A DNA stretch of 40,000 bases, taken from contig NZ_CP127166.1 of assembly GCF_030264275.1 (NCBI RefSeq), positions 1 through 40,000 on the forward strand. The letters are read 5' to 3'. Each line of letters begins with the position of its first letter. Within the stretch, counting starts at the first letter, position 1. This DNA comes from Marivivens sp. LCG002. Its GTDB lineage: Bacteria; Pseudomonadota; Alphaproteobacteria; Rhodobacterales; Rhodobacteraceae. Below the pieces are notes generated by a model, which saw nothing but the letters and a program-made list of their open reading frames with translations, was not told where the DNA came from and searched no databases. Positions 1 through 40,000 of the stretch are shown here, in pieces. The position numbers and the translations under genes are program-made.

Positions 1-69
1 GGTCTCATCCTCGCCAAACCGATCAACATCAAAGAACTGATGGCCTATCTCTCCAAAGCCTTTGCCTAG
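1..69 (+). CDS. Response regulator receiver domain, C-terminal tail (partial)
   Basis: Only the last 22 codons lie in the window, read in frame from base 1 to a TAG stop. The peptide contains LAKPINIKELMAYL, which matches the end of a CheY-like receiver domain: the conserved Lys-Pro after beta-5 followed by the alpha-5 helix. The protein therefore probably ends with its receiver domain, as in a single-domain regulator or a hybrid kinase with a C-terminal receiver. The start and the phospho-acceptor Asp are outside the window. It is not obviously linked to the next gene, which has its own promoter-like region. Confidence 0.6.
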   Translation, partial: GLILAKPINIKELMAYLSKAFA

Positions 70-149
70 CACTCGGCATCAATCGATTTTCACGTCTTTA
101 ATCGATTTACTTGCCCCTTTTCAGATGCTTTTCCCAAAGCTATGCATTC

Positions 150-157
150 GGTATACC
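150..157. promoter_or_regulatory. Candidate GntR-family operator (GGTATACC)
   Basis: A perfect 8-bp palindrome GGTATACC lies 24 bases before the aldolase start. FCD-type GntR repressors often bind TGGTATACCA-like palindromes, so this is a plausible operator for the gene at 182. It resembles, but does not match exactly, the GGTATGAT core of the two candidate sites at 4.17 and 6.37 kb. Confidence 0.35.
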
Positions 158-181
158 ATCCAGAGATCAGGAGATCCCGCC

Positions 182-949
182 ATGAACCCGCTAAAGCAAC
201 GCCTCGCCAAAGGTGAACTCATCACCGCCGCTTGGGCAGAAATGGGGAGCGCGGACAGCGCCGAGCTGATGGTCTATGCAGGCTTTGATACCATCGTGAT
301 CGATGGTGAACACGGCATCGGCTATCTTGATCAATGGATGCACATGGCCCGCGCGGTCGAAGCCGCTGGCGGCAATCATATTCTCCGCCTTCCGAGCGGC
401 GATCCGACCCTGATCAAGCGCGTTCTGGACCACGGCTTCCGCTCGCTCATCATCCCGATGGTGAACACCGTCGAAGAAGCCCGCGTGATCCTCGATGCCG
501 CCATCTACCCCGGTCATGGTGGCGGGCGCGGCTATGGCTCGCCTCTTGGCCGCACCACCAAATATTCGATCAACGAAAATTACCTCGCTGAATCCCGCGA
601 TGATCTTTTTCTGATGCTCCAGTGCGAGCACCACATCGCCGTTGATAACCTCAAGGATATCGCTGCGCTTGACGGTGTGGATATGATCTTTGTCGGCCCC
701 AACGATCTCGCAGGCTCCATCGGCTATCTGCGCCGCCTAGGTGAAAAGCCCGTTCAGGACCTTCTCGAAAGGATCGAAACCACCGCCCGCGAAAACAACA
801 TTGCGCTGGCCTCGATCACGGGTGCACGTGGCAACTGGGCCGAATGCCGCGACAAAGGCTATCGCCTCCTCGCGGGTCCCGCCGATGTGCTCGAGCTTGT
901 GAACGCCATTCGCAAGGCCGCAGCCGAGCGTGACGCCCAACTCGCCTGA
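182..949 (+). CDS. HpcH/HpaI-family class II aldolase (2-keto-3-deoxy-acid type)
   Basis: 255-residue protein of the metal-dependent HpcH/HpaI pyruvate aldolase family, which cleaves or forms 4-hydroxy-2-oxo acids such as 4-hydroxy-2-oxoheptanedioate or 2-keto-3-deoxy-glucarate. Visible family signatures are IDGEHG (catalytic His), RLPSGDP (substrate-binding Arg), QCEHHIAVDNL (metal-binding Glu) and GPNDLAGSIG (metal-binding Asp). The start at 182 is chosen because AGGAG lies 8 bases upstream and the family fold begins just after it; an in-frame upstream start at 62 would add 40 unlikely residues. The exact substrate cannot be read from sequence. Its neighbours are sugar-acid catabolic genes, which fits a keto-deoxy sugar acid. 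A GGTATACC palindrome upstream suggests GntR control. Confidence 0.88.
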   Translation: MNPLKQRLAKGELITAAWAEMGSADSAELMVYAGFDTIVIDGEHGIGYLDQWMHMARAVEAAGGNHILRLPSGDPTLIKRVLDHGFRSLIIPMVNTVEEARVILDAAIYPGHGGGRGYGSPLGRTTKYSINENYLAESRDDLFLMLQCEHHIAVDNLKDIAALDGVDMIFVGPNDLAGSIGYLRRLGEKPVQDLLERIETTARENNIALASITGARGNWAECRDKGYRLLAGPADVLELVNAIRKAAAERDAQLA

Positions 950-1046
950 TCGAGGGAAACGGCCTCAAGAGCGCATTTTCATATGCCCACTCTTGAGCCT
1001 TCCTGCTCCTCTTGTAAACTCACCCGTTCAATAGGGGGAAAATCAC

Positions 1047-2336
1047 ATGGCTCTTCTGGCTCAACTGACTGCGCTCGTGGGTGGAACCATCGCCTATGCG
1101 CGAAGCTTCCGCTCACCCAACCATCAGGCTTTCGGCACATCGCCCGAGATCCCCGAGGCCCGCAAACAGGGCATCATGACGCTCAAAATGCCGGTCGCCG
1201 AAGGGTGGAAAGGCGATCACGTTCCGACCTGTGCGCCCGGTCTCAAGGTCAACGCCTTTGCCTCGGGTCTCGATCATCCGCGCTGGATTCACGTCCTGCC
1301 CAACGGTGACGTCCTCGTCGCCGAATCCAAGGAACAACCGGGCCCGCCCAAAACGCTCCTCGACCACGCCGCCCAAGCCACCATGCGCAAGGTCAAAGCC
1401 ATCGGGATAAGCGCCAACCGCGTCTCGCTCTGGCGCGACGCCGACGGCGACGGCATCGCCGAGGTCCGCGAGGTTTTCATCGAGAACCAGAACCAGCCTT
1501 TCGGCATGGCGCTGATCGGGACCAAATTCTTCCTCGGCAACACCGACGGCATCGTGCAATTCGACTATGACCCCGAGACCAACAAACTCTCGGGCGAAGG
1601 CAAGCGTCTCGTCGAATTCAAACCGCACGGCCACTGGACCCGAAGCCTCATCGTCTCGCCCGATCAGACCAAGATCTACGCAGGCGTCGGCTCGCTCTCC
1701 AACATCGGCGATCACGGAATGGACGCCGAAGAGGGACGCGCCGCGATCTGGGAGCTCGATGTTGAAACAGGCAAGGCCCGCATCTTTGCCTCGGGCCTTC
1801 GCAACGCGGTCGGCATGGCATGGGAGCCGACGACAGGCGCGCTCTGGACCGTGGTCAACGAACGCGACGGCCTCGGCGATGAAACCCCGCCCGATTACCT
1901 CACTTCGGTTCAGGACGGCGGCTTTTACGGCTGGCCCTATTGCTACTGGGGCAAAACCATCGACGACCGCGTGCCCCAAGACCCCGCTTTGGTGGCCCGT
2001 GCGATCACGCCCGACTACGCGCTCGGGGGTCATACGGCTTCGCTCGGCCTCTGCTGGATGCCCAAGGGCACCCTTCCGGGATTCGGGGACGGCATGGTCA
2101 TCGGCCAGCACGGATCGTGGAACCGCTCCAAGCTCAGCGGCTACAAGCTGATCTTCGTGCCCTTCGAGAACGGCAAACCAAGTGGCCCCGCCCGAGACAT
2201 CCTGAGCGGCTTCCTCTCCGAAGATGAAAAGCTCGCCTATGGCCGTCCCGTCGGCGTCACCCTCGGCGCAGACGGCAAATCGCTCCTGATGGCCGATGAC
2301 GTGGGCGACATCATCTGGCGCGTTACCGCCGCCTAA
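1047..2336 (+). CDS. PQQ-dependent sorbosone/glucose dehydrogenase-like protein
   Basis: 429 residues, resembling the soluble glucose/L-sorbosone dehydrogenase beta-propeller family, which oxidises aldoses or aldehydes with PQQ in the periplasm. Family-like segments include GLDHPRWIHVLPNGDVLVAES, ASGLRNAVGMAWEP, NERDGLGDETPPDYLTSVQDGGFYGWPYCYWG, HTASLGLCWM and GQHGSWNRSKLSGYKL. The N-terminus (MALLAQLTALVGGTIAYARS) is hydrophobic and probably serves as a signal or anchor. The start has a strong AGGGGGA ribosome site. It lies about 100 bases after the aldolase gene and may be cotranscribed. No PQQ synthesis genes are present. The substrate is unknown; apiose or another sugar aldehyde would fit the neighbourhood but is a guess. 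Confidence 0.8.
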   Translation: MALLAQLTALVGGTIAYARSFRSPNHQAFGTSPEIPEARKQGIMTLKMPVAEGWKGDHVPTCAPGLKVNAFASGLDHPRWIHVLPNGDVLVAESKEQPGPPKTLLDHAAQATMRKVKAIGISANRVSLWRDADGDGIAEVREVFIENQNQPFGMALIGTKFFLGNTDGIVQFDYDPETNKLSGEGKRLVEFKPHGHWTRSLIVSPDQTKIYAGVGSLSNIGDHGMDAEEGRAAIWELDVETGKARIFASGLRNAVGMAWEPTTGALWTVVNERDGLGDETPPDYLTSVQDGGFYGWPYCYWGKTIDDRVPQDPALVARAITPDYALGGHTASLGLCWMPKGTLPGFGDGMVIGQHGSWNRSKLSGYKLIFVPFENGKPSGPARDILSGFLSEDEKLAYGRPVGVTLGADGKSLLMADDVGDIIWRVTAA

Positions 2337-2366
2337 GCAAAAATCCCCTCAGGCGGCCAATCGCTT

Positions 2367-2391
2367 GGGGGGATTACTTTAAAGTCCCCCC
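2367..2391 (+). terminator. G-run/C-run hairpin after the sorbosone-dehydrogenase-like gene
   Basis: Arms GGGGGGA and TCCCCCC (7 bp, perfect) flank an 11-base spacer that itself contains CTTTAAAG. It starts 30 bases after the stop at 2336. No T-run follows, so it is either an atypical terminator or an RNA hairpin. GCTTGGGGGG appears again at 2422-2431, just before the next gene. Confidence 0.35.
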
Positions 2392-2437
2392 ATTACATGC
2401 AATTCTCCCAAAGGTTGATTTGCTTGGGGGGTTAAAG

Positions 2438-3307
2438 ATGTTTCGACGGATCGCTGCCGTTCTGGCCTTCGCCACCCTTGCGGCCTGTGGAGACACCACG
2501 ACCTATCTCAGAGAATCCCTCTCCACCTCAGTCACATCGCTTCCTTTCAGCGAAGGCGGCGAACGCTTCGACCTCTATCAAATCCGCAAAACCGAAAACC
2601 CGTCTGAAATCGCATTCTTTGTCGGTGGATCGGGCTGCACCTCGCTCAGCGTCTACCTTGCCCCGTATTTTGCCGCCCTGAATCCCGAAATTTCCATTTA
2701 TGCCGTTGATAAAAAAGGCGTTTCCAAGGGCGCACTCGGGCTGCACTGCTCTGATACATTCTGGGAGAACTACGCCTACGACACACTTGTCGAGCGCAAT
2801 GCCATCGCGTTGAACGCCGTCCACAAACTACACCCTGATCGCACCATCTCGATCATCGGTACATCCGAAGGTGGCCCGATCGCGACCGCCCTCGCTGCAA
2901 CCCACGCAGGCGTGTCAAAACTCGTGTTGATCGGCGCAGGCGGTCAAACCCAGCGGCAAGAGCTTGAACAGATCCTGCCGCGCCCGACCTTCGAGCACCT
3001 TCAAAAAACGGTCGCCACTTCGCCGCAAAGCGTTACGGACTTCACTCTGGGTTATCCGCACCGCTATTGGACGTCCATCCTCGACCACGACCCGCGCGCA
3101 TTGATGCAAGGCCTCGATCTGCCGACGCTGATCCTCATCGGTGAAAAGGATGAAAGCGTCCCCGTCGCCTCGGCCGCCGTTGCACAGTCGCTGATCAAAG
3201 GCGCCGAGCTTGTCATCTGGCCCGACGCCGATCATACCTTCGACACCCCCCAAGGCCCCGCACGCGATCAAATGATCGCACGGGTGGGTGATTTCATTCT
3301 CAGGTGA
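2438..3307 (+). CDS. Alpha/beta-hydrolase lipoprotein
   Basis: 289-residue alpha/beta-hydrolase. The N-terminus MFRRIAAVLAFATLAACGD is a type II signal peptide with lipobox LAAC, so the protein should be lipid-anchored in the envelope. The nucleophile elbow is GTSEGG with Ser near residue 143. Later segments LILIGEKDESVP and WPDADHTFD supply likely acidic and His catalytic residues. The ATG at 2438 is preferred over an upstream TTG at 2420 because it begins the signal peptide directly. The 3' end overlaps the convergent apnO-like gene by 8 bases. The substrate is not recognisable; an esterase or lipase-like role at the cell surface is the family expectation. Confidence 0.72.
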   Translation: MFRRIAAVLAFATLAACGDTTTYLRESLSTSVTSLPFSEGGERFDLYQIRKTENPSEIAFFVGGSGCTSLSVYLAPYFAALNPEISIYAVDKKGVSKGALGLHCSDTFWENYAYDTLVERNAIALNAVHKLHPDRTISIIGTSEGGPIATALAATHAGVSKLVLIGAGGQTQRQELEQILPRPTFEHLQKTVATSPQSVTDFTLGYPHRYWTSILDHDPRALMQGLDLPTLILIGEKDESVPVASAAVAQSLIKGAELVIWPDADHTFDTPQGPARDQMIARVGDFILR

Positions 3308-4127
3308 TCCGCTTGATCGACGCCATGATCTCGTCGCGCTCGAACACCTTTTTCCAGTCGTCACGCATGAGCGCGGGAATGCCGAACTCGATCGCTTTGT
3401 TGCACGCGTCCGAGAACACGCCGTCCTGCACTTTGAAGATCACAGCGCCGAGAATATTCATGTGACCAAGGAGGAAATCACGTGCGCATTCTTCGGACAC
3501 GCCCGTCTTGACCACCGCGTCCATCGCCTGCTTCATCACCATGAGAAGCGAGGCACACACCGTTTCGGACAATCCAGGCTCAAGATAGGCCATCTGCTCG
3601 ACCGTCACGCGATAAGTCGTGCGTACTGGCGCATAGATCGCCTTGGCCACTTCATCCCCGATCGCATAATGCTCTTCAGGTCCCTGCATAAGAGCGTTCA
3701 CAACCCCCTGCGGATGGGCCACCCCACCGAACCGATCCAGACGCGCGGCCTCGGTCTCTTCGTTGTGGTAAATCATCGGATGGCACGGATGCGTCACGAA
3801 ATAGGTGATATCGGCGCGCTCGGGCAAATGCCCCGCAAAAGGCGCCGCCGCATCAAGGATCACCACCATCGTTCCGGGATTGAGCTTGTCCACGATGCTC
3901 TTGGCGACCGCGCCAATCGCCGTATCGGGCACCGCAAGCAGAACAACATCCGCATTCGCAATCGCGACATCCGCATCGACACAGTCCACACCGACCGCAT
4001 CCTTGAGCCGCGCACGGCCTGCCTCGCTCACTTCGACATGCGACACATTGAAAGAAGTCTTGGCGAGATTGAGCGAACAGCGCACGCCCATTTTCCCGCC
4101 GGCGCCGAATACAGCCACGTTCGTCAT
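3300..4127 (-). CDS. apnO: D-apionate oxidoisomerase-like NAD-dependent dehydrogenase
   Basis: 275 residues with an N-terminal Rossmann fold (VFGAGGKMG at residues 5-13) and a C-terminal half resembling the phosphogluconate-dehydrogenase C-terminal-like domain. This family includes D-apionate oxidoisomerase, which oxidises D-apionate with hydroxymethyl migration to 3-oxo-isoapionate. The functional call rests mainly on context: the divergent neighbour is a DUF1537 kinase, followed by a GntR repressor and a RuBisCO-like protein, the published gene set of the oxidative D-apiose route. The start has a GAGGAG ribosome site 8 bases upstream. Apiose dehydrogenase, apionate lactonase and a sugar transporter are not in the window. 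A different branched or C4 acid substrate remains possible. Confidence 0.68.
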   Translation of the reverse strand: MTNVAVFGAGGKMGVRCSLNLAKTSFNVSHVEVSEAGRARLKDAVGVDCVDADVAIANADVVLLAVPDTAIGAVAKSIVDKLNPGTMVVILDAAAPFAGHLPERADITYFVTHPCHPMIYHNEETEAARLDRFGGVAHPQGVVNALMQGPEEHYAIGDEVAKAIYAPVRTTYRVTVEQMAYLEPGLSETVCASLLMVMKQAMDAVVKTGVSEECARDFLLGHMNILGAVIFKVQDGVFSDACNKAIEFGIPALMRDDWKKVFERDEIMASIKRIT

Positions 4128-4166
4128 TGATTTTCTCCTCGGGCCCCATCTCGGGGCGTCTTGCAC

Positions 4167-4178
4167 AACTGGTATGAT
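4167..4178. promoter_or_regulatory. Candidate GntR operator AACTGGTATGAT in the apnO/oiaK divergent promoter
   Basis: This 12-mer is identical to bases 6366-6377 in the GntR/RuBisCO-like divergent promoter. It lies in the 95-base gap between two divergent genes, so one repressor could control both. Here the second half-site is degenerate (GATGAG in place of GATCAG). Confidence 0.5.
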
Positions 4179-4222
4179 GAGATAATAATGATACAGGATT
4201 GTCAATGCAGCAGGAACGACCC

Positions 4223-5572
4223 ATGGCGCCACTGATCACTTGGTTCGGGGATGACTTCACGGGCGCCGCGGCCGTGATGGAGGTCCTCGCCTTTGCTGGC
4301 ATCGACACGGTCCTCTTTTCGGACATCCCCGACCCCGCTCTTTTCGCCCGCTTCGCGCATTGCGACGCAATCGGCATCGCCTCGACCGCACGCACCGAAG
4401 GGCCGGATTGGATGGAGGCCCATCTCCCCCCTGCCTTAGATTTCCTGCAAAACACGGGCGCGCCGATCCTTCATTACAAAGTCTGCTCGACCTTCGACTC
4501 TTCGCGCCAGTCGGGAAACATCGGCCGCGCCACCGAAATCGGCCTTCGGATCACAGGGGCCAAGGCCGCGCCTTTGCTCACCGCCGCCCCGCAAATGCGC
4601 CGCTATCAGGCGTTCGGGAACCTCTTTGCGGGCACCTTCGACGGCGTGTTCCGCCTTGATAGACACCCCGTTATGTCGCGCCACCCCGTCACCCCGATGG
4701 CCGAAGCCGACCTTGCGCTGCATCTTGCCGTGCAAACCGACCTTCCCATCGGCCTCATCGACCTCGAAGCGCTCTGGACCGATCCCGCGCCCCGACTTGC
4801 GACCCTTCTGGACCAAGGCAAACGTATCCTCTCCCTCGACAGCATGGAGGATCGCAGCGAAGCCGCCGCAGGCACGCTCATCTGGGACAACCGAGACGCG
4901 CTTTCCTTTGCCGTAGGCTCCCAAGGGATCGAATTCGCCCTCGTCCGCCATTGGCAGGACATCGGCCTTATTCCCCCGCCTCCCGCCCCCAAATCCGCTG
5001 GCAAGCATGACCAAATCGCGGTGATCTCGGGCTCTGTCTCTCCCAGCACCGCGCAGCAAATCGACTGGGCCTCCAAGAACGGGTTCGTGATCATCCGTTT
5101 CGACGCGTCCGCTATGTTAGAGACGCCTTCGACAACCGAAACCCTGATCGGGACGACCGTCGAAACGGCGATCCAAGCCGTGCAAAACGGCCAAAGCCCC
5201 CTCGTCTGTTCCGCCACTGGACCAGAAGACCCCGCCGTCGCCAAAGTCCGCTCGACAGTCGCCCGAAAAAACATCCCGATGGAGGAAGCCAACAAAGCCA
5301 TCGGCATTGCCCTCGGTCAAATCCTCGACGGCATCCTGAAGGCGACCGACATCCGCCGCGCCGTCATTTCGGGCGGCGACACGTCGGGCCACGGCATGCG
5401 CGCCCTCGGACTTAAGGCGCTCAAGGCCGTTGCCCCGACCATTCCCGGCGCATCGCTTTGTGTCGGCTACGGCGGCGCACACCACGACGGCTTGGAAATC
5501 GCGCTCAAGGGCGGTCAAATGGGAAGCATGGATTTCTTCGGCTGGATCAGAGAGGGCGGCGGCCCACGCTAG
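4223..5572 (+). CDS. oiaK: DUF1537-family sugar-acid kinase, probable 3-oxo-isoapionate kinase
   Basis: 449 residues of the two-domain DUF1537 (four-carbon acid sugar kinase) family. The N-terminal signature is WFGDDFTGAAAVMEVL near the start, and the C-terminal nucleotide-binding signature is ISGGDTSGHGMRALGLK. Known members phosphorylate erythronate, threonate and 3-oxo-isoapionate. The neighbouring oxidoisomerase and RuBisCO-like protein favour 3-oxo-isoapionate, giving the 4-phosphate. I use ATG 4223, which has AGGAA 7 bases upstream and starts directly at the domain; ATG 4205 in frame is an alternative. The 3' end overlaps the convergent GntR gene by 4 bases. Kinase family is secure; substrate is inferred. 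Confidence 0.75.
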   Translation: MAPLITWFGDDFTGAAAVMEVLAFAGIDTVLFSDIPDPALFARFAHCDAIGIASTARTEGPDWMEAHLPPALDFLQNTGAPILHYKVCSTFDSSRQSGNIGRATEIGLRITGAKAAPLLTAAPQMRRYQAFGNLFAGTFDGVFRLDRHPVMSRHPVTPMAEADLALHLAVQTDLPIGLIDLEALWTDPAPRLATLLDQGKRILSLDSMEDRSEAAAGTLIWDNRDALSFAVGSQGIEFALVRHWQDIGLIPPPPAPKSAGKHDQIAVISGSVSPSTAQQIDWASKNGFVIIRFDASAMLETPSTTETLIGTTVETAIQAVQNGQSPLVCSATGPEDPAVAKVRSTVARKNIPMEEANKAIGIALGQILDGILKATDIRRAVISGGDTSGHGMRALGLKALKAVAPTIPGASLCVGYGGAHHDGLEIALKGGQMGSMDFFGWIREGGGPR

Positions 5573-6297
5573 GCTTTTGCCTCGAATACGCCCGCCGACC
5601 GCTCAAGGTGGCGTTCCATCATGGCAACTGCACCTTCGACGTCATGCGCCTCGACGAGCTCGATCATCCGCGCGTGTTCGGCCAGCGTCACCTCTTCCTT
5701 GCCCGACCAATGCAAAAGACCGACGTGATACTCGAAAAGCCAACCCAGCATGGCCTCTGACACCGAAACGATGATCGGGTTCTCGGTCATTCGGGCAAGC
5801 CTGATGTGAAACCGCATATCCGCCTCGGTAAAGGCGGTCGCGTTCCCGAGCTGCCGCTCCTGTTCGGCATGGATCGCCCAAAGCTCCGCCACATCAGCCG
5901 CTGTCGCCTTTTGGGCCGCAACGCGGATCATACCAAGCTCGAACATCTGCCGCGCATGTTTGAGATGCTCAAGGTTCGCAGGCGCCGCACTCAGCACCAG
6001 CCGCGCAATCGGGTCCGACTGGCTCAGAACCGTCGCCGCACTCACCTCGTTCACCCGCGAGCGTTCGCCATGGTTGATGCTGATAAGCCCGCTGTTGTGC
6101 AAAGATTGGAGCGCCTCACGCACGGCGGGCCGCCCCACCCCGAACCGCTCCATCAAAGCGCGTTCCGACGGCATGACATCGCCGGGCGCAAGCTCGCGGT
6201 TCAGGATCATCGCGCGAAGACGGTCGAGTACCTGATCGGACAGCTTGCGGCGGACGATCTTGTCTTCCTCCGTCTTGGGTTCGGCTGTCGCGCTCAT
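5569..6297 (-). CDS. GntR-family transcriptional repressor, FCD subfamily
   Basis: 242 residues. The N-terminal winged helix (about residues 18-85) has the GntR signature LAPGDVMPSERALMERFGVGRPAVREALQSLHNSGLI. The remainder is an all-helical FCD ligand-binding domain with the typical Asp/His metal-binding pattern, including DMRFHIRLA and the late MMERHLERS. The start has AAAGGAG 5 bases upstream. It faces away from the RuBisCO-like gene across a 120-base region with a palindromic operator candidate, and the same 12-mer lies before the kinase. It probably represses the local sugar-acid genes until a pathway intermediate binds. Confidence 0.88.
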   Translation of the reverse strand: MSATAEPKTEEDKIVRRKLSDQVLDRLRAMILNRELAPGDVMPSERALMERFGVGRPAVREALQSLHNSGLISINHGERSRVNEVSAATVLSQSDPIARLVLSAAPANLEHLKHARQMFELGMIRVAAQKATAADVAELWAIHAEQERQLGNATAFTEADMRFHIRLARMTENPIIVSVSEAMLGWLFEYHVGLLHWSGKEEVTLAEHARMIELVEAHDVEGAVAMMERHLERSAGVFEAKA

Positions 6298-6365
6298 CAA
6301 AGGCTCCTTTGCACCATTCTTCTGCACCCTCTTAGCCGATAATGTTCCGAAAGTAACGCGTTGCC

Positions 6366-6382
6366 AACTGGTATGATCAGTT
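6366..6382. promoter_or_regulatory. Candidate GntR operator, palindrome AACTG-GTATGAT-CAGTT
   Basis: Perfect 5-bp arms around a 7-base centre, midway between the divergent GntR and RuBisCO-like genes. Its first 12 bases recur exactly at 4167-4178. Position and symmetry fit autoregulation plus control of the RuBisCO-like gene. Confidence 0.6.
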
Positions 6383-6417
6383 ATAGCGTCGCCTCGAACA
6401 GACACATGAGGCATCCA

Positions 6418-7665
6418 ATGGCGCGCAGCGAGATCAAAGTCACCTATCGGCTTGAAACCAATGGGAATATCGAAAAACTCGCCGCCAAAATCGCCTCGGA
6501 TCAATCCACAGGCACCTTTACCGCGCTCCCCAGTGAAACGGACGAAGTCCGCGCCCGCTGCGCCGCCATCGTTACGGGCATCACGCCATTGGACGATGTT
6601 CACACGCCTTCATTCCCCGATCCCGATGGACGCGGCCCCTATCACCGCGCCGATGTGACAATCGCCTATCCGCTCGAAGCCATCGGCACCGACATCGCGG
6701 CACTCATGACCATTGCGGTCGGCGGCGTCTATGCGGTGCGCGGCGCGACGGGAATACGGGTCAGGGACATCGACCTTCCGCCCGAATGGTCCTGTCACCT
6801 CGGCCCGCAATTCGGCATTCAAGGCTCGCGCGATCTCATGGGCATTCAAAGTGGTCCGATGATTGCGTCGATCATCAAACCGTCGCTTGGCCTTCTCCCC
6901 ATTGAGACCGCAGAGATGGTGCGCCAGCTCTGCGACGCAGGCGTCGATTTCATCAAGGACGACGAAAAGCTGATGAATCCGGCCTATTCCCCGTTCGAGG
7001 CCCGCGTCAAAGCCATTATGCCCGTGATCAAGGACCACGAGCAAAAGACGGGCAAACGCGTGATGTATGCCTTTGGCATCTCGTCCGCCGATCCCGATAC
7101 GATGATGCGCAACCACGACATCGTTCTGGAAAACGGCGGGAATGCCGCGGTGATCAACATCAACTCCATCGGCTATGGCGGGATGACTTACCTGCGCAAA
7201 CGGTCGGCTCTCTGCCTTCATGCGCATCGCAACGGCTGGGACATCCTCACCCGCCATCCGGGATTGGGCATGGATTTCACCGCCTATCAGAAAATCTGGC
7301 GGCTCCTCGGCGTGGATCAGTTCCAGATCAACGGCATCCGCGCCAAATACTGGGAGCCCGACGAAAGCTTTGTCCAATCGTTCAAGGACGTGATGACCCC
7401 CATTTTCAACGACACCGACCGCCCGCTTCCCGTGGTCTGTTCGGGTCAATGGGGCGGGCAAGCGGTGGACACCTATCGCCAAACAGGCCGCACGCTCGAT
7501 CTGATGTATCTCGGCGGCGGCGGTGTGCACGGCCACCCCATGGGCATGGCCGCAGGGGTCAAGGCGATGCGCCAAGCGTGGGAGAGTGCCGCCGCAAACA
7601 TCGAGCTTGCCGATTATGCCAAGGATCATCCCGAACTTGCCGCCGCTCTGGCGAAATGGGGTTAA
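6418..7665 (+). CDS. RuBisCO-like protein, probable 3-oxo-isoapionate-4-phosphate decarboxylase or transcarboxylase/hydrolase
   Basis: 415-residue RuBisCO large-chain family protein. Active-site features visible: IIKPSLGL with K154 (equivalent to K175), DFIKDDE with K180, D182 and E183 (carbamylated Lys and metal ligands), and HAHR at 268-271. The second RuBisCO His motif is replaced (DQFQINGI), and a Lys at 310 may stand in for the loop-6 Lys. It is therefore not a CO2-fixing RuBisCO. RuBisCO-like proteins beside apnO and oiaK act on 3-oxo-isoapionate-4-phosphate, giving either CO2 plus a C4 phosphate (OiaX) or glycolate plus 3-phosphoglycerate (OiaT). Absence of C4-phosphate isomerase genes here weakly favours OiaT. 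The start at 6418 has GAGG 6 bases upstream. Confidence 0.8.
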   Translation: MARSEIKVTYRLETNGNIEKLAAKIASDQSTGTFTALPSETDEVRARCAAIVTGITPLDDVHTPSFPDPDGRGPYHRADVTIAYPLEAIGTDIAALMTIAVGGVYAVRGATGIRVRDIDLPPEWSCHLGPQFGIQGSRDLMGIQSGPMIASIIKPSLGLLPIETAEMVRQLCDAGVDFIKDDEKLMNPAYSPFEARVKAIMPVIKDHEQKTGKRVMYAFGISSADPDTMMRNHDIVLENGGNAAVININSIGYGGMTYLRKRSALCLHAHRNGWDILTRHPGLGMDFTAYQKIWRLLGVDQFQINGIRAKYWEPDESFVQSFKDVMTPIFNDTDRPLPVVCSGQWGGQAVDTYRQTGRTLDLMYLGGGGVHGHPMGMAAGVKAMRQAWESAAANIELADYAKDHPELAAALAKWG

Positions 7666-7684
7666 CTGAAACGCAAGTCCTCGC

Positions 7685-9499
7685 GTGTTCCCCTTGCACT
7701 CGGGCTCCCCATCCGCAAGATCAGCGGAACAGCCCGAGAAAGCGAAACCCGAAGTGCCAAGCCGATCCACAGTTCTCCAACGACTGGCCCTCCCCGAAGC
7801 GGGCATCCTCGACCAAGAACCCTTGTTCTGGAAGCGGACCCACGGCATTCGGCGGGACGGCGACGTGCTCCACTTTGCGGCGGGGTCCGATCTCGACCTC
7901 GGAGCCTATCTCAACGTCTTTCACCCGACCCAATGGCAAACCCACACGGGCGCGCAGGAATTCACCCTCGATCTGAACGGCCAAGGTCGCTTTATACTCA
8001 GCATCCGTGCGCATGGCCCCAACGCCGCCATTTCGGTTCGGCAAGAGATGGAGGTCACACTTCCCTTCCGCCTGACGCTCCCTGCACCGCAAGAGCCCGA
8101 GCTTTGGTCGCTCGCCCTTCACGCTTTGGAGCGGGGGCAGATCACCGCCTGCGACTGGTCCACCCCCCTTGCGCCCAAGCCGATCAAACTCGCCCTTTGC
8201 ATCACCACCTACCGCCGAGAGGCCGAGGTCGCACGAACGATCGCGCGGCTCCAAGATCTGATCATCAAACACGACCTTTCCGAACAGTTCACCCTCATCG
8301 TGATCGACAATGGACAGTCTCTAACCCTGCCCGAAACGCCCAAAACGACGGTGATCGCCAACCGCAATCTGGGGGGAAGCGGCGGCTTTGCCCGCGGGCT
8401 TCTCCATGCCCGCGACATCGGCGCGAGCCATTGTCTCTTTATGGACGACGACGCCTCTTGCCCGAGCGAAAGCCTCCTTCGGACCTTTGCGCTCCTGTCG
8501 CTTGCGCCCGATACCGCCGTCTGCGGCGCGATGATCGGCGCGGCGCATCCCAATCTCATGTGGGAAAACGGCGCCGTTTTCGAGGGCCGCTGCCGCCCAC
8601 AGTTCTCGGGCACCAACCTCGCCCGCATCGAAGACGTGACGGATATGGAGTTTTCCGCCCTCCGCCCCAAATCGGCGGGACACTATGGCGGCTGGTGGTT
8701 CTTTGCCTTCCCCGCGGGGAAGGTCGAAACGCTTCCCTATCCGTTCTTTGTGCGGGGCGACGACATCTCCTTTTCGCTCGCCAACACCTTTCATCAGATC
8801 ACCCTCGGCGGTGTCGTCTCGATCCAAGAGGATTTCAGCGACAAGGAATCCCCGCTCACCCAATATCTCGACCTGCGCAACCACCTCTCCCAGTATTTGG
8901 TGCACCCCTCGACCTGCCCGTCGCGCCTTGGCGCGGCAGGCTTCGCGCTCCGCTTCATCGGGCGGTCCCTTCTCAGGATGCACTACGAAACCTGCGAGGC
9001 CTTGCTCCTTGCCTGGTCGCATATGATCGAAACCCCCGATCTCTTTGAAACCGACCCCGAGGCCACCCAAGCCCGCGCCGAGGTTGCCGCTCTCTACAAG
9101 ACCGAGCGTTGGTCAGAAGACCGGATGCCCTCCGGTCTTCTCCCGCCCAAGCGCAATCCGCTCTGGAAACAGATCCTCTCACGTCTCACCCTGAACGGCC
9201 ATCTGGTGCCCTTCTGGACAAACATCGCGCCGAAAACCGCCGTCCATCCCAATGTCCGCGCACAGGTTTGGCCCGTCATGATGACTTCAGGCGCGCGCCT
9301 TTATGACCGAAGCGGCACCCGCGCCTATACCGTCACCCATTCCAAGCGTCGCTTTTTCGCGATCTCGCTGCGGGCCTTGGCCCTCGCGCTGCGCTGGACG
9401 CTGGCCTATCCGTCGATCCGTGCAAAACACCGCGCCTCCTATGCCCGCGCAACCCAAGAGCCCTATTGGCGCGGCGAATTTGAAAAACCTTTGAATTAA
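7685..9499 (+). CDS. GlfT2-like galactofuranosyltransferase (GT2)
   Basis: 604 residues with the architecture of mycobacterial GlfT2-type UDP-galactofuranosyltransferases: an N-terminal beta-rich domain (to about residue 160), a GT-A catalytic domain and a helical C-terminus. Motifs seen are LALCITTYRRE, IVIDNG, NLGGSGGFARG, the metal-binding MDDDAS (D254-D256), GGWWFFAFP and FVRGDDISFSLA (D359-D360). It should transfer galactofuranose from UDP-Galf in the cytoplasm; the mutase that makes UDP-Galf is at 15.1 kb. The start is a GTG 19 bases after the RuBisCO-like stop, with a weak ribosome site, so the true start may differ. One copy of the parS-like palindrome is embedded at 8706-8723, coding FPAGK. 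Confidence 0.82.
   Translation: MFPLHSGSPSARSAEQPEKAKPEVPSRSTVLQRLALPEAGILDQEPLFWKRTHGIRRDGDVLHFAAGSDLDLGAYLNVFHPTQWQTHTGAQEFTLDLNGQGRFILSIRAHGPNAAISVRQEMEVTLPFRLTLPAPQEPELWSLALHALERGQITACDWSTPLAPKPIKLALCITTYRREAEVARTIARLQDLIIKHDLSEQFTLIVIDNGQSLTLPETPKTTVIANRNLGGSGGFARGLLHARDIGASHCLFMDDDASCPSESLLRTFALLSLAPDTAVCGAMIGAAHPNLMWENGAVFEGRCRPQFSGTNLARIEDVTDMEFSALRPKSAGHYGGWWFFAFPAGKVETLPYPFFVRGDDISFSLANTFHQITLGGVVSIQEDFSDKESPLTQYLDLRNHLSQYLVHPSTCPSRLGAAGFALRFIGRSLLRMHYETCEALLLAWSHMIETPDLFETDPEATQARAEVAALYKTERWSEDRMPSGLLPPKRNPLWKQILSRLTLNGHLVPFWTNIAPKTAVHPNVRAQVWPVMMTSGARLYDRSGTRAYTVTHSKRRFFAISLRALALALRWTLAYPSIRAKHRASYARATQEPYWRGEFEKPLN
8706..8723. repeat. parS-like palindrome, distant copy (CCTTCCCCGCGGGGAAGG)
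   Basis: A perfect 18-bp palindrome containing the same 16-mer as the six copies at 22.7-25.6 kb. It lies inside the galactofuranosyltransferase gene, about 14 kb from the partition genes. Confidence 0.75.
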
Positions 9500-9598
9500 G
9501 TCCTCGGCAAAGGCCGCGTTTGTGCCCCGAACGCGCCGAGCAAAGGCACCTCCCGTGATGAACCCTGACCAAGGGAACATGAGCGGGAGCATGGGGGC

Positions 9599-11911
9599 AT
9601 GCCGGAACTTACGGTCGTCGGGGTCACGCCCGAGCTTGACACCTCGGGATCACATATCACACGGACCGGCAGCGCCGACATCGGGGGGCGGCACTTTGTC
9701 GTCGGCACCACACGGCTTGATGGTGGGATCCAGCTTTGGGAGGACGTGAACGGCGCTCTGATCGAACGGGGCACCCTCGCCTATTCCCGCCCGTGGTATC
9801 AGGGGTTCAGCGACACCGACCTTGCCCTTGACGGAACCACCCTCGCCGTCCTCGGTGGATCAAGCGGCGGAGTGGATCTTTTTACCATCACCGCCACAGG
9901 GGGCTTTGCCCCGCTCACGACGCTGACCTTTCCCGCCGATCCGACCGCCTTTGCGCTCGACAGGGACATCGGCGTCTTTTACGGCGGCGGTATGCTCTCC
10001 TCGGTGCGGCTTTCGGACGGGCAGACCCTTGCGAACGTCGCAGTGGGCCCGATCAGCGATCTTGCCTTCGCGCAATCCATGGTGATCACGCTCGACGCGC
10101 AGACCCACGCCGTTACAAGCTGGAGCATCGACCAAAACGGCGCACTGACCCTTGCCGCCACCCTCGGTGCCGCCGACGGTCTTGCCATCCACGCCCCGAC
10201 CGTCGTCAGAACCACGGTGATCGAGGGGACGACCTATGCCATCGTCGGTTCAAGCGGCACAGGCTCCCTCACCGTGCTCGAAGTGGGCGTAAACGGTGCC
10301 CTGACCCAGACCGACCACCTGATCGACACGCTCGACACCCGTTTCGCGGGGATCACCGCGCTGGATCTCGTGGTAAAGGACGGGATCACCTATCTTGCGG
10401 CGGGGGGCGCGGATGACGGCATCACGCTCTTTTCGCTCGTCGCTGGTGGCCGCCTCGTTCCGCTGGCAAGTCTTGAGGATACGACCGCGCTCACCCTCGC
10501 GGGACCCAGCGCCCTCACCCTTAGCCCCACCCCCGACGGGCTCCTGATCCATATCGCATCAAGCAGCGAATACGGCATCACGACACTCCTCTATGAAACA
10601 GGCGGCGGCGCGGCGATCCACGCAAGCAGCGGCGACCCGACCTTCGGCACAGGCGGCGCGGATGTCCTCTATGGCGCGGACGGAACCGACACGCTCTTCG
10701 GCGGCATGGGCGACGATCTCCTGATCGACGGCGCAGGCACGGACACGCTTTACGGCGGCGCGGGCGCGGATACCTTTGTCCTCAACTTCGATGGGGTGAC
10801 GGATCACATCCACGACTTCGAACTCGGCAAGGACCGCATCGACCTTTCGGCTTGGCCCATGCTGATGACCATGGCCCAGCTCTTTGTCGAAGAAACGGCG
10901 GTCGGTCTTCGGCTTCGCTATGGTGCGTCGGAAATTGTCGACATCATCACGAATACCATCACGCCCGATGACATCGCCTCGTCTCTCCTCCTGTCGGGTC
11001 GCTATCTCTTTGACCCTCTGCCCGGATTTGCGGGTCCCGTCGGTGATCCGATGACCGCGCCGACCATCGCCGACTACTATGATCCGCCGCCCGATCTCGT
11101 CATCCCCAATCCCGACATGATCCAAGGCACCATCGCCGCCGATCTCCTTTGGGGCACAAGCAGCGCCAATACGATCAGCGGCTCGGGCGGTGACGATACC
11201 ATTTCGGGCGGTGACGGCGACGATCTCCTTTTCGGCAACGCAGGCAACGACACCCTACGCGGCGAGAACGGGCACGACAGGCTCCTTGGCGGCAAAGGCA
11301 ATGACACGCTCTTAGGAGGAGAGGGCAACGACTGGCTCAAAGGGCGCGGCGGTCAGGATTACCTGAGCGGCGGCGAAGGGGACGATACCCTCCTCGGCGG
11401 TCTCGGCGACGATCAACTCGAAGGGGACGGCGGCGCCGACGCGCTCTTCGGCAGACAGGGCAACGACAGGCTCCTCGGAGGAACGGGCGACGACATCCTG
11501 CGCGGCGGCAAGGACAACGACCACCTCAGCGGCGGCGCGGGCGATGACGATCTGCGCGGCAATGGCGGCAACGACATCCTCTACGGCGAAGCAGGGAACG
11601 ACCGTCTTTGGGGCGGGGCGGGCAACGATACGCTCAACGGGGGCGGTGGCGACGACACCCTCAAGGGAGGAGAGGGGCGCGACACCTTTGTCTTTTTCTC
11701 GGGCATCGACACCATCCGAGATTTCGACCCGACCGAGGATGTGCTCTATCTCCACAGCTCGCTTGCCGGCGGACAGACCGCCGCCGCGCTTGTCGAGCGT
11801 TCCGCAAACGTCCAGAGCGATGGCGTCCATTTCGACTTCGGCGCGCATGAACTCATCCTGTCGCATCTCAAATCGACAGCGGGCCTCGAAGCCGTGGTCA
11901 CGCTCTATTAG
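9599..11911 (+). CDS. RTX (hemolysin-type Ca-binding repeat) secreted protein with beta-propeller-like N-terminus
   Basis: 770 residues. The first half (to about residue 340) has repeated beta-strand segments of beta-propeller type with no recognised catalytic motif. A short RTX block follows (about 348-395), ending ADTFVLNFDGVTDHIHDFELGKDRIDLSAW. After a spacer comes a long nonapeptide block (about 505-695) of GGxGxDxLx units, ending DTFVFFSGIDTIRDFDPTEDVLYL. These repeats fold on calcium outside the cell and are exported by type I secretion with an uncleaved C-terminal signal. No type I transporter is in the window. The gene lies among capsule genes and may encode a surface or matrix adhesin. 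Its 3' end overlaps the convergent sulfotransferase-like gene by 14 bases. Confidence 0.85.
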   Translation: MPELTVVGVTPELDTSGSHITRTGSADIGGRHFVVGTTRLDGGIQLWEDVNGALIERGTLAYSRPWYQGFSDTDLALDGTTLAVLGGSSGGVDLFTITATGGFAPLTTLTFPADPTAFALDRDIGVFYGGGMLSSVRLSDGQTLANVAVGPISDLAFAQSMVITLDAQTHAVTSWSIDQNGALTLAATLGAADGLAIHAPTVVRTTVIEGTTYAIVGSSGTGSLTVLEVGVNGALTQTDHLIDTLDTRFAGITALDLVVKDGITYLAAGGADDGITLFSLVAGGRLVPLASLEDTTALTLAGPSALTLSPTPDGLLIHIASSSEYGITTLLYETGGGAAIHASSGDPTFGTGGADVLYGADGTDTLFGGMGDDLLIDGAGTDTLYGGAGADTFVLNFDGVTDHIHDFELGKDRIDLSAWPMLMTMAQLFVEETAVGLRLRYGASEIVDIITNTITPDDIASSLLLSGRYLFDPLPGFAGPVGDPMTAPTIADYYDPPPDLVIPNPDMIQGTIAADLLWGTSSANTISGSGGDDTISGGDGDDLLFGNAGNDTLRGENGHDRLLGGKGNDTLLGGEGNDWLKGRGGQDYLSGGEGDDTLLGGLGDDQLEGDGGADALFGRQGNDRLLGGTGDDILRGGKDNDHLSGGAGDDDLRGNGGNDILYGEAGNDRLWGGAGNDTLNGGGGDDTLKGGEGRDTFVFFSGIDTIRDFDPTEDVLYLHSSLAGGQTAAALVERSANVQSDGVHFDFGAHELILSHLKSTAGLEAVVTLY

Positions 11912-12893
11912 GGACGAAAACCACCTCGAGAATCTCATCCCGCGTCGCCGAATGGGCAAGCTCGGACATGGCCCGCGCCGCGGCTTCGGCAGCGGCAAGC
12001 TCTGCCGCACTGAAGTAAAGCTCGGCCTGAAGCTGGAGCGGGCGGTCCATCGCATGGGCTTCGGCCCGCGCAATGGCATCGACGAACCCTGTCCCGCCGA
12101 TCCAGTGGCGATCGACCAGCCCCGCATCCTCAAGCAACTCGGATCGCACCAACTGGGCAATCCCCTTGGGAAGATAGACATCACTCCCGCGCGCGCCGCC
12201 CCTTTGCACCAAGGCACGGGCCATGATCCGCCCGAAGCGCCCCCGCTCACCGCGCTTGATCCCAAGATCCTTGAGCCGCAAATGCGTCCATCGCAAGAGC
12301 GCCAGTTCTTCGAGTTTGAGGCTCTCGTTGCGCCGCGGCAGCCCCTTGGCCGCATCCCCGCCAAGCCGCGTGACCAAACGCCCAAGCCCATCGGCGTCAA
12401 AGGCATCCACAGAAAGACCCACCCCGAAAACCGCCCGCCAGCGCCCCAACCTCTCGTGGTAATGGAGCCTGCGCCGTTCGATCATCCGATCCGCGAATTT
12501 CCGCAAAGGACCAAGCGCATCACCGAGTTTGATATGCTCGCAATACCGCGACAGGATTGCATCAGCATGGGGACGGATCAGCGCGTGGACCTGCACCTCG
12601 ACGGCCTTCGGAAAGAGCGCCGCAACCGCCTCGGGTTCCACGAATTCAAGATGCTCGGCCGAAAGCACCAGCCACTCGGCACCCTTTTCCTCGGCCTCGG
12701 CGAGATAGGCGGCGATCAGCGCCTGCGCCTTTTGCGGGGTCCCTTCGGTCAAAGCATGGGCAAGCGCATTGTGGTTGAGCCCGCGTCCGGGATAAAGCCC
12801 GCCCGCAATCCCGCCCGTGACCAAGGCGGTCTGCAACGCGGTCGTCGCCGTGCGGCAGTCCCCGATATGAAGATCAATCCGCCGTATCATCAT
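11898..12893 (-). CDS. Sulfotransferase-like protein with a diverged P-loop
   Basis: 331 residues. It is a paralogue of the next gene upstream in the operon, sharing an N-terminal HIGDC motif, LSAEHLEFVEP and RPHADAILSRYCEHIK. The last resembles the 3'-phosphate-binding Arg/Ser motif of PAPS-dependent sulfotransferases. The expected KTGST 5'-phosphosulfate loop is RTATT here, so activity may be lost or altered. The start at 12893 (MMIRRI) overlaps the upstream stop by about 20 bases; an earlier start at 12914 is in frame. It is the last gene of a three-gene operon, probably modifying the local polysaccharide. Confidence 0.6.
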   Translation of the reverse strand: MMIRRIDLHIGDCRTATTALQTALVTGGIAGGLYPGRGLNHNALAHALTEGTPQKAQALIAAYLAEAEEKGAEWLVLSAEHLEFVEPEAVAALFPKAVEVQVHALIRPHADAILSRYCEHIKLGDALGPLRKFADRMIERRRLHYHERLGRWRAVFGVGLSVDAFDADGLGRLVTRLGGDAAKGLPRRNESLKLEELALLRWTHLRLKDLGIKRGERGRFGRIMARALVQRGGARGSDVYLPKGIAQLVRSELLEDAGLVDRHWIGGTGFVDAIARAEAHAMDRPLQLQAELYFSAAELAAAEAAARAMSELAHSATRDEILEVVFVPNRA

Positions 12894-13929
12894 ATCCCCG
12901 CAATCTCTCGGCAATCCGCGCGTTAGACGGCGATCCCTTGATGAAATTCTGCCTTAGAACCTGCGAGACGACACCGGGTCTCTCGGCCAGAAGCGGCTCG
13001 ATCGTTCGGGCCATAGCCAGCGCAACGGCCAAGGTCTCGGGCGTGAAATACCGTCCAACCTCGAGCGACTGCGGCGCCTCTGCCGCAGCGTCGACAGAAG
13101 CCGTAAGCGCGGGGCTAAGGATCGGCCTGCCGAAAAAAACACGGTCCGTTTCGGCGGCATCCTCGCGGTATGCCTCGGCCACCGCTTCGGCCAGCTTGCG
13201 ATCCATCACAGGCACCAATGTGCCGATATCAACCATCGCACGGGCAAGGTTGCGCCCCAGCGCGGTGCGCGCGGCTTTACTCTCGCTCTCGCGTCCGAGC
13301 ACATCAAAGAGTGCACGAAGGAGCGCCAGAACCTCGACTTTCGGCACAGGATTGCGGCGGAGCGCAGCGCCCGCCCGCGCGCCCTGCCCGATGGCGTGCT
13401 CCATGAAATCGGCGACCACATCCCCTTGGACCAACTCGGCCGAGGCAAAGGGACGGAGCACAAACGACACCCCGAATGCAGAGCGCCACCGCCCGAACCG
13501 CTCGGCATAGAAAAGCCGTCGACGGTTGAGCATCGCCCCATGAAACTGGCCCGCGTCACCGCGCAGGTTGCCGATCTTCACGTTCTCGCAATAGCGCGAA
13601 AACAAGGCTTCGGCATGGGGGCGCGCATAGGCAATGACCGTAATCTCGTCCGGCCAAAAGCGGCGGATCGCCTCGGCCAAGGGCGCAGGATCGACGAATT
13701 CGAAGTGCTCGGCCGACAGCACCGTGATCCCCTCGCCTGCCGCATTCAACAGATCGCGAAGCGGCGCAGGGTCTCCCCCGTCAAAGGCGCGTGAAATCGG
13801 GATGTGGTTCGCATCGGCGGGAAAATGGAGCGGCATCGCAACGCCCGTAAACTCCCCACGACGCAGCGCCTCTTGGATCGAGGTAGACCCCGTTTTGCAA
13901 TCCCCGATATGAAGAACAAGACGTCTCAT
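12874..13929 (-). CDS. Sulfotransferase-like protein
   Basis: 351 residues. The N-terminus MRRLVLHIGDCKTGSTSIQEAL carries the KTGST phosphosulfate-binding loop of the sulfotransferase superfamily. YARPHAEALFSRYCEN fits the 3'-phosphate-binding Arg/Ser motif. Together these support PAPS-dependent transfer of sulfate, most likely to a sugar hydroxyl of the polysaccharide made by this locus. Its ATG overlaps the stop of the upstream sulfotransferase gene (ATGA), showing translational coupling. It is clearly related to the downstream gene at 11898 but keeps the intact loop. The acceptor is unknown, and sulfotransferase-fold proteins without sulfotransferase activity exist. Confidence 0.68.
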   Translation of the reverse strand: MRRLVLHIGDCKTGSTSIQEALRRGEFTGVAMPLHFPADANHIPISRAFDGGDPAPLRDLLNAAGEGITVLSAEHFEFVDPAPLAEAIRRFWPDEITVIAYARPHAEALFSRYCENVKIGNLRGDAGQFHGAMLNRRRLFYAERFGRWRSAFGVSFVLRPFASAELVQGDVVADFMEHAIGQGARAGAALRRNPVPKVEVLALLRALFDVLGRESESKAARTALGRNLARAMVDIGTLVPVMDRKLAEAVAEAYREDAAETDRVFFGRPILSPALTASVDAAAEAPQSLEVGRYFTPETLAVALAMARTIEPLLAERPGVVSQVLRQNFIKGSPSNARIAERLRGYDDTAD

Positions 13930-14966
13930 CGCTGGCGCTCCAACCAGTCAGTTTGCGGGCATTGCCCCGTCGCGAGAAGACGCTCGATCACCACGGGCCG
14001 AAGCGCCTCCTCCGCAAAGGGAAGCGGCTCGACGCTTTGGTCGAGATCGTCGAAAAACGCCGCCCGCCCCGTCAGCGCAGAGAGCCAATCATGCACAGGC
14101 TCGAACCCGCGTCTGATCTCGCGGCGGGCCTTGTGTCCCAAAAGCTCGATCTGGTCCGAAGTTGGAAGGTCGATCCGCACCCGATGGAGCCAATCGAGCA
14201 TGCCTCGGCCTCCTTCGGGCCCAAGCTCGATGACGGCGCGGCGCGCAATCTCGGCAAAGCCGCGATGTAGCCCAACATTCTGCGCAGTTTCGGCAAGCGA
14301 CAGCCCAAGCCGCCTCCCGAACCAACTCGGGAGCCCGCCCGCCGCCTTGACCTCGGCATAGGGGACAACGTGCAGCACTTCGAACCGATCCATCCAAGGC
14401 GCGATCATCTTGCGGTAATCAAGATGGATTGTGCCTGCATAGTGTCGAATCTCCTCGGCGATCGGCCCGACGTGATGTCCAAAGCGGAGCCGCTGGAGAT
14501 GCCAAGATACGAGATAATCATCGGGACGGCGCAGAACGACGACAACCTCGGCCTTTGGCCCCGCAATCCTGGCGATCTCGTCGATATGACCGCCGGAGAT
14601 CGCCCCGAAGTTGGCAAAAACCTCCGAGGCAAGGATAAGCCGCTTGGGCGCAAACCGCGCCACCTGTTCGGCGATGGCATGTTCCATCTGCGTGCTATGG
14701 GGCAGCATCGGGTGAAAGTCGGGAACGGGGCCGCCGCCCCCTTCGGCGATCATCTTGAACCCGAGCGCATTATGCCCTTGGGCGTAATTGAGCGGAGCGG
14801 CCCCACCCCGCCCCGCAAGAGCAGCGGCAAGATAGGCCATCCCCTGAAATTCGACCGCAGGATAAAGCACCCCCTCGGACACAAGCCGCGCCGCATCAAC
14901 GGCAAGCGCATGTTGCAGAGCGGTCGAGCCCGTCTTGTGATGGCCTATGAAAATCGTGCTCTGCAT
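13926..14966 (-). CDS. Sulfotransferase family protein
   Basis: 346 residues with the clearest sulfotransferase signatures of the three: FIGHHKTGSTALQ at the N-terminus (phosphosulfate loop) and VVVLRRPDDYLVSWHLQRL around residue 150, the RxP...S 3'-phosphate-binding motif. A cytoplasmic PAPS-dependent transferase acting on capsule glycan or a lipid-linked precursor is the likely role. It is the first gene of the three-gene operon and is divergent from glf, with about 120 bases between the starts. It is only distantly similar to the other two, so they are not simple tandem duplicates of it. Confidence 0.72.
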   Translation of the reverse strand: MQSTIFIGHHKTGSTALQHALAVDAARLVSEGVLYPAVEFQGMAYLAAALAGRGGAAPLNYAQGHNALGFKMIAEGGGGPVPDFHPMLPHSTQMEHAIAEQVARFAPKRLILASEVFANFGAISGGHIDEIARIAGPKAEVVVVLRRPDDYLVSWHLQRLRFGHHVGPIAEEIRHYAGTIHLDYRKMIAPWMDRFEVLHVVPYAEVKAAGGLPSWFGRRLGLSLAETAQNVGLHRGFAEIARRAVIELGPEGGRGMLDWLHRVRIDLPTSDQIELLGHKARREIRRGFEPVHDWLSALTGRAAFFDDLDQSVEPLPFAEEALRPVVIERLLATGQCPQTDWLERQR

Positions 14967-15086
14967 TAACCTGCCGTTTGCCTGCTATCCTTATTCTGCT
15001 CGTGCCCCATCCCAAAAGGCAAGGGGCGGGATTTGCGCAACGGGTCCCGCCGCGCTATCTCTCTATCACCAGAACAAAGAGACCGC

Positions 15087-16232
15087 ATGTCCCGCAACAT
15101 CATCATCATAGGCGCAGGGCTCACCGGTGCGGTGATCGCACGCCAACTTGCGGACAGCGGCACCTGTTCCATCACGCTTTTCGAGCGTCGGGATCATCTT
15201 GCGGGAAATTGCTTTACGTTTCGTGACCCCGCTTCGGGGACGATGCTGCACAAATACGGGCCGCACATCTTTCACACCAATGACACCGAGGTCTGGACCT
15301 ATGTCCAGCGGTTCGCCCTCTTCGAGCCCTTCAAGCATCGGGTCGTTGCGCGCTATCAGGGGCGGGACTACGGGCTTCCCGTCAATCTCGACACGATCAA
15401 TGCCTTCTACGGCACCCAATTCACCAGCGACGAGGCGCGGGACTTTATCGCCTCGCGGTGCCTCAAACTCGCCCGCCCCGCCGCCAATGCCGAAGAACAA
15501 GCGCTCAGCACGCTCGGCCACGAATTGTTCAATGCCTTTTACAAGGGCTATATCGCCAAACAGTGGAGCCGCCCGCCAAGCGATCTGCCCGCTTCTGTGG
15601 CCGCCCGCCTGCCGATGCGCTTCGACCGCGAGGATTGCTATTTCGGTCACAAGCATCAGGGCCAGCCAAGGTTCGGCTACACCGCTCTGGTCGAGGCGCT
15701 TCTCGATCATCCCGCGATCACGGTCCACACCGAAACCGAAATCACCCGCGCCGATCTGCGCAGCGGCGACCACGTGTTCTGGAGCGGGCCGCTCGACGCC
15801 TATTTCGACCATGCCGAAGGGCGGCTCGGCTATCGCACCTTGCGCTTCGAGGAACTGCGTGCCCCCACCCCGATTCAGGGACGTGCCGTGGTGAATTATT
15901 CCGACCCCGACGTGCCATGGACCCGCATCGCCGAGCACAGCTTTTTCACCCCGTGGGAAACCCCGCGCGAGGCGGTGGCCTTTCGCGAATATGCCGACGA
16001 TTGCAGCCCCGAGGACGAGCCCTTCTATCCGATCCGCCTGATCAGTGAAAAAGCCGTCCTCGCCCGCTACATCGAGCGGGCAAAAGCCGAGAAAAACATC
16101 ACCTTTGCGGGCCGTATGGGAACCTATCGCTATATCGACATGGACATTGCCGTGCGCGAAGCCTTGGATTGCGCCGCACAATTCCTGCGTGCCCCCGATG
16201 ATATGCCTGTCTTTTCGGCCTCTCCGATCTGA
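15087..16232 (+). CDS. glf: UDP-galactopyranose mutase
   Basis: 381 residues, the usual length. This flavoenzyme interconverts UDP-galactopyranose and UDP-galactofuranose. Visible features: the FAD-binding NIIIIGAGLTGAVIARQL at the N-terminus, HKYGPHIFHTND, KGYIAKQW, FGYTALVEALL and the C-terminal FAGRMGTYRYIDMD that closes the FAD site. The start at 15087 begins the Rossmann motif directly; an upstream in-frame start at 15033 would add residues with no family support. It overlaps the next glycosyltransferase by one base (TGATG). It supplies UDP-Galf for the two GT2 enzymes of this locus. Confidence 0.95.
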   Translation: MSRNIIIIGAGLTGAVIARQLADSGTCSITLFERRDHLAGNCFTFRDPASGTMLHKYGPHIFHTNDTEVWTYVQRFALFEPFKHRVVARYQGRDYGLPVNLDTINAFYGTQFTSDEARDFIASRCLKLARPAANAEEQALSTLGHELFNAFYKGYIAKQWSRPPSDLPASVAARLPMRFDREDCYFGHKHQGQPRFGYTALVEALLDHPAITVHTETEITRADLRSGDHVFWSGPLDAYFDHAEGRLGYRTLRFEELRAPTPIQGRAVVNYSDPDVPWTRIAEHSFFTPWETPREAVAFREYADDCSPEDEPFYPIRLISEKAVLARYIERAKAEKNITFAGRMGTYRYIDMDIAVREALDCAAQFLRAPDDMPVFSASPI

Positions 16233-17113
16233 TGCGGTTCGCGGCTGTCATTGTCACCCATGATCGTCTGGCGCTTTTGACGCGGACCCTGCCGCTCTGT
16301 CTTGCCGAACCCTTTGACCGTGTGGTCATCGTCGACAATGCGTCGAGCGACGGCACCGCGGAATTCCTCGCAACGCAATCGGACCCAAGGCTCGATATCC
16401 TGACCCTGCCCGAGAATACGGGCGGCGCGGGCGGTTTTGCAGCGGGGATGAAGCATGCGGCCGCGCTTGATGTGGATTGGGTCGTGCTTCTCGATGACGA
16501 CGCCTTTCCCAATCAGGGGACGCTTGCCGCCTTCGAAACCCACCTGCCCGAGACTGCGGCTTCGGGGATGGTCGCCGCGCGGGTCGATACCGAAAGCGGC
16601 ACGCGTCATCCCCTCAATCGCCCGACGCGTGTTCCGTTCCTTTCGGTCAAAGCCTTCGTGAAATGGATCATGGGCACACCGCGTTTTCCGAACGCTTCGG
16701 GTCCGGTCGATACGCTTTCCTTCGTCGGGGCCTTCATTCGGCCCGAAACCATTCGGCGGCACGGCCTTCCCGACCCGCGCCTTTTCATCGGCGGCGACGA
16801 CACCGCCTATGCCCTCCGTCTGGGGCGGGCGGGGCTGGTGCATCACACCCTTGAAGAGGTGCGCTTTACCCATCTCGGCGGCCACTCGGACCCAAGCCCG
16901 ACCCGCGCCTTTTATTCCGCGCGCAACCGCGTTCTTGTCACGCTCGACCTGATGCCTTGGCTGCTGCCTTTGGTGATGATCAGACACTATCTTCGCACTA
17001 AATCACGTGTGAGCGTCCAAAACCGCACCGAAATTCTCCGCGCCACGCGGGGCGGGATGTCCGCGGGAATCAGGGCGTTTCGCGCCTATCGGTCGGGCGA
17101 CCCGCTCCCCTAG
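16232..17113 (+). CDS. GT2 glycosyltransferase, GlfT1-like
   Basis: 293 residues with a GT-A fold: AAVIVTHDRLALLTRTL, VIVDNASSDGT, NTGGAGGFAAG, LLDDDAFP (metal-binding D88-D90), FVGAFIRPE and FIGGDDTAYALRLG. The NxGGxGGF and GGDD motifs are those of galactofuranosyl- and rhamnosyl-type GT2 enzymes related to GlfT1. Its start overlaps the glf stop, so the two are translationally coupled and it probably uses UDP-Galf. It could add the first Galf unit on which the larger GlfT2-like enzyme extends, by analogy with mycobacteria; that division of labour is inference. Confidence 0.8.
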   Translation: MRFAAVIVTHDRLALLTRTLPLCLAEPFDRVVIVDNASSDGTAEFLATQSDPRLDILTLPENTGGAGGFAAGMKHAAALDVDWVVLLDDDAFPNQGTLAAFETHLPETAASGMVAARVDTESGTRHPLNRPTRVPFLSVKAFVKWIMGTPRFPNASGPVDTLSFVGAFIRPETIRRHGLPDPRLFIGGDDTAYALRLGRAGLVHHTLEEVRFTHLGGHSDPSPTRAFYSARNRVLVTLDLMPWLLPLVMIRHYLRTKSRVSVQNRTEILRATRGGMSAGIRAFRAYRSGDPLP

Positions 17114-17192
17114 GGCGCGCAACGTTCGCTCCCTTCACCAATCCATAAACCAAGAGCGGCAGCATGTGCCTATCCAGCCAAAAGGAACGCAC

Positions 17193-17924
17193 ATGTCTGA
17201 TTCAACCGCTCGCTTGGGCCTTCCGCTCTTGCAACCCGCGCAGGCCCAGAAACACATCACCCACAACGAAGCACTTGCGCGGCTCGATCACATCACCCAG
17301 CTCGTCATCGAAGAAGCAGGCGGCACCACCCCGCCGACCGCCCCTCTCGAAGGCGCGACCTATTTCGTCGGCACGGGGGGCATCGGTGACTGGAGCGGAC
17401 AAGACGGCACGCTCGCCGCCTTTTTCTCGGGTGGATGGGAGTTCATCACCCCCCAAGACGGCTGGCGCCTCTGGGACAAGGCACGCGCCGCGCTTTTCGT
17501 CGTTCAATCGGGCACCCTCATTCCCGCTCTCGGCACCGCATCGATCTTTGGGGTGAACACCAACGCAGATGCCTATAACCGCCTCTCGGTTTCGGCACCC
17601 GCATCGCTCTTCACACACGACGGCGCGGGCCATCAGCTCAAAGTCAACAAATCGGGGTCCGCCGAAACCGCCTCGCTCCTCTTTCAGAGCAATTGGACGG
17701 GACACGCGGAAATGGGCCTTTCGGGTGACACAGACTTCGCCATCAAAGTGAGCGCGGACGGCGGCAAATGGTTCACGGCGCTCCGCTTCGACGCAAGCAC
17801 GGGCGCGGCGACACTTCCTGCAACAAGCGCCCCCGCAAACCCACTAGAAGGAACGCTCTACTTTGACGGAGCCACCAAGAAACTGCGGTGTTTCGACGGC
17901 ACGCTGTGGCACGATCTATTCTGA
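17193..17924 (+). CDS. DUF2793 domain protein
   Basis: 243 residues. The N-terminal half (TARLGLPLLQPAQAQKHITHNEALARLD ... ITPQDGWRLWDKARAALFV) is a DUF2793 domain, known from phage tail-fibre-like and surface proteins of Rhodobacteraceae. The C-terminal part (FGVNTNADAYNRLSVSAPASLF to the end) resembles a trimeric fibre-like beta region with the TLYFDGATKKLRCFDGTLWHDLF ending seen in fibre proteins. There is no signal peptide. ATG 17193 has AAGGAA upstream and is preferred over 17166. The biochemical role is unknown; a place in the capsule locus suggests a carbohydrate-contacting fibre or structural protein. Confidence 0.75.
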   Translation: MSDSTARLGLPLLQPAQAQKHITHNEALARLDHITQLVIEEAGGTTPPTAPLEGATYFVGTGGIGDWSGQDGTLAAFFSGGWEFITPQDGWRLWDKARAALFVVQSGTLIPALGTASIFGVNTNADAYNRLSVSAPASLFTHDGAGHQLKVNKSGSAETASLLFQSNWTGHAEMGLSGDTDFAIKVSADGGKWFTALRFDASTGAATLPATSAPANPLEGTLYFDGATKKLRCFDGTLWHDLF

Positions 17925-17946
17925 ATCGGGCCTGATTAGAGACTGA

Positions 17947-18597
17947 TCAGCAAAACCTCCGATAGTCCGCCAAAAGACTGTCGATCTGGTCATAGTAATA
18001 AAGCTGCCCCTCAAAGAGCAGCACACCGACCTCGCAAAAATCCTTCACCACCGAAGGCGAATGCGAGACCATGACTACGCGCGACGTCTCGACGGTTTTG
18101 CCGAGCGCCGCGCGGCTTTTCACCTTGAACCTCTGGTCCCCCACGGCCGTAATCTCGTCGATGAGATAGGTATCGAAATCGATCGCAAGCGAAAGCCCGA
18201 AGGCAAGCCGCGCCTTCATCCCGCTGGAATAGGTCGCAATCGGAAGATCGAGCGAAGCGCCAAGTTCTGCAAACTCCTCGACCCGCTCAAGAGCATCCTC
18301 ACTCGGCTGCCCATAAAGCCGCGCGACAAAGCGGATGTTCTCGACGCCCGTCATGGTTCCGTTGAACCCGCCCGAAAATCCCATCGGCCAGCTCACCCGC
18401 TCATGTCGGAGGATATCCCCTCGGCTCGGCATTTCGGTGCCGGCAATCAACCGCAGCAAGGTGGATTTCCCCGCACCGTTGCGCCCCATCAAAGCGATGT
18501 TCTTCCCCTCGGGAAGCGTAAAGCTCACCTCGTCGAGCACCTGCTTGTGAAAGCCTTTCACCAGATAGGATTTGGACACCCGATCAAGCGCGATCAT
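17947..18597 (-). CDS. kpsT: Capsule-export ABC transporter ATP-binding protein
   Basis: 216 residues, typical for KpsT/WbbF-type ATPases of polysaccharide export. Walker A is GRNGAGKST, the signature loop is YSSGMKARLAFGLSLAID and Walker B is TYLIDEI. Together with the KpsM-like permease it should drive export of a lipid-linked capsular polysaccharide across the inner membrane. The start at 18597 overlaps the permease stop as ATGA and is preferred to an in-frame upstream start at 18609. It is the last gene of the kpsE-kpsM-kpsT operon on the minus strand. Confidence 0.92.
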   Translation of the reverse strand: MIALDRVSKSYLVKGFHKQVLDEVSFTLPEGKNIALMGRNGAGKSTLLRLIAGTEMPSRGDILRHERVSWPMGFSGGFNGTMTGVENIRFVARLYGQPSEDALERVEEFAELGASLDLPIATYSSGMKARLAFGLSLAIDFDTYLIDEITAVGDQRFKVKSRAALGKTVETSRVVMVSHSPSVVKDFCEVGVLLFEGQLYYYDQIDSLLADYRRFC

Positions 18598-19364
18598 GCC
18601 GCCCTCCACCGCCGCGTCATTCGCTCGGACCCAAGGCCCAAGACCAGCAAAACAAGCGCAATCGCAAGCGGATAGAACGGATCAAAGACATCACTGTCGT
18701 AATGCGGATAATACCCCTCGCGCATCCATTCGATCACATGCAACACAGGGTTCCAGCGCAGCACGGCCACGACCTCGGGCGGCATTTGCGACGGGATGTA
18801 AAAGACGCCCGAGAGGAAAAACAAGGGCCGTCCGATCACGGTCTCGACATGCGCCCAGATCGGCGTCACCCGCATGAGCATCGCATGCACACTCCCGACA
18901 CCAAGCCCCAAAAGAGCTGTCGCGGCAAAAGCGGCCACCATCGTATCGGGGGCCCATGGCATCTCGGCCAACCCGAGCACCACGAGCCCGCCAAAGAACA
19001 GCGCAAAAATCACCAGATAGGTCAGCACCACAAGGAGAAAGCGCGCAAACAATGCGTCCGTTTCACGGATCGCAGGATAATAAAGCAGCTGCCGATTTGC
19101 GACATATGCGCGGAGAAGGGTCCCGCTCAACCGATTGAAAAGCTCAAGTGTCAGAACCCCGCTCGCAAAGAACAAGGCAAGCGAGGTGCCATAAGGCGAC
19201 TGTCGCCCGATCACGTAGAATATCGCGACAAGAACCGAAATCGACAGCAGCGGCTGGATCACCGCCCAGAGGTATCCCGCATGGCTCGTCCCGAACGTCA
19301 TTCGCGATTCCCGCAGAGTCAGAGCCGCAATCACACGGATTTGCGCGACAAGTGCGCCGCTCAT
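18594..19364 (-). CDS. kpsM: Capsule-export ABC transporter permease
   Basis: 256-residue ABC-2 type permease of the KpsM family. Several hydrophobic helices are evident (for example LLSISVLVAIFYVIG, FLLVVLTYLVIFALFFGGLVVLG and LAIALVLLVLGLG), with the family segments SGVFYIPSQMPPEVVAVLRWNPVLHVIEWMREGYY. It forms the membrane channel for capsular polysaccharide with KpsT. Its ATG overlaps the KpsE stop (ATGA), and its own stop overlaps the KpsT start, showing one tightly coupled operon. Confidence 0.92.
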   Translation of the reverse strand: MSGALVAQIRVIAALTLRESRMTFGTSHAGYLWAVIQPLLSISVLVAIFYVIGRQSPYGTSLALFFASGVLTLELFNRLSGTLLRAYVANRQLLYYPAIRETDALFARFLLVVLTYLVIFALFFGGLVVLGLAEMPWAPDTMVAAFAATALLGLGVGSVHAMLMRVTPIWAHVETVIGRPLFFLSGVFYIPSQMPPEVVAVLRWNPVLHVIEWMREGYYPHYDSDVFDPFYPLAIALVLLVLGLGSERMTRRWRAA

Positions 19365-20524
19365 CTCACATGGTCCCGCACCGCCAGAGCGATCAGCGTC
19401 GAAATCAACCAGATCACAAAGGCCCCGCCGAAAATCAAAAGCGAGTTGCGGAGCCGCTCGGGATAAACCGCCTCTTCGGGACGAAACGGCCGCGCAAAAA
19501 TCGCCAGATAGCGTTGCTGGCGATCCGCCTCCATTCGCGCAGCCTCAAGCGAGGTAAGCGCCGAAGCATACCGTTGCTGGGCAAAGGTCTGCTCGATCTG
19601 GAGATCCTCGAACTCGGCCAACATATTCGCGGTTGCCCCACCGCCCCCATCACCGCCGATTGCGGCGCGGCGCTGTGCGATCTGGTCGGCAAGCGCTTCG
19701 ACCTGCCGTTTCAATTGGGTCAGCCGCGGCGCATCGGGCCCGACCGCTTCGGCAAGAACGACGACCTGTGCCTGCAACTCGGCAAGCTGCGCTTCAAGCG
19801 TCGCGATCAACTCGGCGTCAAGCTGCGCGTTGATGACGGGATCAAAAGCCCCCTGCTCCTCTCGAAACCGCCGAAGCGCCATCTGCGCCGCATAAAGCCG
19901 CTCTTCCGCACGCTCGACCTCTCGGGTGGCGAACTGCACCGAGTCGCGGCGTGCCTTTTCGGAAAGCTCGTTCACAAGCTGGGTCGCCGCATCAAGAACC
20001 GCATCGGCGACCACGATCGCCGTGTCGGGATCGAAGGCTTGCACCTCATAACTCACGATCCCGGTCGTGCTGTCGTAACTGGTCTGGATCCGCCGCGACC
20101 AATAATCGACGAATTCTTCCAAAGTGCTGTTTTGGGCCAATCTAGAGACTGGATCGAGCGTCTCGTCCGCGAAATGCTCTCTCAGCGAGAGCATATCATC
20201 CAAAGCCCGAAGAAGATCGGGACTCTCGAGATAGCGGCGGATGATATAGCTGTCCGAGGTGGTCGATCCTGCCGAGGTCATGCCGGTGAAACTGCTGAAG
20301 AGATCGACGCCCGAGGCCGCTTCGACCCCCCGCACCACAAAACTCGCCCCCGCTGCATAGCGGTCCGAGGCGACCTTGCCGTAATACCAGCCGCCAAGAA
20401 CGGTCGGCGCGACGACCATCACCGCGAAACTCGCGGCCAGACGCCATCCACGCCGCTTGGCCCGCACCGCACGCGGCGAGGTCACAAGGCCCGAAGGTCT
20501 CTCTATGGCGTTGTCCTGCTCCAT
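19361..20524 (-). CDS. kpsE: Capsule polysaccharide export inner-membrane protein (KpsE/BexC/CtrB family)
   Basis: 387 residues with the polysaccharide copolymerase-like layout: a transmembrane helix near the N-terminus (LAASFAVMVVAPTVLGGWYY), a large periplasmic part rich in coiled coil (about residues 165-330, ERAEERLYAAQMALRRFREEQ onward) and a second transmembrane helix near the end (LLIFGGAFVIWLISTLIALAV). It bridges the ABC exporter to an outer-membrane polysaccharide channel. I choose ATG 20524 over a TTG at 20545. The outer-membrane partner KpsD and the KpsC/KpsS lipid-linker enzymes are not in the window. The gene begins 40 bases after the replication initiator gene on the same strand. 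Confidence 0.9.
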   Translation of the reverse strand: MEQDNAIERPSGLVTSPRAVRAKRRGWRLAASFAVMVVAPTVLGGWYYGKVASDRYAAGASFVVRGVEAASGVDLFSSFTGMTSAGSTTSDSYIIRRYLESPDLLRALDDMLSLREHFADETLDPVSRLAQNSTLEEFVDYWSRRIQTSYDSTTGIVSYEVQAFDPDTAIVVADAVLDAATQLVNELSEKARRDSVQFATREVERAEERLYAAQMALRRFREEQGAFDPVINAQLDAELIATLEAQLAELQAQVVVLAEAVGPDAPRLTQLKRQVEALADQIAQRRAAIGGDGGGGATANMLAEFEDLQIEQTFAQQRYASALTSLEAARMEADRQQRYLAIFARPFRPEEAVYPERLRNSLLIFGGAFVIWLISTLIALAVRDHVR

Positions 20525-20563
20525 AGGCGGCAGCCTACCTCCCAAGCCCTAAGCAATGGTTGA

Positions 20564-21247
20564 CTAGTGAACGATCCGAAGTGTTCGCACCGTCGGGTCA
20601 AGTCGTCTCATCTCGCGCAACAGCCGATCCCCGAAATGGCTCTCGACATAATTTGCATGGAACCGCGTCGGGGCGGAAATTACAAACCTGTCGTCCTCGC
20701 GCCCGACAGGATCAAGCCGCGAGAGCCACGCCGCAAAACTTGCGGGATCATCGTCGTAAAAGCTCTTGCAAATTCCGGACCAGAGCGAGCCGTCGTCACT
20801 CGGCGCCTGAACACGAGAGGGCGCGAATTTGACGACATTGCTCGGTGTCTCTGCCTCAATCGGGGTTTCGGCACGGGCGACAAAGTCGGGGCCGATGTTT
20901 TCCCAGACGGGCTTGGTATCCCCCATGATCTTTTCGAGACAGAGGCCATGCACCGCAACCCGCCCCCGCGCCGCACCGCGTTTCTCGACAAGCCAGCCGC
21001 TTGCGCGGAACTTGGACATCTCGCGTTTGACCGTTCGCGTGTCACAGGCCCAGAGCTTGGCAATCTCGTTCTGTCCGATGGTAAGCTCGTCCTTTTGCCA
21101 GTTATAGCGCGTGGTGATCAAAGCCATAAGCCGAAGCACTTGACGCTGGACGTGCTTATCCTGAGACAGACCAAAGGCAGCCAATGCAGAGAGTATGTCA
21201 TATTTCTTGACGGACGCTGAACGCCCGACGGGTTTGGCAACCTGCAC
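20564..21247 (-). CDS. Plasmid replication initiator of the DnaA-like type
   Basis: 227 residues. The N-terminal part (about 12-100) has a winged-helix look (HVQRQVLRLMALITTRYNWQKDELTIGQNEIAKLWACDTRTVKREMSKFRASGWL). The C-terminal part (LWSGICKSFYDDDPASFAAWLSRLDPV ... FVISAPTRFHANYVESHFGDRLL) resembles DnaA domain I. This combination is that of the DnaA-like replicases described for Rhodobacterales plasmids, distinct from RepABC, RepA and RepB types. No AAA+ domain is present. The start is GTG 21247 with GAGGAG 8 bases upstream. It is divergent from parA across a region with iteron-like repeats, as expected for an initiator beside its origin. Confidence 0.8.
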   Translation of the reverse strand: MQVAKPVGRSASVKKYDILSALAAFGLSQDKHVQRQVLRLMALITTRYNWQKDELTIGQNEIAKLWACDTRTVKREMSKFRASGWLVEKRGAARGRVAVHGLCLEKIMGDTKPVWENIGPDFVARAETPIEAETPSNVVKFAPSRVQAPSDDGSLWSGICKSFYDDDPASFAAWLSRLDPVGREDDRFVISAPTRFHANYVESHFGDRLLREMRRLDPTVRTLRIVH

Positions 21248-21367
21248 TTTGCTGCTCCTCGTATGGCCCTAGGGCCGCGCCTCTGTTCGGGATCTTGGTC
21301 GTCCCATTTGCCGGATCACAACGTTCTTCCGATCTGTTGGCTTATTTGCGTCCTGACGTTCGATTCT

Positions 21368-21382
21368 GTCAAGCGCTTTGAC
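21368..21382. promoter_or_regulatory. Inverted repeat GTCAA-GCGCT-TTGAC
   Basis: Perfect 5-bp arms, 120 bases upstream of the initiator start. It could be an operator controlling initiator expression. No direct evidence beyond symmetry and place. Confidence 0.35.
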
Positions 21383-21446
21383 TCCGCCGAGAGGTCGAGG
21401 CCCGTCCCCAATACCAAAATCTGAATGGATTTTCAGGTTAAATAGG

Positions 21447-21531
21447 TAATAGGGGACATTCAGGCTGTCACCCTAAATGAAACTTTTGTCACCCCAATAG
21501 CAGTGGTCTGCCCCAAGGTGTCCCCCTAAAT
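21447..21531. repeat. Iteron-like repeats, consensus TGTC(A/C)CCCTAAAT
   Basis: Three direct copies are seen at 21466-21478 (TGTCACCCTAAAT), 21487-21499 (TGTCACCCCAATA) and 21519-21531 (TGTCCCCCTAAAT). A fourth lies inverted at 21447-21458 (TGTCCCCTATTA on the minus strand). The cluster is between the initiator and parA, the usual place for initiator-binding iterons. Confidence 0.6.
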
Positions 21532-21618
21532 CTGGCACGTTCATCGGGGCCTGCCCCCGCCCACAAACGCCCCTCCGCCGAATCGCTTCCGGCCTTATTT
21601 TCATGGCCCGCCAACGGA

Positions 21619-21665
21619 TTTGCACTTTTTGCGTTTTCACTAAACTTCACTTTTGCATTTTTGGC
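21619..21665 (+). repeat. Pair of 14-base direct repeats in the parA leader
   Basis: TTTGCACTTTTTGC (21619-21632) and TTTGCATTTTTGGC (21652-21665) match at 12 of 14 positions and are 33 bases apart. They lie 60-106 bases before parA and could be operator sites for ParA autoregulation or part of an AT-rich unwinding region. Confidence 0.4.
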
Positions 21666-21724
21666 AAATTCAGCGTATTTCCGATCTAGAAGAATATTTA
21701 CGTCCAATAAGAAAGACAGCAGGC

Positions 21725-23032
21725 ATGTTTACCCACGAGGATTTGGCAAACCTTCAGGCGCAGTCGCTCAAGATGCAGACCTGGATCCGCCGTCAGACGT
21801 TCAGCCCCCAGATGGAAAAGACGCTCCGTCGCTTCTCGAGCTGGGAAGTCTCCGAGCTTATCTTCAAGATCAACCAGTCCACCTTCCGCGGCCGTCTTGC
21901 CGCCGAACCCGATCTTCCGGGGGGCGAGGTTGAAGAGGATGGCCGCCAGCGCTGGTTCAGCCTTGAAGAGATCAACGAGCTGCGCCGCAAGATGAAGATC
22001 AACCGCAAGTCCCTTATGCCCGAGCGGCCTCAGGGCAAGCGCGCCTTCCGCGTGGCCATCGCCAACTTCAAGGGCGGCGCGGGCAAGTCCACCGTTGCGC
22101 TTCACCTTGCCCATGCCGCCGCGCTTGATGGCTACCGCGTTCTTGTCGTCGACTTTGACCCTCAAGCAACCCTGTCCCACTCCATGGGACTTAATGACGT
22201 GGCCGAAGATCACACCGTTTGGGGCATCATGGCCCGCGATCTCATCCGCGAGACCGACCGTATGAACGCCGCTGTTCAGGGCGCCGAGTCGGGCACCGCC
22301 CTGCCCCAGCGCCGCATTCCCGCGTCGATCCGCGATCTTGGCCTTGGCGATCTTCGGGTGGCTGACTTCATCAAGCCGACCGCTTGGCCGACCATCGACA
22401 TCATCCCGTCTTGCGCCAACGCCGCCTTCGTGGAATTCGCTTCGGCCCAGTATCGGCACCTCAATCCCGAATGGACCTTCTTCGGGGCGGTATCCCGCTA
22501 TCTCGATGCGATCCCGAGCGACGCCTATGACCTCATCATGTTCGATTGCCCGCCCGCGATCGGCTATCAGTCGATGAACGCGGTCTTCGCCGCCGACATG
22601 CTCTATATCCCCTCTGGTCCCGGCTATTGGGAATACGACTCCACCACATCCTTTATCGGTCAGCTTGCCGAAGCGCTCGGTGATCTTGCGCACAGCTATC
22701 CCCAAACCTTCCCCGCGGGGAAGATCAAGCTGCCCAAGGTCTTTCAGGACGTGCGCTTCCTCATGACCCGTTACGAGCCCGGAAACGAGCTGCACCGTGC
22801 GATGTTCGAAGCATTTAGAAAGGTTTTTGGTGATCATGTAGCAGAGCACCCGATCGAAATGACCCGCGCGGTCGAACAGTCGGGCCGCTTCCTAAGCTCG
22901 GTCTACGAGATCGACTATCGGGACATGACCCGCGAAACGTGGCGCCGCGCACGGGCCACCTTTGATCGGGCCTACGAGGAATTCAAAGGGTCCGTGCTCA
23001 CCGCATGGAAGAACTTGGAGGATGAGGAATGA
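21725..23032 (+). CDS. parA: ParA-family partition ATPase
   Basis: 435 residues. An N-terminal extension (about 1-115) with a likely DNA-binding helix-turn-helix-like part precedes the Walker-type ATPase. The deviant Walker A is FKGGAGKST, followed by VLVVDFDPQATLS (Walker A'/switch) and MFDCPPAIGYQSMNAV (Walker B). Such type Ia ParA proteins both segregate plasmid DNA with ParB and repress their own promoter. The start at 21725 begins a plausible N-terminus (MFTHEDLANLQAQ); a longer frame from 21653 runs into the promoter repeats. It overlaps parB by 4 bases (ATGA). A parS-like palindrome is embedded at 22708, coding TFPAGKI. Confidence 0.9.
   Translation: MFTHEDLANLQAQSLKMQTWIRRQTFSPQMEKTLRRFSSWEVSELIFKINQSTFRGRLAAEPDLPGGEVEEDGRQRWFSLEEINELRRKMKINRKSLMPERPQGKRAFRVAIANFKGGAGKSTVALHLAHAAALDGYRVLVVDFDPQATLSHSMGLNDVAEDHTVWGIMARDLIRETDRMNAAVQGAESGTALPQRRIPASIRDLGLGDLRVADFIKPTAWPTIDIIPSCANAAFVEFASAQYRHLNPEWTFFGAVSRYLDAIPSDAYDLIMFDCPPAIGYQSMNAVFAADMLYIPSGPGYWEYDSTTSFIGQLAEALGDLAHSYPQTFPAGKIKLPKVFQDVRFLMTRYEPGNELHRAMFEAFRKVFGDHVAEHPIEMTRAVEQSGRFLSSVYEIDYRDMTRETWRRARATFDRAYEEFKGSVLTAWKNLEDEE
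22708..22723. repeat. parS-like palindrome copy 1 (CTTCCCCGCGGGGAAG)
   Basis: Perfect 16-bp palindrome inside parA, read as TTC-CCC-GCG-GGG-AAG (Phe-Pro-Ala-Gly-Lys). Confidence 0.8.
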
Positions 23033-24144
23033 GCAAGAAACGTCGCGTCTTCGACATCGACCTCCCCGAGGATGATTTTGCCGAAACCTTCCCCGCGGGG
23101 AAGATCGACGCCCCGAACGAAGAGGGCAAGCGTCGCGGTCCCATGGCCACCGCGATCAGCGAAACCGCAGGGAGCCTGCGCGAGCGTCAGGAAATCGAGG
23201 CGACAATCCGCGCCGAGAACGACGCCCTCGCCCATGAACATGTGCGGCTGAAAAAACTCGGGCTGATCGTCGATATGATCCCGCTCGACAAGATCGATAC
23301 GCACAAGCTTGTGCGCGACCGTCGCAAGGGGCCCGACTTTGAAATCATCGAGCTTAAATCCTCGATCAAGGACATCGGCCTTTCGAACCCGATCCGCGTC
23401 GAACCGCGCGCCGATGGCCGCTTCGAGCTGATCCAGGGCTATCGCCGTTTGACCGCCTTCAAAGAGCTTTTGGAGGAAACGGGCGACGAAGAGAAATTCG
23501 GCTCTATTCCAGCCGGAATCATTGCACAGGGCGAAAGCGTTGAGACTCTATATAGGAAGATGGTGGACGAGAACCTTGTCCGCAAGGACATCTCCTTTGC
23601 CGAGATGGCAAAGCTTGCTGTCGACTATGCAAAAGACCCTACTACCGCTGAAACAGACCCTGATAAGGCGGTCGCCGCGCTCTTCTCTTCTGCTGGGTAT
23701 CAGAAGCGGACCTATATCCGTGGGTTCATTCCGCTGGTCGAGGCGCTCGACGGGATTTTGAAGTTCCCGCAAGAGATCCCGCGCCGTCTCGGGCTTGCCC
23801 TCTCCAAGCGCTTGACCGAGGTCGAAGGGCTCCGCACCGCGATACGCAACGATCTTGAAGGCTGGGAAAATTACTCGGTCCGTGACGAGCTTGAAGTACT
23901 GCGCAAATACGCCGAAGAGGAAGAGGATGACTTTGGCCTTCCCGTCGCGAAAAAGGCCGACAAAGTCCCGAGCGCTGCGCCGACCAAGGCCAAGACCACA
24001 TTTCAGATCGAGCGCCCGCACGGGGTTGCGAAATGCACCGCCGGAAACGGGCGGCTTGAGATCCGTCTTGGACGCGACTTTTCAACCATCGATCGGCGCA
24101 AGCTTGAAGAGGCTGTGCGCACGCTTTTGAACCAGATCGAATAG
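23029..24144 (+). CDS. parB: ParB-family centromere-binding protein
   Basis: 371 residues. The ParB/sulfiredoxin-like N-terminal domain is visible as IPLDKIDTHKLVRDRR, LKSSIKDIGLSNPIRVEP and FELIQGYRRLTAFKEL. A helix-turn-helix region follows (ISFAEMAKLAVDYAKD onward). The C-terminus after about residue 290 is a linker and a putative dimerisation part. It should bind the palindromic parS-like sites that surround and interrupt these genes and load the ParA system. It is translationally coupled to parA. A copy of the palindrome lies near its own 5' end (23088) and encodes the same TFPAGKI peptide as in parA. Confidence 0.92.
   Translation: MSKKRRVFDIDLPEDDFAETFPAGKIDAPNEEGKRRGPMATAISETAGSLRERQEIEATIRAENDALAHEHVRLKKLGLIVDMIPLDKIDTHKLVRDRRKGPDFEIIELKSSIKDIGLSNPIRVEPRADGRFELIQGYRRLTAFKELLEETGDEEKFGSIPAGIIAQGESVETLYRKMVDENLVRKDISFAEMAKLAVDYAKDPTTAETDPDKAVAALFSSAGYQKRTYIRGFIPLVEALDGILKFPQEIPRRLGLALSKRLTEVEGLRTAIRNDLEGWENYSVRDELEVLRKYAEEEEDDFGLPVAKKADKVPSAAPTKAKTTFQIERPHGVAKCTAGNGRLEIRLGRDFSTIDRRKLEEAVRTLLNQIE
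23088..23103. repeat. parS-like palindrome copy 2
   Basis: Exact 16-mer CTTCCCCGCGGGGAAG inside parB, same reading frame as in parA. Confidence 0.8.
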
Positions 24145-24169
24145 CGCTCTGCGCTTTGGTTTCGAGAGA

Positions 24170-24192
24170 GGCGGCCCTTGGGTCGCCTTTTT
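24170..24192 (+). terminator. Rho-independent terminator after parB
   Basis: The stem GGCGGCCC / GGGTCGCC (one G-T pair) with a tiny loop is followed directly by TTTTTC. It begins 26 bases after the parB stop and should end the parAB transcript. Confidence 0.75.
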
Positions 24193-24202
24193 CATTTAAA
24201 AC

Positions 24203-24218
24203 CTTCCCCGCGGGGAAG
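24203..24218. repeat. parS-like palindrome copy 3 (intergenic)
   Basis: Exact 16-mer in the gap between parB and the DUF1612-type gene, just after the parB terminator. Confidence 0.85.
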
Positions 24219-24244
24219 ATTCCACCCTCCCACCCTTTGTCCGA

Positions 24245-24278
24245 GTTATGTGCAAAATCATTGTATTTTGCGCATAAC
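24245..24278. promoter_or_regulatory. 34-bp inverted repeat overlapping the promoter of the DUF1612-type gene
   Basis: Arms GTTATGTGCAAAAT and ATTTTGCGCATAAC pair at 13 of 14 positions around a 6-base centre (CATTGT). A promoter candidate TTGTAT-16-TGATAC overlaps it, and the gene starts 22 bases after it. This is a typical layout for a repressor operator, probably for the downstream DNA-binding protein itself. Confidence 0.6.
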
Positions 24279-24299
24279 AAATGTGATACCTTTGGGGCT

Positions 24300-25304
24300 A
24301 TGAAATTTTTGGACAGCCCCTCAGACACTCCCGAAGACGAGGAAGAGGACCTTTGGTTCCTCCCCGCGCCTCTTGAGGATGCTGCGCCGACCGACCTCCC
24401 TGCCCCGCTTGCGCCATTGCCGGTCAAGGGCTGGTCGGTGGACTGGGCGCGGGCCGAGGCGGGATTGGGTCGTCCCTTGGCCGAGGCGTGGGCAGCGCTC
24501 GCGCGGCTTGATGAAAAGGTTGCGGCGACCAAGGGGGCTTCTCAATGGATCGCCCTTGGCGAGGCCTCGGCGCTAAGCTGGTATGACGGGCGGCGCATCG
24601 CGCCCGAGCGGCTTGCGCTCTATGCCGAACTGCGGGTCTCGACCGCCGAGGATGACGCCCGCGACCTCGCACTGGCAGATTGGGCGCGGCGGCGTCTGGT
24701 GGGGTCTGTGTCGCCCGAGGACATCGAGGCCTTTTTCGGGTTCGAGGACCAAAACCTTCCCCGCGGGGAAGATGGGCTCGCGTGGGTCGGCTCGATCAGG
24801 AGCGGGCAATTGCACCCGCTGACCGCCGCCGCGATGGCCTTTCACGACTGGAAAAGGATCGGGCTGTCGGGTCCTGAAAGCGTGCTTGAGGCGGCGACTT
24901 TGGCGATGCGAGTGGCGGCAACGGGGCTTCGCGCCCTGCCCTTTGCGCCGATGGCCTCGGTCGGGATGCGCGCGATCAGGTCAAGCGGACCAGTCGAGGA
25001 GCGGCTTCTTCCGTGGCTCGAGGCGATCCGTAACGGTGCGCAAGAGGCATACCTTACCCTCGATCGGCTTGAGGATTGGGGCAGTCGGGCGCGAGCTGCC
25101 ATCGCGCCGATGTCGGGGCGCACGCCCGAGCGGCTTGTCTCTGTCCTCGTTGAGGTGCCCTTCCTCTCGGCTGAAATGGCCGAAGTGCGGACAGGTGCCA
25201 GTCGGGCAGCAGTGCAGCGCAACCTTGACCGTCTCGCCGCGCTCGGGTTGGTCAAAGAGGTGACGGGCCAGCGGCGCTATCGCTACTGGACCGCAGCGAT
25301 CTAG
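24300..25304 (+). CDS. DUF1612 / helix-turn-helix protein of the RHE_PE00001 type
   Basis: 334 residues. After an acidic N-terminus (about 1-25), the body (WARAEAGLGRPLAEAWAALARLDEKVA ... SALSWYDGRRIAPERLALYAEL) matches the DUF1612-like family often found on alphaproteobacterial plasmids. The C-terminus has a winged-helix segment (FLSAEMAEVRTGASRAAVQRNLDRLAALGLVKEVTGQRRYRYW). A role as plasmid-borne transcription regulator is likely; the target is unknown, but a 34-bp inverted repeat over its own promoter suggests autoregulation. One parS-like palindrome is embedded in it, in a different reading frame from those in parA and parB. It overlaps the convergent HMA gene by 4 bases. Confidence 0.72.
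   Translation: MKFLDSPSDTPEDEEEDLWFLPAPLEDAAPTDLPAPLAPLPVKGWSVDWARAEAGLGRPLAEAWAALARLDEKVAATKGASQWIALGEASALSWYDGRRIAPERLALYAELRVSTAEDDARDLALADWARRRLVGSVSPEDIEAFFGFEDQNLPRGEDGLAWVGSIRSGQLHPLTAAAMAFHDWKRIGLSGPESVLEAATLAMRVAATGLRALPFAPMASVGMRAIRSSGPVEERLLPWLEAIRNGAQEAYLTLDRLEDWGSRARAAIAPMSGRTPERLVSVLVEVPFLSAEMAEVRTGASRAAVQRNLDRLAALGLVKEVTGQRRYRYWTAAI
24756..24771. repeat. parS-like palindrome copy 4
   Basis: Exact 16-mer inside the DUF1612-type gene, read in a shifted frame as Leu-Pro-Arg-Gly-Glu (CTT-CCC-CGC-GGG-GAA). Confidence 0.8.
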
Positions 25305-25498
25305 ATCTCTGCCGCAGGATAGCCCGCCGCGTCAAGCGCGGAAAGGATCGCGGATTTGGATGCGGTGCTGTCGATCTCGACCTCGCGGGTCTCCATATCG
25401 AAGTCCAGCTCTGCGTCGTCATCCAGAGCGGTGACGGCTTTTTCAACGCTGGCTTTGCAGTGGCCGCAGGTCATGTTGGCAATGTGGAATCGGGTCAT
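25301..25498 (-). CDS. CopZ-like heavy-metal-associated (HMA) copper chaperone
   Basis: 65-residue single HMA domain with the metal-binding motif MTCGHCKASV near the N-terminus. Such proteins bind Cu(I) in the cytoplasm and hand it to CopA, which is encoded divergently 180 bases away. AAGGAG lies 7 bases before the ATG. No CueR-type palindrome faces this gene, so whether it is copper-induced is unclear. The His after Gly in GHC is common in bacterial chaperones, whereas the CopA domains have CASC. Confidence 0.85.
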   Translation of the reverse strand: MTRFHIANMTCGHCKASVEKAVTALDDDAELDFDMETREVEIDSTASKSAILSALDAAGYPAAEI

Positions 25499-25527
25499 GG
25501 TGGTCTCCTTGGTCCGAGCAGGATGAA

Positions 25528-25547
25528 ACCTTCCCCGCGGGGAAGGT
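25528..25547. repeat. parS-like palindrome copy 5, extended to 20 bp
   Basis: ACCTTCCCCGCGGGGAAGGT is a perfect 20-bp palindrome with the common 16-mer at its centre (25530-25545). It is intergenic, in the HMA/copA divergent region. Confidence 0.85.
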
Positions 25548-25573
25548 CAAGCGGGCATCGCGCCACGGCGAAT

Positions 25574-25589
25574 CTTCCCCGCGGGGAAG
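25574..25589. repeat. parS-like palindrome copy 6
   Basis: Exact 16-mer, intergenic, 44 bases after copy 5 and 33 bases before the CueR-type promoter. Confidence 0.85.
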
Positions 25590-25622
25590 GTTTCGGTTCA
25601 CGGGAAATCGGAAACGGAACCC

Positions 25623-25653
25623 TTGACCTTCCAGTTACTGGAAGGCTTAGGTG
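25623..25653 (+). promoter_or_regulatory. CueR-type promoter/operator of copA
   Basis: The -35 element TTGACC and a -10 near TAGGTG are separated by 19 bases, the long spacing typical of MerR-family promoters. The spacer holds the perfect palindrome CCTTCCAG-TTA-CTGGAAGG (25627-25645), which matches the known CueR operator pattern. The copA start is about 30 bases downstream. Confidence 0.88.
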
Positions 25654-25681
25654 GGGGTGAAAGCGATGGAAAGGGGTTACC

Positions 25682-28087
25682 ATGACCAAGCAGATCAAAC
25701 TTTCGGTGCAGGGAATGACCTGTGCCTCTTGCGTCGGACGGGTCGACAAGGCGCTTGCCGCAATCGACGGAGCGGAAGGGGTCGCAGTCAATCTTGCCAC
25801 CGAAACGGCGAGCCTTCGGGTCCCCGAAGAGGTTAGTGCCTCGGAGGTCGCGGCGGTGCTTGATGCGGCGGGGTATCCCGCGCGGACGGTTTCGGTGGTG
25901 CTCTCGGTCGAGGGGATGTCCTGCGCCTCTTGCGTCGGGCGGGTGGACAAGGCTCTTGAAGCGGTCGAGGGCGTGACCGCGGCTTCGGTGAACCTTGCTG
26001 CTGAAACCGCCTCTGTCACCTATCTCGAAGGGGCGGTGACGGTCGAGGCGTTGCGCGCAGCAACAGCGGCTGTCGGCTATCCCGCGAAGGTCGTCGATGC
26101 AGGGACGAGCGCTGAGGATACGGGCGCACGCAAAGAGGCAGAGGCGGGTCTACTCAGGCGCAATCTGATCATTGCGCTGGTTCTTGTGCTTCCTGTTTTC
26201 CTCCTTGAAATGGGGGGGCATGTGTTTTCCGATATTCACCACCTGATCGATATCGTAATCGGAACGCAGTTGTCTTGGGAGTTCCAATTCTGGATGACGA
26301 CCCTTGCTCTTGTTTGGCCGGGGCGTCAGTTTTACCTCAAGGGGTTTCCTGCTTTGTTGCGCGGCGCACCCGATATGAACAGCCTTGTCGCGGTGGGGAC
26401 CACGGCCGCCTATGGCTATTCGGTGGTGGCTACCTTTGCGCCGCAGGTGCTCCCCGAGGAGGCGAGGGCGGTGTATTTCGAGGCGGCGGGCGTCATTGTG
26501 GTTCTGATCCTTCTCGGGCGGATGATGGAGGCACGGGCCAAAGGGCGGACCGGCGCCGCCATTCGCAAGCTTATCGGGCTTCGTCCGAAAACAGCGCGAT
26601 TGAGCCGTGATGGTGTCGAAATTGAAGTCGCGCTCGAGGACATCGGGGTCGGTGATCTTGTCGTCGTGCGCCCCGGTGAGCGGATCGCCGTCGATGGCGA
26701 GGTGGTTTCGGGCGAGAGCTATGTCGACGAGAGCATGATTACGGGCGAGCCTGTGCCCGTGTCCAAGAGCGCAGGCGCTCATGTGGTGGGCGGCACGGTG
26801 AATGGTGACGGGCTTTTGACGTTCCGTGCGGTGAATGTCGGGGCGGATACGGTGCTCTCGCAGATCATCCGCATGGTCGAGGAGGCGCAGGGTGCCAAGC
26901 TTCCGATTCAGGCGTTGGTGGACCGTGTGACGCTTTGGTTTGTGCCTGCGGTCATGGGGCTTGCCGTGCTTACCGTTCTCGGCTGGTTGGTGGTGGACGG
27001 GTCGTTGACCCATGCGCTTGTTGCGGGGGTTTCGGTGCTTATCGTGGCTTGTCCTTGTGCGATGGGCCTTGCGACGCCAACATCGATCATGGTCGGGACG
27101 GGCAGGGCGGCCGAGCTTGGGGTCCTTTTCCGCAAGGGGGACGCACTTCAGTCTCTAACAAGGCTCAAAACAGTTGGTTTCGACAAAACAGGCACGCTCA
27201 CCGAGGGGCATCCGAAGCTCACCGATTTCGAGGTGAAAGAGGGCCTTGATCGTGCGGCGGTGCTTGCCGTCGTCGCGGCGGTGGAGTGGGGGTCGGATCA
27301 TCCGATCTCGCGCGCGATTGTGGCCGCGCATGAGGGCGCAGTTCCCGAGGTCGAGAAGTTCAAATCGCTGGCGGGCTATGGGCTCGAGGCGATGGTCGAG
27401 GGGCAGCAGGTCTATGTCGGAGCGGATCGTTTGATGGTGAAGAAAGGGATCGCGCTCGGTCCCTTCGAGGCGCGGGGGCGGGAGCTTGCGCGATTGGGGC
27501 GCACTCCGCTCTATGCCGCAATTGACGGAGAGGTGGTTGCTGTGGTCGCGGTGGCGGACCCCGTGAAGCCTGAGGCCGAGGCAACGATCAAGTCTCTACA
27601 CAAGCAGGGGATCGAAGTTGCGATGATCACCGGCGACAATCAATCGACGGCGCGGGCGATTGCGCGGCAGCTCGGGATCGATCACGTGGTGGGCGAGGTG
27701 CTTCCCAAGGGGAAGGTCAAAGCGATCGAAAAGCTTCAGGGGCCTGTGGCCTTTGTCGGGGACGGGATCAATGACGCGCCCGCGCTGGCCACTGCGGATG
27801 TGGGGATTGCGGTCGGGAGCGGCACCGATGTGGCGATGGAAAGCGCGGATGTTGTCCTGATGAGCGGGGACACGCAGGGTGTTGTGACGGCGCTCCATCT
27901 GTCGCGGGTGGTGATGCGGAACATCAAGCAGAACCTTGTGTGGGCGTTCGGCTATAACGTGCTTCTGATCCCCGTGGCGGCGAGCGGGATGCTGTCGCCC
28001 ATGTTGGCGGCGGGTGCGATGGCGCTTTCGAGTGTGTTCGTGCTCTCCAATGCGCTGCGACTTCGGTTTGTTCAGGCCCCAAAATAG
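25682..28087 (+). CDS. copA: Cu(+)-exporting P1B-type ATPase
   Basis: 801 residues. Two N-terminal HMA domains carry MTCASC (C14, C17) and MSCASC (C81, C84). The transmembrane CPC motif is at 457-459 ([12 protein letters not shown]), the phosphorylation site DKTGTLT has D501, and the hinge motif [11 protein letters not shown] is at 693-703. The SEHPL-equivalent is [11 protein letters not shown] plus the late NxxL/MSxxxxS-type helices place it in the Cu(I) P1B-1 class, which pumps copper out of the cytoplasm. The upstream promoter has a textbook CueR operator and the cueR gene follows 80 bases downstream, so the unit is a self-contained copper-tolerance module. Confidence 0.95.
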
Positions 28088-28124
28088 AGACTAATCATGC
28101 CCAAGAAGCATGAAATCCAATTTT

Positions 28125-28140
28125 TAGAGCATAGGCTCTA
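28125..28140. promoter_or_regulatory. Inverted repeat TAGAGC-ATAG-GCTCTA before cueR
   Basis: Perfect 6-bp arms with a 4-base centre, followed by TATAAG, a possible -10. It sits 28 bases before the cueR start and may be the cueR promoter or operator. It does not match the CueR site before copA. Confidence 0.4.
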
Positions 28141-28167
28141 GTATAAGCGACGAAAAGGAGTGGAGAG

Positions 28168-28554
28168 GTGAACATCGGTGAAGTGTCGGCCCGCTCGGGG
28201 CTTCCGACGAAGACGATCCGCTATTACGAGGATATCGGGCTGGTCGAACCGCTTCGGTCCGAGAACGGCTATCGGCGGTTCCGCGAGAGCGACTTGCACA
28301 AGCTCGCTTTTCTGGGGCGGGCGCGGCACATGGGATTTTCGATCGAGGATTGCCGCACGCTGCTGCATCTTTGGGAGGATCGGACACGGGCGAGTGCGGA
28401 CGTGAAAAAGCTCGCCAAGGAGCGGCTCGCGCAGATTGATCGCAAGCTCGAAGAGCTCAAAGAGATGCGCAACACGCTTGCGCATCTTGTCAGTTGCTGT
28501 GCCGGAGATGATCGGCCCGATTGTCCGATCCTGAGCGACCTCAGCGGGATTTAG
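28168..28554 (+). CDS. cueR: Copper-responsive MerR-family activator CueR
   Basis: 128 residues. The N-terminal MerR helix-turn-helix is MNIGEVSARSGLPTKTIRYYEDIGLVEP, followed by a dimerisation helix. The metal loop CCAGDDRPDCPIL gives C111 and C119 with the 8-residue spacing of CueR, which selects monovalent Cu, Ag and Au. Start is GTG with AAGGAG 11 bases upstream. It should activate copA through the 19-base-spaced promoter at 25623. The stop overlaps the convergent nadC stop by 4 bases. Confidence 0.93.
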   Translation: MNIGEVSARSGLPTKTIRYYEDIGLVEPLRSENGYRRFRESDLHKLAFLGRARHMGFSIEDCRTLLHLWEDRTRASADVKKLAKERLAQIDRKLEELKEMRNTLAHLVSCCAGDDRPDCPILSDLSGI

Positions 28555-29408
28555 AAATCGAGACCGAGGTCAAGCGTTTTGGCCGAATGGGTGAGCGCGC
28601 CCGACGAGATGTAATCGACGCCCGTCGCGGCGACTTCGGCGATGCGTTCAAGCTTCATGTTGCCCGAGGCTTCGGTCTTGATCCGTCCATCGACCATTTT
28701 CACCGCTTCGATGAGGGTCGGGGTGTCCATGTTGTCGAGCAGGACGACATCGGCACCGCCCGTTTCGAGGACTTCGGCAAGCTGGTCGAGGCGATCCACT
28801 TCGATTTCTACGCGGACCATATGCGAGGCGACGGCTTTGGTCGCGTTCAGCACAGCGGCGATTCCGCCAGCGGCTGCGATGTGGTTGTCCTTGATGAGAA
28901 TCGCATCGGAGAGTGAGAAGCGGTGGTTGAAGCCGCCGCCGTGGAGCACTGCCTGTTTCTCGACGATGCGCAGACCCGGAGTTGTTTTGCGCGTGCAGGT
29001 GACACGGGCGTTCGTGCCCTTGGTTTGGGCGACAAAGCTGGCGGTGAGGGTCGCGATTCCCGTCAGGCGGCCCGCAAAGTTCAGCGCCACACGCTCGCCC
29101 GAGAGAATCGAGGCGGCCGAGCCTTTGATCGTCATGAGGACATCGCCCTTGGTACAGGGTTGGCCGTCGGAAATGTGGGTAGTTACCTCTAGGGTCGGGT
29201 CAACGAGATGGAATGCGATGCGTGCGATCTGCATTCCCGAGACGACGCCGTTTTCGCGGGCATTGAGGCGCGCTTCGTAGGTGGTGCCAGCGGGAATCAC
29301 CGCGCGGGTGGTCACATCGCCATAGGTTCCGAGATCTTCGAGAAGGGCGGAGCGCACCAAGGGTTCGAGAATCAGGTCGGGGAGGGTGGCGAAGGTGCTC
29401 ATGGTCAC
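28551..29408 (-). CDS. nadC: Nicotinate-nucleotide pyrophosphorylase (quinolinate phosphoribosyltransferase)
   Basis: 285 residues, the usual length. It joins quinolinate and PRPP to give nicotinate mononucleotide, CO2 and PPi. Recognisable segments are LEDLGTYGDVTTRAVIP, ARENGVVSGMQIA, LNFAGRLTGIATLTASFV, CTRKTTPGLRIVEKQAVLHGGGFNHRFSLSDAILIKDNH and the C-terminal GVDYISSGALTHS. Its ATG overlaps the nadB stop (4 bases), so it is coupled as the last gene of nadA-nadB-nadC. Confidence 0.96.
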   Translation of the reverse strand: MTMSTFATLPDLILEPLVRSALLEDLGTYGDVTTRAVIPAGTTYEARLNARENGVVSGMQIARIAFHLVDPTLEVTTHISDGQPCTKGDVLMTIKGSAASILSGERVALNFAGRLTGIATLTASFVAQTKGTNARVTCTRKTTPGLRIVEKQAVLHGGGFNHRFSLSDAILIKDNHIAAAGGIAAVLNATKAVASHMVRVEIEVDRLDQLAEVLETGGADVVLLDNMDTPTLIEAVKMVDGRIKTEASGNMKLERIAEVAATGVDYISSGALTHSAKTLDLGLDF

Positions 29409-30961
29409 TCCTTGGCGATGCTGTTTCTGAGGGCGAGCGCCTCGGTCAGAGTTATGCGGGTGCGGGTGCCGACTTCGCCATCGGTGATGGGAAAATCGGT
29501 GCGGAAATGCGCGCCGCGGCTTTCCTCGCGCAGGAGAGCGGCAGCGGTGATGAGGGTCGCCGTTGCGGTCATGTTGCGAAAGGTTTCCGAGGTGCTTTGC
29601 TCTTCGAGAGCGGCAATGGTGCGAAGCGCGGTGACCAGCGTTTCGGCAGTGCGGACCACGCCGACGTTGTCGGTCATGGTACGACGAAGCTGCATCACAA
29701 GCGCGTCGTCGGGCATATCGCCTTGGCCGTCGAAGGTGACGTCGATCTCGGGCGCTTCGGATTCGGCGATGATTTCGCTGATGCCGTCGGCACAGATGCG
29801 GGCATAGACGAGCGCTTCGAGAAGGCCGTTTGAGGCAAGGCGGTTCGCGCCGTGAAGACCCGTGGAGGACGCCTCGCCGCAGACCCAGAGGTTATCGAGA
29901 GACGAGCGGCCTTTGTCGTCGGTGTCGATGCCGCCCATGTGGTAGTGCGCGGCGGCGGCAACGGGAATCGGATCGACGGCGGGGTCAAAGCCGTTGCGGG
30001 CGCAAGCCTCGGCCACGGCGGGAAATTGGGTTTTGACGCGTTCGCCAAGCACGGCGCGGGTGTCGAGCATGGGGCGAAGGCCCGCTTGGGTCTGGGTATA
30101 GACGGCGCGGGCGACGATATCGCGGGGGGCCAGCTCGGCGTCGGGATGCTCGGTGAGCATGAAACGTTCGCCGTGCTTGTTGATCAGGATCGCGCCTTCG
30201 CCGCGCAGGGCTTCGGTCGCGAGGGGGGCGGGGTCCTCGCCCACGTCGATGGCGGTGGGGTGGAACTGCACGAATTCGGGGTCGGCGATGACGGCTCCTG
30301 CACGGGCGGCCATGCCGATGACCTGACCGCGAATGCGCGGCGGGTTGGTGGTCAGCGCGAAGAGACCGCCCGAACCGCCAGCGGCCACAAGGTAGGCGGG
30401 GCCCTGAATGGTGATGGGCGCAGAGCCTTTGGGCTTGGCCGAGACGACTTGAACGCCATTCACGCGGTTTCCGTCCATCACGAAGCCCGTGGCCAGAGCG
30501 CCTTCGAGCACCTGGATCGCGGGTTCGTCGCGCACTTGGGCGATGAGGGCTTTCATGATCTCGGCGCCCGCTTGGTCGCCCTTGACGCGGACGACACGGG
30601 CGTAGGAATGCGCCGCTTCGCGGTTCATCACATAGCCGCCCTCGGGGGTGCGGTCGAAGGGGGTGCCGAGGTTGGTCAGATCGAGGATATGCTCGCGCGC
30701 CTCGCGGGTGACGCGGTCGGCCACGTTCCAATCGACGGTGCCGGCGCCGGCAACGACGGTATCGTGTGCGTGGCTTGCGGGGCTGTCGCCCGAATCCATC
30801 GCTGCCGCAACGCCGCCTTGGGCCCAAGCCGAACTTGCGCCGATCCCGAGCGTTTCGGGCGAGATCATCAGCACAGGCCGCGGGGCAAGCCGAAGGGCCG
30901 CGTAAAGAGCGCCGAGGCCCGCGCCAATGATAACGACGCGATCAGTGCTGATCTCTTGCAT
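29405..30961 (-). CDS. nadB: L-aspartate oxidase
   Basis: 518-residue flavoprotein of the succinate dehydrogenase/fumarate reductase family. It oxidises L-aspartate to iminoaspartate, the first step of de novo NAD synthesis. The FAD-binding motif is VVIIGAGLGALYAALRL near the N-terminus. GASSAWAQGGVAAA, GGYVMNREAAHSYARVV, HYHMGGIDTDDKGRSSLDNLWVCGEASSTGLHGANRLASN and the C-terminal SRGAHFRTDFP are family motifs. It lies 10 bases after nadA in the same direction, and its product passes directly to NadA. Confidence 0.95.
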   Translation of the reverse strand: MQEISTDRVVIIGAGLGALYAALRLAPRPVLMISPETLGIGASSAWAQGGVAAAMDSGDSPASHAHDTVVAGAGTVDWNVADRVTREAREHILDLTNLGTPFDRTPEGGYVMNREAAHSYARVVRVKGDQAGAEIMKALIAQVRDEPAIQVLEGALATGFVMDGNRVNGVQVVSAKPKGSAPITIQGPAYLVAAGGSGGLFALTTNPPRIRGQVIGMAARAGAVIADPEFVQFHPTAIDVGEDPAPLATEALRGEGAILINKHGERFMLTEHPDAELAPRDIVARAVYTQTQAGLRPMLDTRAVLGERVKTQFPAVAEACARNGFDPAVDPIPVAAAAHYHMGGIDTDDKGRSSLDNLWVCGEASSTGLHGANRLASNGLLEALVYARICADGISEIIAESEAPEIDVTFDGQGDMPDDALVMQLRRTMTDNVGVVRTAETLVTALRTIAALEEQSTSETFRNMTATATLITAAALLREESRGAHFRTDFPITDGEVGTRTRITLTEALALRNSIAKE

Positions 30962-30971
30962 GGAAGGTTCC

Positions 30972-32021
30972 TTAGATGCCCAGCTTGACGCTGAGGTCGA
31001 TCATACGTTGCACCGCAAGACGGGCCTTGTCCGAGACTTCAGGGTCGACAAAGACCTCCTCGGTCATGGTGTGAAGCGACCAGAGCACTTTTTCGAGCGT
31101 GATCTTCTTCATGTAGGGGCACATGTTGCAGGGCTTGGCAAAGTCCACTTCGGGCAGGCTGTCCGCGATGTTCGACGCCATGGAGCATTCGGTCACGAGC
31201 ATGGCCTTGGCGGGTTTGTTGTCGCGCACCCATTTGATGATGCCCGAGGTCGAGCCCGAGTAATCCGCTTCGGCCACGACCGAAGGCGGGCATTCGGGGT
31301 GGGCGATGATTTTCACATCGGGGACCATCTCGCGGTAGGCGCGCAGATCCTCGGCCTTGTATTCTTCGTGCACGATGCACGAGCCCGGCCAGTAGACCAC
31401 GTTCTTGTGGCTTTCGTTGGCGACGTTCTGGGCGAGGTATTGGTCGGGGGTCATGATGACCGTGTCCGACTCCATCGCGTTGACGATCTGGAGCGCGTTC
31501 GACGAGGTGCAGCAGATGTCCGAGGCGGCTTTGACCTCGGCGGTGGTGTTCACATAGGAGACCACGGGCGCGCCGGGGTATTTGGCGCGCATTTCCTCGA
31601 TCCCTGCGGCGGTGATGCTTTCGGCGAGCGAACAGCCTGCGGCGACATCGGGGATCAGGACCGTTTTCTCGGGGTTCAGGATCTTGGAGGTTTCGGCCAT
31701 GAAATGGACGCCGCCCTGAACAATCACCTTTTCTTTGACCTCGGTCGCTTTGATCGCGAGCTGGAGGCTGTCACCGACAAAATCGGCCACACCGTGATAG
31801 ATGTCGGGGGTCATGTAGTTGTGCGCGAGGATCACCGCATCCCGCTCTTTCTTGAGCGCGTTGATTGCAGCGACATAGGGCGCGGCGATGGCCCAATCGG
31901 CGGGAGAGACCACGCGGTCCATCCGTGCGTAAAGATCGGCCATCGAAGCGGCAAGCTCGGGATTGGGCGCGAGATCGTAATGTTCGGCAAGGCCAGCGCG
32001 CATGGAAACAAGATCAAACAT
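30972..32021 (-). CDS. nadA: Quinolinate synthase
   Basis: 349 residues. It condenses iminoaspartate with dihydroxyacetone phosphate to quinolinate on a [4Fe-4S] cluster. The three cluster cysteines are probably C130 (AAGCSLAES), C215 (WPGSCIVHEE) and C301 (PCNMCPYMKK), with spacing like characterised NadA enzymes. Substrate motifs ILAHNYM, VQGGVHFMAET and SYVNTTAEVKA are present. It is first in the nadABC operon. The region upstream (32022-32183) contains the palindrome GGTGT-TT-ACACC at 32050. Confidence 0.96.
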   Translation of the reverse strand: MFDLVSMRAGLAEHYDLAPNPELAASMADLYARMDRVVSPADWAIAAPYVAAINALKKERDAVILAHNYMTPDIYHGVADFVGDSLQLAIKATEVKEKVIVQGGVHFMAETSKILNPEKTVLIPDVAAGCSLAESITAAGIEEMRAKYPGAPVVSYVNTTAEVKAASDICCTSSNALQIVNAMESDTVIMTPDQYLAQNVANESHKNVVYWPGSCIVHEEYKAEDLRAYREMVPDVKIIAHPECPPSVVAEADYSGSTSGIIKWVRDNKPAKAMLVTECSMASNIADSLPEVDFAKPCNMCPYMKKITLEKVLWSLHTMTEEVFVDPEVSDKARLAVQRMIDLSVKLGI

Positions 32022-32049
32022 GGCAATTCCCCCAAAAGAAATGTCACGT

Positions 32050-32061
32050 GGTGTTTACACC
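32050..32061. promoter_or_regulatory. Palindrome GGTGT-TT-ACACC upstream of nadA
   Basis: Perfect 5-bp arms, 29 bases before the nadA start. It is a candidate operator for an NAD-pathway repressor. I cannot confirm that it matches a known NAD regulator motif. Confidence 0.35.
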
Positions 32062-32183
32062 CTGACGCGCTGCGTTCCAGTCCGAATTCGGCAATGGACA
32101 GAGATTCGCGCCGATTTGTTGCCCGACGCGGCGCGTTGAGGAAATATTATGCTCCTATCGGCGCGGGATCGGTGGATTCACAA

Positions 32184-32735
32184 TCACAGCGCGGCGATGA
32201 TCTCGGCACCCAGTCCCGCAATCGCGCGGCCTGTCGCGTCGGCGATGGCGGCGGAGCCTTCGCCGTTCAAAGGCACCTGAATGTCGAAGCTGCGCATGCG
32301 GTCGGAAATCACGCCGTCGGGGGAGGACAGCGCGAATTGGCCCGAAAGCTGGAAGTTGCCGTTGGCGCGGGCGAGCATTTTGTCGACGCGCACGGTAAGT
32401 TCCGCTTGGGGCCATGTTTCAAGCGGCCAAGGCTCGGCGGCGACGCGGGCTGTTGTGGCGCGCGAGAGATGCGAGACGAGCGAGGAGGTAAAGGCGCGGG
32501 TCGGATCATCGGCCCAAAGCGTATCGGTCACGGTGCGGATCGAACCGTCCTCGGATTCGTAGGCGATTTCCGAGGCTTCGGCATAGGCGGGCAGGGTGGT
32601 GTCCTTGACCTCGATCGAGCTTACCGCGATGCGCACCGCTTTTGCGGGGGCGGGCGGCTCGACCAGATAGAGCGCGGGATCGGAGCCACAGCCCGCAAGT
32701 GCAAGGCCAGAGAGAAGGAAAAGGCGGCGTTTCAT
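32184..32735 (-). CDS. pqiC: PqiC-like outer-membrane lipoprotein (ABC-type transport auxiliary)
   Basis: 183 residues. MKRRLFLLSGLALAGCGSDP is a lipoprotein signal with lipobox LAGC. The rest (LYLVEPPAPAKAVRIAVSSIEVKDTTLPAYAEASEIAYE) matches the auxiliary lipoprotein family to which PqiC belongs. In Escherichia coli, PqiC docks the PqiB tube at the outer membrane for lipid transport. It begins 4 bases after the pqiB stop and is the last gene of the operon. Confidence 0.85.
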   Translation of the reverse strand: MKRRLFLLSGLALAGCGSDPALYLVEPPAPAKAVRIAVSSIEVKDTTLPAYAEASEIAYESEDGSIRTVTDTLWADDPTRAFTSSLVSHLSRATTARVAAEPWPLETWPQAELTVRVDKMLARANGNFQLSGQFALSSPDGVISDRMRSFDIQVPLNGEGSAAIADATGRAIAGLGAEIIAAL

Positions 32736-32739
32736 GGTC

Positions 32740-34845
32740 TTATCTCCCTAGAAGCAGCGATGCGGGATCGCGTTCGAGTTGGCGCGAGAGGGCTTCGACG
32801 GCGCGGGCCGCATCGCTCACATCGCGCAGGGCTCTGATGGTTTCGTCGCTGAAGTCCGACCGGTTGCCATAGCTGGCGATGACGCGCTCGGCGGTGGCGA
32901 GAACGCCTTTGAGCTGTTCGCTCAGGCGGGGCAGATCGGCCATGGTGACGCGGAAATCGCTGGCGGCCACATCGATGGATTCGGCGGCGGCCTGAGCCGA
33001 GTTCAGAGCGGCGTTGAGATTATCGACGGCACCGCCGCCGCGCAGTTCGGCCACGGCAAGGCGGACCTCGTCCAATGCATCGGTCAGCGACTGGGGCAGG
33101 GCGCGTGCGCCGTCGGTGTTGATGACCGCATCGGCAGAGGCAAGGAACGTCGTTGCTTGGGTGATAAGCGCCTCGGCCTCTAGGCTGTTCGCCTTAGCCG
33201 TGAGGGTGCGCAGGTCCTCGATCAAGGCGGGCACGTTTTCGGAGGCGGTCGACAGGTTGTTCGCCGTGGTTTCGGCGGCGGTCAAAGCGCGGGTGAGGGT
33301 GCCCGAGACATCGGCGCTGCGCAGTTCCTCGGTGATGGTGCGAAGATCGGTGATGGTGGCCCGCAGATCGGTCGGGATCGCCTGAAGATCGGGGCTGTTT
33401 ATCAAAGCGCTGGTGTCTTCAAGGAGGGTGCGGGTCGCGGGGGCCACGGTGCGAAGATCGGGATCGGCGGCAAGGTCTTCGATGCTGGCCATGGTCTTGA
33501 TGGCCTGATCAAGCAGCTCTTCGATCGGAAGCGAGTTGATCCGTTCGATCATGCCTTCGGCGGTGGCGGTGAAATCGGGGATGTTCGAGCGCACGGAGGG
33601 CAGGATTGGCTCGTCCTCGCCGCGCAGGATGAGCGAGGCATCGGGGGTGTCGTTCATCATGACCAACTCGACGATGAGCGAGGAACTAAAGATACCCGAG
33701 GTGGCCAGACGCGCCCGCATACCGTTTTCGACCGAGACCCGAAGGAAGTCGATGGTTTCCTCGGTGGTGGCGTCATTGGGCATGCCGAGACGCAGCGGAT
33801 CGAGGTTGAGCGAGGCAAGGAGCGTGATCGCCTGATCGGGGTTTTCGTCGTTTACTTGCGCACGGATTTCCGAGACTTCGCCGACTTCGATGCCTGCGAA
33901 CTGGACCGGCGCGCCGGGGGTGAGGCCGCTGACCGACTCGCCGAAGGCGACCGAGACGGCGACACCGTTCTGAACGCGACCGACAAAGATCGAGCGGCGG
34001 GCCTCGGCCTCTTCGTCGTAGATGTCGAAGACTGCGCTCGTGCTGATCGAACCGCCGTTCTCGAAGATCGAGTCAAAGGCGATGCCGCCCGAGAGGATCG
34101 TCGCGATGCTTTCCACGTTCAGGGCAAGGCCGCCGCTTCCGAAGGAGACGGAGAAGCCCGAAGTATCCCAGAAACGGGTGGCGGAATTGAGGAGCTTGTC
34201 ATGCGGGGCGTCGATATAGGCGTCGATCAGGATCGCATCGCCCGTTGACGTCAGGCGCGGGGTGCCCAGACGACCGACCTCGAGTCCGCGGTAAAAGATC
34301 GGAGCGCCCGCGCTGACCATCTGGCCGTCGGCGGCACGCAGCGTGATGCGGGTGCCTTTGTAATTGGGGAGAACCGAAGGCGGGGTCGATGCACCGTCGA
34401 AGCTGGTCTTTGCCGTTCCGATCCGGTCGTCCCATGCGCCTTGGATATAGACGCCCGATAGAACCGTGGAGAGGCCCGAAATGCCGCGCGCGCTTACCTC
34501 GGGTTCGACAACCCAGAAGGTCGCGTCTTCGTCGAGATAGGGCACCACGGCTTTGTTCACGCGGGCATAGACGATGACTTTGGTCAGATCTTCGGTAAAG
34601 TCGACGCGCTCCACCTCGCCGATGGTCACGTCGCGGTATTTGATGAGCGTTTCGCCTGCGGTAACGCCCGAGGCTTCGTCGAACAGAATCTCGATCAGAA
34701 CGCCACGGTCGGAAAAGCTCTGCCATGCCAGACCGAGCGCAAGCACGAGCGACAGGAGCGGCACGGCCCAAAGCGGCGAGAGATTGCGCCAAAAGCTCCG
34801 CTTGATCGGTTGAAGGTCCAATTCGGAAGGCTGTTGATCAGACAC
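32740..34845 (-). CDS. pqiB: PqiB-like MCE-domain lipid-transport protein
   Basis: 701 residues with one N-terminal transmembrane helix (LWAVPLLSLVLALGLAW) followed by tandem MCE domains; three can be made out (starting near VLIEILFDEASGVTAGE, GTRITLRAADGQMVSAGAP and RSIFVGRVQNGVAVSVAFGESVSGLTPGAP). A long helical, coiled-coil-like C-terminal half follows (ATTRTLLEDTSALI onward). This is the PqiB architecture, a periplasmic tube for moving lipids between membranes. The start is GTG 34845, which overlaps the PqiA stop by 8 bases; the in-frame alternative further up is a TTG at 34887. Confidence 0.88.
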   Translation of the reverse strand: MSDQQPSELDLQPIKRSFWRNLSPLWAVPLLSLVLALGLAWQSFSDRGVLIEILFDEASGVTAGETLIKYRDVTIGEVERVDFTEDLTKVIVYARVNKAVVPYLDEDATFWVVEPEVSARGISGLSTVLSGVYIQGAWDDRIGTAKTSFDGASTPPSVLPNYKGTRITLRAADGQMVSAGAPIFYRGLEVGRLGTPRLTSTGDAILIDAYIDAPHDKLLNSATRFWDTSGFSVSFGSGGLALNVESIATILSGGIAFDSIFENGGSISTSAVFDIYDEEAEARRSIFVGRVQNGVAVSVAFGESVSGLTPGAPVQFAGIEVGEVSEIRAQVNDENPDQAITLLASLNLDPLRLGMPNDATTEETIDFLRVSVENGMRARLATSGIFSSSLIVELVMMNDTPDASLILRGEDEPILPSVRSNIPDFTATAEGMIERINSLPIEELLDQAIKTMASIEDLAADPDLRTVAPATRTLLEDTSALINSPDLQAIPTDLRATITDLRTITEELRSADVSGTLTRALTAAETTANNLSTASENVPALIEDLRTLTAKANSLEAEALITQATTFLASADAVINTDGARALPQSLTDALDEVRLAVAELRGGGAVDNLNAALNSAQAAAESIDVAASDFRVTMADLPRLSEQLKGVLATAERVIASYGNRSDFSDETIRALRDVSDAARAVEALSRQLERDPASLLLGR

Positions 34846-35476
34846 GCGGCGTCTCTTTCTCTGTGTCCCAGATGGTTCTGGGGTCAAAACTCTGGGCGGA
34901 GATCATCGTGCACACGACCGAGACCGTAAAGGAAAAGGCCGCAATCCCCGGTGAAACCGTCACAATAAAGTCCATCTGGAGCAAGGCCGTCAGGATCGCA
35001 ACGACAAATACGTCGATCATCGACCAACGGCCGATGAATTCCACGATTTCATACATATGGAGCCGCCCCACATCGCGAGTGCGGATGCCCTTTTTCACCG
35101 ACCACGCGAGATAGGCGATGGCGATGAACTTGCCGATGGGAATGATAATGGAGGCGAAGAACACGACAAAGGCCACCCAAAGATCGCCGTGCTGGGCAAG
35201 GTCGATGACGCCGCCCATGATCGAGCTTTCGTGGGGGCGGCCGAATTGGGTCATGCGCAGCATCGGATAGATGTTCGCGGGCACATAGGCGATGAGACCC
35301 GCCCACCACCATGCCCAGACCTTTTGCAGGGCAAGGGTGTCGCGGCTTTGCAGGGTCGAGCCGCAACGGACGCAGAGGGCAACGCCTTGGTCGTGGACGC
35401 GACCGCAACGGGTGCATCCAACGAGACCTGCCGCGCGTGCGGTCAGTACAGACGTCGGTTTTCCAGTGTTTTCCAT
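34838..35476 (-). CDS. pqiA: PqiA-like membrane protein, second half
   Basis: 212 residues. A zinc-ribbon (CTRCGRVHDQGVALCVRCG) precedes a four-helix PqiA domain (LIAYVPANIYPMLRM, FVVFFASIIIPIGKFIAIAYLAW, IEFIGRWSMIDVFVVAILTALL). Escherichia coli PqiA has two such units in one chain; here they are two genes, this being the downstream one. The inner-membrane PqiA works with PqiB and PqiC in envelope lipid homeostasis. It overlaps its partner's 3' end by 34 bases, indicating coupled synthesis. Confidence 0.85.
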   Translation of the reverse strand: MENTGKPTSVLTARAAGLVGCTRCGRVHDQGVALCVRCGSTLQSRDTLALQKVWAWWWAGLIAYVPANIYPMLRMTQFGRPHESSIMGGVIDLAQHGDLWVAFVVFFASIIIPIGKFIAIAYLAWSVKKGIRTRDVGRLHMYEIVEFIGRWSMIDVFVVAILTALLQMDFIVTVSPGIAAFSFTVSVVCTMISAQSFDPRTIWDTEKETPRV

Positions 35477-36090
35477 ACGGTCAGCTTACACATAAAGGTG
35501 TCTTTGAGAACGGTGACGACGACAAGCCCGCAAAAGGCCCAGAAGGCGGGGCCGATGAGAACGGTGGCGAGACCCGTGACCTTGATCAGGGCGACGCCGA
35601 CACCGACGATGAAAATCTCGGCCATGGACCAAGGCGACAGGCGCTCGGCAAGGCGGAAGGCCTCGGGTGCATAGCGGGCGGGGTAATGTCCGAGCGACAT
35701 CGGCGCGAACACATAGATCAGCGCCATGAACCGCACCAACGGCACGACGATGATCAGCGCCCCCAAAAGGATCGCGACAGGGAGCATGAAGCCGTCGGAA
35801 AAGGCCAGCACCGCATCGAAGACCGAGGATCGCGTGATCCGCCCGCCTGCCTGAAGTTCGAGAAAGGGAAAGAAGATCCCCGCACACATCAGAACAAAGG
35901 CGGTGGCGGCGAGCATGAGGATCTGGGTCATCGCGCTTTTGCGGGGGCGCAAGAGGGTATGGCCGCAGCGCACGCATTTCGCAGCCATGCCGATGGGCAC
36001 GTCGGTTTCCTTGTGCAGCGCGTCACAGGTCGGACATGCGATAAGCCCGTTGGGGGACAGTTTGTCCTGATGGGCGTGAATGGGGTTCAT
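35443..36090 (-). CDS. pqiA: PqiA-like membrane protein, first half
   Basis: 215 residues: zinc-ribbon (CPTCDALHKETDVPIGMAAKCVRCG) then membrane helices (ILMLAATAFVLMCAGIFFPFLEL, VAILLGALIIVVPLVRFMALIYVFAP, MAEIFIVGVGVALIKV, VLIGPAFWAFCGLVVVTVL) of the PqiA family. ATG 36090 is the first sensible start; the open frame extends upstream without family sequence. It leads the pqiA-pqiA-pqiB-pqiC operon. The two PqiA proteins probably pair to form the equivalent of the fused enterobacterial protein. Confidence 0.85.
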   Translation of the reverse strand: MNPIHAHQDKLSPNGLIACPTCDALHKETDVPIGMAAKCVRCGHTLLRPRKSAMTQILMLAATAFVLMCAGIFFPFLELQAGGRITRSSVFDAVLAFSDGFMLPVAILLGALIIVVPLVRFMALIYVFAPMSLGHYPARYAPEAFRLAERLSPWSMAEIFIVGVGVALIKVTGLATVLIGPAFWAFCGLVVVTVLKDTFMCKLTVWKTLENRRLY

Positions 36091-36179
36091 ACGTGATTTG
36101 ATCCGTTTGCCTTGGTCTATTGTAGTCGGGGCGGCGGGGGGTGCAAGGCGGCATGGCTTTTGGCACGGCGGCTTTGCGC

Positions 36180-37652
36180 CTAGGTTGTCACGGACTGCGG
36201 GCCGAGGCGCAGGCGCATGGAGGCGCGCAGGCGGGTCGAGATGTGATCCACAACCAAGGTGAGCGCGGCCGACACCAGCAAAAGCACGACGACGCGGTCG
36301 AGACGGAGTTCCTGCACGTTCTTTTCGATGAAAAAGCCCAGAGTGCCGAGCCCCAAAAGGCCCATGATCGCGGAATCGCGGATGATGATTTCCCAGCGAT
36401 AGAGGCAGAGCGCCCAGATCGTCCCGCTCTGGCGCGGGAGGAGTTCGTAGCCCCAAAGCGAAAGGCCGCTTGGCGCATCGGGACGCAGAGCGAGGCCGCG
36501 GCTTTGTTGGCCGAGCAAATGGGCGATGATCGCGCCGTTATGGAGGCCAAGGGCAAGGACCGCAGGGAGCAGCGAGGGGCCGAGGATTTGAAGAAAGACG
36601 AAGGCCAGCATGTAATCGGGGATCGAGCGCAGGACGACGAACACGCCATGGGCGATGATCGAGCCGATGCGGCCCGAGACGCGGGGCACGAGCACAGGAA
36701 AGCCGAAGATCGCGATGAGCGTGGCAAGGGCCAAGGCGACTTGGGCAAGGATCACTGTTGTGAGCGTTCCGGGGAGGGCTTGGGTTTCGAGGAGTTTGGT
36801 CAGCCATGGGAGGAGCTCGCCGCCATTGCGGAGCGGGGCGGGGACGATGTCCTCGGTCAGAAAGCGGATCAGAGCGCCTTCTCCCATCGGGGGGAATTTC
36901 TGCAGGGCCAGAAGCCAGAGCGCGGCGACAAGGTAAAGCGGCGTCAGGCTCCACCGCATCCAGAGCCGCACGGGGAGGATCAGGGCGAAAAAGAGATAGA
37001 GGACGGCGGCGGCCTGAGAGTAATGGGCCTGACGGAAAAAGGTTTCGAGCAGATACCCGAGCGTCGGAAGGCCGATGAACCCAAGGACTGCCGAAGAGCG
37101 CAGCCCGCATTCGATGCGATAGAGCGCATAGGCTTTGATCTGGTCCCACGCGAGAGGGAGCCGCGCATAAAGGATGAGCGAGGTGCGCGGGGTCGAACGG
37201 GGCAGGGCGCTTGCCGCCGATTGGGGCGTTTCGCTCAAGAGGTCGGAAAAGACGCGGGCGAAGATGCCCGAATAGGGAATGCCGATCGCCAAGAGGCCCG
37301 TGAGGGGTCCAAGGCCCGTGACCTGCATGAGAAGGAGCGCCCAAAAGAGTTCGTGGATCGAGCGGAGCGTCACGCAGAACCCGCGCACGACGGGATTGGC
37401 ATAAAAGGGCGCAAGGACGAGGCCGATGGCGGCGGCGAACAGCACACCGACAAGGGCAAAGGCCACGGTGAGCGCTGCGCCCAGCCAAAGCCCGTCGGTG
37501 CCGAAGTCGGGGGTGAGAAACCCGCGCCCGAGTGCCACAAGCGTGTTCCACGGATCGGGGCGGTTGCTTTGAAGATCGGAGAGTCCGAGCGCAATGAGGC
37601 TGAGTGCAACAAAGGCCCAGAGGCCGAATTTGCGCGCACGGGCGGCCGTCAT
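36180..37652 (-). CDS. phnE: PhnE-type ABC permease, two permease domains fused
   Basis: 490 residues, roughly double the usual PhnE length. Two similar halves each contain several membrane helices and an ABC-permease coupling segment: first half LARLPLAWDQ-like region through ECGLRSSAVLGFIGLPTLGYLLETFF, second half CLYRWEIIIRDSAIMGLLGLGTLGFFIEKN. It forms the inner-membrane channel for the PhnD/PhnC system. Translation is coupled to phnC (ATGA). A GC-rich hairpin (arms at 36140-36149 and 36171-36180) covers the gene end. The substrate is inferred from the binding protein and could be phosphonate or another oxyanion. Confidence 0.82.
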   Translation of the reverse strand: MTAARARKFGLWAFVALSLIALGLSDLQSNRPDPWNTLVALGRGFLTPDFGTDGLWLGAALTVAFALVGVLFAAAIGLVLAPFYANPVVRGFCVTLRSIHELFWALLLMQVTGLGPLTGLLAIGIPYSGIFARVFSDLLSETPQSAASALPRSTPRTSLILYARLPLAWDQIKAYALYRIECGLRSSAVLGFIGLPTLGYLLETFFRQAHYSQAAAVLYLFFALILPVRLWMRWSLTPLYLVAALWLLALQKFPPMGEGALIRFLTEDIVPAPLRNGGELLPWLTKLLETQALPGTLTTVILAQVALALATLIAIFGFPVLVPRVSGRIGSIIAHGVFVVLRSIPDYMLAFVFLQILGPSLLPAVLALGLHNGAIIAHLLGQQSRGLALRPDAPSGLSLWGYELLPRQSGTIWALCLYRWEIIIRDSAIMGLLGLGTLGFFIEKNVQELRLDRVVVLLLVSAALTLVVDHISTRLRASMRLRLGPQSVTT

Positions 37653-38323
37653 GCGTAGAGCTCTGCGACCTGAGCGTCGGTGAGATCGACGGCGGCGAGG
37701 TCGAAGGTGATCCTCCCGCCTTTGAGACCGATGACGCGGGTCGCGTGGGCACGGGCAAGGTCTACGTTGTGGAGCGCCATGACCGAGGTGGAGAACCGCG
37801 CGTGCAACTGCTCGATCAGATGGTGGCCTTGGGTGATGTCCACCGCCGAGACGGGTTCATCGGCAAAGACCACCTCGCCGCCGCGATAGAGGGCGCGGGC
37901 GATGGCAACGCGCTGGCGCTGGCCGCCCGACAGCGTTTCGGCGGGTTTGCGGAGCATGTCGGGAAGACCGACCGAGGCGAGGATGGCCCCGACCTCGCTT
38001 CGATCCTTGGCCCGCGGATAAACCAGCGTGCCGAGGTTGCGGAGCGTGCCGAAGTCGTCGAGCCGCCCCGTATAGACGTTGTGGAATGTCGAAAGCTGGG
38101 GCACCAGCCCGAGATCCTGCGGCACGAGGGCCGCGCGGTGGGTGGTTTTTTCCACCTCTTCGCGCAGAGCGGCCAGAAGCGTGCTTTTGCCCGTTCCTGA
38201 CCGTCCCAGAAGCGCGATCCGCTCGCCGATGCCGACAGTCAGCGTGACATCGGTAAGGACGGGGGTTTCCCCCCATCCCAGTGTTCGCTTTTCCAGATGC
38301 ACGATCCCGCCCATCGTGCTCAC
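37649..38323 (-). CDS. phnC: PhnC-type ABC transporter ATP-binding protein
   Basis: 224 residues. Walker A is LLGRSGTGKST, the Q-loop segment ALVPQDLGLVPQLSTFHNVYTGRL is typical of PhnC, the signature is LSGGQRQRVAIARALYRGG and Walker B is VVFADEPVSAVD. It powers uptake by the adjacent permease and binding protein. The start taken is GTG 38323, overlapping the phnD stop as GTGA; ATG 38314 is an in-frame alternative. Confidence 0.88.
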   Translation of the reverse strand: MSTMGGIVHLEKRTLGWGETPVLTDVTLTVGIGERIALLGRSGTGKSTLLAALREEVEKTTHRAALVPQDLGLVPQLSTFHNVYTGRLDDFGTLRNLGTLVYPRAKDRSEVGAILASVGLPDMLRKPAETLSGGQRQRVAIARALYRGGEVVFADEPVSAVDITQGHHLIEQLHARFSTSVMALHNVDLARAHATRVIGLKGGRITFDLAAVDLTDAQVAELYA

Positions 38324-39168
38324 TCGAGAATGTCGAGTGCGCGCGCCGTGTCCTCGATCGGGGTATAAAGCGCGTTCGTGGCCTCGATAAAGGCAGAACG
38401 CGGGAAAGAGGCCAGAAGATCGGCGTCTGTCATGCCGAGCAATGCGGCCTGAACCTTGTCGGCGAATCCTTCGCCGAAGGTCGCATCGACATCACCGCGA
38501 ATGGTCCAGTTGTAATCAGGATAGGGCGGGGTCTTCCACAAGAGCGTGGTGTTCTCGGCCTCGGCGGTGCCGAGCGCGCTGTCGTAAACGGTGAAGTTCA
38601 GCGCACCGACCTGATAGGCACCCGAAGAGACAAGACGAAGCGTCTGGCCGTGATCGCCCGAAAAGCCGACCTCGGAGAAGAACTCGTCGGGGGCCATGCC
38701 TGTTTCCTGACGGATGTGGAATTCGGGCATGAGACGGCCCGAGGTGGAGGTCTGGGCCCCGAAGGTAAAGCTCATGCCTTGGGCCGCGAGGGGAAAGCCG
38801 TCGCTCGGTTCAAGGCCGGTTTCGCTGTTGGCGATGAAATAGGTGACAAAGGTTTCATCCTCGACGCCTTGGGCGATGGCGCGGGCGCCATCAACGGCAA
38901 GACGCGCCTGAACGCCCGAAAGTCCGCCGAACCAGCCAAGCTGGATCTGGTTGTTGCGGAACGCCGTGACCGATGCGGCATAGCTTTTGACGGGGACATA
39001 CTCGACGGGAACGCCGAGCTTCTCTTCGAGGTATTCCGCGACCTTGCCGAAGCGTTCGACCAGCTTGGTTTCGTCATCATCGGGGATGGCGGAGAAATAG
39101 AGCGTGTCCTGTGCAAGGGCACCGCCAGCAGCAAGAACAAAGGTAAGAGCAATTAAAGAAACACGCAT
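38320..39168 (-). CDS. phnD: PhnD-family substrate-binding protein (phosphonate, phosphite or putative selenate)
   Basis: 282 residues with a Sec signal peptide (MRVSLIALTFVLAAGGALAQ). The mature start DTLYFSAIPDDDETKLVERFGKVAEYLEEKLGVPVEYVPVKSYAASVTAFRNNQIQLGWFGGLSGVQAR is a PhnD-like periplasmic binding protein. The subfamily with FSAIPD and QLGWFGGLSGVQ resembles proteins annotated as putative selenate transporters, so phosphonate is not certain. ATG 39168 starts the signal peptide; a TTG at 39180 is less likely. It is first in the phnD-phnC-phnE operon. No C-P lyase, phosphonatase or selenium genes are in the window. Confidence 0.82.
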   Translation of the reverse strand: MRVSLIALTFVLAAGGALAQDTLYFSAIPDDDETKLVERFGKVAEYLEEKLGVPVEYVPVKSYAASVTAFRNNQIQLGWFGGLSGVQARLAVDGARAIAQGVEDETFVTYFIANSETGLEPSDGFPLAAQGMSFTFGAQTSTSGRLMPEFHIRQETGMAPDEFFSEVGFSGDHGQTLRLVSSGAYQVGALNFTVYDSALGTAEAENTTLLWKTPPYPDYNWTIRGDVDATFGEGFADKVQAALLGMTDADLLASFPRSAFIEATNALYTPIEDTARALDILE

Positions 39169-39246
39169 CACTTGGACCAATCAGTTCAATTCAGGATGCG
39201 GCGCGGATACCCCTTTGGGTCGGCAACTTGAAGTCACCAAAAGACA

Positions 39247-39266
39247 AAGGGGCCGATGGGCCCCTT
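39247..39266 (-). terminator. Hairpin terminator after the DUF1127 gene
   Basis: Perfect 8-bp arms AAGGGGCC and GGCCCCTT with loop GATG. On the minus strand the stem is followed by TGTCTTTTGG, a moderately T-rich tail. It lies 26 bases past the DUF1127 stop. Confidence 0.65.
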
Positions 39267-39291
39267 GAAAGTCGCCATGATGTGACGCCGC

Positions 39292-39495
39292 TTAGACAGC
39301 GTCGGCAGCCTGACGTGCGATGGTGTCGATGTCGGCGCGTGCGATACCGATGTCGGCAAGTTCACGATCCGTGAGCATTGCAAGCTCGGCATAGGCTGCG
39401 CGGTAAGCGGCGCGGCGCTCGAGAGCTTTGGACACGAGGGCGACGATATTGGAAACGCCGAAACCTGCTGCGGGAAGTGCGATTTGAAGTGCCAT
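39292..39495 (-). CDS. DUF1127 small protein
   Basis: 67 residues. The C-terminal MLTDRELADIGIARADIDTIARQA is the YjiS-like DUF1127 motif, an Arg/Asp-rich helix pair common in alphaproteobacteria and often stress- or phosphate-regulated; in some species these proteins affect RNA turnover. The N-terminal half has a short hydrophobic stretch (GFGVSNIVALVSKAL). GAAAGGAAAA provides a good ribosome site. It is monocistronic, with a hairpin terminator behind it. The specific role is unknown. Confidence 0.85.
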   Translation of the reverse strand: MALQIALPAAGFGVSNIVALVSKALERRAAYRAAYAELAMLTDRELADIGIARADIDTIARQAADAV

Positions 39496-39614
39496 ATGTT
39501 TTTCCTTTCGTTTTGGCCCCGTATCGGGCCCGTCTGATAGGAGTAATATCGGCGCTAACAGTCGATCCGAGTAGTGCGAGTCTTCTCAATGCTGCAATGC
39601 AGAAAGTGAATAGC

Positions 39615-40000
39615 TCAGGCCAGCTGCCCCTCGATCAGCGACAGGATCGCGCGGTCGTCGGGTTTGGTGCCCGAGCGATAGGTGTCGATCACGGTGCCGT
39701 CGGTGCCGATCAGCACCTTGTTGAAATTCCAGCGCGGCTGGAAATTGTAATCCGTCTTGAGCCAGCGATAGAGCGGATGCGCCTGCGGCCCTGTCACCTT
39801 GATGATGTCGGTCATCGGGAGGGTCAGGCCATAGTTCACATCACAGAACTCTTTCACCGCTGCGGCATCGTTCAATTCCTGTCTGAAATCATCAGACGGC
39901 GTCGCCATCACAATAAGCCCACGCGGCCCATAGGTTTCATGCAGCGCCTGAAGCGCGGCATATTGGGGCGTGTATCCGCATTGCGAGGCGGTATTCACAA
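39615..40000 (-). CDS. Glutathione peroxidase family protein (5' end outside window)
   Basis: The C-terminal 128 residues are present. The active-site segment NTASQCGYTPQYAAL has Cys where animal enzymes have selenocysteine, and the family WNFNKVLIGTDG motif with its catalytic Trp and Asn is present. It reduces hydroperoxides, often with thioredoxin as donor in bacteria. An internal ATG near 39998 is not the true start, since the conserved N-terminal strand lies further upstream beyond the window edge. It runs toward the DUF1127 gene, 119 bases away. Confidence 0.88.
   Translation of the reverse strand, partial: VNTASQCGYTPQYAALQALHETYGPRGLIVMATPSDDFRQELNDAAAVKEFCDVNYGLTLPMTDIIKVTGPQAHPLYRWLKTDYNFQPRWNFNKVLIGTDGTVIDTYRSGTKPDDRAILSLIEGQLA

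Follow-up and report, generated by a model that had tools for sequence, protein, structure and literature searches.

The six copies of the 16-bp palindrome CTTCCCCGCGGGGAAG clustered within 2.9 kb around parAB were assigned, at a probability of about 0.93, as the parS sites through which a type I ParABS system would partition this DnaA-like replicon. This assignment, already put forward in the initial annotation, was supported by the conserved slots of the sites in related loci, their concerted change, a ParA peptide that varies along with the DNA, and covariation of the palindrome with the ParB recognition helix. It was established computationally where the sites lie, that they are conserved and change in concert, and that a rule connects ParB residue 224 with the outer bases of the palindrome; the repeat thereby gains good support as a centromere in low-copy plasmids and chromids of a widespread class. 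The genome consists of two contigs, C1 (2,934,017 bases) and C2 (227,229 bases), and the window, that is, the whole stretch of DNA analyzed, is the first 40 kb of C2. The features of the window considered here are as follows.

20564..21247, minus strand: DnaA-like replicase (DnaA_N, 5.5e-8), divergent from parA
21653..23032, plus strand: parA (AAA_31, 1.2e-26; NCBIfam partition_RepA, 1.2e-61, yet under its cut-off)
23029..24144, plus strand: parB (ParB_N, 4.1e-5, just under the Pfam cut-off; predicted helix-turn-helix at 211-218 and 224-240)
24301..25304, plus strand: DUF1612/RHE_PE00001-like gene (weak matches only, under cut-offs), containing site 4
22708..22723, no strand assigned: putative parS site 1, exact 16-mer inside parA, read TFPAGK; slot kept in relatives with a varying peptide
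23088..23103, no strand assigned: putative parS site 2, exact 16-mer inside the 5' part of parB, read TFPAGK
24203..24218, no strand assigned: putative parS site 3, exact 16-mer, intergenic, directly past parB; slot near +1100 recurrent in relatives
24756..24771, no strand assigned: putative parS site 4, inside the DUF1612/RHE_PE00001-like gene, read NLPRGED in another frame
25530..25545, no strand assigned: putative parS site 5, exact 16-mer, intergenic
25574..25589, no strand assigned: putative parS site 6, intergenic, 44 bp from site 5, flanks reversed
8707..8722, no strand assigned: seventh exact copy, inside a glycosyltransferase-2-like ORF, without the AAAC flank

The true start of parA is probably the ATG at 21725, where the alignment of most relatives begins. 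Its product has a deviant Walker A motif, KGGAGKST at residues 140-147, which was invariant in 21 aligned ParAs; the structural model of ParA was poor (mean pLDDT 52.7) and was left unused. In the model of ParB (mean pLDDT 80.5), the two helices listed above form a helix-turn-helix, and residues 15-33, partly encoded by site 2, had pLDDT values below 50 and were predicted to be disordered. The best fold matches of ParB in the PDB were Noc, an RK2 repressor complex and Caulobacter ParB, all with a probability of 1.00 and with low whole-model TM-scores (0.19-0.36 in the top 11). In addition, Q136, G137, R139 and R140 were invariant in 40 aligned ParBs; a G-x-R-R motif belongs to the CTP pocket of CTP-dependent ParB clamps. 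Judged from these sequence features, the locus appears to encode a type I ParABS system, having a ParA with the deviant Walker A motif, a ParB with ParB_N, helix-turn-helix and C-terminal domain, and near-gene centromere sites that change together with ParB, and it is a DnaA-like plasmid by the DnaA_N-type replicase that adjoins parAB. The same gene layout was found in plasmids typed as DnaA-like-I and DnaA-like-II in the accessible part of PMC9025767, and near parB these typed plasmids had TTCCCC at three sites and TAACCC at one.

All six positions originally reported for the array proved to be exact matches to CTTCCCCGCGGGGAAG, and their division into three genic copies (22708, 23088 and 24756) and three intergenic ones (24203, 25530 and 25574) was borne out; the copy at 24203 follows the stop codon of parB and precedes the ATG at 24301, and would belong to the downstream ORF only if the TTG upstream were its start. 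The count of six held for the array but overlooked the exact copy at 8707, whose role as parS is uncertain. No match with 1-3 mismatches was present in the window, and when up to 3 mismatches were allowed, 100 dinucleotide shuffles gave a mean of 0.73 and a maximum of 4 matches, compared with seven exact ones in the real window. A one-sided AAAC flank was common to all six array copies (in reverse at 25574) and was missing from the 8707 copy and from both copies on C1. The whole genome contained nine exact copies, seven on the 227-kb replicon C2 and two on the 2.93-Mb C1; with six of the nine copies within 2.9 kb, the refuting condition proposed at the outset, a scatter over all replicons, was mostly not borne out, the two copies on C1 being left over. 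The free-centre core TTCCCCNNGGGGAA occurred 13 times in the genome, eight times on C2 and five on C1. Six genomes of the same genus had zero copies, no other repeated perfect palindrome of at least 12 bp was seen among those listed for the window, and a promoter and terminator scan of 20500-25800 revealed no excess over shuffles.

A search for ParB homologues in genomes of the family yielded matches in 82 of the 295 genomes, its own genome included, and 80 of the 88 places were fetched. With 80 loci from a genome scan as the second source, and after the removal of four duplicates, the training set comprised 157 unique loci including the window. A search blind to sequence, in which the centre was left free, detected a repeated 16-bp palindrome near parB in 141 of these loci and in 3 of 157 dinucleotide-shuffled counterparts; a repeated perfect palindrome was not found in 16 of the 157 training loci and in 14 of 100 later ones. 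The half-sites of the 157 loci fell into the classes TTCCCC (105), GTCCCC (24), TTACCC (14), TAACCC (8), TTATCC (3) and none (3), and the two central bases varied across loci (GC, AC, AT, TC, GT and others). Sites recurred in slots near -1400, -1110, -320, +55 and +1100 relative to the parB start. A single half-site per replicon was observed in 140 of the 145 loci having at least two sites, indicating that the sites of one replicon change together, and in 120 of 122 loci the site in the parA slot was of the class found elsewhere in the locus, the two exceptions mixing TTATCC and TTACCC. The sequence CTTCCCCNNGGGGAAG was absent from all 20 related genomes examined outside the class, at least three of which carry ParBs of other classes.

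The outer bases of the half-site were found to go with residue 224 of ParB, the first residue of the predicted recognition helix. Among the 157 training loci, Tyr224 occurred with CT (109/109), Pro or Ala with TT (9/9) and Lys with GT (11/11), and Arg224 with G at the second position in 24 of 25; part of the training analysis involved manual relabelling (TTAYCC as a pooled label for six loci; L050, L061 and L064 unlabelled; L105 taken as GTCCCC), and L076, L106, L107 and L108 were omitted from the T/G test. The rule was fixed in writing before 100 further loci, mostly below 60% identity together with ten above, were fetched from the same family with the same query as the training loci. Their palindromes were found without using the residue, and 14 loci, which showed no repeated palindrome, were not scored. 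The outer bases were predicted correctly in 85 of 86 new loci (Tyr 28/28, Lys 21/21, Pro 4/4, Ala 2/2 and Arg 30/31, with only the second base predicted for Arg), including all 77 whose identity to every training ParB was under 90% and all 62 in which it was under 80%. The only locus wrongly predicted was L284, which shares 94% identity with L122, the exception in the training set; both break the Arg rule. When both sets were pooled, 225 of the 227 loci fitted the rule, the training part being in-sample.

The covariation test covered the columns of ParB, thinned at 90% identity (144 of 157) or 85% (173 of 227) with rows shorter than 250 aa dropped. In a column scan of 69 representatives below 65% identity, residue 224 ranked highest for the outer bases with an excess of 1.60 bits, the next column reaching 0.86. 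On a tree of 173 ParBs constructed with the helix region omitted, the outer-base state changed eight times, residue 224 nine times and the joint state ten times. Independent pairs of changes numbered one to three on supported branches and two to five on all branches, with none in the opposite direction; these are too few for significance, which is formally limited because the loci share ancestry. Residue 224 may touch the DNA directly, as its position in the helix and the parallel with residue 173 of ParB/Noc (PMC7383237) suggest. For base 3, residue 225 was correct in all 85 new cases that could be called, with one uncalled. It was rejected as a proven reader of base 3, since four training loci (L051, L054, L063 and L160) pair Ser with C3, independent changes are few, and column 168 outranks it among the 69 representatives. 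The residue-224 rule would render a centromere predictable from the protein alone, and it names a few swaps that would reveal how plasmids switch partition specificity; if this reading code is true, the ParB of the window should favour CTTCCCCGCGGGGAAG over TGTCCCCGCGGGGACA, GTTCCCCGCGGGGAAC and TTTCCCCGCGGGGAAA.

Among the alternative explanations, repeats arising from a conserved FPAGK peptide or from GC-rich codon bias would fit the two copies read as TFPAGK and the FPAGKV reading of both the 8707 copy and one C1 copy. The reading frames, which were as initially described, are QTFPAGKIK in parA and ETFPAGKID in parB but QNLPRGED, in another frame, in the DUF1612-like ORF, and three copies are intergenic. 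The earlier argument from these frames that the DNA and not the peptide is conserved was sound, and it was strengthened by the parA slot of the relatives, where the position is fixed and the peptide shifts with the palindrome class (FPAGK, FPTGK, VPAGT, LPTGK, LPMGK and LSADK). In the nearer ParB group, almost every locus had slot codons that formed a palindrome, perfect or nearly so, the exceptions including L054, L061, L075, L076, L103 and L125, and in the distant loci L109-L118 it was missing from the slot. Codon choice in the slot was also far from usage: exact palindrome codons were present in 80 of the 94 FP[AT]GK slots, against 2.15 expected from the codon usage of each own gene, and the Gly codon was GGG in 98% of the 103 TTCCCC-class loci, whereas the median fourfold column keeps the window codon in 55%. 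The other frame, the intergenic copies and the class-dependent slot peptide thus refuted peptide conservation or codon bias as a full account, leaving it a probability close to nil; chance or codon bias was ruled out by the window shuffles, the locus shuffles and the slot codon counts. The parA slot would offer a clean natural case of coding sequence doubling as a DNA site.

Binding by the DnaA-like replicase or by a plasmid repressor, for the control of replication or of the operon and not as a centromere, would fit the several sites within or beside the rep-par module and the DnaA-like protein encoded next to it. The sites, however, track the recognition helix of ParB, no site of the window lies between the replicase and parA, and the sites extend 1.4 kb past parB; this explanation is very unlikely in place of a centromere, although such binding could be an additional role. 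Transcription terminators or dispersed palindromic repeats would agree with the copies lying off the replicon in G035 (D. shibae) and in G488, whose flanks are A-rich on the left and T-rich on the right, with the location of two examined copies between convergent genes having Pfam support on both sides (LuxR-type regulator/tgt and CNNM/HerA), and with the probably similar location of further off-replicon copies. In the window, however, three of the six copies lie inside genes, in two frames, and at most three T follow the copies; the palindrome class also changes with ParB while the slots stay fixed, and terminators or dispersed repeats are extremely improbable as the explanation.

With the six palindromes taken as parS, ParB need not be their sole reader, since class-matched copies are located off the replicon in some relatives and two exact copies on the large contig here. 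That in some hosts the plasmid ParB also acts on the chromosome, in a second Noc-like or terminator-linked role, is a tentative proposal that we regard as rather unlikely, and several off-replicon copies placed like bidirectional terminators speak against it. If ParB did bind class-matched chromosomal copies, plasmid partition would be tied to the host chromosome, a connection seldom considered. It also counts against the proposal that most of the hosts with listed positions have one or zero copies off the parB contig. G035 has six CTT-type palindromes on its largest contig, five of them with a GC centre, and G488 has nine palindromes off the parB contig, including three pairs 52-53 bp apart. 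The TGT-type TGTCCCCNNGGGGACA occurred 28 and 26 times in two genomes resembling Leisingera, with 15 and 12 copies on the respective largest contigs and partly syntenic sites between the two, and 97, 69 and 23 times in three genomes of a Tateyamaria-like genus, the counts in all of these covering TGT-type sites. All ten copies of TGTCCCCNNGGGGACA on the related Tateyamaria plasmid NZ_CP019315 lie within 4.7 kb, and most of the 97 copies therefore probably lie off the replicon. In favour of the proposal, besides the partial synteny, CTT-type sites were absent from the 20 related genomes and TGT-type TGTCCCCNNGGGGACA from three CTT-class hosts, and CTT-like sites with both outer bases changed were absent from 23 genomes. 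No ParB relatives were found among viral contigs; the CTT 16-mer was present in four viral stretches and the TGT 16-mer in three. The points counted against the parS assignment are the ParB_N match under the curated cut-off, the low TM-scores, the loci without a palindrome, L122 and L284, and the off-replicon copies.

In the mechanism proposed for this system, a ParB dimer would read the half-sites CTTCCCC...GGGGAAG via its helix-turn-helix, with the two central bases counting for little. Loading at multiple sites spread along 2.9 kb, possibly with CTP-linked loading and sliding, would let ParB build a partition complex that ParA would move, delivering the low-copy replicon to each daughter cell. 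The sites inside the operon may in addition mediate autoregulation.

The suggestion that the exact 16-mer defines its own compatibility group was not upheld, as the half-site CTTCCCC is common to 102 of the 227 loci with a repeated palindrome. Palindrome classes also vary within the nearer ParB group, and it is doubtful that the palindrome class is the sole determinant of compatibility. ParBs of at least 44% identity were carried by 77 of the 295 genomes, none of which had two, against 8.5 expected by naive chance ignoring ancestry. Six genomes pair such a ParB with a second one at 34-41%, and a wider search revealed one genome (G457) with two ParBs, one of them containing two stops.

The centromere is of a kind already known, to which the wider data add the specificity rule and the chromosome question. 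Conserved palindromes beside a DnaA-like replicase and parAB were reportedly proposed as centromere anchors by Petersen et al. in 2011 (Mol Biol Evol 28:1229), and at the level of layout the reported arrangement of replicase, parAB and palindromes in those DnaA-like plasmids is the same as here; to our knowledge, the residue-224 rule does not figure in that work. In the open-access literature, which leaves most subscription papers outside the search, no paper was found on the 16-mer or on CCCCGCGGGG with ParB, and a looser search returned two papers unrelated by title; a search by title found no report of the residue-224 rule, with poor coverage of subscription papers.

As far as the accessible parts of PMC5613091, PMC9040568 and PMC3910702 extend, palindromes marking compatibility are established for RepABC plasmids. 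The parS sites of Rhodobacterales repABC plasmids (accessible parts of PMC5613091 and PMC9040568) are similar to those described here in being several near-perfect 14-bp palindromes near the par genes, some of them inside ORFs, and one reciprocal base change in them marks another compatibility group. The present system differs from repABC in its replicase and arrangement, and some of its sites lie within parA, in the 3' part, and within parB, in the 5' part. The chromosomal ParB-parS and Noc-NBS systems share 16-bp palindromes with it, and there residue R/Q173, located close to where the DNA-reading segment begins, varies with the outermost variable base (PMC7383237). In the plasmids, by comparison, four outer-base states track one residue.

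The exact 16-mer, the CTT palindrome read as parS of the DnaA-like plasmid, was also found twice on the large contig C1 of the same genome.

C1:2431347 (L001), exact 16-mer, large contig of own genome
C1:2761175 (L002), exact 16-mer, large contig of own genome

One of the two copies is located in the gap between genes that, as read by eye, we take to be rplY and pth, and the other lies within a membrane-protein-like ORF, where it is translated as FPAGKV. In two pairs of same-genus genomes, the 200 bp preceding pth contained no palindrome, this place not being located in two further genomes.

Palindromes off the replicon were likewise observed in relatives, namely on C1 of G035 (D. shibae), G412, and G500 and on contigs C2, C4, C8, and C14 of G488 (L329–L339), and in each case their class matches the one that the host's own plasmid ParB reads. 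Together with whole-genome counts of class-matched palindromes in G477, G541, and G551, the off-replicon class-matched copies range from 6 to, probably, tens. Several are enclosed by convergent gene pairs, and AAAC..GTTT-like flanks surround those of G035 and G488. Exact CTT or TGT 16-mers were also present in seven viral-contig stretches (L348–L354).

Regarding co-occurrence, none of the 295 genomes in the first set carries two ParBs that each reach at least 44% identity, of any palindrome class, while nearer and distant ParBs coexist in 6 of these genomes. In the second set, one genome (G457) lists two such ParBs, one of them with stops.

In the window, the palindromes at 25530–25545 and 25574–25589 are housed in a divergent intergenic gap (region 25300–25700) with the following neighbors.

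One side of the gap, minus strand, small copper-chaperone-like frame
25682, other side of the gap, copper-ATPase-like gene

The inverted repeat ACCTTCCAGTTACTGGAAGG near 25627 resembles a CueR operator, as judged by eye. At locus L097, GTCCCC half-site palindromes are arrayed 3' of parB, at offsets of 1262–1537 relative to the start of that gene and in steps of 54–56 bp, or approximately five helical turns.

In D. shibae pDSHI02 (L346), the DnaA-like module looks broken: its DnaA-like gene measures 285 bp and parA is without its 5' part, with parB and the parB site intact and a second rep-par module adjoining.
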